The notes under the pieces: generated by a model | Told to the model about the DNA's origin: nothing | Seen by the model: the letters and a program-made list of their open reading frames with translations, nothing else | Database searches by the model: none | Assembly: GCA_000612485.1 (NCBI GenBank) | Contig: CP007494.1 | Span: 2,418,001-2,482,000, forward strand | Direction of reading: 5' to 3' | Length of the DNA: 64,000 nucleotides | Source of the DNA: Bordetella holmesii ATCC 51541 | GTDB lineage: Bacteria; Pseudomonadota; Gammaproteobacteria; Burkholderiales; Burkholderiaceae_B | In this document: piece after piece, positions 1 to 64,000 of the stretch | Layout: each line of letters opens with the position of its first letter | Position numbering within the stretch: the first letter of the stretch is position 1 | Translations under genes and position numbers: made by a program

Positions 1-830
1 CGCTATGGCATCGATGCGGTGACGCTAATTGCCTTTCGCATGCTGTTCGCCATGCCTTTTTTCGCAGCGGTGGCCTGGTGGGAGTCGCGCCGGGCTGCGC
101 GCGGACAGATCGCCACGCTGACGACCCGTGAGCGCATCCAGATCTGCGTGCTGGGTCTTATCGGTTATTACTTGTCCAGCTTTCTGGATTTTCTCGGGCT
201 GCGGTATGTCAGCGCCAGCCTCGAGCGCCTGATCCTGTTTCTGTCGCCCTCGCTGGTGGTTCTGTTATCGGCCTGGTGGCTCAAGCGGGCCATTACGCGG
301 CGCCAGCTCTGGGCCATGATCCTTTCCTATATGGGGGTAGTTCTGGTCTTTGCTCACGACTTATCGGAAACCGGTGGCGGGTCTGATGTCGTTAAAGGGT
401 CTTTGTTCGTTTTCGCTTCGGCGCTGAGCTATTCTGTTTACCTGATCTGCTCCGGCGAGCTGGTCAAGCGCGTCGGAGCCACGCGCCTGGTCGCCTATGC
501 CATGCTGGTGTCGTGTGTGTGGCCTGCGTGATTCAGTTTTTTGTCGTGCATCCGCCTTCGGTGTTGGTGCAATCCGCCGGCGTCTATGGTTATTCCCTTA
601 TCCACGCCACGCTCAATACGGTGTTGCCGGTGTTCATGATGATGTGGGCAGTCGCGCTGGTGGGCGCGCCCACGGCCTCGTTGCTGGGCATGTTGGGGCC
701 GGTTTCGGTGCTCTTTCTTGCCGCCTGGCTGCTGGCCGAACCCATCACCGTCTGGCAGCTCGCCGGTACGGCGCTGGTGTTGGCAGGGGTTTTCGTTCTG
801 ACAGGCAGGCGCCCCGCCAAAGCGGGATAG
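1..830 (+). pseudogene. EamA/DMT-family membrane transporter, 5' truncated by the window and frameshifted
   Basis: This is a hydrophobic protein of the drug/metabolite transporter (EamA) type, which would export small metabolites across the inner membrane; the substrate is unknown. The reading frame enters at base 1 and runs to a premature TGA near 531. Homologous-looking sequence resumes in another frame from about 513, with membrane segments including FMMMWAVALVGAP, and ends at 830. The frame changes inside a GT repeat at 510-520 (tcgtgtgtgtgg). Removing one GT, or adding one base, rejoins the frames. The gene is therefore probably inactive, unless the repeat is phase-variable or misread. 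The 5' end lies outside the window. Confidence 0.8.
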
Positions 831-881
831 CGCGGCCTTCAGGTTGTTTTGCCTAAATGTCATTTCAGAAAGGAGGCCAGA

Positions 882-1871
882 ATGGCCAACAAGCTCGTCA
901 AGGCAGTCCGTATTGAACAGCACGGCGGCCCCGAGGTCCTGAAGGTCGTGGAGGTTGAGGTTCTGCCCCCGGCTGCCAATGAAGTCACCATTCGCCAGCA
1001 CGCCGCGGGCCTGAACTTCATCGACATCTACTACCGTACCGGGCTTTATCCGCACCCTCTGCCGCACGGTCTGGGCTTTGAAGCCGCCGGCGTGATCGAG
1101 GCAGTCGGCGCCGAGGTCAAGCACCTGAAAGCGGGGGACCGTGTTGCCTACGGGCAAAGCCCGCTGGGCGCTTATGCTCAGGCACGCAACGTGCCGGCTG
1201 CGCAAGTCGTCAAATTGCCCAAGGGAGTGAGTTTTGACGATGCCGCGGCCCTCATGCTCAAAGGCCTGACCGTTCAGTACCTGTTCCGCCAGACCTATCG
1301 CCTGCAAGGTGGAGAGACCATTCTGTTTCATGCAGCCGCAGGCGGCGTGGGCCTGATTGCCTGCCAATGGGCCAAGGCGCTGGGGGTCAAGCTGATCGGT
1401 ACTGTCTCCAGCCCCGAAAAGGCCGAGCTGGCCCGCGCCCATGGCGCCTGGGAGACTATCGACTATTCGCGCGAAAACGTCGCTGAGCGTCTACTCGAAC
1501 TGACGGGCGGCAAGAAGGTGCCGGTGGTTTATGACGGCGTGGGCAAGGACACCTGGGAGACCTCGCTGGATTGTCTGGAACCGCGCGGACTGATGGTCAG
1601 CTTTGGCAATGCCTCCGGTCCGGTCACCGGCGTGAACCTTGGCATCCTCAACCAGAAGGGTTGCCTGTATGTGACACGCCCCTCGCTGGGCCTGCACATC
1701 AATACCCCGGAAAAGCTCAAGGCCGCTGCCGATGAGCTCTTTGGTCTGGTGCAGAAAAAGAAAATCAAAGTCCGCATTGATCAACGCTACAGCCTCGAGC
1801 AGGCCGGTGACGCCCAGACGGCCTTGGCTGGCCGCAAAACTACGGGTGCGACGATCCTGACCTTGGATTGA
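882..1871 (+). CDS. qor: NADPH:quinone oxidoreductase, zinc-free medium-chain dehydrogenase family
   Basis: This 329-residue cytosolic enzyme belongs to the QOR branch of the medium-chain dehydrogenase/reductase superfamily, which reduces quinones with NADPH. It has an N-terminal GroES-like fold (GLGFEAAGVIEAVG) and a Rossmann domain with the nucleotide motif AAAGGVGLIACQWAK. Zinc ligands are absent, as usual for this branch. The start at 882 was chosen over an in-frame upstream codon at 849 because AAAGGAGG (869-876) lies 5 bases before it. The gene follows the broken transporter on the same strand and ends at a strong bidirectional terminator. The family call is firm; the physiological substrate is not. 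Confidence 0.9.
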   Translation: MANKLVKAVRIEQHGGPEVLKVVEVEVLPPAANEVTIRQHAAGLNFIDIYYRTGLYPHPLPHGLGFEAAGVIEAVGAEVKHLKAGDRVAYGQSPLGAYAQARNVPAAQVVKLPKGVSFDDAAALMLKGLTVQYLFRQTYRLQGGETILFHAAAGGVGLIACQWAKALGVKLIGTVSSPEKAELARAHGAWETIDYSRENVAERLLELTGGKKVPVVYDGVGKDTWETSLDCLEPRGLMVSFGNASGPVTGVNLGILNQKGCLYVTRPSLGLHINTPEKLKAAADELFGLVQKKKIKVRIDQRYSLEQAGDAQTALAGRKTTGATILTLD

Positions 1872-1894
1872 GGCCGGGTTATCGAGTGTGAATG

Positions 1895-1926
1895 AAGACA
1901 GGGCCGGCATATGCCGGCCCTGTCTT
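1895..1926. terminator. Bidirectional intrinsic terminator between qor and htpX
   Basis: This is a perfect 32-base inverted repeat (arm aagacagggccggcat) with a short T run on its right side. It lies between two convergent genes, qor on plus and htpX on minus, so it can serve both. Confidence 0.8.
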
Positions 1927-1991
1927 TTGCGGATCCGTTCTTGTCGGCTTGGCGCCCGGCAAACAACCGACGGGCGCCGGGTAGGGCGAGA

Positions 1992-2873
1992 TCAGGAGAC
2001 CCGCATCTGCTGCAGCGCTGCGATACGCGAGGGAATCGGCGGGTGCGAAGAAAATAGCGCCGAGATGGCGCGTCCACCGGCTATGCCCGAGGCCTGGAAG
2101 GACTTGGGCAGTTCACCGGGCTGCTCTCCACCCAGGCGGGCCAGTGCGTGGATCATCGGTTCGCGGGCGCCCAGCAATTGGGCCGAGCCGGCATCCGCGC
2201 GGTACTCGCGCTGACGCGAGAACCAGGCCACGATGATGGTAGCCAGCACGCCGAAGGCGATCTCACAGACGATCACCGTGATGTAAAAGCCGGGCCCGAC
2301 GCCGCGCTCGGTGCGGAAAACCGTGCGATCGACGAAGTAGCCGACTACGCGTGCCAGAAATACCACGAAGGTATTCACCACGCCCTGGATCAGCGTCAGC
2401 GTCACCATGTCACCGTTGGCAATGTGGGCGACCTCATGGCCGAGCACGGCGGCGACTTCTTCTTCGCTCATGCTATCGAGCAGGCCTGTGGAGACGGCCA
2501 CCAGCGCGTCATTCTTGAACGCGCCGGTCGCAAAGGCGTTGGGCGCGCCCTCGTAGACGGCGACCTCCGGACGGCCAATACCCGCCCGGTCAGCCAATTG
2601 ATAGACGGTGTCCAGCAGCCAGGCTTCGCGCTGGTTGCGCGGCGCGTTCGGGTCGATGACTTGAGCGCCGGTGCTGTACTTTGCCATGGGCTTGCTGATC
2701 AACAGCGAAATGATGGAGCCCGTAAAACCCACCACCACGGAAAATACCAGCAGGGCATTGACGTTCAGGCCTTCGGCCGTGATGAAGCGATCCAGACCCA
2801 GGATGCGCAAAGTGGCTGACAGCACCAGCATCACGGCCAGGTTGGTGATCAGGAACAGGAAGACGCGTTTCAT
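1992..2873 (-). CDS. htpX: HtpX-type membrane zinc metalloprotease
   Basis: This 293-residue inner-membrane protease of the M48 family takes part in quality control of misfolded membrane proteins. It has two N-terminal membrane segments (about residues 4-24 and 38-60). The zinc motif HEVAH is at residues 146-150, and more hydrophobic segments follow. The start at 2873 (MKRVFLFLI) gives the normal HtpX length and has AGAGG upstream. A longer reading frame extends to 2969 but its extra N-terminus is not HtpX-like. The gene converges with qor. Confidence 0.93.
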
Positions 2874-3046
2874 TCTGTTGAGTTTCCTCTGCGAGCGGAA
2901 AAACGATTTTTTAGCCCCGATTTGACCAGCCCCGTGCTGGTCGGTTCCCCGGGGGCTCCCGGCGGCCAATCAGGCGCGCCGGGATGGGGAGTATAGTATC
3001 GCTTTCCCCTATATCTCCTCTCGCCCTTCCTTTATTTCAGGTACCC

Positions 3047-3901
3047 ATGCAGGCACTCTGGATGTTGTTGGCATCTGCCATGTTCGCCATCATGGGGTCG
3101 TTCGTGAAGCTGTCGGCTGAGCACGGCGCCTCGTTGGCCCAGGTTGTCCTGTTTCGTGGGCTGCCATCAATAGTTCTTCTGTTGATATGGGCGCGCGCCG
3201 CGCGCCAGTCCATAGTGCCCACGTCCTGGCGCCTGCATTTCTGGCGTAATCTTTCGGGCGTGACGTCGATGTGGCTGGGCTTCTATGCGCTGTCGCATCT
3301 GCCGTTGGCGACGGCCACCAGCCTGAACTACACCGCGCCGCTGTTCATCGCCTGCTGGATGCTGGGTTGGGGCGGGGCGCAGCGCGATACGATTCGTATC
3401 GTGGCGGTGGCGCTGGGTTTTCTGGGGGTTATTGCGGTGCTGCGCCCCAGCATCAATGACGATCAATGGTTGGCTGCCATGCTGGGCCTGTCGGCCGGCG
3501 CACTGTCGGCCATCGCCATGATGCAGATCCGGCAGCTGGGCCGCGTAGGCGAGCCCGAGTGGCGCACGGTGCTGTTCTTTTCCGTGGCGGTCTGCGTCAG
3601 CAGCGTCGTCGGGTTGGCCTGGCAGGGCTGGGGCACCGCCGATATGACTGGCTATGCGGCTCTGGTCGGCGTCGGTACCGCCGGCTTGTTCGGTCAGTTG
3701 GCCATGACACGCGCCTTCGGGCATGGAGCGGCGTTACTAACTGCCGCGTTGCAGTACTCCACCATCATTTTCGCGGCGCTCATCGGTGTGGGCTTTTGGG
3801 GCGATATGCTCGACGGCCTGGCCTGGGCGGGCATGGTTCTGATCATTGCCGCAGGCCTGCTGTCGGTTTGGCGTACCATGCGAGATTCGGCGCGCAATTG
3901 A
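3047..3901 (+). CDS. EamA/DMT-family membrane transporter
   Basis: This is an intact inner-membrane permease of about 284 residues with roughly ten hydrophobic segments and the two-fold EamA repeat (LASAMFAIMGSFVKLSAEHG, later LSAGALSAIAMMQIRQLGRV). Members export amino acids or other metabolites; the substrate cannot be read from the sequence. The start at 3047 places the first membrane segment at the N-terminus. An in-frame codon at 2984 is a possible alternative and neither has a good ribosome site. It lies divergent to htpX and 31 bases before the sulfurtransferase gene. Confidence 0.8.
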   Translation: MQALWMLLASAMFAIMGSFVKLSAEHGASLAQVVLFRGLPSIVLLLIWARAARQSIVPTSWRLHFWRNLSGVTSMWLGFYALSHLPLATATSLNYTAPLFIACWMLGWGGAQRDTIRIVAVALGFLGVIAVLRPSINDDQWLAAMLGLSAGALSAIAMMQIRQLGRVGEPEWRTVLFFSVAVCVSSVVGLAWQGWGTADMTGYAALVGVGTAGLFGQLAMTRAFGHGAALLTAALQYSTIIFAALIGVGFWGDMLDGLAWAGMVLIIAAGLLSVWRTMRDSARN

Positions 3902-3932
3902 TACTGCGTAGCCTGTTGTAGAGGGAGCTTCA

Positions 3933-4781
3933 ATGACCAAGCCTTTGATTTCCGTTGATGATCTGGCCGCTCGCCTGGGTGAAGCCGACCTGCGGATTTT
4001 TGATCTGCGCCATGACCTGATGGATCATGCTGTCGGGCCGCGTGCCTACGAGCAGGCGCATATTCCGGGCGCACGTTACCTCAATCACGAGACCGAGCTC
4101 TCGGCCGAGCGTACGGGGCAGAATGGCCGTCATCCCCTGCCGCCGCGCGACCAGGTCGCGGGTCTGATGGCCGCTCATGGCATCAAGCCGTCCACTCTGG
4201 TTGTGGCCTACGATGCCAGTGGCGGCATGTATGCCGCCCATCTGTGGTGGATGTTGCGCTGGATAGGGCATGAGCGCGTTGCCGTGCTGGATGGCGGCTG
4301 GCAGGCCTGGAATGGCGCAGGCCGGCCTACCGAGAGCGGGCCGGTGAGAACGGTGGCGCCGTTGTCCGGCATCGTGCCGGCTCAGCCCCTGGTGGGCACG
4401 GTCGATGCGCAGGCCGTGCTGCAGAACATCCCCGCCCAGGCTTTCACCGTGATCGATGCCCGCGCGGGCAATCGTTATCGCGGCGAAGTCGAGCCCATGG
4501 ATCCCGTTGCCGGCCACATACCGGGCGCCTTGAATCGGCCCAATGTTGAAAACTTGACGCCCGAAGGGCGTTTCAAGGATGCCGCTGAGCTACGGTCAGA
4601 GTTCACGCTTCTGTTGGATGGCCGCGATCCGCATGAAATCGTGCATCAGTGCGGCTCGGGTATCACCGCCTGCCACAACCTGCTTTCCATGGAGATCGCC
4701 GGCCTGACGGGGTCGCGCCTGTATCCCGGTTCCTGGAGCGAATGGTGTGCCGACGCCTCACGGCCTGTTGCGAAGGGCTGA
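3933..4781 (+). CDS. sseA: Thiosulfate/3-mercaptopyruvate sulfurtransferase (two-domain rhodanese)
   Basis: This 282-residue tandem rhodanese transfers a sulfane sulfur from 3-mercaptopyruvate or thiosulfate to an acceptor in the cytosol. The inactive N-terminal rhodanese domain spans about residues 5-130 and the catalytic domain about 155-275. The active-site loop CGSGITA places the catalytic cysteine near residue 240. The CGSG(V/I)T pattern favours mercaptopyruvate sulfurtransferase over thiosulfate sulfurtransferase. GAGGGAG lies just upstream of the ATG. An intrinsic terminator follows directly, and IS1001-like copy 1 has inserted into its T tract. Confidence 0.9.
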   Translation: MTKPLISVDDLAARLGEADLRIFDLRHDLMDHAVGPRAYEQAHIPGARYLNHETELSAERTGQNGRHPLPPRDQVAGLMAAHGIKPSTLVVAYDASGGMYAAHLWWMLRWIGHERVAVLDGGWQAWNGAGRPTESGPVRTVAPLSGIVPAQPLVGTVDAQAVLQNIPAQAFTVIDARAGNRYRGEVEPMDPVAGHIPGALNRPNVENLTPEGRFKDAAELRSEFTLLLDGRDPHEIVHQCGSGITACHNLLSMEIAGLTGSRLYPGSWSEWCADASRPVAKG

Positions 4782-4797
4782 GCCTGGCGCAACAACG

Positions 4798-4825
4798 AGG
4801 CGGCCCTGCAGGGCCGCCTTTTTTT
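4798..4825 (+). terminator. Intrinsic terminator of sseA, interrupted at its T tract by an IS
   Basis: The stem aggcggccctgcagggccgcct is followed by seven T. The T run plus the next A (4819-4826) is the 8-bp target that IS1001-like copy 1 duplicated (second copy 6133-6140). Confidence 0.85.
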
Positions 4826-4871
4826 AGGTTCATCGCGGAATAGCGTGGAGCCGTGCTTGATTGCCGTTACG

Positions 4872-4899
4872 CTTGATCCTTGATTTTTCAAGGATCAAG
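4872..4899 (+). other. Perfect hairpin in the transposase leader of the IS1001-like element
   Basis: Arms cttgatccttga and tcaaggatcaag (12 bp) enclose a TTTT loop and end 9 bases before the transposase ATG. The hairpin recurs in copy 2 (from 39287) and copy 3 (from 50282). It could mask the ribosome site in read-through RNA; that role is inference. Confidence 0.6.
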
Positions 4900-4908
4900 G
4901 CCGGAATC

Positions 4909-6129
4909 ATGCTGGACCGCAAGACGATCGAGAGGTTGGGTGGGTGGGAAGGTTATCGGGTGGAGTGGGTCGTGTGGCCTGAAGGTGAGAGTCGGACGGT
5001 CACGATTTACCTGAAGCCTTCAGCGCGAACGATGCACTGCGAGCACTGCGGCAACCGATGTCGGCAGGTGCATGAGACGACCACGCGCCGGGTGCGGGAT
5101 CTGCCGCTAATGGCGCTGCGAGTGACGCTGGTAGTGCCGCGTCGGCGGGTCTGGTGCGAGCAGTGCGGTGGACCGCATCTGGAGAGGCTGAGCTGGCTGG
5201 GCCGTTACCAGCGAGTGACCGACCGGCTGGCCGAGGCGGTCAGCCAGTTGCTTGAGTCCAGCAACATTCTGGCCGTGGCGCGCTTCTTCCAACTGGGTTG
5301 GCACACGGTCAAGGCGCTGGACAAGGCCCTGCTGCGACGGACGATCCAAGAGCCGGACTGGAGCCAGATCCACTACCTAGCGATGGACGAGTTCGCTCTA
5401 CACAAGGGCCATCGTTATGCCACGGTCGTTGTCGATCCGATCCGCCGTCAGGTGCTATGGATCGGTGATGGCCGCTCGCGCGAGACGGCCAGAGCCTTCT
5501 TCGAACAACTGCCAACTGAGGTTGCCCAGCAGATCCGGGCCGTAGCGATCGACATGACGACGGCCTATGAGCTGGAGATCCAGGCCAACTGCCCCAACGC
5601 CGAGATCGTCTACGACCTGTTCCACGTCGTGGCCAAGTACGGCCGTGAAGTGATAGACCGGGTGCGTGTAGACCAAGCGAACCAGTTGCGGCACGACAAG
5701 CCGGCCCGCCGGGTGATCAAGTCCAGTCGCTGGCTACTGCTGCGCAATCGCAAAAACCTCGATCCGTGCCAATCGGTAAAGTTGGACGAGTTGCTCCAGG
5801 CCAACCAGCCCTTGCTCACCGCTTATCTGATGCGCGATGAGCTCAAACAGCTGTGGTTCTACCAACACCCCGGCTACGCCCGCCAGGCATGGGATCACTG
5901 GCTGCAACAGGCTCAGGGCAGCGGCATCGCCGCCTTGGCTCACTTCGCGCTCAAGCTAAAAGCCTATCTGCACGGGATTCTGTCTCGCTGTCGCCACCGG
6001 CTCAACACCAGCATCGTCGAGGGCATCAACAACACCATCAAAGTCATCAAGCGCCGCGCCTACGGCTACCGCGATCAGGAGTACTTCTTCCTCAAGATCC
6101 GGTCTGCATTCCCCGGTATTCCTCGATGA
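4909..6129 (+). CDS. tnpA: ISL3-family transposase (IS1001-like copy 1)
   Basis: This 406-residue DDE transposase moves the element. It has an N-terminal zinc-finger region (CEHCGNRC, then CEQCGGPH) and a helix-turn-helix-like segment (LAVARFFQLGWHTVKALD). The catalytic domain carries YLAMDEFALHKG, AIDMTTAYELEI and the late acidic segment SIVEGINNTIKVIKRR. The ATG at 4909 gives the usual IS1001 transposase length; an upstream in-frame TTG at 4861 is possible. The stop codon lies inside the right inverted repeat. The reading frame is intact, so the copy may be active. Confidence 0.92.
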   Translation: MLDRKTIERLGGWEGYRVEWVVWPEGESRTVTIYLKPSARTMHCEHCGNRCRQVHETTTRRVRDLPLMALRVTLVVPRRRVWCEQCGGPHLERLSWLGRYQRVTDRLAEAVSQLLESSNILAVARFFQLGWHTVKALDKALLRRTIQEPDWSQIHYLAMDEFALHKGHRYATVVVDPIRRQVLWIGDGRSRETARAFFEQLPTEVAQQIRAVAIDMTTAYELEIQANCPNAEIVYDLFHVVAKYGREVIDRVRVDQANQLRHDKPARRVIKSSRWLLLRNRKNLDPCQSVKLDELLQANQPLLTAYLMRDELKQLWFYQHPGYARQAWDHWLQQAQGSGIAALAHFALKLKAYLHGILSRCRHRLNTSIVEGINNTIKVIKRRAYGYRDQEYFFLKIRSAFPGIPR

Positions 6130-6147
6130 ACCTTTTTTTAGGGATGC

Positions 6148-6713
6148 CTACGCGGCGAGAAGTTTGTGCCGTTCGGAGATGCCGGCGGCCAGTTGCAGGA
6201 AGTGCGCCAGCGAGCCGGTGATCATGGTAGGCGATTTGGCTTGGTCATCCCAGCGGCGCAGACGTATTGCGTCCGCAGCCCCCGGAAGGCTGGCAAAATC
6301 CATGGCCTGCGCGGCATCGAAGCTGCCGCCTTGCAGATTCAGGCTGCGCCGCGAGTCTTCCGACAGGGTGCAGGCATAGTCGGCCTCCACGTAGCAGAGA
6401 TACCGTTTGGCCTCGACGTGCAGGCATATCGGGTCGAGCACGCGTGTATCGAACAGACCACGCAGAAAAGGCAGTACGAAATACTGATGCTTGTCATCCA
6501 CGCCGCGTAACGTCGGGGTGCCGGGGTGGTCAGCAATGAGGTGGCCCAGGTCGTGCAACAGGCAGGCGGTCACCAGGTGCGCCGAGGCTCCAGCTTGCTC
6601 GGCCAGCGTCGCGGTTTGCAGCGCATGTTTGAGATGGCTGACCGGCTCGCAGTCATAGCTGCGGTGGCCCGTTCAAGAAAGATCTGTTCGATGTCGTACA
6701 GACTCAAGGGCAT
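6148..6713 (-). pseudogene. HD-domain phosphohydrolase/oxygenase-like protein, frameshifted
   Basis: The encoded protein resembles the HD-domain family linked to phosphonate breakdown (PhnZ-like; oxygenase or hydrolase). The start frame reads MPLSLYDIEQIFLERATAA. The next frame carries the HD motif CLLHDLGHL, then KHQYFVLPFLRGLF, HVEAKRYLC and RLRRWDDQAK. The frames join if one base is added at about 6656-6659, after which YDCEPVSHLKHAL follows smoothly. The 3' end is intact and lies 15 bases from the right end of IS1001-like copy 1. It follows the Rieske pseudogene on the same strand, probably as an operon. The exact substrate is unknown. Confidence 0.75.
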
Positions 6714-6910
6714 GGAAGTCTCCTGAGTGATCCGTGCGCCAGAAAGGAGACTCAGTAGACCAGAGCGTCTTGACCGTTTGATGACAGATATAAGGCACGC
6801 TGTGCGCGGGGGGAAGCCGGCGGCTGAACCGCCCCTCAAAGCCAGGATCCATGTCCTGTATTCAGGGGCAGCTCAGGCAGCCGGGTTTCCGTCACGGGGT
6901 AGGGGCCGGG

Positions 6911-8060
6911 TCAATCGCCCTTTTCATCCATGATGCGCCGGTACCATTCGTGGAAGTGCTGCATCCCGTCTTCCATGGGGGATTGGTAAGGACCGGCTTC
7001 GCTGACCCCGCGCAGCATCAGTGCACGACGTCCGGCGTCCATGCGTTCAGCGATTTCATCGTCCTCGACGGCCGTTTCCATGTAGGCGGCGCGTTGCGCT
7101 TCTACGAATTCGCGTTCGAAGGCGACGATCTCCTCGGGATAGTAGAACTCGACCACATTGACGGTTTCCTGAGGGCTCTTGGGATAGAGGGTCGACAGGA
7201 CGACGACGTGGGGTAGAGCTCGATCATGTGAGTGGGGAAGTACGTCGCCCACACCGCACCAAAGTCAGGGGTCTGCCCGGCACGGAAGTCCAAGAGCCGG
7301 TCATGCCATTTGCGATAGACATCCGAGCCGGGCTGTGCGAGGGCCTGGTGCACGCCGACTTTCTGCAGGCTATACCAGTCATTGAATTCCCAGCTCAGAT
7401 CGTCGCAGGTGACAAAGCGTCCCAGGCCGGGATGGAAAGGCCCGACGTGGTAGTCCTCCAGATAGACCTCGATGAAGGTCTTCCAGTTGTAATTGCACTG
7501 ATGTACTTCGACGTGGTCGAGTACATAGTCGCCAAAGTCGAACTCGGGACGCGCAAACAGCGGGGCCATGTCGGCGGCAGGATCGCGTGGGCCTTCGAAC
7601 AGCAGCCCGTGGCAATCACGCAGCCGGAAGCGCTGCAGATTCATGCAGGGGGTGGCTTCGAATTGAGGCGCACCCAGCAACTCACCCTGGTTGTTGTAGG
7701 TCCAGCGATGCAGCGGGCAAACGATGTTGCCCCCGTGTGCTGCAGTGAGCCACTGGTGTTGACATTGCCGGTGACGTTGCCAGCCTCGCCGCCGAGCATC
7801 AGCGCCTGACGGTGGCGGCATACATTCGAGATGAGCTCCACGCCGTTCTGGTTGCGAACCAGAACGCGGCCTCCATTCTCCTGAACCAGGCTACGCCAAT
7901 CTCCAATCTCGGGCACGAGCTTTTCGTGACCGACATACAAGGAGGATTGCTTGAAAATGAGTTCTTGCTCGCGCGCAAAGCGGGCTTCGTCGAAATAGGC
8001 GCTTACCGGAAGCTGGGTGCGAGCTGGCACCACATGTGCCATCCGACCTATGTCGGTCAT
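6911..8060 (-). pseudogene. Rieske-type aromatic ring-hydroxylating oxygenase alpha subunit, two frameshifts
   Basis: This is a non-heme iron oxygenase catalytic subunit that would hydroxylate an aromatic or quaternary-amine-type substrate with oxygen. The Rieske ligands are visible as VCRHRQALMLGG and, in another frame, GGNIVCPLHRW. The catalytic domain has NWKTFIEVYLEDYHVGPFHPG, with the two iron-binding His. The first frame break is a missing G in the coding-strand G run at 7730-7734; adding it gives HTGGNIVCPLHRW. The second is a missing C in the run at 7210-7213; adding it gives IELYPHVVVLSTLYP. GAGGGA precedes the ATG at 8060. Both breaks must be real for the gene to be dead. Confidence 0.85.
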
Positions 8061-8198
8061 GATTCCCTCCGCTCGGATGAAAAAGCCAGGACGGGGGAAG
8101 GCATTCCTTGTAGAGCCCTCAGTCCGCTGGCGCGAAGAAAAATCGGACTGGCCGATCCAAACCGTCGATTGTACCCGATCGCCTACGTTAAAGGGGGC

Positions 8199-9203
8199 TC
8201 AAACGAGAGGACGTGTCAGCCTGTGTTGCCGCAAGGCCCAGACCACGGCGGCGGACAGGCCAAAGACCAGGATGGTGACCAATGGCAGGCGCCAGATGGC
8301 TGCCGCATCGTGCGGCACCAGGCCGGCGCGCTGGGTCAGATCCAGTAACGCGGGGTGAACCAAGTAGACGCCAAAGGTCAGCGGTGCCAGTGCGGGTAGA
8401 CGGGGCAGGGCAGGCGTGTCTACGAACCATTGAAAGGCAGCCAGCGACATCAGCGGCACCGTCAGGCTGAAGTAATCATAAAAATAGAGGTTCAGACTTT
8501 GGGCGCTCGACAGCCACAGTACGCCCGCTGCGGTCAATGCGATGCCAGTCAGCAGAACCAACCCGGGGCGCGGCATGCGCCATTGCCCTTCAAAAATCAT
8601 CCGCCCGGCAACGAAATAGCCCAGATAGGGCAGAAACCAGGTCAGGAAGAAGCCGGGGTCGGCGCCCAGCGCCTGTCGGTACAGGCTGTCAAGGATTGCC
8701 ACGCCTAATATCCCGATCACCCAGAGTTTCCGGGCTGCCGGTGTGCTGCGTGCATATAGCAGGCGCACGGCAGGGGCGAACAGGTACAGGCCCACAATCA
8801 TGTAGAGGTACCAGAGGTGATAGTAGGGGCGCCCCTCGGCCACTTTGCGCGGCCAGAACGAAACATCCAGCCGGCCTTGGTCGAATCCGGCGAGCGTCGT
8901 GCTCCACAGCAGATAGAACACTGTCCAAAAAACCAACGGGATCTGAATGCGCGCCAGGCGGCGCCGATAGAAGACCCGCGGTGAGAGGGGGCGCTGCGGA
9001 TCGAGCAGAAGCGCGCCGCTGATCATGACGAAGACGGGTACGCACCATCGCACCGCCGAGTCGTACAGGTTGGCGGCCAGCCAGCCCCCGCTGGCATAGA
9101 TGGCCGGGTCGGATACCGTCTGCGCGGCGCTGTGGAGCATGACCACGGCAAGCGCGGCCAGCCAGCTCGCCGCATCCAGTCGTTCATATCGGTCTGACGT
9201 CAT
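8199..9203 (-). CDS. Membrane acyltransferase (acyltransferase-3 family)
   Basis: This 334-residue integral membrane protein belongs to the acyltransferase-3 family, which O-acetylates surface sugars or other envelope molecules. It has the N-terminal RLDAASWLAALAVVMLHS segment typical of the family, with the conserved His in the first membrane helix. FVMISGALLL, RRRLARIQIPLVFW and about ten hydrophobic segments follow. The start at 9203 has GGAG 4 bases upstream. It stands alone on the minus strand between the Rieske pseudogene and a Bug receptor. The acceptor cannot be inferred. Confidence 0.85.
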   Translation of the reverse strand: MTSDRYERLDAASWLAALAVVMLHSAAQTVSDPAIYASGGWLAANLYDSAVRWCVPVFVMISGALLLDPQRPLSPRVFYRRRLARIQIPLVFWTVFYLLWSTTLAGFDQGRLDVSFWPRKVAEGRPYYHLWYLYMIVGLYLFAPAVRLLYARSTPAARKLWVIGILGVAILDSLYRQALGADPGFFLTWFLPYLGYFVAGRMIFEGQWRMPRPGLVLLTGIALTAAGVLWLSSAQSLNLYFYDYFSLTVPLMSLAAFQWFVDTPALPRLPALAPLTFGVYLVHPALLDLTQRAGLVPHDAAAIWRLPLVTILVFGLSAAVVWALRQHRLTRPLV

Positions 9204-9359
9204 GGCGCTCCGCTGGGTCGGGCGTCAAAGCCCTTTGCCCGACCTTATCAGCGCCGCTGGCTTGGTCTGTATCCAGCCGTTAGTCAGTGTATGCCGGCGT
9301 GAGTTTGTCCCGGGGTGGACGCCGGCAGAAACGGAAGAGTTTGTTGCAAAAGCCTCTGA

Positions 9360-10331
9360 TCATTGCAGTGCAATATTCGCCTGTTTGATCAGTTGCTGTA
9401 CCAGAGGTTGTTCGTTGCGGATCTGTGCCTGCAGGTCGGCCGCACTGCCCGAGCGCGGATCTATGCCCATGTCCAGCATTTTGGCGCGTACCGTTTCATC
9501 ACTGAGCGTGGTCTGCAATGCCTGCTGCAAGCGCGCCAGGACGTCCGGCGGAGTGCCTTTGGGGGCAACGAAGCTGAACCAGGCGCTCATATCGAACGTG
9601 GGCCAGCCCTGTTCGGCCAACGTGGCCAATGCCGGCTCGGAGGGCAGGCGGGCTTTGCTGGTAATGCCAAACACATTTATCTTGCCGGCCTTGGCCTGCG
9701 GCATGCCGGTGGCCACCATGTCGAAGAAAACATCCACGTCGCCGCTGATCAAGGCGGGCAAGGCTTGTGTGGCACCCTTGAAGGGTACATGCAGGATGTC
9801 AATGCCTGCTTGATCTTTGAACAGTTCGCCGGCCAGATGCGAGGAGGTGCCAGGCCCGAAGCTGGCGAAGGTCAGCTTGCCCGGGTGGTTTTTGGCATAA
9901 GCGACCAACTCCCGGGTGCTCTTGAAAGGCTGCTTAGGGCTGGACAGCAGCACCAGCGGGCCGATGCCGACCAGGCCGATGGGAGCGAAACCGTCCGGAT
10001 CATAAGGCAGGTCTTTATAGAGAAAGCGGTTGGTGACCAGCGTGGAGTTGGTCGCCATCAATATGGTGTAGCCGTCAGGTTGTTCGCGCGACACATAGGA
10101 GGCGCCAATCGACGTGCCTGCTCCCGCCTTATTTTCGACGATCAAGGTCTGCTTGAGATCCTTGCCCATGCGCTCGGCCAGGATACGGGTAAGCACATCG
10201 GTCGCGCCGCCTGCGGGGAAGGGCGAGATGACTTTGATCGGTCGTGTCGGATAAGTGTCGGCCACCGCTGGGGAGCCGGCGCCCGCGGCCAGCAGGGCGG
10301 CGAGGCAGAAAGTCAATGTGCTGCGGAACAT
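9360..10331 (-). CDS. Periplasmic solute-binding protein of the tripartite tricarboxylate transporter (Bug) family
   Basis: This 323-residue protein has a Sec signal peptide (MFRSTLTFCLAALLAAGAGS, cleavage near PAVA-D). The mature start YPTRPIKVISPFPAGGATD is the family signature. Bug/TctC proteins capture carboxylates or other small acids in the periplasm and are greatly expanded in Bordetella. No TctA/TctB membrane partner is adjacent, which is common for orphan Bug genes. The divergent IclR regulator and the palindrome between them suggest joint regulation. The ligand is unknown. Confidence 0.92.
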   Translation of the reverse strand: MFRSTLTFCLAALLAAGAGSPAVADTYPTRPIKVISPFPAGGATDVLTRILAERMGKDLKQTLIVENKAGAGTSIGASYVSREQPDGYTILMATNSTLVTNRFLYKDLPYDPDGFAPIGLVGIGPLVLLSSPKQPFKSTRELVAYAKNHPGKLTFASFGPGTSSHLAGELFKDQAGIDILHVPFKGATQALPALISGDVDVFFDMVATGMPQAKAGKINVFGITSKARLPSEPALATLAEQGWPTFDMSAWFSFVAPKGTPPDVLARLQQALQTTLSDETVRAKMLDMGIDPRSGSAADLQAQIRNEQPLVQQLIKQANIALQ

Positions 10332-10345
10332 AGTTTTCCCTTGAT

Positions 10346-10364
10346 AATTCCGTTATACGGAATT
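10346..10364. promoter_or_regulatory. Palindrome in the Bug/IclR divergent promoter region, candidate IclR operator
   Basis: Arms aattccg and cggaatt are separated by 5 bases, with a second near-palindrome (aattcgaaatt) at 10374-10384. Both lie in the 78-base AT-rich gap between the divergent genes. IclR regulators usually bind such sites; the assignment is inference. Confidence 0.5.
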
Positions 10365-10409
10365 AAATTTTGTAATTCGAAATTCAAATATAGAAATCCA
10401 CGGCGCGAA

Positions 10410-11198
10410 ATGCAACCCCTTTCGACACCCTCCGGGCCGGCGCGGCGCAAGCGACAGGCAGGCAGCGCCGGCGCAGATTCTCCTGATTTCATTACCGCGC
10501 TGGCACGCGGTCTGCACGTGTTGCGCTGTTTCCGGTCGGGGCCGCAGCCCCTGGGCAATCAGGAGCTGGCGCACTTGACCGGGCTGCCCAAACCTACGAT
10601 CAGCCGCATCACCTTTACTCTTACCGAACTGGGCTATCTGCGCTATCACGCCGACACGGGCAAGTATTCGCCCGGGCATGCCGCGTTGGCCATGGGCTTT
10701 GGCCTGTTGGCCGGGCTTGCGATCCGCGATCTGGCCAAGGCCGATATGACCGCCCTGGCTGCGCAGACCGGCGCGGCTGTGGCGCTTGGCGCGTTCGATG
10801 GCGACGCCATGGTCTATGTCGAAGCCATGCATGGATCGTCCGCCCTGTATCTGCGCCTGCCCGTCGGCTATCGTGCCAGTCTCGATACCGCCATGGGCCG
10901 GGCCTATCTCGCCGCGCTGCCCGAGCCGGCGCGCCAGGAGCTCGTATCGCAAGCAGGAATAACGTCGCACGCCATGGACGAAGCCTTGCGCGACCGGCAG
11001 GCCTCGGGGTGCTGTTTTGCCATAGGGCAATGGCAGTCCGGCATCAATGCCGCCGCCGTTGCCTTCAGTGCCCTGACCGGAGAGGGCGTGTTCGTGATCA
11101 GTTGCGGCGGTCCGGCGCAGCTATTGCCCGAAGCCACCCTGCGCGACCGTGTGGCCCCGGTGCTCAACCAGATTGCTCGACGCCTTGAGGGCGGCTGA
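10410..11198 (+). CDS. IclR-family transcriptional regulator
   Basis: This 262-residue regulator has an N-terminal winged helix (about residues 25-90: [12 protein letters not shown], then [19 protein letters not shown]) and a C-terminal IclR effector domain ([20 protein letters not shown]). IclR proteins repress or activate catabolic and transport genes in response to a small ligand. The start at 10410 is the first ATG after the AT-rich promoter region. The same frame stays open far upstream, but only antisense to the Bug gene. It probably controls the divergent Bug gene through the palindrome at 10346-10364. Confidence 0.9.
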
Positions 11199-11269
11199 CG
11201 CGGTCGCTTACGCTATCTCGTACAATTCAGGATTGCCCGATAAATCCTTCCCGAGCCCCGGAGACCCGT

Positions 11270-11506
11270 TTGGCTTCAACTTCTCTGCCGCAAGATTTCG
11301 AAACCGCTCTGGCCGAGCTCGAGGCGCTCGTGCAGGCCATGGAGAACGGTTCCCTGCCGCTGGAGCAGTCGCTGGCCGCTTATCGCCGTGGCGTTGAACT
11401 CACCCGTATCTGTCAGGACCGCCTCTCGCAGGCCGAACAGCAGGTCAAGGTGCTCGAAGGTGAATTGTTGCGCCCCTTGCAGCCGGGCGCCCTGGATGAC
11501 GAATAG
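11270..11506 (+). CDS. xseB: Exodeoxyribonuclease VII small subunit
   Basis: This 78-residue protein matches XseB ([20 protein letters not shown], then [14 protein letters not shown]). XseB binds XseA to form the nuclease that degrades single-stranded DNA. The start is a TTG at 11270 with GGAG upstream, giving the usual length. It is followed after 8 bases by ispA and then dxs, the conserved xseB-ispA-dxs order in beta- and gamma-proteobacteria. Confidence 0.93.
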
Positions 11507-11514
11507 AGCCTCGG

Positions 11515-12426
11515 ATGAAGCAACCCCACCTCGCTTGCGCCGATTGGCTGCGCGACCGCGCCGACCATATCGAGCAGGTTCTCGAAGAATTGATTCCCGC
11601 GGCCGATGTCGCGCCCGCGCGCTTGCATGACGCCATGCGTTATGCGGTGCTGGGCGGTGGCAAACGCGTGCGCGCTGCGTTGGTATACGCGGCCGGGCAG
11701 GCCTGCCCGGTCAGCGGCAACATGCTGGCCATCGAGGCCTCCATGGACCGCGCTGCGGCCGCTGTCGAGCTGATCCATGCGTATTCGCTGGTGCATGACG
11801 ATCTACCCTGCATGGATGACGACACCTTGCGGCGGGGGCGTCCCACCACGCATGTGCAGTTTGACGAAGCCACGGCCATGCTGGCCGGCGATGCGCTGCA
11901 ACCCCTGGCCTTCGAGCTCCTGGCAGGTATGCCTATCGCGCCGGCGCTGGTGGTGCAGGCCACTCAGGTGTTGGGCCGCGCGGCAGGCAGTCTGGGCATG
12001 GCTGGTGGCCAGGCCATAGACTTGCACAGCGTGGGCAAGACGCTCAGTCGCGATGAGTTGCAGACCATGCACAGCATGAAAACGGGTGCGCTGCTGGCAG
12101 CCAGCGTCGCGCTGGGCGGAATCGTGGCGGGCGCGAGTTCGGCGGCGCGCCAGGCGCTGGACAACTATGCACAGGCCATGGGTCTGGCGTTCCAGGTGGT
12201 GGACGATATTCTTGATGTGACGGCCGACAGCGCCAGCTTAGGCAAGACGGCAGGCAAGGATGCGGTCGAGAACAAGCCCACTTATGTTTCGTTGCTCGGG
12301 CTGGATCAGGCGCGCGAGCTGGCCGAGGAATTGCGTCAGGCCGCGCTGCTGGCGCTTGGCCCGCTGGGCGAGTCGGGTGCAAGATTGGCCCAGATCGCAG
12401 ACTTCATCGTGCTGCGCGACCGTTGA
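11515..12426 (+). CDS. ispA: Farnesyl diphosphate synthase (polyprenyl synthetase family)
   Basis: This 303-residue enzyme condenses isopentenyl with dimethylallyl and geranyl diphosphate to make farnesyl diphosphate, the precursor of undecaprenyl phosphate and quinone tails. The first Asp-rich motif (DDLPCMDD, residues 95-102) and the second (FQVVDDILD) are both present, as is GGGKRVRA for diphosphate binding. It sits between xseB and dxs and consumes the product of the pathway that dxs starts. All key residues are intact. Confidence 0.95.
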   Translation: MKQPHLACADWLRDRADHIEQVLEELIPAADVAPARLHDAMRYAVLGGGKRVRAALVYAAGQACPVSGNMLAIEASMDRAAAAVELIHAYSLVHDDLPCMDDDTLRRGRPTTHVQFDEATAMLAGDALQPLAFELLAGMPIAPALVVQATQVLGRAAGSLGMAGGQAIDLHSVGKTLSRDELQTMHSMKTGALLAASVALGGIVAGASSAARQALDNYAQAMGLAFQVVDDILDVTADSASLGKTAGKDAVENKPTYVSLLGLDQARELAEELRQAALLALGPLGESGARLAQIADFIVLRDR

Positions 12427-12469
12427 ATACCGCGACGCCAGGCGGCGTGGATAACTACTTAAGCTTCAA

Positions 12470-14340
12470 ATGACGACGACAGAACACCTGGACCGCATTC
12501 ATTCGCCGGCCGACCTGCGCAAGCTGGACAGGCGCGATCTCAAACCCATCGCCGATGAGTTGCGGGCTTTCGTGCTGGAATCGGTCTCAAGAACCGGCGG
12601 GCACCTGTCGTCAAATCTGGGCACGGTCGAGCTGACGCTGGCCTTGCACTATGTCTTTGACACCCCTCACGACCGGATCGTATGGGATGTCGGCCACCAA
12701 TCCTATCCGCACAAAATTCTGACGGGCCGCCGCGATGGCATGGCGCAGTTGCGTCAGCAGGGAGGCATATCCGGGTTTCCCAAGCGCAGCGAATCCGAAT
12801 ACGACGCCTTTGGTACTGCGCATTCGTCGACGTCGATCTCCGCAGCGCTGGGCATGGCGGTGGCTTCGCGCAATGCAGGCGTGGCGCGCCAACACATTGC
12901 CGTGATTGGCGACGGCGCGATGTCGGCTGGCATGGCGTTCGAGGCCATGAACAACGCCGGTGTCACACCGAACATCAATCTGCTGGTGATTCTGAACGAC
13001 AATGACATGTCGATCTCCCCGCCGGTCGGGGCCTTGAATCGTTATCTGGCGCGCTTGATGTCGGGACGTTTTTACGCCACGGCGAAAAACGTCGGCCGTG
13101 CGGTGCTGCAGCACGTGCCGCCCGTGCTCGAACTGGCGCGGCGCCTCGAAGAGCATGCCAAGGGCATGATCACGCCGGCGACCCTGTTCGAAGAATTCGG
13201 CTTCAACTATGTCGGTCCGATCGACGGGCATGATCTGGAAGCGCTGATTCCTACTTTGCAGAATCTCAAGACCTTGCAGGGCCTGCAGTTCTTGCACGTC
13301 GTCACGCGCAAGGGCCAGGGCTACAAACTGGCCGAGGCGGATCCTGTTCTGTATCACGGGCCGGGAAAGTTCGATCCGGCTGTAGGGATCCAGAAGGCCA
13401 AGACCCGAGCAAGCAGACGTTCACGCAGGTGTTTAGCCAATGGTTGTGCGATCAGGCGCAAGCCGATGTCCGGCTGGTCGGCATCACGCCGGCCATGCGG
13501 GAAGGCAGCGGCCTGGTGGAGTTCGAAAAGCGCTTTCCCATGCGCTATTTCGACGTCGGCATCGCCGAGCAGCATGCGGTGACCTTTGCCGCCGGCCTGG
13601 CCTGCGAAGGGCAGAAGCCCGTTGTGGCCATCTACTCGACGTTTCTGCAGCGCGGCTACGACCAGCTCATTCACGACGTGGCCCTGCAGAATCTGGACGT
13701 CACGTTCGCGCTGGATCGCGCCGGTTTGGTCGGTGCTGACGGCGCGACCCATGCAGGCAATTACGACATTGCCTTTTTGCGCTGCGTGCCCAACATGGTG
13801 ATCGCCACCCCATCGGACGAAAACGAAACCCGGTTGTTGCTGTCGACCTGTTACGCCTACCCGGGGCCGGCTTCCGTTCGCTATCCACGGGGGGCAGGCT
13901 GCGGCGCCGAAGTGACCTCGGGGCTGGAGATCGTCGCTCTGGGCAAGGGCAGGGTGCGCAGGCGCGGCCGCAAGATCGCCATATTGGGTTTCGGCACACT
14001 GGTGCAGGCGGCGCTGGCCGCCGCAGAAGGCCTGGATGCCACCGTGGCGGACATGCGTTTTGTCAAACCGCTGGATCGCGAACTGCTGCGCGAGTTGGCC
14101 GCCAGTCATGATGCGCTGGTCACGCTCGAAGACGCGGCAATCATGGGTGGGGCGGGTAGTGCCGTCACCGAAGCGCTAAACGACATGGGTTTGGTCTTGC
14201 CGGTGCTGCATCTCGGCCTGCCCGATGAATTCATCGACCACGGTGACCAGCTGGGGCTGTTGGCGGGGCTCGGGCTGGATGCCGCGGGCATAGAGAGGTC
14301 GGTGCGCGAGCGCTTCAGCGCGTTGCTCGACAAGCACTGA
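12470..14340 (+). pseudogene. dxs: 1-deoxy-D-xylulose-5-phosphate synthase, frameshifted in this sequence
   Basis: Dxs is a thiamine-diphosphate enzyme that condenses pyruvate and glyceraldehyde-3-phosphate in the first step of the MEP isoprenoid pathway. The first frame carries the GDGAMS (147-152) and NDNDMS (176-181) thiamine-diphosphate residues. It is lost at about codon 311. The remainder, with the transketolase-like pyrimidine domain ([19 protein letters not shown]) and C-terminal domain, lies in the next frame from about 13407 to 14340. Adding one C to the CCC at 13404-13406 restores a protein of about 623 residues, the normal length. No other defect is seen. Dxs is normally essential, so a sequencing error or a second copy elsewhere is likely. 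Confidence 0.85.
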
Positions 14341-14358
14341 ATCAAGCCTTGTTTTCCG

Positions 14359-14390
14359 CCTGGGTGGAACACAGTGTTCCGCCCGGTTTA
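14359..14390 (+). terminator. Possible weak terminator after dxs
   Basis: A 12-bp stem with two G-U pairs (cctgggtggaac with gttccgcccgg, 5-base loop) is followed by only a short T run. It lies 18 bases after the dxs stop. It may end the xseB-ispA-dxs transcript; evidence is modest. Confidence 0.35.
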
Positions 14391-14500
14391 CATACGACAA
14401 AAAGGGTTTTCCCGGCCCGCAGCCGGAGTTTGGGCGATAATGCCCCTCCGGTTCTTAATTCCAGGGTTGGCTGTATCCCACGCCCTGATAGGTAAGCGAC

Positions 14501-15298
14501 ATGAATTCCCCCATCGATCCCGCCATCGTGATGCCCGACGTCCAGAGTTCGGCTGACACGCGCCATATCCCGATTCAACGCGTGGGTATCCGCGGCGTGC
14601 GTCATCCCATGTTGGTCGTGGCCGGCGACGGCGACGCCCAGCCCACGGTGGCCAATTGGACGCTGACGGTTGCGTTGCCCGCCGAAGAGAAAGGGACGCA
14701 CATGTCCCGTTTTGTGGCGCTGCTGGAGCAATACCGTGCCACGCCCATGACGCCGGCGTTGTTTTCGCAGATGGCGCGCGACATGCTGCCGCTGCTGCAC
14801 GCCGATCGTGGTGACCTGACGGCGTCGTTTCCGTATTTCATCAACAAGTCCGCGCCAGTCTCCGGGGTGCGCAGCCTGTTGGATTACGAGGTCACCTGGA
14901 CGGCGCGCGCCGCCGGTGATCAGGTCGAGTTCGAGCTGCGCGTGCTGGTGCCTGTCACCAGCCTATGCCCGTGTTCGAAGGCCATTTCGGAGTACGGCGC
15001 GCACAATCAGCGCTCGCACGTCACGGTCTCGGCCATCCTGGGCAGCGAGGTCGCCATGGATGCCATCATCCGCCTGGTCGAAGATGAGGGCTCTTGCGAG
15101 TTGTGGGGTTTGCTCAAGCGCCCCGACGAGAAGTACGTGACCGAGCGCGCCTACGATAACCCCAAGTTTGTCGAAGACCTCGTGCGCGACGTGGCTGCCC
15201 GTCTCAAGGCCCATCCGGCGGTTACGCGTTTCTGTGTCGAGGCCGAGAATTTCGAGTCCATTCACAACCATTCGGCCTACGCCGTGGTTGAGGGCTGA
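14501..15298 (+). CDS. folE2: GTP cyclohydrolase FolE2 (type IB)
   Basis: This 265-residue enzyme converts GTP to dihydroneopterin triphosphate, the first step of folate synthesis. Unlike zinc-dependent FolE, the FolE2 type can use other metals. Conserved features are [12 protein letters not shown] with the active-site Cys, [11 protein letters not shown], and the C-terminal [19 protein letters not shown]. The length is normal. It stands between dxs and the rpsF operon with its own 160-base upstream gap. A GATAAT box at 14436-14441 is a possible -10, without a clear -35. Confidence 0.93.
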
Positions 15299-15408
15299 TT
15301 ACTCGGCACGTCTGTTTAGCGAAACGGCCACGCCCGGCGCGGCCGTTTGCTTGAAGCGCCACCTTGAACCGTCCCCCTATGCTTGGCATAGTGGCGGGAG
15401 CATATTGC

Positions 15409-15437
15409 TTGCATATGCACGGCCCATGAGTGATAAT
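15409..15437 (+). promoter_or_regulatory. Sigma-70-type promoter of the rpsF-priB-rpsR-rplI operon
   Basis: TTGCAT (15409-15414) and GATAAT (15432-15437) are separated by exactly 17 bases, about 90 bases before rpsF. This is the best promoter match in the window. Confidence 0.65.
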
Positions 15438-15529
15438 CGAGGGCTTTCTTGCTCGCACCATTTCGATGGCGGGCTGACCCTTCTGCGGGTTTACATGTTT
15501 CCCGCGAAGACATCCACAAGGAGTAATAC

Positions 15530-15904
15530 ATGCGTCACTACGAAGTAGTGTTTATTGTTCACCCCGATCAAAGCGAGCAAGTGCCCGCCATGGTCGAGCG
15601 CTACCAAGCACTTGTCACCGGCCAAAGCGGCTCGGTGCATCGCCTGGAAGACTGGGGTCGTCGCCAATTGGCTTACCCGATCCAGAAGCTGGTCAAGGCA
15701 CACTATGTTTGCATGAACATCGAGTGCAACCAGGCTACCCTGGACGAGCTCGAGCATTCTTTCCGCTACAACGACGCCGTGCTGCGCCACCTGGTCATCA
15801 AGACCAAGAAGGCCCCTGCTGGCGCCTCGATCATGATGAAGTCGGTCGAGCGTGAAGAAGCCCGCAAGGCGTCGGCTGAAGCCGCCGCTGTCCAGGCCGA
15901 GTAA
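15530..15904 (+). CDS. rpsF: 30S ribosomal protein S6
   Basis: This 124-residue protein is S6, which binds 16S rRNA with S18 on the small subunit platform. The diagnostic start [19 protein letters not shown] and the core [11 protein letters not shown] are present, with a charged C-terminal tail. AAGGAG lies just before the ATG. It is the first gene of the conserved rpsF-priB-rpsR-rplI operon. Confidence 0.97.
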
Positions 15905-15980
15905 GCGTCGGTACAGCATCGCAGGGTCGGTTAGGCAGTAACCGGCAGCGCGATACAAGCAGGCAACATTGCCCAGCCCC

Positions 15981-16304
15981 ATGAATCAACTGCAACTCAG
16001 CGTCCGTGTTCTCGAATGCGAACCGCTGCGCCACACGCCGGCCGGAGTGGCGGCCCTGGAAGTGCTTCTGGGGCATGAGTCCGAAGTCATCGAAGCGGGA
16101 CATCCCCGCCGGGTTGAACTGACGATACACGCAGTGGCTCTGGGAGATCTGGCGCAAATGTTGGCCGGCATTGCACTGGGGACCGAAATGCAGGTGGAGG
16201 GCTTTCTGGCCCCGGCCCGCAAAGATTCGGTCAAGCTGAAGCTGCATTTGCAGCGGGCCCGAAAAACGGGTGGCAGCGCCGGTGTCGATCCCATGCTTGC
16301 TTGA
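15981..16304 (+). CDS. priB: Primosomal replication protein N (PriB)
   Basis: This 107-residue OB-fold single-strand DNA-binding protein helps PriA reload DnaB at stalled forks. The typical PriB pattern is seen ([19 protein letters not shown], then [10 protein letters not shown]). The ATG at 15981 was preferred to an in-frame TTG at 15969. It lies between rpsF and rpsR, the standard position. The replicative helicase it serves, dnaB, is encoded 1.8 kb downstream. Confidence 0.9.
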
Positions 16305-16387
16305 GTTGCCTGACGCTGACCCGGTACAGATTACGGCGACAGGATCCATTGATGGATCGGTCCCATACAAACTAAGAGGCACATATC

Positions 16388-16660
16388 ATGGCTTTCTTCG
16401 GAAAACGCAAAGAAAAACGCAAGTTCACTCAGCAGAACCCGCTGTTCAAGCGCCGCAAGTTCTGCCGCTTCACCGCTGCCGGCGTTGAAGAGATCGATTA
16501 CAAGGATCTCGACACCCTGCGCGACTTCGTGCAAGAAAACGGCAAGATCATTCCGGCTCGTTTGACCGGCACCCGGGCAATCTACCAGCGTCAGCTGGAC
16601 TCCGCCATCAAGCGTGCGCGCTTCCTGGCCCTGTTGCCCTACACCGACAACCACAACTAA
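16388..16660 (+). CDS. rpsR: 30S ribosomal protein S18
   Basis: This 90-residue protein has the S18 core ([20 protein letters not shown], then [20 protein letters not shown]). It binds next to S6 on the small subunit. It is preceded by AAGAGG and followed after 14 bases by rplI. Length and sequence are normal. Confidence 0.97.
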
Positions 16661-16674
16661 TCCGGGGCAACGTC

Positions 16675-17130
16675 ATGCAAGTTATCCTGCTCGAAAAAGT
16701 CGTCAATCTGGGCAACCTTGGTGAAGTCGTGCGTGTGCGTGATGGTTACGCCCGCAACTTCCTGATTCCCCAGAAGAAGGCCCGCCGCGCCACCGAAGCC
16801 GCCCTGAAAGAGTTCGAAGCCCGTCGCGCCGAACTGGAAAAGGTCCAGGCCGAGAAGCTGGCCATCGCCCAGGCTCTGGGTGAGCGCCTCAGCGGTCATC
16901 AACTCAAGATCGTGCAGAAGGCCGGTGTTGACGGCCGCTTGTTCGGTTCGGTCACCAACGCCGATATCGCCGAAGGCCTGCGTGCCGGCGGTTTCGAAGG
17001 TGTTGAGAAGTCGCAGGTCCGCCTGCCCAACGGCCAACTCAAGTCCGTCGGTGAGTACCCGGTTCAAGTCGCGCTGCACGCTGACGTGCTGGTCGACGTG
17101 ACCATCCTCGTCGAAGGCGAGATGAACTGA
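16675..17130 (+). CDS. rplI: 50S ribosomal protein L9
   Basis: This 151-residue protein has the L9 signature ([19 protein letters not shown], then [17 protein letters not shown]), a long connecting helix and the C-terminal domain. L9 binds 23S rRNA domain V and affects frame maintenance. It is the last gene of the operon and is followed by a strong terminator at 17156-17183. Confidence 0.97.
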
Positions 17131-17155
17131 TCGGTTTACGCCGATCGGTAAGAAG

Positions 17156-17183
17156 AAAAGCCGGCCTGGTGCCGGCTTTTTTT
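17156..17183 (+). terminator. Intrinsic terminator of the rpsF-rplI operon
   Basis: The hairpin gccggc-ctggt-gccggc, flanked by A and T runs, ends in seven T, 25 bases after the rplI stop. Confidence 0.9.
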
Positions 17184-17251
17184 CTTGATACGCTTAGCTA
17201 TATGCTGATGGCGCGCTGCCGTCAGTGCATGAAACCGTGCAGAGGAATCGC

Positions 17252-18088
17252 GTGACACAGACGCCGTTGCATCACCAGGCCCCTGCGGGATTGCAGGCCT
17301 GGCTCGACGGGCCGGAGGCGGCCGCAGTGAAGTCGGTGAAAGAGGTCGTCATTGATGGCGAGCGTTGCGTCATCAAGCGCCGCGAAGCCGGACTGGGCCG
17401 TGGTCTCAGCTATGTGTTGCGCTATCTGCGCGCATTGCTGCTGGCGGTAGGCTGCAAACTCGCATTGGGCGAGTTCCCTCGCCCCAGCGTGCTGTTGCGC
17501 AACGGCCTGGCCTACGAGGCGGAGCGCCTGCGCCATCTGTTGCTGGCCGGCTGCCGTGTGCCCGCGGTCTGGTGGCAGCAACCCGGCTTGGTCGTGCTCG
17601 AGCACGTAGGTGACGATCTGCCATTTTTCTTGCGTCGCGCCGAGTATGACGAGCGACTGGGCCTCGTTCGCATGCTAGCCGCCGATCTTGCGGCTTTTCA
17701 TATGCGCGGCTTCTGGCATGGTGGCGCACAGGTGCGCAACGTTACCCTGCGCGAGGACGGGCAACTCTGGCGCATCGATTTCGAAGAGAACATCGGTGCG
17801 GCGCTGTCGCTGCCCATGGCACAAGCCTACGACCTGTTCCAGACATTGAGCTCGGTCGTTTCCTTGAGCAAAATACCGCGCGAGCAAGTTCCCATCATAG
17901 GTAAACTGATCCTAGAGACATATTTCGAGGCCAATCCGGATCCCGCCGTACGTGCGGCGCTCAAGCGCCTGGCTCGCGTGGTCTGCGGCCTGGCCGGTAT
18001 CCTCAAACCCCTGGCCGGCAAACTGCCGTGGCGCGATGTGCGCACCTTTTTCCAGGTCAGCGACACCCTGAGGTCAGTATTGCAATGA
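17252..18088 (+). CDS. Kinase-fold protein, lipopolysaccharide-kinase/RIO-like, translationally coupled to dnaB
   Basis: This protein of about 278 residues has weak kinase-fold features. It has a phosphate-loop-like N-lobe with VVIDGERCVIKRREAG (possible ATP-binding Lys). The catalytic-loop-like segment FWHGGAQVRNVTL and the metal-binding-like IDFEEN follow. This resembles InaA/WaaP/RIO-type kinases that phosphorylate envelope sugars or proteins; the substrate is unknown. The GTG at 17252 was chosen because AGAGGA lies 5 bases upstream; a GTG at 17225 is also in frame. Its stop overlaps the dnaB start as ATGA, so the two are probably translated together. Confidence 0.65.
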   Translation: MTQTPLHHQAPAGLQAWLDGPEAAAVKSVKEVVIDGERCVIKRREAGLGRGLSYVLRYLRALLLAVGCKLALGEFPRPSVLLRNGLAYEAERLRHLLLAGCRVPAVWWQQPGLVVLEHVGDDLPFFLRRAEYDERLGLVRMLAADLAAFHMRGFWHGGAQVRNVTLREDGQLWRIDFEENIGAALSLPMAQAYDLFQTLSSVVSLSKIPREQVPIIGKLILETYFEANPDPAVRAALKRLARVVCGLAGILKPLAGKLPWRDVRTFFQVSDTLRSVLQ

Positions 18089-19458
18089 ACACTCCTGCCG
18101 ATTCCCAACTTGAGTACCTGCGAGTACCGCCGCACTCCGTCGAGGCCGAGCAATCGGTGCTGGGCGGCCTGCTGCTGGATAACGGGGCCTGGGATCGTAT
18201 CGCCGACGTACTGGCCGAAGATGACTTTTACCGGCATGACCACCGCCTCATCTGGCAGCATATTGCGCGCCTGATTGCACTGGCCCGTCCGGCGGACGTG
18301 ATCACCGTCAATGAGTCGTTGGTCAGCGCGGGTAAATCCGAAGATGTGGGCGGCCTGGCCTACCTCAACGCTTTGGCTCACAACACGCCGTCAGCAGCCA
18401 ACATCCGGCGCTACGCCGAGATCGTGGCCGAGCGCGCGACCTTGCGCAAGTTGGTGAGCATCGCCGACGAAATCTCGGCGGCGGCCATGAGCCCGCAGGG
18501 CAAGGAAGCCCGGCAATTGTTGGACGAGGCCGAGTCCAAGGTTTTCAAGATCGCCCAGGAAGGCGCGCGGGGCTCTGGCGGTTTTCAGGAAATCCAGCCG
18601 CTGCTGACTCAAGTGGTCGAGCGCATCGACGAGCTTTATCACCGTGACAGCGAATCGGATGTGACGGGTGTTCCCACGGGCTTTACCGATTTGGACAAGA
18701 TGACTTCGGGGCTGCAGCCAGGAGATCTGGTCATTGTCGCTGGCCGTCCTTCCATGGGTAAAACCTCGTTCTCGATGAATATCGGTGAGCACGTGGCCAT
18801 CGAGCAAGGTCTGCCGGTTGCGGTGTTTTCCATGGAAATGGGCGCGGTGCAGCTGGCCATGCGTATGCTCGGTTCCGTGGGCATGCTTGACCAGCATCGC
18901 ATGCGTACCGGCAAACTCGTCGCGGAAGACTGGCCGCGTGTCACCCATGCTGTGCAGCTCATGCAGGAGGCCCAGGTCTACATCGATGAGACGCCTGCTT
19001 TGTCGGCCATGGAAGTCCGCGCACGCGCCCGGCGGCTTGCCCGGCAGTGCGGCCAGCTTGGCCTGATCATCATCGACTATATTCAGCTGATGTCGGCCAG
19101 CTCGGCCGGGGAGAACCGCGCTACCGAGGTCTCGGAGATCAGCCGTTCGCTCAAGGGTTTGGCCAAGGAGCTGAACTGCCCTTTGATCGCGCTGTCCCAG
19201 CTCAACCGCAGCCTCGAGCAACGCCCCAACAAGCGGCCCGTGATGAGTGACTTGCGAGAATCTGGCGCTATCGAACAGGACGCTGATGTGATTCTGTTCA
19301 TCTACCGCGATGAGGTATACAACCCTGACTCGCCGGACAAAGGTACGGCTGAAATCATCATTGGCAAGCAGCGTAACGGGCCTATCGGCACCGTGCGCCT
19401 GACGTTCCAGGGTATGAGCACGCGTTTTCTCAACTTTACCTCGGCACCTCAGTACTGA
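18085..19458 (+). CDS. dnaB: Replicative DNA helicase DnaB
   Basis: This 457-residue hexameric helicase unwinds DNA at the replication fork and recruits primase. The N-terminal domain (VPPHSVEAEQSVLGGLLLD) is followed by a RecA-like domain with Walker A GRPSMGKT (220-227), the segment IIIDYIQLMS and DLRESGAIEQDAD. The ATG at 18085 overlaps the stop of the preceding kinase-like gene. No intein interrupts it. A strong bidirectional terminator follows. Confidence 0.97.
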   Translation: MNTPADSQLEYLRVPPHSVEAEQSVLGGLLLDNGAWDRIADVLAEDDFYRHDHRLIWQHIARLIALARPADVITVNESLVSAGKSEDVGGLAYLNALAHNTPSAANIRRYAEIVAERATLRKLVSIADEISAAAMSPQGKEARQLLDEAESKVFKIAQEGARGSGGFQEIQPLLTQVVERIDELYHRDSESDVTGVPTGFTDLDKMTSGLQPGDLVIVAGRPSMGKTSFSMNIGEHVAIEQGLPVAVFSMEMGAVQLAMRMLGSVGMLDQHRMRTGKLVAEDWPRVTHAVQLMQEAQVYIDETPALSAMEVRARARRLARQCGQLGLIIIDYIQLMSASSAGENRATEVSEISRSLKGLAKELNCPLIALSQLNRSLEQRPNKRPVMSDLRESGAIEQDADVILFIYRDEVYNPDSPDKGTAEIIIGKQRNGPIGTVRLTFQGMSTRFLNFTSAPQY

Positions 19459-19470
19459 GCGTCAAGGCTC

Positions 19471-19513
19471 AAAAAACCCCAGCCCTGGCAGCATGCCAGG
19501 GCTGGGGTTTTTT
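19471..19513. terminator. Strong bidirectional terminator between dnaB and the split symporter gene
   Basis: Perfect 20-bp arms, each with a run of six A or T at its outer end, flank a 3-base loop. It serves dnaB (plus) and the symporter gene (minus). Confidence 0.9.
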
Positions 19514-19675
19514 GACATTGCTGCCTTGATGCGCTTACTCCGGGCGCCGGGCGTAGCGGGCGGCGAGCACGGCGCAGACCATCAGCTGAATCTGGTGAAA
19601 CAACATCAAAGGCAGCACGATGGCACCGACTGCCTGACCAGCAAAAATCACCTGTGCCATGGGAATGCCGCTAGC

Positions 19676-20718
19676 TGTGAAGATTCAATAGGTTGTATGC
19701 ATGGTTCATCCGAACCGGATTTGAGAAACTGGAAATCGCCAACCCCCCAGTTCACTCAAGGAGCCCGGCCGGATGAACACCCATAAGCATGCCCGATTGA
19801 CCTTCCTACGTCGACTCGAAATGGTCCAGCAATTGATCGCCCATCAAGTTTGTGTGCCTGAAGCGGCCCGCGCCTATGGGGTCACCGCGCCGACTGTGCG
19901 CAAATGGCTGGGCCGCTTCCTGGCTCAGGGCCAGGCGGGCTTGGCCGATGCGTCCTCGCGCCCGACGGTCTCGCCCCGAGCGATTGCGCCGGCCAAGGCG
20001 CTGGCTATCGTGGAGCTGCGCCGCAAGCGGCTGACCCAAGCGCGCATCGCCCAGGCGCTGGGCGTGTCAGCCAGCACCGTCAGCCGCGTCCTGGCCCGCG
20101 CCGGTCTGTCGCACCTGGCCGACCTGGAGCCGGCCGAGCCGGTGGTGCGCTACGAGCATCAGGCCCCCGGCGATCTGCTGCACATCGACATCAAGAAGCT
20201 GGGACGTATCCAGCGCCCTGGCCACCGGGTCACGGGCAACCGACGCGATACCGTTGAGGGGGCCGGCTGGGACTTCGTCTTCGTGGCCATCGATGACCAC
20301 GCCCGCGTGGCCTTCACCGACATCCACCCCGACGAGCGCTTCCCCAGCGCCGTCCAGTTCCTCAAGGACGCAGTGGCCTACTACCAGCGCCTGGGCGTGA
20401 CCATCCAGCGCTTGCTCACCGACAATGGCTCGGCCTTTCGCAGCCGCGCCTTCGCCGCGCTGTGCCATGAGCTGGGCATCAAGCACCGCTTTACCCGACC
20501 TTACCGCCCACAGACCAATGGCAAGGCCGAACGCTTCATCCAGTCGGCCTTGCGTGAGTGGGCTTACGCTCACACCTACCAGAACTCCCAACACCGAGCC
20601 GATGCCATGAAATCCTGGCTACACCACTACAACTGGCATCGACCCCACCACGGCATCGGGCGCGCTGTACCCATCTCCAGACTCAACCTGGACGAATACA
20701 ACCTATTGACAGTTCACA
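19676..20718 (+). mobile_element. IS481, 1043 bp, inserted in a symporter gene
   Basis: The element is bounded by imperfect inverted repeats of about 28 bp (left tgtgaagattcaataggttg, right end complementary to tgtgaactgtcaataggttg). It is flanked by a 6-bp duplication GCTAGC at 19670-19675 and 20719-20724. This matches the NCTAGN target rule of IS481 in Bordetella. The transposase is intact. IS481 occurs in B. pertussis and B. holmesii, and is a PCR target for whooping cough. Confidence 0.96.
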
Positions 20719-20723
20719 GCTAG
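19773..20723 (+). CDS. tnpA: IS481 transposase
   Basis: This 316-residue DDE transposase has two N-terminal helix-turn-helix regions (VPEAARAYGVTAPTVRKWLG, then QARIAQALGVSASTVSRVLA). The rve catalytic core has Asp in DLLHIDIKKLG, Asp in LLTDNGSAF and Glu in NGKAERFIQ. AAGGAG lies 9 bases before the ATG. The frame extends past the end of the element: the last Ser codon is completed and the TAG stop supplied by the duplicated GCTAGC target. Confidence 0.95.
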   Translation: MNTHKHARLTFLRRLEMVQQLIAHQVCVPEAARAYGVTAPTVRKWLGRFLAQGQAGLADASSRPTVSPRAIAPAKALAIVELRRKRLTQARIAQALGVSASTVSRVLARAGLSHLADLEPAEPVVRYEHQAPGDLLHIDIKKLGRIQRPGHRVTGNRRDTVEGAGWDFVFVAIDDHARVAFTDIHPDERFPSAVQFLKDAVAYYQRLGVTIQRLLTDNGSAFRSRAFAALCHELGIKHRFTRPYRPQTNGKAERFIQSALREWAYAHTYQNSQHRADAMKSWLHHYNWHRPHHGIGRAVPISRLNLDEYNLLTVHS

Positions 20724-21627
20724 CCAGGCTTTTCTTCGAGCCGCAGAACAGGAGGGTGATACGGTCTTCAAGGTCGAATTTGAAGACTCGGCCCAGCAGC
20801 TGCGACACGCCCAGCGCGACGGCGAGAATAAGGCAGCACGCAGCCACCAGGCCGATGAGCGCCGGCACCGGCGTGTTGTGCCACAGACCTTCGTTGACGG
20901 CTTCCGAGAACGCCGTGTAGACCACCAGCAAGATGGAGCTCTGATCCACCCATTTGAGCATGGCCTTGCGGCGGTGCACCCACGCGCCGATCCAGGGGCG
21001 CAACACCTGGCCCAGCACGAAGGGCAGCAGCAGTTGCAGCATGATTTTGCCCACTGCATCGAACGAGATCGGAGCGGCGGCCGCGCTGGCCACGACCGTT
21101 CCTACCAGCAGCGGGGTAAGAAAAATACCGAACAGGCTGGAGGCCGAGGCACTACATACTGCGGCCGGCACGTTGCCGCGTGCCATCGAGGTAAAGGCGA
21201 TGGCCGATTGCACGGTGGCGGGCAGGCAGCATAGGAAGAGAATGCCCAGATAGAGTTCGGGAGTGACCAGCGGTTCGAGTACCGGCTTGAAGATCACACC
21301 CAGAAGGGGAAAGATCAGAAACGTCACCGAGAAAATCGTCAGGTGCAAACGCCAATGCGTGACACCGGCCACGATGGCCTCGCGTGACAGACGGGCGCCA
21401 TGCAGAAAGAAGAGCAGGGCGACTGCGATATTCGTGATCCACCCGAAAATCTCGATACCCTGGCCGTGCGCGGGTAAAAGACTTGCAATGATGACGGTCG
21501 TGATCAGCAGCAGGGTAAAGCGATCGGGCAAGAAGCGCATAGATAGGACAAATGTAGGAACAGGACAGCGCGCCTATTGTAGTCGGACTGGATCCAGTTT
21601 TCTCGCCCCGATATTGTCAGTGCATTG

Positions 21628-22605
21628 TCAGCCAGGTGTCATCGCCAGCGCCAGGTCGAACGCCACGAGCAGCGAGCGCGCATCCGCTACGCCTTGACCA
21701 GCAATATCGAAGGCGGTGCCGTGGTCGACGCTGGTGCGCACGAACGGCAGCCCTACCGTCACGTTCACGCCGTGATCGATGCCCAGATACTTCACAGGGA
21801 TAAGCCCCTGGTCATGATATTGGGCCACGACGATATCGAACTCACCGCGGCGTGCCCGCATGAATATGGTGTCGCCTGGCCAGGGTCCAGATGCATCGAT
21901 GCCGCACGTACGCGCCTCGGCCACGGCCGGAGCGATCTCATCGCGGTCTTGGCAGCCAAATTTGCCGTCTTCGCCGGCATGCGGGTTAAGGCCGGCGACT
22001 GCGATGCGTGGATGGGCGATACCCATCTGGCGACAGGCGCGTTCGGCCAGACGGATGGCTCGCAATTCGGCCTCGCGCGTGATGTGAGCTGGCACGTCGG
22101 CCAATGCCATGTGGATGGTAACCAGCAACACGCGGAGTTCATCGTTGGCCAGCATCATAGCGTAGTGCTTCGTGCCCGAACGCTCAGCGAGGATCTCGGT
22201 GTGACCGGGTTGGTCGATGCCGGCCAGATGCATGGAATGCTTGTTCAGCGGCGCTGTGACGATGGCGTGGATCTCGCCGGCCATCGCGGCATCGATGGCG
22301 CGGCAGAGGCAGTCATAGGCGCCTCGACCTGCCGCGGCACTGACCTGGCCCAGCGGCAGATCGGTGGGCAGCGGGGCGCTGGCTTGCACGACTTCGATGA
22401 CGTCACGCCTGCCGCTGGCCTGAAGCGCAGAGCCGATCTGCTGCACCGGCAAAGGGGTGCCGACCTGTCGAGCGGCGCGCTCCATCGCGCCGACATCGCC
22501 GAAAACGATGGCCGGTACGCTCAATCCGTGAGTAAAAGCCTTGACGATGATTTCCGGGCCGATGCCCGCTGCATCGCCCATGGTGAAGCCGACAGGTTGG
22601 ATCAT
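21628..22605 (-). CDS. pdxA: 4-hydroxythreonine-4-phosphate dehydrogenase family protein (PdxA)
   Basis: This 325-residue enzyme belongs to the PdxA family, which oxidises 4-phosphohydroxy-threonine with NAD in pyridoxal phosphate synthesis. The conserved start FTMGDAAGIGPEII, the TAPLNKHSMHLAG segment, and metal-ligand regions HTEILA and YHDQGLIPVKYLG are present. MGDxAGIGPE-type members also include PdxA2 enzymes that act in sugar-acid catabolism, so the pathway is not certain. It stands alone on the minus strand upstream of the split symporter. Confidence 0.85.
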   Translation of the reverse strand: MIQPVGFTMGDAAGIGPEIIVKAFTHGLSVPAIVFGDVGAMERAARQVGTPLPVQQIGSALQASGRRDVIEVVQASAPLPTDLPLGQVSAAAGRGAYDCLCRAIDAAMAGEIHAIVTAPLNKHSMHLAGIDQPGHTEILAERSGTKHYAMMLANDELRVLLVTIHMALADVPAHITREAELRAIRLAERACRQMGIAHPRIAVAGLNPHAGEDGKFGCQDRDEIAPAVAEARTCGIDASGPWPGDTIFMRARRGEFDIVVAQYHDQGLIPVKYLGIDHGVNVTVGLPFVRTSVDHGTAFDIAGQGVADARSLLVAFDLALAMTPG

Positions 22606-22683
22606 GAAGCTGGTGAAGCCTGAGTGGACTGCAAACCTTCATCCTACACCGCGCCGCCAAGGCTGCGCGCAGGAGGCCAGCAT

Positions 22684-22711
22684 AAAAAAGGCTCCGCCTA
22701 AGCGGAGCCTT
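22684..22711 (-). terminator. Intrinsic terminator of the phoH gene
   Basis: Read on the minus strand, a 10-bp stem (aaggctccgc / gcggagcctt, 4-base loop) ends in a run of six T. It lies 19 bases after the phoH stop. Confidence 0.85.
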
Positions 22712-22729
22712 GCAGGGATTGGACGACGC

Positions 22730-24385
22730 TCAGAGTACGTCGCCGGCGTAGTCGGCTAGGCGTGAGCGTTCGCCGCGCTGCAGGGTGACATGGCCGGAGT
22801 GCGGCCAGCCCTTGAAGCGATCGACCACGAAGGTCAAGCCGGAGCTGCCTTCGGTGAGATAAGGCGTGTCGATCTGAGCCACGTTGCCCAGGCAGACGAC
22901 CTTGGTGCCCGGACCGGCCCGGGTCACCAGGGTCTTCATCTGCTTGGGCGTGAGGTTTTGCGCCTCGTCGATGATGAGATATTTGTTCAGGAAGGTGCGG
23001 CCCCGCATGAAGTTTAGCGATTTGACCTTGATGCGTGAGCGGATCAGGTCCATGGTTGCCGCGCGGCCCCAGTCGGCGCCACCTTCGCCGTCACCCATAT
23101 TCAACACATCGAGATTGTCTTCGAGCGCACCCATCCAGGGCAACATCTTTTCCTCTTCGGTGCCAGGCAGGAAGCCGATGTCCTCGCCGACCGGCACCGT
23201 GACGCGCGTCATGATGATCTCGGTGTAGCGCTTGGTTTCCAGGACCTGGGTGATGCCCGCAGCCAAGGCCAGCAGGGTCTTGCCGGTGCCTGCCTGCCCG
23301 AGCAGCGACACGAAGTCGCATTCGGGATTCATCAGCAGATTCAAGGCGAAGTTCTGTTCACGGTTACGGGCCGTGATGCCCCAGACGTTGTTCTTGCCGT
23401 GGGTGTAGTCGCGCAGCGTGGCGAGCACTGCGGTCTTGCCACTGACTTCGCGCACCTGCGCGTACAGCGGCATCTGGCCTTCGAAGTAGACGAACTGGTT
23501 GACGACAAACTGTGAACACAATGGGCCGCGGATGCGGTAGAAGGTCGTGCCACCCTGCTGCCAGGACTCGACATCTTTGCCGTGGCGGTTCCAGAAGTCG
23601 TCGGGCAAGGGCATCACGCCCGAGTACAGGAGATCCGAGTCTTCGAGGACGTGATCGTTGTAGTAGTCTTCGGCGGCCAGGCCAAGCGCCCGGGCCTTCA
23701 GGCGCATGTTGATGTCTTTGGACACCAGCACGACCTCGCGCTGCGGGTACTTTTCGGCTAAGGCGCGCACCACCCCCAGAATCTGGTTGTCGGCCTTGCC
23801 CATGGGCAGGTCTGACGGCAGGGTGCTGTGGATGGCAGTGGTCTGCAAGAGCAACCGGCCGGTGGCGTCCTTGTTGCCGAGCTTGTTCAGGATAATGCCT
23901 TCATCGAGCTGCGTCGTGTCCTGCACCAGGGCGTCCAGCGAACGGCTGACCTGGCGGGCATTACGCGCCACTTCAGACATGCCTTTCTTCTGGTGATCCA
24001 GTTCTTCCAGCGTCATCATGGGCAGGAAGATGTCGTGCTCTTCGAAGCGAAAGAGCGAGGACGGGTCGTGCAGCAGGACGTTGGTGTCCAGCACAAAGAG
24101 TTTGCTGGGTTCGCCAGCAGCCGCCTTGCCGCCGCGCTTGGCAGCAGGCTTGGCGGCCGGCTTGGGTGCGCGAGCCGGCTTGGCCGCCACGGGTTTCTGA
24201 GCCGGTGCCTGCACCGGGGCTTTGGCTTGTGGCACGAGCACGGCCGCGGGTTTCATCCCGTCGAGTTCGGGTTGTACCGGCGCGACATCCTCGTCGTCGT
24301 CTCGCGTGGCGTGCGCGGTGGCGGATTCGCCGGTCGGGAAACTGAGGATAGCTGCCGGTCGGGTCGGCATCTTCGGAAGCGGCAT
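22730..24385 (-). CDS. PIN-domain/PhoH-family ATPase fusion (PhoH2 type)
   Basis: This 551-residue cytosolic protein joins a PIN-type ribonuclease domain (about residues 96-230, starting KLFVLDTNVLLHD with the catalytic Asp) to a PhoH ATPase. The ATPase has Walker A GQAGTGKT near residue 362 and Walker B YLIIDEAQN. An Ala/Pro/Lys-rich linker of about 45 residues precedes the PIN domain. Such PIN-PhoH proteins have been described as RNA helicase-ribonucleases; the role in Bordetella is not known. It is the last gene of the minus-strand series here and has its own terminator. Confidence 0.92.
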   Translation of the reverse strand: MPLPKMPTRPAAILSFPTGESATAHATRDDDEDVAPVQPELDGMKPAAVLVPQAKAPVQAPAQKPVAAKPARAPKPAAKPAAKRGGKAAAGEPSKLFVLDTNVLLHDPSSLFRFEEHDIFLPMMTLEELDHQKKGMSEVARNARQVSRSLDALVQDTTQLDEGIILNKLGNKDATGRLLLQTTAIHSTLPSDLPMGKADNQILGVVRALAEKYPQREVVLVSKDINMRLKARALGLAAEDYYNDHVLEDSDLLYSGVMPLPDDFWNRHGKDVESWQQGGTTFYRIRGPLCSQFVVNQFVYFEGQMPLYAQVREVSGKTAVLATLRDYTHGKNNVWGITARNREQNFALNLLMNPECDFVSLLGQAGTGKTLLALAAGITQVLETKRYTEIIMTRVTVPVGEDIGFLPGTEEEKMLPWMGALEDNLDVLNMGDGEGGADWGRAATMDLIRSRIKVKSLNFMRGRTFLNKYLIIDEAQNLTPKQMKTLVTRAGPGTKVVCLGNVAQIDTPYLTEGSSGLTFVVDRFKGWPHSGHVTLQRGERSRLADYAGDVL

Positions 24386-24433
24386 AAGGGCAATCTCCTG
24401 TGTAAGCCGGTACCTATTACGGTTGCCCGAAGG

Positions 24434-24898
24434 TCAACCGATGCTCTTTGCAGCCTGAAGCACTTCTTTGGCGTGGCCGGGCACTTTCACCCCGCGCCAT
24501 TCCTGCACCAGGACGCCATAGGCATCGATGAGAAAGGTGCTGCGTTCAATGCCACGCACCTGTTTGCCATACATATTCTTCTGCTTGATGACACCGTACA
24601 GATTGCACACGGTTTCGTCGGCGTCGGAGATTAAGGGGAAGGGAAGCGCGTACTTGGCCTTGAAGTTCTCGTGGGACTTGATGGAGTCGCGCGAAATTCC
24701 GATCACGATGGCGCTGGCGGCCAGAAAGTCCGCATGCAGATCGCGGAAGTCCTGGCTTTCGGTGGTGCAGCCCGGCGTGCTGTCTTTGGGATAGAAGTAG
24801 AGAATTACCGCACGGCCCTGGCATTGCTCGAGATTGATCGGGCCGATGGTGCTTTCCGCCGTGAACTGAGGGGCGGGCTTGCCGATGGTGGCGGTCAT
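24434..24898 (-). CDS. bcp: Peroxiredoxin of the BCP/PrxQ family
   Basis: This 154-residue thiol peroxidase reduces hydrogen peroxide and organic peroxides. The peroxidatic Cys is in KDSTPGCTTES (near residue 44). The resolving Cys that BCP of E. coli has five residues later is replaced (SQDF), so this is a 1-Cys type or resolves with another Cys (near residues 26 or 97). The ATG overlaps the stop of the Mth938-like gene as ATGA. Confidence 0.92.
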   Translation of the reverse strand: MTATIGKPAPQFTAESTIGPINLEQCQGRAVILYFYPKDSTPGCTTESQDFRDLHADFLAASAIVIGISRDSIKSHENFKAKYALPFPLISDADETVCNLYGVIKQKNMYGKQVRGIERSTFLIDAYGVLVQEWRGVKVPGHAKEVLQAAKSIG

Positions 24899-25356
24899 GC
24901 GGGGGTATCTCCGTCGGTGGGCAGCAGGGCGACGACCACGCGCCGGCCTTCTGCCATCAGAATGTTGTAGGTACGTGCGGCAGCCTGCGTGTCCATGACC
25001 TCGACGCCCACCCCTGCCATCAATAAGGGACGCAACACTTCGGCCGGTAACAGGCGCTGCTTCAGGCCGGTGCCGACGATCAGTACTTCCGGGGTATCTG
25101 CGGAACGTTGCAGCAGGCCGGACTCCGGCTCATCGAGAAACGCCAGCGGATCCCGCTTGGCGGCCACCAGACCGGCGGCTTGCTGCAGGTGAGCGGAGGA
25201 GATATGGGCCGGTGCAAGCACGGGCCATTCGGTGACAGCGCCTTCGGGGCCGAAGGCGACCGCGTGGGAAAATCTAACCTGATTGACCTCAATGTAGCCT
25301 TCGCCGTAGGCGGTGACGGTATTGAGGGCCGTCGCAGGATCAGTATGCAGCTTCAA
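24895..25356 (-). CDS. Mth938-like domain protein (DUF498)
   Basis: This 153-residue protein has the Mth938/NDUFAF3-like fold pattern (ITxYGEGYIEVN-type N-terminus, PEVLIVGTGLKQRLLPAEV, then VEVMDTQAAARTYNILMAEG). In mitochondria a relative helps assemble complex I; the bacterial role is not established. It is translationally coupled to bcp by a 4-base overlap. Confidence 0.85.
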   Translation of the reverse strand: MKLHTDPATALNTVTAYGEGYIEVNQVRFSHAVAFGPEGAVTEWPVLAPAHISSAHLQQAAGLVAAKRDPLAFLDEPESGLLQRSADTPEVLIVGTGLKQRLLPAEVLRPLLMAGVGVEVMDTQAAARTYNILMAEGRRVVVALLPTDGDTPA

Positions 25357-25581
25357 TAAACACTCCGGCTATACACCTGCGATGATAGCTCATCGGACTT
25401 TACCCATGTTGCAGGGTATCCACTGAATGGGCGGGGAAGGAGTGCCCATCATTTGCCCGGCAGGCGTGCTTGCGATAGATTACAAGGTTTTGTTGCATCG
25501 CAAAGCTGCTGCGCCATTTCTATGGCGCTTGGCCGCGTCCCTGCGACCCTGCCCCCTCGCCAATTTAGGATCTGTCCCATC

Positions 25582-26769
25582 ATGAGGAAGTTCTCGCGTA
25601 TCGAGCGTTTGCCGCCCTACGTTTTCAACATCACCTGTGAGCTCAAGATGGCGGCGCGTCGTCGGGGAGAGGACATCATCGACATGTCGATGGGTAATCC
25701 GGATGGTGCCACGCCGCAGCATATCGTCGACAAGCTGATCGAGGCTTCGGCCCGCCCGACCACCCACGGCTACTCGGTTTCCAAGGGTATCCCGCGTTTG
25801 CGTAAGGCCATCTGTGACTGGTATCAGCGCCGTTACGCGGTGGAGTTCGACCCGGACTCCGAGGCCATTGTCACGATCGGCTCGAAGGAAGGCCTGGCCC
25901 ACCTCATGCTGGCCACGCTGGACCGCGGCGACACCGTGCTCGTGCCCAATCCCAGCTACCCGATTCATATTTACGGCGCGGTCATTGCCGGTGCCAACAT
26001 CCGCTCGGTGCGCATGACGCCGGGCATCGATTTTTTCGAGGAGCTGGAGCGCGCGGTGCGCGAATCCATTCCCAAACCCAAGATGATGATTCTGGGTTTT
26101 CCGAGCAATCCGACCGCCCAATGCGTCGATCTGTCTTTCTTCGAGCGCGTGGTCGCTCTGGCCAAGGAACATGACATTCTGGTGGTGCATGACCTGGCGT
26201 ACGCCGATATCTGCTTTGACGGTTATGTGGCGCCGTCGATCATGCAGGTGCCTGGCGCTCGAGACGTGGCCGTCGAGTTTTTCACCATGAGCAAGAGCTA
26301 CAACATGGCGGGCTGGCGTATCGGTTACATGGTCGGCAACCGCGAGCTGGTCAACGCACTGGCACGCATCAAGAGTTATCACGATTACGGCACCTTCACA
26401 CCCATTCAGGTGGCGTCTATCGCCGCTCTGGATGGTCCCCAGGATTACGTGTCGGAAATCGTGCAGCAGTACCAGAGCCGACGCGATGTGCTGGTGCGCG
26501 GTCTGCATGAAGCAGGTTGGAATGTGGAGATTCCAAAGGCGTCCATGTACATATGGGCGCAGATCCCCGAACCCTACCGGGCAATGGGCTCTTTGGAATT
26601 CGCCAAGCGTGTCCTTTCGGATGCGAAGGTGGCCGTGTCCCCCGGGATCGGCTTCGGCGAGTACGGCGACGATTATGTCCGCTTCGCTCTTATCGAGAAC
26701 GAGCAGCGCACCCGCCAAGCGGTGCGAGGCATCAAAGATATGTTCCGCAAGGACGGTTTGTTGAAATGA
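25582..26769 (+). CDS. alaC: Alanine-type PLP aminotransferase (AlaC-like)
   Basis: This 395-residue class I/II aminotransferase probably interconverts alanine and pyruvate with glutamate. The fold residues [34 protein letters not shown] and the PLP Lys in [13 protein letters not shown] (near residue 238) are present. The ATG at 25582 gives the usual [15 protein letters not shown] start. It overlaps hom by ATGA, and hom overlaps thrC the same way. The three are one transcript; this order is common in beta-proteobacteria. Confidence 0.92.
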
Positions 26770-28070
26770 ATCCTATGAAGGTAGGCCTGTTGGGCCTGGG
26801 TGTGGTCGGAGGCGGCACGTGGAGCGTGCTGACCCGCAACGCGGAGGAAATTGCGCGCCGCGCCGGGCGGCGTATCGAGGTCAGCCGCATTGCGGTGCTC
26901 GACGTTGAAAAAGCGCGCGCGCGCGTCGGAGACGCCATTGAGGTCACGACCGATGTGCAGGCTCTGGTCCACGACCCTGAGATCGATATTGTCGTCGAGC
27001 TGATCGGCGGAGACACCCTGGCTCGCGAGCTGGTGCTGCAGGCGATTGCACAAGGCAAGCACGTGGTCACGGCCAACAAGGCGTTATTGGCCAAGCACGG
27101 CAATGAAATCTTCGCTGCGGCTTCCGCGCGGGGGGTGATGGTGGCCTTCGAAGCTGCCGTGGCCGGTGGGATCCCTATCATCAAAGCCATCCGCGAGGGG
27201 CTCACGGCCAACCGTATCCAGTGGGTCGCGGGCATCATCAACGGCACGACCAACTTCATTCTTTCGGAGATACGCTCGCGCGGGCTGCCCTTTGCCGAGG
27301 TGCTTGCCGAAGCTCAGCGACTCGGCTATGCCGAGGCGGACCCGACCTTCGATGTCGAAGGCGTGGACGCCGCGCACAAGCTGACGTTGCTGGCTTCGTT
27401 GGCCTTTGGTATCCCGGTGCAGTTCGACCGGGCTCACATCGAAGGCATTTCGCAGCTGGCGCAGGAAGACATTGCGCATGCCGAGCGTCTGGGTTATCGG
27501 ATCAAGCTTTTGGGTATCACCAAACGACGCGCCGAAGGCATTGAGCTTCGCGTGCATCCTGCCCTGGTGCCGGCTCAACGTCTGTTGGCCAACGTTGAAG
27601 GCGCCATGAATGCCGTGCTGGTGCGCGGCGATGCTGTCGGCCCGACGTTGTATTACGGCCAGGGCGCCGGCGAAGAGCCGACGGCCTCGGCGGTGGTGGC
27701 TGATCTGGTGGACGTCACGCGCTTGCATACGGCGGACCCGGGCAATCGCGTGCCGCATCTGGCCTTCCAGCCCGACGCCATGGCGGACACGCCGATACTG
27801 CCCATTGATCAAATCAGCACGTCTTACTACCTGCGCCTGCGCGTAGATGACCAGCCTGGCGTGCTGGCGGACATTGCCCGCATCCTGGCCGATCGCACCA
27901 TATCGATTGGTTCGATGATCCAGCAGCCCTCGCATATTGGCGGCGCGGATATCATCTTCCTGACTCATGAATCGCTCGAAGGCGATGTCAATCGAGCAAT
28001 CGCGGAAATCGAATCGCTGGCGTTCGTGCGCTCCAAGGTGACTCGCCTGCGCGTGGAGAACCTCACATGA
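26766..28070 (+). CDS. hom: Homoserine dehydrogenase
   Basis: This 434-residue enzyme reduces aspartate semialdehyde to homoserine for threonine and methionine. It has the N-terminal NAD(P) motif [11 protein letters not shown] and the catalytic region [14 protein letters not shown]-terminal ACT domain ([20 protein letters not shown]) probably mediates threonine feedback. ATGA overlaps join it to alaC before and thrC after. All key motifs are intact. Confidence 0.96.
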
Positions 28071-29476
28071 AGTATGTGTCGACCCGGGGCGGTATGGCCC
28101 CCCAGGAGTTCTCCGATACCCTGCTCGAGGGCCTGGCCCCCGATGGCGGGTTGGCGGTTCCGCAGCAATTGCCCAAGGTGGGTACGGCCACGCTGGAGTC
28201 CTGGCGTGCGCTGTCCTATGCGGATCTGGCCGTCGAAGTGCTGTCGCTGTTTGCGACGGACATCCCGCGTGAAGACCTGAGCCGCCTGGCGCACGCGGCA
28301 TACAACGAACAGGTTTTCTCCAGCGAACAGATTGTTCCTTTGCGGCCGCTGGCCGGCGGGCTGCAATTGCTGGGCCTGTCCGAAGGGCCGACGCTGGCCT
28401 TCAAGGACATGGCCATGCAGTTTCTGGGTCAGGTCTTCGAGTATGTATTGACCAAGCGCGGCACCACCTTGAACATCGTGGGGGCCACGTCGGGCGATAC
28501 CGGTTCGGCGGCCGAGTACGCCCTGCGCGGCAAGCACGGCGTGAGCGTTTTCATGCTCTCGCCTCATGGCCGGATGAGTTCCTTTCAGCGTGCCCAGATG
28601 TATTCGTTGCAAGACGAAAACATCCACAATATCGCAGTCAAGGGCGTGTTCGATCAAGCCCAGGACATCGTCAAGGCGTTGTCGGCGGATCTGGCCTTCA
28701 AGACCCGCTATCGCATTGGCGCAGTGAATTCCATCAACTGGGCTCGCATCGCCTCGCAGGTGGTGTATTACTTCCACGGCTGGTTGCGTGCAACCTCCGG
28801 GGCCGGGCAGGAGGTTTCCTTTGCCGTGCCGTCGGGCAACTTCGGCAACATTCTCTCCGGCCATATTGCTCGACGCATGGGCTTGCCTGTGCGCCGTTTG
28901 GTTCTGGCGACCAACGAGAACAATGTGCTGGAAGAGTTTTTCCGCACTGGCGTTTACCGGCCGCGCGCGCCCGAAAATACCTATGCGACGTCCAGTCCGT
29001 CCATGGATATTTCGCGAGCGTCCAACTTCGAACGCTTCATCTACGATCTGATGGGCGGTGATGGGGAGCGTGTACGGGCGCTGTGGCAGGAGCTGGCCGA
29101 GAAAGGCAGTTTCGACCTGTCGGCGCAGCGTAACTGCCTGGCGCTGGATTATGGCTTTGCGGCCGGCGCCAGTACCCATGATGGCCGCTTGAGCACCATA
29201 CGTGCCGTGTTCGACGAGACGGGCGTACTGATCGATCCGCACACCGCCGATGGTGTGCACGTGGCTCGCCGCTTTGTCGAGGACGGCGTTCCCATGCTGG
29301 TGCTGGAGACGGCGCTGCCCGCGAAGTTTTCCGACACGATAGAGGAAGCTCTGGGCCGCGCGGTTCCGCCTCCTGCCGAACTCGCCGGGCTTGAGTCGCT
29401 GCCGCAACGTGTGACGGTAATGGACTGCGACGCCGGGCAGGTGCGTGCATTCATCGAGGCTCACGCGCAAGTGTGA
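28067..29476 (+). CDS. thrC: Threonine synthase
   Basis: This 469-residue PLP enzyme turns O-phosphohomoserine into threonine. The PLP Lys lies in GPTLAFKDMAMQF (near residue 112). GATSGDTGSAAEYAL and the phosphate-binding PSGNFGNILSG are present. It follows hom by a 4-base overlap and consumes its product after homoserine kinase, which is not encoded here. A terminator follows at 29508-29543. Confidence 0.96.
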   Translation: MKYVSTRGGMAPQEFSDTLLEGLAPDGGLAVPQQLPKVGTATLESWRALSYADLAVEVLSLFATDIPREDLSRLAHAAYNEQVFSSEQIVPLRPLAGGLQLLGLSEGPTLAFKDMAMQFLGQVFEYVLTKRGTTLNIVGATSGDTGSAAEYALRGKHGVSVFMLSPHGRMSSFQRAQMYSLQDENIHNIAVKGVFDQAQDIVKALSADLAFKTRYRIGAVNSINWARIASQVVYYFHGWLRATSGAGQEVSFAVPSGNFGNILSGHIARRMGLPVRRLVLATNENNVLEEFFRTGVYRPRAPENTYATSSPSMDISRASNFERFIYDLMGGDGERVRALWQELAEKGSFDLSAQRNCLALDYGFAAGASTHDGRLSTIRAVFDETGVLIDPHTADGVHVARRFVEDGVPMLVLETALPAKFSDTIEEALGRAVPPPAELAGLESLPQRVTVMDCDAGQVRAFIEAHAQV

Positions 29477-29507
29477 TTTTATTGCGGCGTTTCGAGACCC
29501 GCAGTTG

Positions 29508-29543
29508 ATCCCCCTTTGTCTTGTATGGCAGAGGGGGATTTTT
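29508..29543 (+). terminator. Intrinsic terminator of alaC-hom-thrC
   Basis: An 11-bp stem with one G-U pair (atccccctttg with cagagggggat) is followed by five T, 32 bases after the thrC stop. Confidence 0.8.
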
Positions 29544-29663
29544 CAATAAAGTTACATATTGGCGCGCGCATGGTTGCTCTATTTACAGTCTCACGCACTT
29601 TTTCCACATTGACCTGCTCCCCGTGATTAGTACGAAATCGATGTAGAGTCCGTTCCCAAAGGA

Positions 29664-29930
29664 ATGGCAATGAAGAAACGATTTACGGAAGAGCAAATCA
29701 TCGGCGTGCTCAAGGAAGCCGATGCAGGTGCCAAGCCCGCAGAGTTGTGCCGCAAGCACGGAATCTCCGAGGCAACGTACTACAACTGGAAGGCGAAGTT
29801 CGGTGGCATGACGGTGTCGGACGCTCAGAGGCTCAAGGAGCTGGAGCAGGAGAACAACAAGCTCAAGAAGCTGTTGGCCGAGTCGATGCTGGACAAGGCG
29901 GCGCTTCAGGATCTGCTAAGCCGAAAGTAG
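29664..29930 (+). CDS. IS3-family OrfA (copy A)
   Basis: This 88-residue DNA-binding protein has a helix-turn-helix (PAELCRKHGISEATYYNWKA) and a leucine-zipper-like coiled coil (LKELEQENNKLKKLLAE). Its last codons CGA AAG TAG form an A_AAG slip site. A -1 shift there enters orfB with GTA, giving the fused transposase. Confidence 0.92.
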   Translation: MAMKKRFTEEQIIGVLKEADAGAKPAELCRKHGISEATYYNWKAKFGGMTVSDAQRLKELEQENNKLKKLLAESMLDKAALQDLLSRK

Positions 29931-30790
29931 TCAGCCCGCAGGCCAAACGCGAGGCGGTCAGGACATTAATGACCGAGCGCAGCATGGGTGTTACCCGGGC
30001 CTGTGGGCTGGTAGGAATTTCGCGGTCGCTGTTTGCCTACGAGAGCACACGCTCAGGCGATGCTGCGCTGACCGAGCGCATGAAAGAGATGGCAGTGGCG
30101 AAACGACGCTACGGCTATCGGAGGATCCATGTGCTCTTACGTCGCGAAGGCTGGCAAGCAAATCACAAGCGAATCTGGCGGCTGTACAGTCTGGCAGGGT
30201 TAAGCGTGCGAAAACGAAAGCGTAAGCGAATCGCGGCGACCGAGCGCGTGGTTCGCCCAGCGGCAATCGCGCCGAATCAGAGTTGGTCAATGGACTTTGT
30301 GGCCGACGGCCTAGCCTATGGCCGCCGATTCCGCTGTTTGACTATCGTCGATGACTACACTCACGAATGCCTGGCCATCGAGGTCGATACGTCGTTGCCG
30401 GGACTGCGTGTTGCCATGGTGCTGCAACGGCTGGCGGAGATGCGTGGCCTGCCGCGATCTATTACCGTGGACAACGGGCCAGAGTTCGCCGGAAGAGCCT
30501 TGGACGCCTGGGCCTACCAAGCAGGCGTAAAGCTGTCGTTTATTCGGCCGGGTAAGCCGGTGGAGAACGCTTATATCGAAAGTTTCAACGGCAAGTTCCG
30601 CGACGAATGCCTTAACGAGCACTGGTTCTTGTCCCTGCGACAGGCTAAAAGCTTGATCGAAAACTGGCGAGTCGAGTACAACACCGATCGGCCTCACAGC
30701 GCGCTCGGATATTTAACGCCGGCGCAATTCGTGCAGGCTCATCAGAAAGAAGGTCTTTTACCCCTGGGCTCTATGTCGGTGCCGTACTAA
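29927..30790 (+). CDS. IS3-family OrfB catalytic part (copy A, reached by -1 frameshift)
   Basis: The catalytic rve domain of the IS3 transposase has Asp in SWSMDFVADG, Asp in ITVDNGPEF and Glu in YIESFNGKFRDEC, the DD(35)E triad. It begins where the ribosome slips from AAG to AAA at the end of orfA. No independent start with a ribosome site is visible, so the fused OrfAB is the likely product. Confidence 0.9.
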   Translation, partial: VVSPQAKREAVRTLMTERSMGVTRACGLVGISRSLFAYESTRSGDAALTERMKEMAVAKRRYGYRRIHVLLRREGWQANHKRIWRLYSLAGLSVRKRKRKRIAATERVVRPAAIAPNQSWSMDFVADGLAYGRRFRCLTIVDDYTHECLAIEVDTSLPGLRVAMVLQRLAEMRGLPRSITVDNGPEFAGRALDAWAYQAGVKLSFIRPGKPVENAYIESFNGKFRDECLNEHWFLSLRQAKSLIENWRVEYNTDRPHSALGYLTPAQFVQAHQKEGLLPLGSMSVPY

Positions 30791-30847
30791 ATCTGGGGGC
30801 AGGTCAAAGAGGTGAAGTAATTTCTGCTTAATTGAGTAGCAGACATT

Positions 30848-30898
30848 AAAAACCCCGCCAGTGCCGGATTATTGATCCGGTACTGGCGGGGGTTTTTT
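30848..30898 (-). terminator. Intrinsic terminator of pepN-fbp
   Basis: A long hairpin of about 22 bp per arm (arm begins aaaaaccccgccagt) with a 5-base loop lies 27 bases after the fbp stop. It has A and T runs on both outer ends and could also stop transcription leaving the IS. Confidence 0.85.
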
Positions 30899-30924
30899 GA
30901 TTCTGCCGAGTTTTGCGCCGTGGT

Positions 30925-31944
30925 TTATTTGGCGTCAGTCTCTGTGTGGTATTTACCCACGAGTTCCACTTCATTTTTGGAGCCGAGCACGACGCTTACG
31001 CGTTGATGGAGCTGGTCGGGCTGGATATCGAGGATGCGTTGCGTGCCGTTGATGGAGGCGCCGCCGGCCTGTTCAACGATAAAGCTCATGGGATTGGCTT
31101 CATACATCAGCCTCAGCTTGCCTGCCTTGCCGGGCTCACGGGCATCCCAGGGGTACATGAAGATCCCGCCGCGGGTCAGAATGCGATGCACGTCGGCCAC
31201 CATGGAGGCGATCCAGCGCATATTGAAGTCTTTGCCGCGGGGGCCTGTTTTGCCAGCGAGGCATTCGTCGATGTAACGTTTGACCGGTGCTGCCCAGTGC
31301 CGCATGTTGGACATGTTGATGGCGAACTCTTTGGTGTTCGCAGGGATGCTCATCGACTCGTGCGTCAGAACCCAGGAGCCCATTTCGCGATCCAGGGTAA
31401 AGCCTACGACACCACGGCCGATGGTGAGCACCAGCATGGTTTGCGGTCCGTAGACGGCATAGCCGGCGGCGACCTGGTCTCGGCCCGGCTGAAGGAAGTC
31501 GGCTTCGGAGACGTCGGCGCCGGACACATGATGGGGCGCGCGCAGTACCGAGAAGATCGTCCCGATCGAGACGTTGACATCGATATTCGACGATCCGTCC
31601 AGCGGATCGAACAGCAACAGATACTCACCTTTGGGATAGCGGTTCGGGATGCGATGGATGGTCTCCATTTCTTCCGAGGCCATTGCGGCCAGATGACCGC
31701 CCCATTCGTTGGCTTCGAGCAGGATCTCGTTGGACAGCACATCCAGCTTTTTCTGCACCTCGCCCTGGACATTTTCGCTGTCCAGACTGCCCAGTACGCC
31801 ACCCAGTGCCCCTTTGCTGACGGCATGGCTGATGGCCTTGCAGGCACGGGCCACGACTTCGATCAGCAATCGCACTTCGGGCGCGAGCGCCTCGGCCGAA
31901 CGTTGCTGTTCGACCAGATATTGAGTGAGGGTTTTACGTTTCAT
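30925..31944 (-). CDS. fbp: Fructose-1,6-bisphosphatase class I
   Basis: This 339-residue gluconeogenic enzyme hydrolyses fructose-1,6-bisphosphate. Metal-binding residues are seen in [20 protein letters not shown], and the substrate region in [12 protein letters not shown] and [20 protein letters not shown]. It starts 8 bases after the pepN stop, so the two form an operon. Length and motifs are normal. It is expected in a Bordetella, which cannot use glucose and depends on gluconeogenesis. Confidence 0.96.
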
Positions 31945-31952
31945 CGACCTTC

Positions 31953-34658
31953 CTAAGCGGAGAATTCAAGAGATTTGGAGACGATCTCGGCGACATTACG
32001 CGACAGGCCTTGCTGGCTGCGGACGCGCTCGAGCGCGGTGTGCATGCTTTTGCGCAGCGCGGGCGTAAAGCGCGACCAGTTATCCATGGCGCGAGCCAGG
32101 CGCGCGGCAATTTCCGGGTTCAAGGCGTCCAGCGCGAGTACCTGGTCGGCCCAGAAGGCGTGACCCGAACCGTCGGGGACGTGCATGCCGCGGGCGTTGG
32201 TCAGGCAGAACTGGAACACCAGGGCACGTGCGCGATTGGGATTGCGCAAGGTAAATGCCGGATGTCGCATCAGCGCGAGCACCTCGGTCACGCCCGTGGA
32301 ACGCGCGGTAGCCTGCAGGCTGAACCACTTGTCGATGACCAGCGGATCATCCTGCCAACGCTCGTAAAAGCGCGTCAACGCAGCCTGGGCGACGGGCCCT
32401 GGCGCAAAATTGACCAGGCAACCCAGTGCAGCCAGGCTGTCTGTCATGTTGTCGGCCTGCTCATACTGCCGTTGGGCGCGCGTTTGCGCATCGTCCACAC
32501 CGGCAGCCATCAAATGCGCCAGCGCTTGATTTTTCAAGGCGCGCTGGCCCGCCGGCCCGGGAGCGGGGCTGTAGGGCCCTGCGACCTGATTGGCCTCGAA
32601 GGCCGCGACCCATTCGCCCGCCAACTGCCGGCCGAGTTCGGCACGCAGGAAATCCCGCGCTACCGTCAAGGCAGGAGGGTCGATCGCCTGCATCCGCTCG
32701 GCCAGGGTTTTCTCGGACGGTAATGCCAGGACTCGGGCGCGATAGGCTGCGTCAATCGACGGATCGATCAGGAGGGCGCGCCAGGCGGCAATGAAGGCCG
32801 GGTCGGCCTGCAGCGGTTGACCCGCCTGTTGGCGGGCGGCCAAAGCAAGCAATTGGCGGCTGGCCAACTCTTGGCCTGCCTCCCATCGGGCAAAGGGATC
32901 CTTGTCATGCGCCGAGAGCAACGCCAGTTCGGCATCGCTCCAGTCATACTCGACGATCACCGGAGCGGAAAAACCGCGCAGCAACGACGGCACCACCGGC
33001 ACCGTGATGCCGTCGAAAACCCAGCTTTCCGTCTCTTGACGCAACTCAAGCAGTACGGTTTCGCGGGCGGGCGCCCCGGATAGCATCACAGGCACCGCCT
33101 TACCTTGGCGGTCCAGCAGTCCCATGGCAAATGGGATATGAAAAGCCTGTTTGGCCGCCGCGCCCGCGCGACGCTCCACCCCGACCGGGGCGCAGCGCTG
33201 GCTCAGGGTGACCGTCAGCCGGCCTGTTGCAGCCTCGTGCGCCAGTCTCACCGCCACGCACGGCGTGCCCGCCTGGCGATACCAGTTGCGGAACACACTC
33301 AGGTCGCGTCCGGGGTATTGTTCGCGGTAGACCGAGTCCATCGCATCGACGAAATCGTCGCAGGTCACCGCCTGACCATCATGACGGCGGAAGTATTCGT
33401 CCATGCCAGCGCGAAACCCGGCTTCGCCCAGCAGGGTGTGCTGCATGCGAATGACTTCAGCGCCTTTTTCATAGACAGTGGCGGTGTAGAAGTTGCCGAT
33501 CTCCTGATAGCTGTCTGGACGGATGGGATGCGCCATGGGGCCGGCATCTTCCGGGAACTGGGCCGCGCGCAGGGTGACGACGTCGTCGATGCGCTTGACG
33601 GCTCGGGCGCTGGCCGCGGCAAGCGCAGTCATGTCGCGCGCCATCATGTCGGCACTGAACTCCTGATCGCGGAATACTGTCAGGCCTTCCTTAAGACTTA
33701 ACTGAAACCAGTCGCGGCAGGTTACCCGGTTACCGGTCCAATTATGAAAGTACTCATGGCCGATGACCGATTCGATGCCTTCGTAATTGACGTCGGTTGC
33801 GGTCTGCGGGTCGGCCAGCACATAGGCGGCGTTGAAAATATTCAGTCCCTTGTTCTCCATGGCACCCATATTGAAGTCGCGTACGGCGACGACCATGAAG
33901 CGGTCCAGGTCAAGTTCCAGGCCAAATCGGGTTTCATCCCAACGCAGGGCACGTTCCAGTGATTCGAGCGCCCATTCAGTGCGATCCTCAGAGCCGGGAT
34001 CGCTGTAGACCTGAAGGAGGACGTTTCTTCCCCGGCAGGTTTCCACCCTTTTTTCCCGGTGGGTGAGATTGCCTGCGACCAGGGCGAACAGGTAGCAGGG
34101 CTTTGGGAAGGGATCTTCCCATTCCGCCTCCTGGCGCCCGTCGGGCAGTTGCCGCGTGGCCAGCAGATTGCCGTTAGACAGCAAAACGGGGTAGCGGGAG
34201 TCCGCAAGCAGGGTGACGTGGTAGCGCGACATGACGTCAGGCCGGTCCGCAAACCAGGTAATACGACGGAAGCCTTCGGCCTCGCATTGCGTAAAGAAAT
34301 TGCCGCCAGACACATACAAGCCCATCAACGTCGAATTGACAGCGGGGCGGCAGCGGCTGGTGATTTCCAGGGTGCACGCCGCCGGCAGTCCATGAACGTG
34401 GAGCTGATGCTCGCCGAGCTGATAATGCCGGGTGGGCCAGTCCTGGCCGTTGACGCGAAGCGATACCAGTTCCAACTCTTCGCCATCGAGCTCGAGCGCG
34501 GCATCGGCCTGCGCTTCGGGCTTGCGTTGCAACTGTAAAGTGGCGGTAACCCGTGTGCATTCGGGATCGAGCTCGAAACGCAGCGCGACCTCGGGAATCG
34601 CGTAAGGATAGGGTTGATAATCCTTGCGATATACGGTGACGGGCGTATCGGTGCGCAT
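31953..34658 (-). CDS. pepN: Aminopeptidase N (M1 zinc metallopeptidase)
   Basis: This 901-residue cytosolic peptidase removes N-terminal residues from peptides. The substrate-binding motif GAMENKG lies near residue 264. The zinc motif HEYFHNW near residue 301 is followed by the distal Glu in [12 protein letters not shown]. The C-terminal helical domain is complete (ends [17 protein letters not shown]). Length is that of the E. coli PepN type. It precedes fbp on the same strand and is divergent from the lipoprotein gene. Confidence 0.96.
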
Positions 34659-34797
34659 GAAATCCCTTATGGTCGGTAGACAACCTCACTATTGTAGTAG
34701 GTGGCGGGCAACGGCTGGCCCTTCCGGTGGCGATGCAACCTTTTCTTGTCAGGGCAGGTCGAATTATGATTGCTGCGCATGTTCGAGGAGTAATGAA

Positions 34798-35451
34798 ATG
34801 TTCAGTTCCCGGGGTCCGGTGCGTTGGAGCCGCCTGGCGGCAGTGTCGCTGGTTTTGGCTGTGGCGGGAGTGGTCAGTGGATGCGCGACGCCTACCGTCG
34901 CCGCGCGCGTGACATCTTTTCAGCAATGGCCGCAAGGCGTTCAAGGGCAGACCTATCGTTTCCAACCGGCCAATGCCGGCCAGAAAGATAATCTCGAATA
35001 CCAGGCGTTCCAGGATATGGTGCGAGCCGGTATCGGGCCGACTGGCTTGGTCGAGGCGCAGGCCGGGCAGAATGCCCGCTTCTTGGTGAGTTTCACCTAT
35101 GGTGCAACGCAGACCCAGATTATGGTGCGTCGTGCATATGACCCCTATTTTTATGGGGGTTATGGCGGACCGTATTTCGGCCCACGGGTATGGGGAGGGC
35201 CTTGGGGGCCGGCACCCTTCTGGGGCCAGGATTGGGTGGAGGTCCCGGCGGTCGCGTTCCGCAACGGCCTGAATCTGCAGATTTACGACACGACTCGTGG
35301 TAACGCTGAGGTTTACCGCTCGTCGGCCTATATTGTCAGTCAGCGGGAAGATATCCTGCGGGCTATGCCATATCTGGTGCGGGCAATTTTCGATAACTTC
35401 CCCGGGAATAACGGAAGCGAGCGCGAGGTCGAGTTTCCACTAAACCGCTGA
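34798..35451 (+). CDS. DUF4136-type outer-membrane or periplasmic lipoprotein
   Basis: This 217-residue protein has a lipoprotein signal (LAAVSLVLAVAGVVSG-Cys, lipobox VVSGC near residue 29). It then has a DUF4136-like body with a Gly/Tyr/Phe/Pro-rich centre (YDPYFYGGYGGPYFGPRVWG). The start at 34798 has GAGGAG 7 bases upstream. Function is not known. It is divergent from pepN. Confidence 0.8.
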   Translation: MFSSRGPVRWSRLAAVSLVLAVAGVVSGCATPTVAARVTSFQQWPQGVQGQTYRFQPANAGQKDNLEYQAFQDMVRAGIGPTGLVEAQAGQNARFLVSFTYGATQTQIMVRRAYDPYFYGGYGGPYFGPRVWGGPWGPAPFWGQDWVEVPAVAFRNGLNLQIYDTTRGNAEVYRSSAYIVSQREDILRAMPYLVRAIFDNFPGNNGSEREVEFPLNR

Positions 35452-35472
35452 AGGTTCCGCCCCCAAAAAAAT

Positions 35473-35495
35473 AACGGCGCCCTTGGGCGCCGTTT
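35473..35495. terminator. Intrinsic terminator between the lipoprotein and H-NS-type genes
   Basis: A 9-bp stem (aacggcgcc / ggcgccgtt) with a 4-base loop and short T run lies between convergent genes. Confidence 0.75.
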
Positions 35496-35513
35496 CTCAT
35501 TAAATAATAATTA

Positions 35514-35876
35514 TCATTTGATGAGAAAGCTATCACGGCTTGCGCCGTTGCTTTCTTCTGCTACCAGCCAACGGGGAGCTTTTCCGCGGCCACTCCAGGT
35601 ATCGCCAGAAACCGGATGATGATACTTGGGAGCCACGGCGCGTTTGGCACCGTCAGCCGCAGCCTTGCGGCGCGGTGAAGATGCGCGCGGAGACTTGGCG
35701 CTGCCCAACGCGGCGACGATCTCTTCGGGGGTGATATTGTATTCACGCATCGACTTCACGATGGACGCAATGACCGGTTTGCGACGGCGCGTCTGCAGCG
35801 CTTCGGCGCGCTTTTGAAGACGGGTGATTTCTTTCTCGATCTTGGCTTGCTGTGCTGCGTAAGTCTCACGGGGCAT
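35514..35876 (-). CDS. H-NS-family nucleoid protein (BpH3-like)
   Basis: This 120-residue protein has an N-terminal coiled-coil oligomerisation part (QAKIEKEITRLQKRAEALQT). A basic linker (SPRASSPRRKAAADGAKRAV) leads to the H-NS DNA-binding motif PVSGDTWSGRGKAPRWL. It binds AT-rich DNA and silences acquired genes. Bordetella H-NS homologues of this length are called BpH3. It is preceded by an AT-rich region of over 500 bases, which may be self-regulated. Confidence 0.9.
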   Translation of the reverse strand: MPRETYAAQQAKIEKEITRLQKRAEALQTRRRKPVIASIVKSMREYNITPEEIVAALGSAKSPRASSPRRKAAADGAKRAVAPKYHHPVSGDTWSGRGKAPRWLVAEESNGASRDSFLIK

Positions 35877-36442
35877 GTTTCTTTCCTAGTTTTGGACTTC
35901 TTTGGACTTCGATTCGCCGGCTTGCTTGTATATATAGTTCTTGTTTTTCAATAATACATAATTTGTCTACGGCAGTCTTTAAGTTTATCTCCAGATAAGT
36001 GTTTCGGATGATCGGAAAAGCCGACAGCTTCCTGAAAGAATCCTCGTTGGGCTCTCGGGCAGACATCGATTGTCGGGTGTCCGCATCAAATACCTAAAAT
36101 CAGCTTGTTCTGAATTATCCGTACCTTTGGGCGGTGCATGGTTAAGCGATGAGGCATTGCGACTTCGCGTAGAACAGAATGAGTGCGGACAAGTCTGGTG
36201 TGGTTTGCCCGTTATGCCGGTTAAAAATCCGTAACGTGGCAATACTGAATTAAGTAGTCGTATGATGAGTCCCGCTGACAAATTGTGTTTTAAAAAGTGA
36301 AAACTTTTGCTGCACCATTTTGGCGCATGAGCTTTGGCTGCACTGGCTGGTCTGGATCGGCGGTACGATAGAGCCTGCATGTCCGCCCATGGCTAGGCGG
36401 ACCGCCCGCCGCGCGCTGCACGGGTCTTATATACGGAATTCC
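35877..36442. other. AT-rich intergenic region between the H-NS-type gene and tldD
   Basis: These 566 bases contain no gene that can be supported. A 10-base direct repeat (tttggacttc, 35891-35910) lies just upstream of the H-NS-type start. The stretch 35920-36000 is AT-rich. Open frames here lack family features. It probably holds the promoters of both divergent genes. Confidence 0.5.
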
Positions 36443-37903
<1,461 letters not shown>

Positions 37904-37963
37904 GCCGGGCTGGGCCAGAATTCCGGATGACGGTGCGGTTTTTTTGTGCTAGAGTTTTTCCCT

Positions 37964-38047
37964 ATGAATTTCGCGTCCACCACCTTTTATTTTTATTTTT
38001 TTGGTTTTCTGAAGCCGCTGGCGGAGGAAGGGACGCGCTCAACCTAG
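37964..38047 (+). CDS. Phe/Tyr-rich leader peptide upstream of aroG
   Basis: This 27-codon frame (ATG at 37964, TAG at 38045-38047) contains six Phe and two Tyr, seven of the eight packed in eight codons as FYFYFFGF (about 37985-38008). All codons in this run are AT-rich (TTT, TAT), unlike the GC-rich genome. It is followed by a terminator and an alternative pairing partner for that terminator. This is the layout of pheL-type attenuators, in which a ribosome stalled for lack of charged tRNA-Phe or tRNA-Tyr lets transcription continue. The ribosome site is weak (TAGAG upstream). Function is inference from layout and codon content. Confidence 0.75.
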   Translation: MNFASTTFYFYFFGFLKPLAEEGTRST

Positions 38048-38077
38048 TACAGAATCCCCCCGAAAAAGCCGCCAGCG
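38016..38077 (+). promoter_or_regulatory. Antiterminator pairing of the aroG attenuator
   Basis: cgctggcgg (38016-38024) is exactly complementary to ccgccagcg (38069-38077), the left arm of the terminator. Forming this 9-bp helix prevents the terminator. A further pair, cgcgtcc (37972-37978) with ggacgcg (38031-38037), brackets the Phe/Tyr codons and could be the pause structure. Confidence 0.65.
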
Positions 38078-38094
38078 TCACTGGCGGCTTTTTT
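38063..38094 (+). terminator. Attenuator terminator before aroG
   Basis: A 13-bp stem (aaaaagccgccag / ctggcggcttttt, loop cgtca) ends in a T run. It lies 16 bases after the leader-peptide stop and 71 bases before the aroG start. Confidence 0.88.
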
Positions 38095-38165
38095 GTTGCC
38101 GTCAGCCTGGTGGGTTTGCGGGAACGACCAAACCATCCATACCGATCCCACCGCAGGAGTACACC

Positions 38166-39239
38166 GTGTCACACAATACCGACGACCTTCGCATTCGTGA
38201 AATCAAAGAGCTCAACCCGCCCGCGCACGTGATGCGGGAGTTCCAATGCACCAAGGAAGTGTCGGAAACGGTATTTGCCGCGCGCAATGCCATGCACCGC
38301 ATTCTGCACGGCATGGACGATCGCCTGATCGTGGTCATTGGTCCATGTTCCATTCATGACACCGAGGCGGCTCTCGAGTATGCCCGCCGACTCAAGCCCC
38401 TGCGTGACCAGTTGTCGGCCGATCTGGAGATCGTCATGCGCGTCTACTTCGAGAAGCCGCGCACCACTGTGGGCTGGAAGGGGTTGATCAACGACCCGAA
38501 CCTGGATGGCAGCTTCGACATCAACAAGGGTGTGCGCGTAGCGCGCGAACTGTTGCTGGAGATCAACAGCCTGGGATTGCCGGCGGGATGTGAGTTTCTC
38601 GACATGATCACGCCGCAGTACATTGCGGATCTGGTGGCCTGGGGCGCCATTGGTGCGCGTACCACCGAGAGTCAGGTGCATCGTGAACTGGCCTCCGGTC
38701 TGTCCTGCCCGGTGGGCTTCAAAAATGGCACCGACGGCAATGTAAAAATAGCGGTCGATGCCCTCAAGGCCGCCTCGCAGCCGCATCATTTTCTGTCCGT
38801 GACCAAGGGCGGGCATTCGGCGATTGTGTCGACCGCCGGTAATGAAGACTGTCACGTCATCTTGCGGGGTGGCAAGGCGCCCAATTACGACGCTGCCAGC
38901 ATCGAGGCAGCTTGTCAGGACCTGTCCAAAGCAGGCCTGGCCCAACGGGTGATGGTCGACGCCAGCCACGCCAACAGCAGCAAGAACCCCGAGAACCAGC
39001 CGCGGGTGGCCGACGACATCGCGCGTCAGATGGCATGCGGCGATTCGCGCATCGTCGGCATCATGATCGAAAGTCACCTCGTGGGCGGGCGCCAGGATCT
39101 CGTGGCGGGGCAGCCGCTGACCTACGGCCAGAGCATCACCGATGGTTGCATCGACTGGGATGCGTCGGTGCAGACGCTGGAGCGGCTGGCGCTGGGGGTG
39201 CGCGAGCGCCGCCGTGCCACGCAGGTCAGTGGTAAATAA
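38166..39239 (+). CDS. aroG: 3-deoxy-7-phosphoheptulonate synthase (class I DAHP synthase)
   Basis: This 357-residue enzyme condenses phosphoenolpyruvate and erythrose-4-phosphate in the first step of the shikimate pathway to Phe, Tyr and Trp. Class I-alpha features are seen: VVIGPCSIHD with the metal-binding Cys, MRVYFEKPRTTVGWKG, GARTTESQ, CHVILRGG and MVDASHANS. The start is a GTG with AGGAGT upstream. The Phe/Tyr leader before it suggests attenuation by those amino acids. IS1001-like copy 2 begins two bases after its stop; its 8-bp target includes the last Lys codon and the stop. Confidence 0.95.
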   Translation: MSHNTDDLRIREIKELNPPAHVMREFQCTKEVSETVFAARNAMHRILHGMDDRLIVVIGPCSIHDTEAALEYARRLKPLRDQLSADLEIVMRVYFEKPRTTVGWKGLINDPNLDGSFDINKGVRVARELLLEINSLGLPAGCEFLDMITPQYIADLVAWGAIGARTTESQVHRELASGLSCPVGFKNGTDGNVKIAVDALKAASQPHHFLSVTKGGHSAIVSTAGNEDCHVILRGGKAPNYDAASIEAACQDLSKAGLAQRVMVDASHANSSKNPENQPRVADDIARQMACGDSRIVGIMIESHLVGGRQDLVAGQPLTYGQSITDGCIDWDASVQTLERLALGVRERRRATQVSGK

Positions 39240-39241
39240 AA

Positions 39242-40547
39242 GGTTCATCGCGGAATAGCGTGGAGCCGTGCTTGATTGCCGTTACGCTTGATCCTTGATT
39301 TTTCAAGGATCAAGGCCGGGATCATGCTGGACCGCAAGACGATCGAGAGGTTGGGTGGGTGGGAAGGTTATCGGGTGGAGCGGGTCGTGTGGCCTGAAGG
39401 TGAGAGCCGGACGGTCACGATTTACCTGAAGCCTTCAGCGCGAACGATGCACTGCGAGCACTGCGGCAACCGATGTCGGCAGGTGCATGAGACGACCACG
39501 CGCCGGGTGCGGGATCTGCCGCTAATGGCGCTGCGAGTGACGCTGGTAGTGCCGCGTCGGCGGGTCTGGTGCGAGCAGTGCGGTGGACCGCATCTGGAGA
39601 GGCTGAGCTGGCTGGGCCGTTACCAGCGAGTGACCGACCGGCTGGCCGAGGCGGTCAGCCAGTTGCTTGAGTCCAGCAACATTCTGGCCGTGGCGCGCTT
39701 CTTCCAACTGGGTTGGCACACGGTCAAGGCGCTGGACAAGGCCCTGCTGCGACGGGCGATCCAAGAGCCGGACTGGAGCCAGATCCACTACCTAGCGATG
39801 GACGAGTTCGCTCTACACAAGGGCCATCGTTATGCCACGGTCGTTGTCGATCCGATCCGCCGTCAGGTGCTATGGATCGGTGATGGCCGCTCGCGCGAGA
39901 CGGCCAGAGCCTTCTTCGAACAACTGCCAACTGGGGTTGCCCAGCAGATCCGGGCCGTAGCGATCGACATGACGACGGCCTATGAGCTGGAGATCCAGGC
40001 CAACTGCCCCAACGCCGAGATCGTCTACGACCTGTTCCACGTCGTGGCCAAGTACGGCCGTGAAGTGATAGACCGGGTGCGTGTAGACCAAGCGAACCAG
40101 TTGCGGCACGACAAGCCGGCCCGCCGGGTGATCAAGTCCAGTCGCTGGCTACTGCTGCGCAATCGCAAAAACCTCGATCCGTGCCAATCGGTAAAGTTGG
40201 ACGAGTTGCTCCAGGCCAACCAGCCCTTGCTCACCGCTTATCTGATGCGCGATGAGCTCAAACAGCTGTGGTTCTACCAACACCCCGGCTACGCCCGCCA
40301 GGCATGGGATCACTGGCTGCAACAGGCTCAGGGCAGCGGCATCGCCGCCTTGGCTCACTTCGCGCTCAAGCTAAAAGCCTATCTGCACGGGATTCTGTCT
40401 CGCTGTCGCCACCGGCTCAACACCAGCATCGTCGAGGGCATCAACAACACCATCAAAGTCATCAAGCGCCGCTCCTACGGCTACCGCGATCAGGAGTACT
40501 TCTTCCTCAAGATCCGGTCTGCATTCCCCGGTATTCCTCGATGAACC
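39242..40547 (+). mobile_element. IS1001-like element (ISL3 family), copy 2, 1306 bp
   Basis: Same ends and length as copy 1. It is flanked by the 8-bp duplication AAATAAAA (39234-39241 and 40548-40555). The insertion overlaps the aroG stop without changing the protein, and lies upstream of a broken FAD oxidase. Confidence 0.95.
39324..40544 (+). CDS. tnpA: ISL3-family transposase (IS1001-like copy 2)
   Basis: Intact 406-residue ISL3 transposase, with the same motifs as copy 1. It differs from copy 3 at a few residues (for example KRRSYGYR in place of KRRAYGYR). The ATG at 39324 was chosen for the usual length; the leader hairpin precedes it. Confidence 0.92.
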   Translation: MLDRKTIERLGGWEGYRVERVVWPEGESRTVTIYLKPSARTMHCEHCGNRCRQVHETTTRRVRDLPLMALRVTLVVPRRRVWCEQCGGPHLERLSWLGRYQRVTDRLAEAVSQLLESSNILAVARFFQLGWHTVKALDKALLRRAIQEPDWSQIHYLAMDEFALHKGHRYATVVVDPIRRQVLWIGDGRSRETARAFFEQLPTGVAQQIRAVAIDMTTAYELEIQANCPNAEIVYDLFHVVAKYGREVIDRVRVDQANQLRHDKPARRVIKSSRWLLLRNRKNLDPCQSVKLDELLQANQPLLTAYLMRDELKQLWFYQHPGYARQAWDHWLQQAQGSGIAALAHFALKLKAYLHGILSRCRHRLNTSIVEGINNTIKVIKRRSYGYRDQEYFFLKIRSAFPGIPR

Positions 40548-40661
40548 AAATAAAATGCCAGGCGGGCCCGCGATGCGGGCTTTTCCCGGCTGACGGGCAG
40601 GCCTGCAGCGGCACGCTACGGCGTAGAATGGCCGGGTGCCAACCCCATCCTGTTACTTGCC

Positions 40662-42070
40662 ATGAACGCACCTCTGCACTCTGAAACCTTGCGCCGTCCC
40701 GTACCCGCTGCCTGCCTGGATGGCCTGAAGGCAATCTTTGGCGATCGTTTGTCGCTTGCGGCGGCTGTTCGAGAGCATCATGGCAGGGACGAGTCGCCGT
40801 ATCCGCCCATGCTGCCCGACGCCGTCGTGTTTGCGCACTCCACCGAAGAAGTCGCGCAGGTGGCTCGGCTGTGCAATGCGCACCGCGTACCGTTGATACC
40901 CTATGGCGCCGGTTCTTCGCTGGAGGGGCATCTGCTGGCAGTGCAGGGTGGGATAAACCTGGACCTGTCGCAGATGAATCAGTTGCTCGCCGTCAACGCT
41001 GAAGACCTCGCCGCCACGGTGAAGGCCGGCGTGACGCGCAAGCAACTCAATGAAGAAATCCGCAGCACTGGCCTGTTTTTTCCGATTGACCCGGGAGCTG
41101 ACGCGAGCCTGGGGGGATGGCGGCGACTCGGGCTTCGGGCACCAACGCCGTCCGGTACGGGACGATGCGCGAGAACGTGATGTCGCTGACCGTCGTGACG
41201 GCCGACGGGCGCATCGTGCGCACCGCGGGCCGGGCGCGCAAGTCGTCGGCGGGTTATGACCTGACGCACATCTTCGTCGGCAGCGAGGGCACGTTGGGCA
41301 TCATTACCGAAGTCACCATCCGGCTCTATCCCCAGCCGGAAGCCGTGTCGGCCGCCATCTGTAACTTCCCGACCCTGGATGACGCCGTCCAAAGCGTCAT
41401 CGAGATCATCCAGATGGGGGTGCCGGTTGCGCGAGTCGAGTTCATGGACGCGGCGGCGGTCAAAGCCGTCAATCTGCACAGCAAACTGTCGCTGCGCGAG
41501 ACCCCCATGCTGGTGTTTGAGTTCCACGGCAGCCCCGCTGGTGTACAAGAGCAAGCCGAGACGGTGCAGGCCATTACGGCCGAGCACAGTGGCATGGACT
41601 TCGAATGGGCCGAGCGCCCGGAGGACCGCAATCGCCTGTGGACTGCGCGTCACAATGCGTATTTTGCCGGGCTGCAATTGCGGCCGGGCTGCCGCGCCAG
41701 CACCACCGATGTGTGTGTGCCGATTTCTCGCTTGGCGGACTGCGTGCGCGAAACAGTCGACGAACTGGACCGCGCCAGCTTTCCGTATACCATCGTGGGG
41801 CACGTGGGCGATGGAAATTTTCACGTATTGATGTTGCTCGACGGAGAGAACGAGACCGAGTGGCAATAGTCGGAAGCCATCAATCACAGTTTGGTGCGGC
41901 GCGCGATTGCCGCCGACGGCACATGCACCGGAGAGCACGGGGTAGGGCTGCATAAGATGCAGTTCATGGAGGAAGAGCACGGCGAAGATGCCTTGGCGCT
42001 CATGCGCAGTCTCAAGCATGCCTTCGACCCCAACAATATCCTCAATCCGGGAAAAATCTTCGCCTGGTAG
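40662..42070 (+). pseudogene. FAD-linked oxidase, D-lactate/glycolate dehydrogenase-like, frameshift and stop
   Basis: This would be a flavoprotein dehydrogenase of about 469 residues for D-lactate or glycolate (FAD-binding PCMH fold). It shows IPYGAGSSLEGHLLA and, in the second frame, VGSEGTLGIITEVT. The C-terminal GTCTGEHGVGLHKM and FDPNNILNPGKIF follow. One base is missing in the G run at 41111-41116; adding it gives ASLGGMAATRASGTNAVRYG. A TAG at 41867-41869 interrupts the second frame, after which the C-terminus continues normally to 42070. Two independent lesions make it a clear pseudogene. It lies upstream of the glc genes. Confidence 0.88.
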
Positions 42071-42085
42071 TGAGTTGCGTGCGGC

Positions 42086-42120
42086 AAGCAAAGGCGCCCC
42101 TCGAGGGGCGCCTTTGCTTT
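42086..42120 (+). terminator. Intrinsic terminator after the FAD oxidase pseudogene
   Basis: The stem aagcaaaggcgcccc / ggggcgcctttgctt has a TCGA loop and a short T run, 15 bases after the stop. Confidence 0.8.
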
Positions 42121-42300
42121 GGATGGTGGAAAACCCGCTCTGCGGGTAAATACCGGCATGAACAAAGTGTTTGTGCGCGCTATCTTTCCATTCATGACTT
42201 CACTTGTCGAAGCCGGCCTGAGCCACACCCAGGCGTCATTTTCTCCGCGTACCCTGGTGCAGTCATTATTGACTGTCGTGCCGGTGACCTGCCCCCAGAT

Positions 42301-43164
42301 TTAGTACGGCACCGACATAGAGCCCAGGGGTAAAAGACCTTCTTTCTGATGAGCCTGCACGAATTGCGCCGGCGTTAAATATCCGAGCGCGCTGTGAGGC
42401 CGATCGGTGTTGTACTCGACTCGCCAGTTTTCGATCAAGCTTTTAGCCTGTCGCAGGGACAAGAACCAGTGCTCGTTAAGGCATTCGTCGCGGAACTTGC
42501 CGTTGAAACTTTCGATATAAGCGTTCTCCACCGGCTTACCCGGCCGAATAAACGACAGCTTTACGCCTGCTTGGTAGGCCCAGGCGTCCAAGGCTCTTCC
42601 GGCGAACTCTGGCCCGTTGTCCACGGTAATAGATCGCGGCAGGCCACGCATCTCCGCCAGCCGTTGCAGCACCATGGCAACACGCAGTCCCGGCAACGAC
42701 GTATCGACCTCGATGGCCAGGCATTCGCGAGTGTAGTCATCGACGATAGTCAAACAGCGGAATCGGCGGCCATAGGCTAGGCCGTCGGCCACAAAGTCCA
42801 TTGACCAACTCTGATTCGGCGCGATTGCCGCTGGGCGAACCACGCGCTCGGTCGCCGCGATTCGCTTACGCTTTCGTTTTCGCACGCTTAACCCTGCCAG
42901 ACTGTACAGCCGCCAGATTCGCTTGTGATTTGCTTGCCAGCCTTCGCGACGTAAGAGCACATGGATCCTCCGATAGCCGTAGCGTCGTTTCGCCACTGCC
43001 ATCTCTTTCATGCGCTCGGTCAGCGCAGCATCGCCTGAGCGTGTGCTCTCGTAGGCAAACAGCGACCGCGAAATTCCTACCAGCCCACAGGCCCGGGTAA
43101 CACCCATGCTGCGCTCGGTCATTAATGTCCTGACCGCCTCGCGTTTGGCCTGCGGGCTGACTAC
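42301..43164 (-). CDS. IS3-family OrfB catalytic part (copy B)
   Basis: DDE catalytic domain identical in layout to copy A (SWSMDFVADG, ITVDNGPEF, YIESFNGKF), reached by -1 slippage at the end of orfA. It has YTRECLA like copy C. Intact. Confidence 0.9.
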   Translation of the reverse strand, partial: VVSPQAKREAVRTLMTERSMGVTRACGLVGISRSLFAYESTRSGDAALTERMKEMAVAKRRYGYRRIHVLLRREGWQANHKRIWRLYSLAGLSVRKRKRKRIAATERVVRPAAIAPNQSWSMDFVADGLAYGRRFRCLTIVDDYTRECLAIEVDTSLPGLRVAMVLQRLAEMRGLPRSITVDNGPEFAGRALDAWAYQAGVKLSFIRPGKPVENAYIESFNGKFRDECLNEHWFLSLRQAKSLIENWRVEYNTDRPHSALGYLTPAQFVQAHQKEGLLPLGSMSVPY

Positions 43165-43427
43165 TTTCGGCTTAGCAGATCCTGAAGCGCCGCCTTATCC
43201 AGCATCGACTCGGCCAACAGCTTCTTGAGCTTGTTGTTCTCCTGCTCCAGCTCCTTGAGCCTCTGAGCGTCCGACACCGTCATGCCACCGAACTTCGCCT
43301 TCCAGTTGTAGTACGTTGCCTCGGAGATTCCGTGCTTGCGGCACAACTCTGCGGGCTTGGCACCTGCATCGGCTTCCTTGAGCACGCCGATGATTTGCTC
43401 TTCCGTAAATCGTTTCTTCATTGCCAT
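43161..43427 (-). CDS. IS3-family OrfA (copy B)
   Basis: 88-residue helix-turn-helix protein identical to the OrfA of copies A and C, ending in the A_AAG_TAG slip site. Confidence 0.92.
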   Translation of the reverse strand: MAMKKRFTEEQIIGVLKEADAGAKPAELCRKHGISEATYYNWKAKFGGMTVSDAQRLKELEQENNKLKKLLAESMLDKAALQDLLSRK

Positions 43428-44906
43428 TCCTTTGGGAACGGACTCTACATCGATTTCGTACTAATCACGGGGAGCAGGTCACCGGCACATTGCGTGCTGT
43501 ATCGGGAGGAAGATACACGCCCCTATGAGTGCGATGGCCTGTCCCTGTTCCGTGCATTGCCCGCCGCGGTGGTCTTGCCAGAAACCGAAGCGCAATTGCA
43601 GGCCGTGCTGCGGCTGTGCAAGCGGCTGAACGTGCCGGTTGTGGCTCGCGGTGCCGGCACGGGCTTGTCAGGCGGCTCGCTGCCACATGCCCAGGGCGTG
43701 CTACTGGGTTTATCCAAGTTCAACCGTATCAAGCGTCTCGATCCGGCAGCGGGATTGGTGGTCGTCGAGCCCGGGGTGCGCAATCTGGCCATCTCGGAGG
43801 CCGCATCTGCCTACGGTCTTTACTATGCGCCGGACCCTTCGAGCCAGATCGCTTGCTCGATAGGCGGTAATGTGGCCGAGAACTCGGGGGCGTGCACTGT
43901 CTGAAATACGGTTTGACCGTGCACAACGTACTCAAGGTGCGCATCATCACTATCGATGGCGACGTGGTCGAGCTAGGCAGCGAGGCGCCGGATGCACCCG
44001 GACCTGAGTTGTTGCCGTTATTCATCGGCTCTGAGGGCATGCTGGGCGTGGTGAGCGAAGTCACGGTCAAACTCATTCCGAAGCCGGCCTGCGCGCAGGT
44101 GGTGATGGCGAGTTTCTCCAGCGTCGAGGCTGCAGGTCACGCCGTGACGCAGATCATTGCGGCCGGCATCATTCCTGCCGGGCTCGAGATGATGGACCGG
44201 CAGGCTACCCGCATGGTCGAGCCCTTCGTGCAGGCAGGCTACGACCTGGATGCCCAGGCTATCTTGTTGTGTGAGTCGGATGGCACCCCTGAGGAAGTCG
44301 CGCACGAGATCGAGCGCATGGAGGCGATCTTTCGTGCGGCCGGGTCCACTCGCTGCCAGGTTTCGTCATCGGAGGCCGAGCGCTTGCGTTTCTGGGCCGG
44401 CCGCAAGAATGCCTTTCCGGCGGCAGGGCGGGTCTCGCCGGATTACTACTGCATGGATGGCACGATTCCGCGCCGTCATCTGGCTCGCGTGCTCAATGCC
44501 ATCGAGCAGATGGAGGATGAGTTCGGGCTGCGGTGCGCAAATGTGTTTCATGCCGGGGACGGTAATTTGCATCCCCTGATTCTGTTCGATTCAAACAAGC
44601 CAGACGAGGTGGAGCGTGCCGAGAAGTTCGGCGCAGCCATCCTCGAACTGTGTGTGCAAGTCGGAGGCACCGTGACCGGAGAGCACGGGGTAGGAATGGA
44701 GAAGATAAACCAAATGTGCGTGCAATTTTCGCGTGACGAGCTTGACGCATTTCTGGCGGTCAAGCGGGCATTCGACCCGCCGGGCTTGCTGAATCCTGAG
44801 AAAGTGATATCGACCCTGGCACGCTGCGCCGAATACGGCAAGATGTATGTGCATGCCGGGGAGATGCGATTCCCTGACTTGGCTCGATTCTGAAAGGCGG
44901 ATCCCG

Positions 44907-46010
44907 ATGGAATTCGTCCTGTCGGACTTATGCGACCAGGTCATGACCGCCCACGCCGGCCACAAGCAGCTCATCATTGCCGGAGGAGGAAGCAAGCGCT
45001 TCTATGGCAATACGCGCCAGCCCGGCTCGGCGCATTATGTGCTGGACATGACAGCGTATCGTGGCATTGTGAACTACCAGCCTTCGGAGCTGGTCGTCAC
45101 GGCTCGCGCAGGTACGCCACTGGCCGAGTTGGAGGCGGTGTTGGCCGAGCAGGGGCAGATGCTGGCGTTTGAGCCGCCCCATTTCGATTCGGGTGCGACC
45201 GTGGGCGGCTGCGTGGCAGCTGGACTGGCCGGGCCACGGCGTCAGGCCTGTGGCGGCGTGCGCGATTATGTGTTGGGCGTGCGTCTGCTGGATTCCCAAG
45301 GTCACCTGCTGTCGTTTGGCGGCGAGGTCATGAAGAACGTCGCCGGCTACGATGTTTCGCGCCTGATGAGTGGCTCGCTGGGCATGTTCGGTGCCTTGAT
45401 TGACGTGTCACTCAAAGTGGTGCCCAAGCCCGTTTGCGAGCTCACCGTGCACGGCCAATCCACGCAGCAGGACGCGCTCGCGCTTTTCGCACGATGGCGC
45501 AGATTGCCTCTGCCGGTCTCGGCCACGGCCTGGGTGCCCGACGGAGGTGGCAGCGACGGCGGTGGATGGCTGGCGCGTCTGTCGGGTTCCGCGCCAGCCC
45601 TGCGTGCGGCGCGCGCGCAGGTCGGCGGCAAAGAACTGGAACCCGCTGTGGCATGTTCGGCTTGGCAGGCGTTGCGAGAGCAGACCCATGCGTTCTTTCA
45701 AGGGGGCGTTCCGCTGTGGCGCCTGGCCGTCTCGCCCACCGCCCCGCCATTACGCTTGGGCCCCATGCTGCTGGAGTGGGGTGGCGGGCAACGTTGGTTG
45801 AGCGCCCGTGCCGATGCGCAGGCAGTGCGTGCCGCGGCCCAGGAAGCGGGTGGCCATGCGACCTTGTTTCGCGCCCATGGCGGTCCAGTGCCTGCCGACG
45901 GTGTCTTTCATCCGCTGAGCCCGGGCGTGGCCCAGATCACCCGTCGGCTCAAGCAGGAGCTCGACCCTGCGGGATTGTTCAACCCGGGCCGCATGGTGCT
46001 GGAGCTATAG
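44907..46010 (+). CDS. glcE: Glycolate oxidase subunit GlcE
   Basis: This 367-residue FAD-binding-fold subunit works with GlcD and GlcF. The pattern LIIAGGGSKRFYG, GTPLAELEAVLAEQGQMLAF, and GGEVMKNVAGYDVSRLMSGS is typical, as is the C-terminal RLKQELDPAGLFNPGRM. AAAGGCGG precedes the ATG at 44907. The gene is intact but its partner glcD is broken, so the complex is probably inactive. Confidence 0.92.
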   Translation: MEFVLSDLCDQVMTAHAGHKQLIIAGGGSKRFYGNTRQPGSAHYVLDMTAYRGIVNYQPSELVVTARAGTPLAELEAVLAEQGQMLAFEPPHFDSGATVGGCVAAGLAGPRRQACGGVRDYVLGVRLLDSQGHLLSFGGEVMKNVAGYDVSRLMSGSLGMFGALIDVSLKVVPKPVCELTVHGQSTQQDALALFARWRRLPLPVSATAWVPDGGGSDGGGWLARLSGSAPALRAARAQVGGKELEPAVACSAWQALREQTHAFFQGGVPLWRLAVSPTAPPLRLGPMLLEWGGGQRWLSARADAQAVRAAAQEAGGHATLFRAHGGPVPADGVFHPLSPGVAQITRRLKQELDPAGLFNPGRMVLEL

Positions 46011-46014
46011 GCCA

Positions 46015-47265
46015 ATGCAGACAAATCTCGCTTCCTGGGCCCGCGGTACCGATCTTGGCCAAGAGGCCGACGCCATCCTGCGCCGTTGCGTGCACTGCGG
46101 GTTCTGCACCGCAACGTGCCCCACCTATCAAGTGCTGGGCGACGAACGTGACAGCCCCCGCGGGCGCATCTATCTGATCAAGCAGGTTCTGGAAGGTGCG
46201 CTGCCCACGCAGGCCACGCAGTTGCATCTGGATCGTTGCCTGACCTGCCGCAACTGCGAATCCACCTGTCCGTCCGGCGTCGAGTATGGCCATTTGATAG
46301 ATCTGGGACGCAAGGCGGTCGACGAGAGGGTCGCTCGCAGGTGGCCAGACCGTTTGCGACGCTGGCTGCTGCGCAAAGGAATGAATTCGGCTCTCTTTGC
46401 TCCGGCCATGCGTCTGGCGCAGACCTTCCGGCCGTTGCTGCCTCACGCGCTCAAGCTGAAGGTTCCGACATGGCGGGCGCCTGGGCTGCTGCCCGATCCG
46501 ACACGTCATCCGCGCCAAGTCCTCATGCCGCTGGGCTGTGTGCAGCCCAGCATGATGCCGGCCATCGACGCAGCAACGCTGCGGGTACTCGATGCCGTGG
46601 GTATCGGGGTGCGCCAGATCGCGGGGGCGGGCTGCTGTGGGGCGGTTAATTTTCATCTCGATGCTCAATCGGACGCGTTGGCGCAGATGCGCGCCAACAT
46701 CGATGCATGGTGGCCCTTGCTCATGGATGGCAGTGTGCAGGCCATCGTCATGAACGCATCCGGTTGCGGGGCCATGATCAAGGACTATGCCCATCATCTG
46801 CGTCATGATCCGCTTTACGCCGCCAAGGCTGCGGATGTGGTGGCGCGGGTCAAGGATATCGCTGAGCTGCTTGCGCCGCACGCCGGCGAGTTGGCGGCCA
46901 AGCTTGGTCCTGCCCCGGATGCCGTGTTCCATCCTCCCTGCACACTGCAGCATTGGCAGGGCCTGCGGCCTTTGAGCGAAAAGCTTCTGGTTGACCTGGG
47001 TTTCGCGCTGCAACCCTTTGCCGATGCGCAGCTGTGTTGCGGCTCGGCCGGCGCCTATTCGCTGCTGCATCCGGGCATGTCACGCTCGCTGCGCGACCGT
47101 AAGCTGTCTGCCATGGCGAGCGTGCATGCACAGGTCATTCTCTCGTCGAACGTCGGTTGTATCGGTCACCTGCAGGGCGGAACCGATATGCCTGTGCGGC
47201 ATTGGGTGGAAGTCGTCGACGAGCGGCTGCGCGCCGGTGCCGTGCCCGCTGCCAGGCTCGTCTAA
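46015..47265 (+). CDS. glcF: Glycolate oxidase iron-sulfur subunit GlcF
   Basis: This 416-residue subunit passes electrons from the flavin subunits. It has two 4Fe-4S motifs near the N-terminus (CVHCGFCTATCP from residue 25, then CLTCRNCESTCP). Two CCG-type cysteine regions follow (AGAGCCGAVNF, then DAQLCCGSAGAY). It starts 5 bases after glcE. Its stop overlaps the end of the convergent pntB by 4 bases. Confidence 0.94.
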   Translation: MQTNLASWARGTDLGQEADAILRRCVHCGFCTATCPTYQVLGDERDSPRGRIYLIKQVLEGALPTQATQLHLDRCLTCRNCESTCPSGVEYGHLIDLGRKAVDERVARRWPDRLRRWLLRKGMNSALFAPAMRLAQTFRPLLPHALKLKVPTWRAPGLLPDPTRHPRQVLMPLGCVQPSMMPAIDAATLRVLDAVGIGVRQIAGAGCCGAVNFHLDAQSDALAQMRANIDAWWPLLMDGSVQAIVMNASGCGAMIKDYAHHLRHDPLYAAKAADVVARVKDIAELLAPHAGELAAKLGPAPDAVFHPPCTLQHWQGLRPLSEKLLVDLGFALQPFADAQLCCGSAGAYSLLHPGMSRSLRDRKLSAMASVHAQVILSSNVGCIGHLQGGTDMPVRHWVEVVDERLRAGAVPAARLV

Positions 47266-48707
47266 TCGATGGCCCGGCCCATCTCTTCGACCACTTTCTT
47301 GGCGTCGCCGAAAACCATCATGGTGCGATCCATGTAGAAGAGTTCGTTGTCCAGGCCGGCATAGCCTGCAGCCATCGATCGCTTGTTGACGATGATATTG
47401 CGCGCTTTGTAGACGTCCAGAATGGGCATTCCGGCGATGGGTGAGGCAGGGTCGTTTTTTGCGGCCGGATTGACGACGTCATTGGCGCCGAGCACGAGCA
47501 CCACATCGGTCTGGCCAAATTCGGCGTTGATCTCATCCATTTCAAAGACCTGGTCGTAAGGTACCTCTGCTTCGGCCAGCAGCACGTTCATGTGACCTGG
47601 CATGCGGCCGGCCACCGGATTGATGGCGTACTTGACGGTGACTCCTCGGGCAGTGAGCTTGTCGGTCAGATCTTTGAGGGCGTGTTGCGCACGCGCTACT
47701 GCCAGGCCGTAGCCGGGCACGATGATCACGGACTCGGCGTTGGCCAGCAAAAAGGCCGCATCTTCGGGGCTGCCCGACTTCACTGGCCGCTGGGCTTGTT
47801 CGGCTGTGTTGCCCGTGGCCGCCGGCTGTCCGCCAAAGCCGCCCAGGATCACGTTGAAGAAAGAGCGGTTCATGGCCCGGCACATGATGTATGACAGGAT
47901 GGCGCCGGATGAACCCACCAGCGAGCCGGCAATGATGAGCATGGGATTGTTCAATGAAAATCCTATGCCTGCGGCTGCCCAGCCAGAGTAGCTGTTGAGC
48001 ATGGATACGACCACTGGCATGTCGGCGCCGCCGATCGGAATGATGATGAGCACGCCAAGCACGAAGGCCAGCACGGTCATCAGGATAAATGGCGTCCACG
48101 ATTGCGTAGCCATGAACCAGAGGCCGCAGGCCAGCATGAGGATGGCGAGCATCAGGTTGAGCGCATGCTGGCCTTTGAAGGTGACCGGCGCACCCTGAAA
48201 AAAACGGAATTTGTATTTACCGGATAATTTTCCGAATGCGATGACCGAGCCAGAGAACGTGATGGCTCCGACAAAGGTGCCGATGAAAAGTTCTAGCCGG
48301 TTGCCAGAGGGGATGGGCATGCCGGCTGCGGCGATGCCGAAGGCGTGGGGTTCGGCGACAACGGCGGTGGCGATGGCCACCGCTGCCAGGCCAATCATGC
48401 TGTGCATGAAGGCGACCAGTTCAGGCATCTTGGTCATCTCGACGCGCCGGGCCATCAGCGTGCCAACGCTGCCGCCGATTACCAAGCCCAGTAGCACCCA
48501 TCCCAGACCGATGGCGGGGCTGGCGCCGTCCTGGCGGGCCAAGCTTACGATGAGCGCGGCGGTAGTAAGCACGGCGATACCCATGCCGGCCATGCCGAAC
48601 GCATTGCCCATCCGCGAGGTGGCGGGATGGGACAGACCCTTGAGCGCCTGGATGAAGCATACCGAAGCGACCAGATAGAAGAGCGTGACCAGGTTGAGCG
48701 AGATCAT
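47262..48707 (-). CDS. pntB: NAD(P) transhydrogenase subunit beta
   Basis: This 481-residue membrane protein carries the proton channel (part of domain II) and the NADP-binding domain III (VIIVPGYGLAVARAQHALKD, then DVVLVLGANDVVNPAA). With PntA it couples proton flow to transfer of hydride from NADH to NADP. It overlaps pntAb by 4 bases. It is intact, but its partner pntAa is frameshifted here. Confidence 0.95.
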   Translation of the reverse strand: MISLNLVTLFYLVASVCFIQALKGLSHPATSRMGNAFGMAGMGIAVLTTAALIVSLARQDGASPAIGLGWVLLGLVIGGSVGTLMARRVEMTKMPELVAFMHSMIGLAAVAIATAVVAEPHAFGIAAAGMPIPSGNRLELFIGTFVGAITFSGSVIAFGKLSGKYKFRFFQGAPVTFKGQHALNLMLAILMLACGLWFMATQSWTPFILMTVLAFVLGVLIIIPIGGADMPVVVSMLNSYSGWAAAGIGFSLNNPMLIIAGSLVGSSGAILSYIMCRAMNRSFFNVILGGFGGQPAATGNTAEQAQRPVKSGSPEDAAFLLANAESVIIVPGYGLAVARAQHALKDLTDKLTARGVTVKYAINPVAGRMPGHMNVLLAEAEVPYDQVFEMDEINAEFGQTDVVLVLGANDVVNPAAKNDPASPIAGMPILDVYKARNIIVNKRSMAAGYAGLDNELFYMDRTMMVFGDAKKVVEEMGRAID

Positions 48708-49018
48708 TGGCTGTGCTCCTTGGCGGGACGTTCCTTCTTGCGGAACATCTCCAGCATGCGGCGGGTTACCAGAAAACCGCCAAATACGTTGACCGCGGCC
48801 AAGGCCACCGCCAGCACGCCCATGGTTCGGGCCAGACCGCCTTCGGTCAGCGCCGCGGCCAGCATGGCACCCACGATGATGATGGCCGAGATCGCATTGG
48901 TGACGGCCATGAGCGGGGTATGCAGCGCCGGAGTGACGTTCCAGACGACGTGGTAGCCGACATAGATGGCCAGCACGAAGATGATCAGATTGATCAGGGT
49001 GGGGCTGATGCCTTCCAT
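48704..49018 (-). CDS. pntAb: NAD(P) transhydrogenase subunit alpha part 2
   Basis: This 104-residue membrane subunit has three helices (LIIFVLAIYVGYHVVWNV, TNAISAIIIVGAMLAAAL, GVLAVALAAVNVFGGFLV). It is the separate domain II part of the alpha chain, as in three-gene transhydrogenases. It starts one base after the pntAa stop and overlaps pntB. Confidence 0.93.
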   Translation of the reverse strand: MEGISPTLINLIIFVLAIYVGYHVVWNVTPALHTPLMAVTNAISAIIIVGAMLAAALTEGGLARTMGVLAVALAAVNVFGGFLVTRRMLEMFRKKERPAKEHSQ

Positions 49019-49019
49019 C

Positions 49020-50136
49020 TTAAGACCTCCGCGTCAGTTGGCCGTTTTCGCAGACCAGGCAGGCGGCGACAATGTCGTCGTCGCGCCGGATGTTAAGTGC
49101 TGCGCCGTCGCCGGTGATGAGTTTGAGAAAATCCAGCAGGTTGCGCGCATAGAGCGCTGACGCATCGGTAGCCAGCATGCCTGGCAGATTGACCAGGCCG
49201 ATGAGCGTGACGCCGTGCTTTTCAACGATTTTGCCTTTCTCGCTCAGAGGACAATTGCCTCCGCGCTCGACAGCCAGGTCCACCACGACGGCTCCGGGCT
49301 TCATTGCAGCGACGGTTTCTGCGCTGATGAGTACGGGGGCCGGTCGTCCCGGAATCAATGCCGTTGCGATTACCACGTCGGCCTGCTGGCAACGCTGGGC
49401 TACCAGGGCAGCCTGACGCGCCATCCACGCGGCAGGCATAGGCCGGGCATAGCCGCCTGCCCCCTGGGCAATCTCGCGCTCTTCTTCCGTTTCGAAGGGG
49501 ACATCAATGAATTTGGCGCCCAGGGATTCAATCTGTTCCCTGACGGCCGGTCGTACATCCGACGCCTCGACCACTGCGCCCAGCCGCCGGGCCGTGGCGA
49601 TGGCCTGCAGGCCGGCCACTCCGGCTCCCAGCACCACCACTCGCGCCGCTTTCACGGTGCCGGCGGCGGTCATCATCATTGGAAAAAGGCGCGCGCTGTG
49701 GTCGGCCGCCAGCAGGACGGCTTTGTAACCGGCCAGATTGGCCTGCGAGGACAGGACATCCAGGCTTTGTGCCCGCGTAGTGCGCGGGGCGGATTCCAGT
49801 GCGAAAGCCGTCAATCCGGCCTGGGCCATCTGGGCCAGGCTGTCGGCGTCAAAGGGGTCCAGCATGCCGGCCAGTACGCTACCGGCACGCATGAGTCGCA
49901 GTTCTTCTGGCGCGGGAGCACGGACTTTGAAGACCACCGGCGCACCCAGGGCGTCGGCAGTGTTGGCCAGTGTGGCGCCCGCGGCGAGGTAGGCCTCGTC
50001 GGGGTATCGGGCTGCGGCGCCCGCGCCGCGCTCCACGATGACCGAGTGCCTGGCGCTCACGCATTTCTTGACCGTCTCGGGGGGCGGCAACACGCGTCTC
50101 CCCGTCTCGGGTTTCTTTGGGTATCCCGATCTGCAT
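49020..50136 (-). pseudogene. pntAa: NAD(P) transhydrogenase subunit alpha part 1, frameshifted near its start
   Basis: PntAa is the NAD-binding domain I of transhydrogenase. The first frame reads MQIGIPKETRDGETRVAA from the ATG at 50136, with GGAGGAG upstream. It goes wrong after about 18 codons, at a run of six C (plus-strand G at 50079-50084). Removing one C gives RVAAPETVKKCVSARH and joins the long intact frame with VVLGAGVAGLQAIATARRLG (NAD motif). A GTG at 50093 could in principle restart the second frame, but it lacks the conserved first 14 residues. The gene is inactive unless the run is a sequencing error. Confidence 0.82.
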
Positions 50137-50236
50137 TGGCTCTTCTCCTCCGAGGGCTTGCCTAGTTATACACGAAAGCTCCACGCCTACGCGCAAGCTG
50201 CGGCGCGGCCCGGCAATTCTGTCGGAGGATAAAAAA

Positions 50237-51542
50237 GGTTCATCGCGGAATAGCGTGGAGCCGTGCTTGATTGCCGTTACGCTTGATCCTTGATTTTTCA
50301 AGGATCAAGGCCGGGATCATGCTGGACCGCAAGACGATCGAGAGGTTGGGTGGGTGGGAAGGTTATCGGGTGGAGCGGGTCGTGTGGCCTGAAGGTGAGA
50401 GCCGGACGGTCACGATTTACCTGAAGCCTTCAGCGCGAACGATGCACTGCGAGCACTGCGGCAACCGATGTCGGCAGGTGCATGAGACGACCGCGCGCCG
50501 GGTGCGGGATCTGCCGCTAATGGCGCTGCGAGTGACGCTGGTAGTGCCGCGTCGGCGGGTCTGGTGCGAGCAGTGCGGTGGACCGCATCTGGAGAGGCTG
50601 AGCTGGCTGGGCCGTTACCAGCGAGTGACCGACCGGCTGGCCGAGGCGGTCAGCCAGTTGCTTGAGTCCAGCAACATTCTGGCCGTGGCGCGCTTCTTCC
50701 AACTGGGTTGGCACACGGTCAAGGCGCTGGACAAGGCCCTGCTGCGACGGGCGATCCAAGAGCCGGACTGGAGCCAGATCCACTACCTAGCGATGGACGA
50801 GTTCGCTCTACACAAGGGCCATCGTTATGCCACGGTCGTTGTCGATCCGATCCGCCGTCAGGTGCTATGGATCGGTGATGGCCGCTCGCGCGAGACGGCC
50901 AGAGCCTTCTTCGAACAACTGCCAACTGGGGTTGCCCAGCAGATCCGGGCCGTAGCGATCGACATGACGACGGCCTATGAGCTGGAGATCCAGGCCAACT
51001 GCCCCAACGCCGAGATCGTCTACGACCTGTTCCACGTCGTGGCCAAGTACGGCCGTGAAGTGATAGACCGGGTGCGTGTAGACCAAGCGAACCAGTTGCG
51101 GCACGACAAGCCGGCCCGCCGGGTGATCAAGTCCAGTCGCTGGCTACTGCTGCGCAATCGCAAAAACCTCGATCCGTGCCAATCGGTAAAGTTGGACGAG
51201 TTGCTCCAGGCCAACCAGCCCTTGCTCACCGCTTATCTGATGCGCGATGAGCTCAAACAGCTGTGGTTCTACCAACACCCCGGCTACGCCCGCCAGGCAT
51301 GGGATCACTGGCTGCAACAGGCTCAGGGCAGCGGCATCGCCGCCTTGGCTCACTTCGCGTTCAAGCTAAAAGCCTATCTGCACGGGATTCTGTCTCGCTG
51401 TCGCCACCGGCTCAACACCAGCATCGTCGAGGGCATCAACAACACCATCAAAGTCATCAAGCGCCGCGCCTACGGCTACCGCGATCAGGAGTACTTCTTC
51501 CTCAAGATCCGGTCTGCATTCCCCGGTATTCCTCGATGAACC
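50237..51542 (+). mobile_element. IS1001-like element (ISL3 family), copy 3, 1306 bp
   Basis: Same ends and length as copies 1 and 2. It is flanked by the 8-bp duplication ATAAAAAA (50229-50236 and 51543-51550). It lies in the T tract of the terminator of the upstream amidohydrolase gene, 100 bases upstream of the pntAa start. Confidence 0.95.
50319..51539 (+). CDS. tnpA: ISL3-family transposase (IS1001-like copy 3)
   Basis: Intact 406-residue ISL3 transposase with the same motifs as copy 1. It has private changes (TTARRVRD, HFAFKLKAY). The leader hairpin and ATG position are as in the other copies. Confidence 0.92.
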   Translation: MLDRKTIERLGGWEGYRVERVVWPEGESRTVTIYLKPSARTMHCEHCGNRCRQVHETTARRVRDLPLMALRVTLVVPRRRVWCEQCGGPHLERLSWLGRYQRVTDRLAEAVSQLLESSNILAVARFFQLGWHTVKALDKALLRRAIQEPDWSQIHYLAMDEFALHKGHRYATVVVDPIRRQVLWIGDGRSRETARAFFEQLPTGVAQQIRAVAIDMTTAYELEIQANCPNAEIVYDLFHVVAKYGREVIDRVRVDQANQLRHDKPARRVIKSSRWLLLRNRKNLDPCQSVKLDELLQANQPLLTAYLMRDELKQLWFYQHPGYARQAWDHWLQQAQGSGIAALAHFAFKLKAYLHGILSRCRHRLNTSIVEGINNTIKVIKRRAYGYRDQEYFFLKIRSAFPGIPR

Positions 51543-51543
51543 A

Positions 51544-51580
51544 TAAAAAAACCCCTGGGATCTTATGGATCCCAGGGGTT
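51544..51580 (-). terminator. Intrinsic terminator of the N-formylglutamate amidohydrolase gene
   Basis: Read on minus, a 13-bp perfect stem (aacccctgggatc / gatcccaggggtt) ends in seven T. The T tract is inside the 8-bp target duplicated by IS1001-like copy 3. Confidence 0.88.
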
Positions 51581-51638
51581 GAACGGATGGCCGCAGCAAT
51601 GGCAGCCGGGTCCATCCCGTGCGCGCAAGCGTCCGGCG

Positions 51639-52505
51639 TTAGGCCGTTTGCGCGCGCGTCCAGTCGATCAGCGCGGCGGTCAGTTCGCGCAGATCCGATT
51701 TGAGCCGTGGATAACCGTCGGTGGGGCGCAGGCTGACCTCATCCATATACAACTTGCGATTGATCTCGATCTGCAGGCTATGGCGGCCTTGGGCCGGGTT
51801 ACCGAACGCGCGTACCAGTTCGACACCTTTGTAGGGATCGTTGACGGTGACGTTGTAGCCACGCTGGCGCAGCCACTTGGCGATGAATTCACGGAAGGCC
51901 GGGTCGCTGGTCGAGCCATCGCGGTCGCCGAGCACAAAATCAGGATGCACCAGGCCGGGGCGATCTGTCGCGAAGGCGCCGGCGACGCTGGGCATGGAGT
52001 GGCAGTTAATGTGCCAGACCTTGCCAAAGTGGGCGTGAGTCTGGTCCAGAACCTCGGCGAGCTTGGCGTGATAGGGCTTCCAGCAGGCGTTGATGCGATG
52101 GCGGACTTCATCGATCGAAAGCTTACGATCGTAGAGCGGCGTGCCGTCATCGAGCATGCGCCAGATCAGTCCCTTGCCAAGCTTGACCTTGGGTGAATCG
52201 GTCATTGGGCCGTCCCACGGGGTATCGAGCAGCAGCGGGTCGACCTCTTCGGCCGAACGGTTGGCGTCGATGTAGGCGCGCGGGAAACTGGCGGCAATCA
52301 GTGGCACGCCCAGGTCGATCGCATCGCCCCAGAGATCGTCCACCCAGGTGTCCTCTGCCGTGCGCAGGGCGCCAAAGTCGACCGATGCAGCGAAATCCGG
52401 CGGGTAGCTCGTGCCGCTGTGCGGCGAGTCAAGCACGAGGGGAGCAGCTTGCGGAAAGCTCTGCGGCAGGTCGAGGCGATAGGACAAAGGATGGATGATA
52501 GGCAT
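51639..52505 (-). CDS. N-formylglutamate amidohydrolase family protein
   Basis: This 288-residue hydrolase family includes HutG-type enzymes that release formate from N-formylglutamate in histidine degradation. Conserved segments are LVLDSPHSGTSYPPDF, IDANRSAEEVDPLLL and HINCHSMPSV (metal-binding His). The C-terminal HSLQIEINRKLYMDE is present. No other hut gene is nearby, so the substrate is uncertain. It follows a Bug receptor on the same strand, 60 bases apart. Confidence 0.88.
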   Translation of the reverse strand: MPIIHPLSYRLDLPQSFPQAAPLVLDSPHSGTSYPPDFAASVDFGALRTAEDTWVDDLWGDAIDLGVPLIAASFPRAYIDANRSAEEVDPLLLDTPWDGPMTDSPKVKLGKGLIWRMLDDGTPLYDRKLSIDEVRHRINACWKPYHAKLAEVLDQTHAHFGKVWHINCHSMPSVAGAFATDRPGLVHPDFVLGDRDGSTSDPAFREFIAKWLRQRGYNVTVNDPYKGVELVRAFGNPAQGRHSLQIEINRKLYMDEVSLRPTDGYPRLKSDLRELTAALIDWTRAQTA

Positions 52506-52565
52506 GACAGAGGGTGCGGCAGAAAGTAGGATGGGTCCCCGCAGCGCGCGGGGACCGAAGATCGT

Positions 52566-53546
52566 TTAGTCGATCTTCACGTTGGCTTCTTTGGCAATGC
52601 GCTTGTTCTTGGCGATTTCCTCGGAAATCTGCTTGGCGAACTCGGCGGGCTTGTTGCCCACTGGCGCGGCGCCCAGACCTTCCAGGCGGCTCTTGACGTC
52701 GGGATCGGCGCTAACCTTGACCACGGCCGCGTACACCTTGTCGGTCACGGCTTGCGGCAGCTTGGCGGGGCCGACAAGGCCAAACCAGGACGAGTCGTTG
52801 ACCGGGGCCAGGCCAACTTCGGCGAAGGTCGGCACGTTGGGCAGATTGGCCACGCGCTGGGGCGAGGCCACGGCCAATGCGACCAGGGCGCCGGACTGGA
52901 TATGCGGCAGCGACGACGGCAGATTGTCAAACAGCACGTCGACCTGGCCGGCCAGGGTGTCGTTCAATGCCGGACCCACGCCACGGTAGGGCACGTGCAT
53001 CAGATCCACGCCAGCGGACATCTTGAACAGTTCGCCCATCATGTGCGAGACCGAGCCGTTGCCGGCCGAGGCGTAGGTGATCTTGCCGGGTTGGCTCTTG
53101 GCCAGCTTGACGAAATCGCCCATGTTCTTGGCGTGGACCTTGGGGTTGACCGACATCACGTTGGGCACGGAGGCCAGATTCGAGATGGGGGTGAAGTCCT
53201 TTTCAGCGTCGAAGGCCAGATTGGAGTAAATGGCGGGATTGATGCCATGGGTCGACACCGTGGCGATACCCAGCGTGTAGCCATCGGGAGCGCTGTTGGC
53301 CAGGAAGGCCGAGCCGATCGAGCCGCCGGCGCCGCCACGGTTTTCCACCACGACCGTTTGGCCCAACTCCTTGCCCAGCTTGTCAGCGAACAGGCGGCCG
53401 ACGATGTCGGTCGTGCCTCCGGGAGGAAAGGGCACGACGAGGCGGATGGTCTTGCTGGGATAGTTGTCTTCGGCGTGCGCGGCGGTCAAAGGCGCGGCCA
53501 GGGTGGCGGCCAGGGACAGGCCCAGGATGAGATGGCGACGTTGCAT
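52566..53546 (-). CDS. Periplasmic solute-binding protein of the Bug (TctC) family
   Basis: This 326-residue protein has a signal peptide (MQRRHLILGLSLAATLAAPL, cleavage near AHA-E). The mature start NYPSKTIRLVVPFPPGGTTD and the loop AGNGSVSHMMGELFK are family features. It would bind a small carboxylate or amide in the periplasm; the ligand is unknown. It is divergent from a LysR regulator and upstream of an amidohydrolase, which suggests shared regulation and possibly a shared substrate. Confidence 0.92.
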   Translation of the reverse strand: MQRRHLILGLSLAATLAAPLTAAHAEDNYPSKTIRLVVPFPPGGTTDIVGRLFADKLGKELGQTVVVENRGGAGGSIGSAFLANSAPDGYTLGIATVSTHGINPAIYSNLAFDAEKDFTPISNLASVPNVMSVNPKVHAKNMGDFVKLAKSQPGKITYASAGNGSVSHMMGELFKMSAGVDLMHVPYRGVGPALNDTLAGQVDVLFDNLPSSLPHIQSGALVALAVASPQRVANLPNVPTFAEVGLAPVNDSSWFGLVGPAKLPQAVTDKVYAAVVKVSADPDVKSRLEGLGAAPVGNKPAEFAKQISEEIAKNKRIAKEANVKID

Positions 53547-53692
53547 GATTTCCCCTGAATTGAGTGTGGGTCTTTGTGACTTACTGCGCGATTCTGAGAG
53601 CCAGCGGCAGGTTTGCGCAAACGAAAGATTCTCCGTAAGCTATTACTTTTTTTCATGCCAGGGAAATCTTCATTTCCGCCCGGGCTACCCAC

Positions 53693-54613
53693 ATGCGCCG
53701 ATTCTGTCCCTCGCTAACCGACCTGCAAGCATTCGAAGTGGCTGCCCGGCATAGCAGTTTTACTCGCGCGGCCCAGGAACTCTGCGTCACGCAAGGCGCG
53801 GTCAGCAAACAAGTGAAACATCTTGAAGAGTTTGTTGGTGTCGAATTATTCCTACGGATCAGGCAAGGCCTGGTTCTGACCGAGGCCGGGCGCAGTTACC
53901 TCACGCAGGTCCAGGCCGGTCTGAGCCAGATCGAAGCGGCCACCGTCGAGCTCATTGCGCACCAGGGCAGGGGCGGGACGGTACGTCTGACCTCGATGCC
54001 CACTTTCGGGGCGCGGTGGCTCATCCCGCGTCTGACGGCCTTCCGGCGCTTGCGGCCCGACATTCATGTGGAGTTTCTGCCGCATCGGCAGGGGTACGAC
54101 TTTTCGACGCCCGAACTTGATGCGGCAGTGCGTTTCGGCGAAGGGGTATGGCCCGGCAGTGGGGCGGACTATATTGTCGGCCGCGAGATTGTGCCCGTTT
54201 GCAGTCCGCGTCTGATCCCTCAGGCCTGTAGGGAGGCAGAGGAACTGCTGCGCTACCCGTTGCTGCATCACACCTCGGCGCTCGAGGGCTGGCGCGACTG
54301 GTTCGAGCAGGCCGGGTGTGACGCACGGCGCGCTCTGGAGGGGGCCCGTTTTGATCAGTATTCGCTGTTGTCGCAGGCTGCGGCAGCAGGATTCGGGATC
54401 GCGTTGATTCCACGTTGCCTGATCGAGGATGAACTGCGTGACGGCAAGCTCGTGGTGCCGCTGCAGTTGCCCATCCGAGCGCGGCAGGGCTATTACCTCT
54501 GTTATCCGGAGCAGAAGGCCAGTTCGCCCACCTTGCAGGCCTTCCGTTCCTGGCTCATGGAAGTCTCGCGGGCTGCCGAGCCGACTCCCGACAATGGCCT
54601 GCCTATAAAATAA
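53693..54613 (+). CDS. LysR-family transcriptional regulator (GcvA-like)
   Basis: This 306-residue regulator has an N-terminal helix-turn-helix ([20 protein letters not shown], then [18 protein letters not shown]) and a substrate-binding-like effector domain ([18 protein letters not shown]). LysR regulators typically control the divergent gene, here the Bug receptor. It is followed after 8 bases by mnmA, probably a chance neighbour. Confidence 0.92.
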
Positions 54614-54621
54614 GCTGCATC

Positions 54622-55734
54622 ATGGTTCACACATCACAGAAGAAAGGCCGGGTCGTTGTCGGCATGTCTGGCGGAGTCGATTCGTCGGTCACCGCATGGC
54701 TGCTCAAGCAACAAGGCTATGAAGTCATCGGCCTGTTCATGAAAAACTGGGAAGACGACGACGACTCCGAGTACTGCTCCACCCGGCAGGATCTACTAGA
54801 TGCGGCCAGTGTGGCCGATCTGGTCGGGGTGGAATTCGAATACGTCAATTTCGCCACCGAATACAAGGATCGGGTCTTTGCCGATTTCCTGCGTGAGTAT
54901 TCCGCTGGCCGCACGCCCAATCCGGACGTCCTGTGTAATGCCGAAATCAAATTCAAGGCATTTCTGGACCACGCAATGGCTTGGGGCGCCGAGCATATCG
55001 CCACGGGCCATTATGCGCGCGTGCGTGGCGTCGATAATGATCGAGGACGTCGTTTCCAACTGCTCAAGGCGTTCGACGCCTCCAAGGATCAGAGTTATTT
55101 CCTGCACCGCTTGAATCAGGCACAGTTGGCGCGCACGCTGTTTCCGCTTGGAGAGCTGCACAAGACGGAAGTGCGGCGTATCGCGCATGAGATCGGGCTG
55201 CCTAATGCAGCCAAGAAAGACTCCACGGGTATTTGTTTCATCGGCGAACGGCCATTTCGTGAGTTTCTCAACCGCTATCTGCCGACTGCACCCGGGCCCA
55301 TTTTGACGCCGCAGGGCAAGCACCTCGGTCAGCATCATGGACTGGCCTTCTATACGTTGGGCCAGCGCAAGGGCCTGGGGATAGGTGGCGTCAAAGGGCA
55401 GCAGCGCGACGATGGCACCGCGGATGCCTGGTACGCCGCGCGCAAGGACCTTGAGAAAAATGCGCTTTATGTCGTGCAAGGGCACGAGCATCCCTGGCTG
55501 TTGAGCAGGCGCCTGCATGCGCAGGACGTCAGTTGGATCGATGGCCATGCACCCGAACCCGGCGCTTATGCCGCCAAGACCCGGTATCGCCAGGCCGACG
55601 CCGCCTGCCACCTCAGCCTCGAGGCACAAGGCTTTTCCTTGTCGTTCGACCAGGACCAATGGGCCGCCACCCCTGGGCAGTCCGCTGTGCTCTATGACGG
55701 CGATGTCTGTCTCGGTGGCGGCATCATCAACTGA
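54622..55734 (+). CDS. mnmA: tRNA-specific 2-thiouridylase MnmA
   Basis: This 370-residue enzyme adds the 2-thio group to the wobble uridine of Lys, Glu and Gln tRNAs. The PP-loop GMSGGVDSS (residues 14-22) is followed by catalytic Cys regions in [12 protein letters not shown] and [23 protein letters not shown] is the usual start. The gene is intact and of normal length. Confidence 0.96.
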
Positions 55735-55815
55735 TTGTTCCCCGGCGCTCGGACGCCGCTGCGGGCCGCCGACGGTCTGCCTGCACCCTATTCAAAACGA
55801 CGAGAGGAGACGAGT

Positions 55816-56637
55816 GTGGATCTGACGATGGTGGTTTGCCTGCTCATTCTGGGAGGGGCAGTGGGTTTTGCAGCCGGCCTGCTGGGCATTGGAGGGGGCA
55901 TGCTGCTGGTGCCCTTCCTGACCATGCTCTTTAGCTGGAAAAACGATGTGCCGCCAGATCTGGTGGTGCATGCCGCCATTGCCACGTCCATGACGTCGAT
56001 TCTATTTACCTCGATCTCCAGCGTGCGGGCGCATCAGAAGAAAGGCACGATCAATTGGAAGATCGTCTTTGCGTTGGCGCCCGGCATTATTCTTGGCGGC
56101 CTGCTCTCCGGAGGCGCAGTGTTTGCCGCGATCAACACGGCCTGGCTGTCACTTTTCTTCGCGCTCTTCGTCGGCTACTCGGCCTGGAGCATGCTGCGCA
56201 GCAAAAAACCCAAGCCGAGTCGCCACATGCCGGGGATGGTCGGAACCACGGCGGCTGGCGCGGGCATAGGGTTTGTATCGGGGCTGGTGGGGGCCGGCGG
56301 CGGCTTCCTGTCGGTGCCCTTCATGGTGTGGTGCAATGTGTCCTTGCTCGTGGCCGTTTCCACCTCGGCCGCTCTGGGTTTTCCCATCGCGCTGGCCAAT
56401 AGCATAGGCTATGTCGTCTCTGGATTATCGGAAGGGGTGCACCGGCCGGGCATGTTGGGTTTCATCTATTGGCCGGCACTGCTGGCGCTCATCTGCACCA
56501 GTGTTCTGACGGCCCCGATGGGGGCTCGCCTGGCGCACCGCCTGCCCGTGGCCACGCTCAAGCGGGTGTTTTCAGGCCTGTTGTTCTGTCTGGCCGCCTA
56601 CATGCTGTTTAAGGCTTGCCAGGCGTTCTTGGCCTGA
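55816..56637 (+). CDS. Sulfite exporter TauE/SafE family permease
   Basis: This protein of 273 residues has about eight membrane segments with the family repeat (FAAGLLGIGGGMLLVPFLTM, then FVSGLVGAGGGFLSVPFMVW). Such permeases export sulfite, sulfoacetate or other organosulfur anions. The GTG at 55816 was chosen because AGAGGAG lies just upstream; the frame stays open to 55735 without a good start. It lies downstream of mnmA. Confidence 0.88.
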   Translation: MDLTMVVCLLILGGAVGFAAGLLGIGGGMLLVPFLTMLFSWKNDVPPDLVVHAAIATSMTSILFTSISSVRAHQKKGTINWKIVFALAPGIILGGLLSGGAVFAAINTAWLSLFFALFVGYSAWSMLRSKKPKPSRHMPGMVGTTAAGAGIGFVSGLVGAGGGFLSVPFMVWCNVSLLVAVSTSAALGFPIALANSIGYVVSGLSEGVHRPGMLGFIYWPALLALICTSVLTAPMGARLAHRLPVATLKRVFSGLLFCLAAYMLFKACQAFLA

Positions 56638-56653
56638 GGTGTTGCCGCTTGAC

Positions 56654-56688
56654 AAAAAGCCCCTGGCACATTGTGTGGCAGGGGCTTT
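56654..56688. terminator. Terminator between the TauE/SafE gene and the GST gene
   Basis: A 10-bp stem (aaagcccctg / caggggcttt) has a 13-base loop. The A run on its left forms a T tract for the minus-strand GST gene; it may serve both. Confidence 0.65.
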
Positions 56689-56712
56689 GGGCTGTGGAGG
56701 CCGCGGAAGCTA

Positions 56713-58835
<2,123 letters not shown>

Positions 58836-58896
58836 TGTGGCGCAAGCCGGTGCGGCCTTCTGCCCGCCGGCTTTGTGCCTCGTCTCAGGAGATCCC

Positions 58897-59340
58897 GTGA
58901 AGAAGTTGACCGCCATAGTCGTTCTGGCCTGTACGGCCGCGGCCGCTCCGGCTGCCGCGCAGTTCGCCAAGCCCGAGGATGCCGTCAAGTACCGTCAGGC
59001 TGCCCTGACCGTGATGGCGTCGCACTTTAGCCGCATGCAGCCGGTGGTTCGCGGTCAGGCGCCGTATGACGCCGCGCAGATCAAGGCCAATGTGGATATT
59101 CTCAAGACGCTGGCGGCACTGCCTTGGGCGGGCTTTGGTCCGGGCACCGAAGGTGGCGGTGCCAAGCCGGAAGTCTGGAGCGACGCGGCCGGCTTCAAGG
59201 AGAAGCAGCAGCGTTTCATCGACAATGTCGACAAACTATCCGTGGCCGCTGACAGCGGCGATCTGGCCAAGGTACGTGCGGCTTTCGGTGATGTCGGGGC
59301 CAGTTGCAAAGCCTGTCACGACGCCTACCGAAAAAAATAA
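58897..59340 (+). CDS. Class II cytochrome c (cytochrome c'-type)
   Basis: This 147-residue periplasmic electron carrier has a signal peptide (MKKLTAIVVLACTAAAAPAA, cleavage near AQ-F). It is a four-helix-bundle c-prime type with a C-terminal haem motif CKACH (residues 137-141). The start is a GTG with AGGAG upstream. It is convergent to the broken cytochrome b, a common partner of such cytochromes. Confidence 0.9.
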   Translation: MKKLTAIVVLACTAAAAPAAAQFAKPEDAVKYRQAALTVMASHFSRMQPVVRGQAPYDAAQIKANVDILKTLAALPWAGFGPGTEGGGAKPEVWSDAAGFKEKQQRFIDNVDKLSVAADSGDLAKVRAAFGDVGASCKACHDAYRKK

Positions 59341-59352
59341 GTTCGCTTTGTG

Positions 59353-59390
59353 CAAAAGCATAACGCCCCATCCGGGGCGTTATGCTTTTG
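59353..59390. terminator. Bidirectional terminator between the cytochrome genes
   Basis: Perfect 17-bp arms (caaaagcataacgcccc) with a 4-base loop; A and T runs sit on both sides between convergent genes. Confidence 0.88.
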
Positions 59391-60099
59391 GGCGAACAGG
59401 GGCCTCTCAGTAAGCGGGTAGCGTTTGCAGGCTGTTTACCCACAGCACCACCCCGGCACAACAGGCGGCAATGAGTAGCGCACGCAGGCGCATGGCGGCG
59501 TCGTCGCGCGCAGGCACGCATCCCCGGGTCGCCGCCGCTTCCGAGGCGTCGCCGGTGATCATGGTTTTTATCAGCGGCTCACGGCGCACCAGGGTATGCC
59601 ACAGCACCGCCAGCACATGCAAGCCAAGCAGCGCAATCAGCACCCACTCATTGGCTTTGTGCAGGCGTGTCAGTGTCGCAGCAAGATCGGCGTCGATATA
59701 GCCGTTGAGCGGACCCTGGATCATGATGTCATCGCTGACAAACAATCCGCTGACAGCCTGAAATCCCAGCGCCAGCAGCATGGCCAGCACGGACAGCGCT
59801 CCGAGCGGATTGTGGCCGGCAACGTGCAATCGGCCGCGAAGATAGGCGGCCAGCGCGGCCGGTCCGCGTACAAACTGTGCAAAACGGGCGTAATGCGAGC
59901 CGAACAGCCCCCACAGCACACGAAACAGGATGAGGCCCAGTGTGGCCAGCCCGAAGCGTACATGCCAGTCCATGTACAGGCCGCCCAGTTTGATCGTGAT
60001 GAAAGCACCCGCAACACAGGCCACCAGGGCCCAGTGGAATAACCGTGACCTGCTCCCCGTGATTAGTACGAAATCGATGTAGAGTCCGTTCCCAAAGGA

Positions 60100-60366
60100 A
60101 TGGCAATGAAGAAACGATTTACGGAAGAGCAAATCATCGGCGTGCTCAAGGAAGCCGATGCAGGTGCCAAGCCCGCAGAGTTGTGCCGCAAGCACGGAAT
60201 CTCCGAGGCAACGTACTACAACTGGAAGGCGAAGTTCGGTGGCATGACGGTGTCGGACGCTCAGAGGCTCAAGGAGCTGGAGCAGGAGAACAACAAGCTC
60301 AAGAAGCTGTTGGCCGAGTCGATGCTGGACAAGGCGGCGCTTCAGGATCTGCTAAGCCGAAAGTAG
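60100..60366 (+). CDS. IS3-family OrfA (copy C)
   Basis: 88-residue helix-turn-helix protein identical to copies A and B, ending in the A_AAG_TAG slip site. Confidence 0.92.
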   Translation: MAMKKRFTEEQIIGVLKEADAGAKPAELCRKHGISEATYYNWKAKFGGMTVSDAQRLKELEQENNKLKKLLAESMLDKAALQDLLSRK

Positions 60367-61226
60367 TCAGCCCGCAGGCCAAACGCGAGGCGGTCAGGAC
60401 ATTAATGACCGAGCGCAGCATGGGTGTTACCCGGGCCTGTGGGCTGGTAGGAATTTCGCGGTCGCTGTTTGCCTACGAGAGCACACGCTCAGGCGATGCT
60501 GCGCTGACCGAGCGCATGAAAGAGATGGCAGTGGCGAAACGACGCTACGGCTATCGGAGGATCCATGTGCTCTTACGTCGCGAAGGCTGGCAAGCAAATC
60601 ACAAGCGAATCTGGCGGCTGTACAGTCTGGCAGGGTTAAGCGTGCGAAAACGAAAGCGTAAGCGAATCGCGGCGACCGAGCGCGTGGTTCGCCCAGCGGC
60701 AATCGCGCCGAATCAGAGTTGGTCAATGGACTTTGTGGCCGACGGCCTAGCCTATGGCCGCCGATTCCGCTGTTTGACTATCGTCGATGACTACACTCGC
60801 GAATGCCTGGCCATCGAGGTCGATACGTCGTTGCCGGGACTGCGTGTTGCCATGGTGCTGCAACGGCTGGCGGAGATGCGTGGCCTGCCGCGATCTATTA
60901 CCGTGGACAACGGGCCAGAGTTCGCCGGAAGAGCCTTGGACGCCTGGGCCTACCAAGCAGGCGTAAAGCTGTCGTTTATTCGGCCGGGTAAGCCGGTGGA
61001 GAACGCTTATATCGAAAGTTTCAACGGCAAGTTCCGCGACGAATGCCTTAACGAGCACTGGTTCTTGTCCCTGCGACAGGCTAAAAGCTTGATCGAAAAC
61101 TGGCGAGTCGAGTACAACACCGATCGGCCTCACAGCGCGCTCGGATATTTAACGCCGGCGCAATTCGTGCAGGCTCATCAGAAAGAAGGTCTTTTACCCC
61201 TGGGCTCTATGTCGGTGCCGTACTAA
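60363..61226 (+). CDS. IS3-family OrfB catalytic part (copy C)
   Basis: DDE catalytic domain as in copy B (YTRECLA), reached by -1 slippage. Intact. Confidence 0.9.
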   Translation, partial: VVSPQAKREAVRTLMTERSMGVTRACGLVGISRSLFAYESTRSGDAALTERMKEMAVAKRRYGYRRIHVLLRREGWQANHKRIWRLYSLAGLSVRKRKRKRIAATERVVRPAAIAPNQSWSMDFVADGLAYGRRFRCLTIVDDYTRECLAIEVDTSLPGLRVAMVLQRLAEMRGLPRSITVDNGPEFAGRALDAWAYQAGVKLSFIRPGKPVENAYIESFNGKFRDECLNEHWFLSLRQAKSLIENWRVEYNTDRPHSALGYLTPAQFVQAHQKEGLLPLGSMSVPY

Positions 61227-61286
61227 ATCTGGGGGCAGGTCACCTGGGCTCTATGTCGGTGCCGTACTAAATCTGGGGGCAGGTCA
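61199..61286 (+). repeat. Tandem duplication of the 44-bp IS3 right end
   Basis: Two perfect 44-bp units (61199-61242 and 61243-61286), each ending in gggggcaggtca. The second unit ends at the ACCG target repeat. It looks like a remnant of two tandem right ends. Confidence 0.9.
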
Positions 61287-61394
61287 ACCGGGTGGGAAGA
61301 TTCCATATACGCGGCGTAGAGGACATCAGGCTGGATCCTGGTGTTTGCTTGAGGCGGCCAATGTAGCATGGGCCGACGCCACGTTTGACGCCGT

Positions 61395-61676
61395 TCAGGC
61401 CGACAGCCTGCGCTGGCGCGACACCGATTCGATGCGATGGACGTGTTCGTGGCGAAAGCGGATGCGCTGGCCGCGTTTTGCGCCGCAGGGCTGGATCAGC
61501 TCTGTGGTGTAAGTGGTCGTGCCGTTGATGGGCGCGTTGTAGATGACTGTGGCGCGAATGGCTTTGCCGTCGGCAAGTCTGAGGTGAACGACGTCACCGA
61601 CATTGATGGGCGTATCGTTCAGTTGGGACTGGCTGGGGCGGCGCACCAGATCATTGGTGTTGAGCTGCTTGTTCAT
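61395..61676 (-). CDS. Small protein of unknown function
   Basis: This 93-residue reading frame (MNKQLNTNDLVRRPSQSQLN) has a beta-rich middle (VGDVVHLRLADGKAIRATVI) and a basic C-terminus (RIRFRHEHVHRIESVSRQRR). AGGAAA lies just before the ATG. No family was recognised; a small SH3-like or nucleic-acid-binding fold is possible from the pattern only. It lies upstream of the cytochrome b start on the same strand, 68 bases apart. Confidence 0.55.
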   Translation of the reverse strand: MNKQLNTNDLVRRPSQSQLNDTPINVGDVVHLRLADGKAIRATVIYNAPINGTTTYTTELIQPCGAKRGQRIRFRHEHVHRIESVSRQRRLSA

Positions 61677-62431
61677 ATGTTTTCCTAGTTAAAGTTGTTT
61701 TATGGAAACACGGCTCCGGCTTGACCGGATTGCGTACTTCTATGGTGGTGCGTGGAGATGCACCGATGCCCGGCGTTGGTGGGCGGTGGCCACAATGGCC
61801 TGTGGCGGAACGACAATGTCCCTGGATGCTTCTTGTCAGCCTGTCATGGGCTGCACAAGGTTGCTGGCCGACAAACCGCAGGCTCAGCTGTTGCGCGGTG
61901 GAAAACGAAAAAGGAAGAATGTGCCTGGCACAGACATCCCGAACGATATCGATGACGCGGCCGCCTGAATAAATGTTGGATGTGGCGGCAGCCCCATGGG
62001 AAGGCGGCATCGATGCAGGATTGGCGGCTGGCGCCCGCTGGGGGCGTCAGCTTCGGAAAACTTAGGCCTAATGCGCCCGAGCTACCGTCAGGTGTAAGCG
62101 TGCCAAAGGATCAACTCGATAAGCCGAAACAATGGACCTTTCACACCTGGGTTGATTGCCGTGTTGGTGCCGCGCGGCTACCCTAAATTGGCTGCCACTC
62201 GGGCGCCTGGGTCGCGTTGCGGCTGCACAGAAATCTAGCCAACCTTATCGATGCTATATCTAAGTAATTGTTTTGTCAAGTATTGTTGTGACATCGCGCT
62301 TACGTTCGCAACAAAGTCCCCCACGGCCCAAAGATGGGGACGGGTTGGGCTAAGCTTTGAGTTCGTCATTTGATAGGTCTGCCTGTTTGTTGATCTCGGT
62401 CCTGTCTCCTTTGGTGCGCCGTCTGGCCCGC
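61677..62431. other. Intergenic region without a supported gene
   Basis: These 755 bases contain open frames on both strands but no family feature or convincing ribosome site. It probably holds the promoters of the divergent small-protein and lipoprotein genes; a short inverted repeat TGTCA/TGACA lies at about 62274-62293. Confidence 0.4.
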
Positions 62432-63175
62432 ATGTTGGCCGGGAGCTATGGGCTGCGCGCTGCGCTTATCGTCTCCGTTGCATTGGCCGTGGGGGGCTGC
62501 ACTCAGAATGAGCCCCAGGAGCGCGCCGCGCTCATTGCGTGGCTGCAGCAAGACAGCAATGCCGCGCCGGACGCCGGGACGCTCAGGCGCTTTGGTGACT
62601 ATCGGCAGCACCATGCGGTCATCGGTGCCTATCTGCAGGTGCAGGCAGGCGCCTCGCACAGCATCGAGCAGGCATTGAGCGAATTGCCTGCGCACAGTGT
62701 GCAGGAGGTCGCCTCCCGTCGCGAGCGTTTACTGGTTCTGCGTGCCAGCCTTCATCGCGAACAGCAGCACCTCGAACAGGCGTATCGTCAGGCCGTTTCG
62801 CAGCGCAAAGATCTGATGCAGGCGCCGGACCTCAAGGTGGCTTACGATCAGGCCTTTGAGCGGCTGGTGACCCACCCGCAGGCCGTCATGGTGTCTCTGA
62901 TGGATCTACTGGAAGAGCCGCTTTCGGTGTCGTTGAAGGTCGCCGATTTTGTTGCTCTGCATCAGGATCAGATCACCGTGGCAGGGCCCGTGACACAGGT
63001 CATGGACCCCACGGTGCGCGATGCGCTCAATGCATTACTGGATACGCTCAACGCGCAGTCGCGCGCTCTGCAGCGCGCCGCCGCGCTCTGTAGGCAGTTG
63101 GAGCTATGTTCGACCGGGCCCGGCGGGGCCTCACCCTCAATGGCGCCCGCGCCGCGTTTTCAGGACGACTTATGA
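62432..63175 (+). CDS. DUF3053-type lipoprotein
   Basis: This 247-residue protein has a lipoprotein signal (MLAGSYGLRAALIVSVALAV, Cys near residue 23 in VGGC-TQNE). A long helical, Gln-rich body follows (LRASLHREQQHLEQAYRQAV). The start at 62432 places the lipobox correctly; the frame also begins at a TTG at 62357. Function is unknown. It overlaps the next gene as ATGA. Confidence 0.7.
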   Translation: MLAGSYGLRAALIVSVALAVGGCTQNEPQERAALIAWLQQDSNAAPDAGTLRRFGDYRQHHAVIGAYLQVQAGASHSIEQALSELPAHSVQEVASRRERLLVLRASLHREQQHLEQAYRQAVSQRKDLMQAPDLKVAYDQAFERLVTHPQAVMVSLMDLLEEPLSVSLKVADFVALHQDQITVAGPVTQVMDPTVRDALNALLDTLNAQSRALQRAAALCRQLELCSTGPGGASPSMAPAPRFQDDL

Positions 63176-64000
63176 CGCAATCGCCACCCATGCATAATCG
63201 GACGTTTATCGCCCTGTTGATCATCGTGACCCTTGCCTTTCTCTGGCTGCTCTGGCCATTTTTTGGCGCGGTGTTCTGGGGCACGATTCTTGCCATTATT
63301 TTCTCCCCCTTGCATCGGAAGCTGGCGCGCCGGATGGCGCCACGCACGACGTTGGCCGCGCTGCTGTCGTTGGGGCTGGTACTGCTGGTCGTGATCATTC
63401 CTCTGATCCTCATCACCGGATCCCTTGTCCAGGAAGGGGCCAGCCTCTATGAGCGCATGCATTCCGGGTCGCTGAATTTCGGTACTTACTTTCAGCAGAT
63501 CATGGATGCGATGCCGCCAATCGTGCATGATCTATTGGCGCGTTTCGACCTGAACGACCTGGGCAGCATTCAGGAAAAACTGTCGGCGGGAGCGATGCAG
63601 TTGAGCCAGTTCGTGGCGACGCAAGTGGTCAATATTGGTCAGGATACGGCGCAATTTCTGATCAGCTTTGGCGTAATGCTGTATTTGCTGTTTTTTCTTC
63701 TGCGCGACGGCTCGCGACTTTCGCGCCGACTGCGGCGTGCTGTGCCGATGGATGAGGGCTACAAGCAGCATCTGTTCCGCAAGTTCACCACCGTGGTGCG
63801 TGCGACCGTCAAGGGCAACATTGCGGTGGCCGCGGCTCAGGGAGCGCTGGGCGGCATCATCTTCTGGGTGCTAGGCATTCAAGGGGCATTGCTGTGGGGC
63901 GTCATCATGGGGTTCCTGTCCCTGCTGCCGGCCGTCGGCGCGGGCCTCATCTGGGCGCCGGTGGCGATCTATTTCCTGGTGACTGGCGCCATCTGGCAGG
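63172..64000 (+). CDS. AI-2E family transporter (PerM-like permease), 3' end outside the window
   Basis: The first 276 residues of this permease are seen. They include paired N-terminal helices (FIALLIIVTLAFLWLLWPFF, then WGTILAIIFSPL), the central segment FLISFGVMLYLLFFLLRDG and the family core VRATVKGNIAVAAAQGALGG. It then has LLPAVGAGLIWAP. Such proteins export autoinducer-2 or other solutes, or act in ion homeostasis. The ATG overlaps the stop of the lipoprotein gene by 4 bases. The gene runs off the window. Confidence 0.9.
   Translation, partial: MTQSPPMHNRTFIALLIIVTLAFLWLLWPFFGAVFWGTILAIIFSPLHRKLARRMAPRTTLAALLSLGLVLLVVIIPLILITGSLVQEGASLYERMHSGSLNFGTYFQQIMDAMPPIVHDLLARFDLNDLGSIQEKLSAGAMQLSQFVATQVVNIGQDTAQFLISFGVMLYLLFFLLRDGSRLSRRLRRAVPMDEGYKQHLFRKFTTVVRATVKGNIAVAAAQGALGGIIFWVLGIQGALLWGVIMGFLSLLPAVGAGLIWAPVAIYFLVTGAIWQ

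Follow-up and report, generated by a model that had tools for sequence, protein, structure and literature searches.

A predicted Phe/Tyr leader-peptide attenuator upstream of aroG in Bordetella holmesii and its counterparts in other proteobacteria

The window analyzed here, a stretch of 64,000 nucleotides from Bordetella holmesii ATCC 51541 (on one contig of a 3.70 Mb genome), carries tldD and aroG in tandem. The 262 bases that separate these genes contain a short leader frame, a terminator and two complementarities (Table 1). The aroG product scores 584.1 bits with the NCBIfam model for AroG, for which the cutoff is 568, and a search of solved structures places the E. coli Phe-regulated DAHP synthase among the best matches. 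In the alignment, the residues that we take to be the Phe site of the E. coli enzyme appear identical in AroG. Because these residues look alike, Phe may control both the AroG enzyme and the aroG gene.

A second class I DAHP synthase is encoded in the window genome (locus L109, G000:C1:3528376-3529416); it is 59% identical and is not preceded by such a leader. Two DAHP synthase matches are present in 14 of the 15 genomes of the genus. Downstream of aroG, an ORF for an ISL3-family transposase (window positions 39276-40544, plus strand) starts 36 bases past the aroG stop codon, so that the insertion sequence comes after aroG. Further along the same strand, the ORF at 41117-41869 has a match to the C-terminal domain of FAD-linked oxidases, but its match to the FAD-binding domain is restricted to the final 36 of 139 positions; this gene may be truncated near the insertion sequence.

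According to the preliminary description of this DNA, a 27-codon frame containing six Phe and two Tyr codons lies ahead of aroG, with seven of these codons falling within eight (FYFYFFGF) and written as TTT or TAT. Direct recomputation recovers the frame at 37964-38047, and re-reading of 37985-38008 recovers the run; the one aromatic codon outside the run, codon 3, is TTC. In six frames of the 64 kb, this is the only run with at least six Phe/Tyr codons in eight. Inspection by eye revealed no Shine-Dalgarno-like sequence ahead of the leader ATG. An in-frame GTG at 37946 is situated inside the putative promoter, and the ATG at 37964 is therefore the likelier start codon.

Table 1. Features of the tldD-aroG region (window coordinates).
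Feature	Position	Strand	Remarks
tldD	36320-37903	+	same strand as aroG
Weak -35 candidate	37927-37932	+	ATGACG; 17 nt upstream of extended -10
Putative extended -10	37947-37955	+	TGC TAGAGT, TGCTAGAGT; ends 8 nt before leader ATG
Leader ORF	37964-38047	+	27 codons, MNFASTTFYFYFFGFLKPLAEEGTRST; ATG 37964, TAG 38045-38047; like leaders in 127/156 aroG-type loci
Segment 1 (protector 5' arm)	37972-37984	+	CGCGTCC 37972-37978, then ACCACC; pairs with 38031-38037
Regulatory codons	37985-38008	+	FYFYFFGF; all TTT/TAT but Gly
Segment 2	38016-38037	+	CGCTGGCGG 38016-38024 (antiterminator arm) to GGACGCG 38031-38037 (protector 3' arm); within leader frame (PLAEEGTR)
Segment 3	38063-38077	+	left terminator arm at 38063-38075; alternative pairing of 38069-38077 with 38016-38024
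Segment 4	38081-38094	+	right arm of the terminator, CTGGCGGCTTTTT, with U run; pairs with segment 3
aroG	38166-39239	+	class I DAHP synthase; GTG start preceded by AGGAG; NCBIfam NF006723 (AroG equivalog)

Four arms alternate along this region such that arms 1 and 2 form a protector helix, arms 2 and 3 an antiterminator, and arms 3 and 4 the terminator. Arm 1 lies just past the AUG and arm 2 just past the Phe/Tyr run. The 13-bp terminator that had been proposed is borne out: AAAAAGCCGCCAG (38063-38075) pairs with CTGGCGGCTTTTT (38081-38093) around a loop at 38076-38080. Also as proposed, CGCTGGCGG (38016-38024) is the exact complement of 38069-38077 at the left terminator arm, and CGCGTCC (37972-37978) can pair with GGACGCG (38031-38037) around the Phe/Tyr run. 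The sequence observations of the preliminary description are thereby confirmed. The predicted fold of 37960-38094 has an energy of -41.7 kcal/mol (z = -2.30), which was matched or beaten by 4 of 200 shuffles. A simple scan for terminators and promoters listed none of either in the leader region. In our reading, the terminator was missed because the rule calls for T residues after the stem, and the stem's A:U pairs consume them.

A comparison with relatives had been set beforehand as a test of this arrangement. Upstream DNA was collected from 171 DAHP synthase loci, comprising 80 named loci, 51 found via genus and family searches, and 40 fetched stretches that mostly represent one locus per further genus of the window's family (f1, called Alcaligenaceae in this analysis). 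Setting aside 15 paralog loci (L097-L111) left 156 aroG-type loci, which are drawn from betaproteobacteria, Xanthomonadales and Hyphomicrobiales. A detector that seeks an aromatic-rich ORF and, after it, a hairpin with a T run found a leader and terminator at 127 of these 156 loci, with 124 distinct leader sequences (L003 and L129 are one site). The same detector was positive at none of the 15 paralogous loci, of which L097 offers only 6 nt of upstream sequence, and in 1 of 156 reverse complements and 2 of 468 dinucleotide shuffles. The arrangement withstands this comparison: the leader frame, the Phe/Tyr codons, the terminator and the alternative helices recur well beyond the genus. The leader is present, for instance, in Cupriavidus lacunae (L007).

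Within the window's family, 71 of 76 loci are positive; this count spans those 76 loci, and 194 family genomes have a match. The detector found no element at the other five family loci (L138, L139, L145, L152 and L171), two of which come from genomes of 0.8 Mb. Overall, 29 of the 156 aroG loci are missed, and upstream DNA is short in only one of them (L065). Fourteen of the 29 were scored with a covariance model of the window's family, termed R1, and five of these match it (L059, L063, L072 and L077 with 39-43 bits, and L068 with 23.5).

Searches with R1 (E <= 0.001) yielded matches in three sets of genomes, 68 of 300 from the order, 10 of 369 from the class and 45 of 398 from the phylum, where strict filters drop weak matches and some weak rows correspond to the terminator alone. 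At this threshold, the window genome has no R1 site besides the leader and the antisense strand of its terminator. An aroG-like gene is present at 81 of the 87 loci fetched around R1 matches, some sites having been fetched twice. Among the six remaining loci, inspection of L226, L235, L236 and L237 uncovered no convincing leader. In L256, from a genome of the same class, R1 matches before a pheA-type gene (chorismate mutase/prephenate dehydratase), upstream of position 1650, and this match is a sign of likeness to pheL. In L218, from a genome belonging to the same order, an R1 match near the start of the reverse strand accompanies the frame VYNVYFYWYR, which is rich in Phe, Tyr and Trp; the ORF behind it has no Pfam match and is perhaps another gene under a similar leader.

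In the 71 family leaders, the aromatic residues are maintained and third codon positions vary. Phe is encoded by TTT 317 times and by TTC 70 times, and Tyr by TAT 114 times and by TAC 54 times. Possible causes of this preference for T are tRNA sensitivity or a need to keep the run unstructured. Indels of 3 nt occur in the aligned leader run, and single-base indels are present further 3' in at least two sequences (L157 and L158). The leader peptide is almost identical within the genus and near genera, and its ends diverge widely between families. Arm 2, CCGCTGGCGGAGGAAGGG, encodes the conserved PLAEEG at the end of the peptide. Trp codons are found in 7 of 71 leaders from the family, 2 of 12 from Oxalobacteraceae, 11 of 13 from Burkholderia-like organisms, and all of those from Xanthomonadales (9/9) and Hyphomicrobiales (11/11); these groups were picked by name and leader type, and the groups outside the family cover 45 of the 56 leaders in L003-L082, with 11 assigned to no group.

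The preliminary description called for a search for compensatory changes in the helices, and such changes are present in both the protector and the antiterminator. Our alignment, A1, includes 62 of the 71 family leaders (L086, L096, L117, L123, L125, L129, L131, L133 and L154 were omitted). Both sides have changed in five of eight protector pairs, four of nine antiterminator pairs and 2 of 11 terminator pairs, and 79.5% of protector cells are paired. For example, the protector arms CGCGTCC/GGACGCG of the window correspond to the compensated arms CGCAATCC/GGATTGCG in L130. When protector and terminator are pooled, 91.0% of cells are paired versus 87.6% in shuffles, a value reached by none of 500 shuffles with kinship ignored; sliding the arms by one to three columns reduces pairing to 39-56%. 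The pooled helices contain 34 double-change cells, in comparison with 12.5 in shuffles (0/500 reach this number, again ignoring kinship). Pooled pairs with double changes number 7 versus 4.5 (reached by 17 of 500 shuffles) and further pair types 21 versus 17.6 (reached by 18 of 500). The antiterminator is paired in 93.7% of cells versus 91.9% in shuffles (0/500) and in 23-60% when slid, kinship being ignored here as well. RNAalifold, applied to the leaders, proposed the terminator and a small hairpin only, and did not propose the protector.

We also compared the energies of duplexes between arms of the same species with those between arms of different species. This test used 68 of the 71 family leaders (all except L086, L096 and L154) and, as the other set, 52 of 56 leaders (all except L003, L006, L012 and L042). 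In the family set, own arms form more stable duplexes than arms from other species for both 1:2 (-19.30 versus -16.45 kcal/mol) and 2:3 (-24.60 versus -23.61 kcal/mol), with 0 of 5000 permutations reaching either difference when kinship is ignored. The corresponding energies in the other set, with kinship likewise ignored, are -15.35 versus -14.46 kcal/mol for 1:2 (4/5000 permutations) and -23.57 versus -21.76 kcal/mol for 2:3 (0/5000). Considered species by species, the 2:3 duplex is better than all 20 shuffles in 57 of 68 and 37 of 52 species, and the 1:2 duplex outdoes every one of 20 shuffled versions of its 5' arm in just 32 of 68 and 14 of 52.

A feature that the preliminary description did not mention is the promoter-like motif just ahead of the leader ATG, which implies a leaderless mRNA. 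The putative extended -10 of the window fits the pattern TGnTAnnnT, and in 68 of the 70 testable family leaders this pattern ends 6-9 nt ahead of the leader ATG; as background, the pattern occurs 9 times among 16273 upstream positions. For the two exceptions (L153 and L154), inspection by eye indicates that the detector chose an ATG other than the one situated 8 or 6 nt past the motif. Since sigma-70 promoters have about 7 nt between the -10 hexamer and position +1, the RNA in the window would start at about 37962. We conclude from this spacing that the leader mRNA of the window's family is probably leaderless, with its start at or near the AUG. Outside the family, the motif is at this fixed distance in just 4 of 55 testable leaders, and promoter-like boxes appear by eye to be farther upstream in Burkholderia-like and Oxalobacteraceae loci. 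Because the fixed spacing is rare outside the family, the leaderless state is not general. In Bradyrhizobium, leaderless mRNAs are reported to have an extended -10 of the form TGnTA upstream, according to the available excerpt of that study (PMC4842269).

The region thus combines the elements that define an attenuator: codons for pathway products in a cluster, an intrinsic terminator between the ORF and aroG, an antiterminator that excludes the terminator, and a protector helix that would be opened if a ribosome stalled. Of the pheL/trpL-like layout that had been recognized ahead of aroG, the leader and terminator recur at the 127 aroG-type loci noted above. Comparison strongly supports the earlier reading of the region as a Phe/Tyr attenuator, and we consider it highly probable that aroG is under the control of ribosome-mediated transcription attenuation. 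The frame and its codons, the three helices with compensatory changes, the promoter-like motif and the placement before aroG are established from sequence and its comparison; we infer from them where transcription starts, that the leader is translated, that termination takes place, that starvation leads to more aroG expression, and that charged tRNA is the signal.

Under the proposed mechanism, transcription would begin with the AUG (37964) or a few bases upstream of it, and such a start means that the ribosome would load onto the 5' end of the RNA. When Phe-tRNA and Tyr-tRNA are ample, the ribosome would cross the Phe/Tyr codons and segment 2 and reach the stop codon at 38045. With the ribosome past segment 2, segments 3 and 4 would pair and RNA polymerase would presumably halt near 38094, releasing a leader RNA of approximately 130 nt. 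A shortage of charged Phe- or Tyr-tRNA would be expected to stall the ribosome within codons 8-13. The footprint of a ribosome extends about 15 nt to each side of the P site. A stall with codon 8, 9 or 10 in the A site would cover arm 1, and a stall at codons 11-13 would place the ribosome between arms 1 and 2; in either position, the 1:2 helix should not form and arm 2 should be free. Free segment 2 would then pair with segment 3 ahead of the synthesis of segment 4, the terminator would not form, and aroG would be read. The decision would fall while RNA polymerase is still short of arm 4, as is also the case in other attenuators.

Folding predictions for the window bear on this scheme in both directions. 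The terminator is preferred on the full leader RNA under all maskings that were tried, and the switch must therefore be kinetic. When 37962-38003 is masked and the RNA ends before arm 4, the antiterminator folds with -23.1 kcal/mol. On the same truncated RNA without a ribosome, the antiterminator is already the minimum free energy structure (-25.6), and so the protector is not dominant in the window, a result that speaks against a simple picture. The protector of the window has an energy of -17.7, compared with -22.7 to -26.0 in the stronger protectors of L084-L091, and its weakness could permit leaky read-through. The folding program ignores the bulk of a ribosome, which, positioned at the stop codon inside the antiterminator loop, would block that helix.

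Other explanations of the region must be weighed against attenuation. The hairpin might merely terminate tldD, with the Phe/Tyr frame a coincidence of a T-rich stretch. The tldD gene does end at 37903 on the same strand, the simple scan (which also missed the present hairpin) lists no other terminator between the genes, and tldD is the usual neighbor in the window's family, where 31 of the 36 leader loci in L083-L133 have it in the examined flank. However, tldD is matched in the examined flank at only 20 of the 56 leader loci in L003-L082, leaving 36 without it; aromatic residues are kept in the 71 family leaders despite changes at third positions; and the helices that compete with the terminator exhibit compensatory changes. 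As the leader mostly occurs without tldD outside the window's family, we rejected this explanation, which is extremely unlikely.

It is also very unlikely that attenuation is minor, and that the short ORF instead encodes a functional small protein or the terminated RNA is a trans-acting sRNA. The near identity of the peptide in the genus and near genera would fit such a role, and both the RNA and the peptide of the leaderless trpL attenuator of Sinorhizobium are reported to be active in trans, as described in the excerpts available from two studies (PMC7298713, PMC10117765). Against this, the ends of the peptide are widely variable from family to family, in contrast to the aromatic run and the RNA arms, which are retained, and the conserved PLAEEG is what the arm CCGCTGGCGGAGGAAGGG encodes. 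The chance that the element is a riboswitch or a protein-controlled terminator whose ORF is unread seems almost nil. Alternative RNA folds are common to such systems, and the terminator by itself would suit them. Yet every Rfam family stays below its gathering score in the window, the aromatic codons are kept while their nucleotides change, and the four alternating arms explain the conserved pairing.

Comparison with known systems began with Rfam 15, in which no family reaches its threshold over the element. All being below threshold, annotation with Rfam would miss it. Membership in the Phe_leader family (RF01859) was rejected, because the window scores 22.3 bits, below the gathering score of 55, and the gene is aroG rather than pheA; Thr_leader (RF00506) was likewise rejected, with 28.2 bits against 55. 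The pheL attenuator of pheA consists of a Phe-rich leader, a terminator and an antiterminator. The window element shares a Phe-rich leader with a terminator and an antiterminator, and R1 also matches before pheA in L256. It differs from pheL in the gene that follows, in its Tyr codons and in a frame that runs through segment 2.

A Phe-Tyr-Phe leader peptide, AroR, precedes the DAHP synthase gene aroF in Corynebacterium glutamicum, and the excerpt of that work states that an attenuator transcript was detected (PMC4046766). A review that cites Neshat et al. 2014 indicates, in the portion available, that aroR-aroF responds to limitation for Phe and not Tyr (PMC11802643). Like aroR, the window leader places a Phe/Tyr peptide ahead of a DAHP synthase gene; compared by description only, and from partial text, it differs in belonging to another phylum and in having seven aromatic codons in eight instead of three in a row. 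The uORFC-13-1 motif of Acholeplasma, upstream of aroF, is described in an excerpt as a candidate uORF that has at least one Phe codon and adjoins a terminator (PMC8632094). The Phe-codon uORF and terminator before a DAHP synthase gene resemble the window element, whereas the ribosome-binding site, another base-paired part and the restriction to Acholeplasma and environmental sequences, all as given in that excerpt, set it apart. In Shewanella, an RNA element is predicted before the gene aroF for Tyr-sensitive DAHP synthase, and the excerpted table entry reads 'Attenuator sensing tyr-tRNA' (PMC2659441); the enzyme subtype is different from that of the window, and the excerpted description contains no Phe/Tyr run. 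The leaderless trpL of Sinorhizobium meliloti has its leader ORF at the 5' end of the RNA, according to partial text (PMC10117765). This arrangement is like that predicted for the window leader, with the difference that, as this text describes it, trpL senses Trp and controls trpE.

The preliminary description named no earlier attenuator for aroG in Bordetella. For the proteobacteria considered here, none is described among the matches listed in the open-licence literature. Attenuation of a DAHP synthase gene is nevertheless known in C. glutamicum, as the excerpts above indicate. The principle, Phe/Tyr attenuation of DAHP synthase, is thus known, and the present element represents a large new set of members.

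A wider reading, which we advance tentatively and give somewhat less than an even chance, is that these elements constitute one old and very widespread proteobacterial switch at the entry to the shikimate pathway that reads all aromatic amino acids. Its codon run would have been retuned by lineage, with mostly Phe and Tyr in the window's family and Phe, Tyr and Trp in Burkholderia-like organisms, Xanthomonadales and Hyphomicrobiales, so that shortage of any product would open the first enzyme. The switch would be leaderless in the window's family, and its terminated RNA may act in trans like that of S. meliloti trpL.

The element suggests a concrete and testable way in which flux into the aromatic amino acids could be controlled in many beta-, gamma- and alphaproteobacteria. 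Lineages differ in their use of Phe, Tyr and Trp codons, and this natural series bears on which charged tRNA meters the common pathway in each organism. The element also offers a case for studying attenuation with a leader ORF that lacks a ribosome-binding site.
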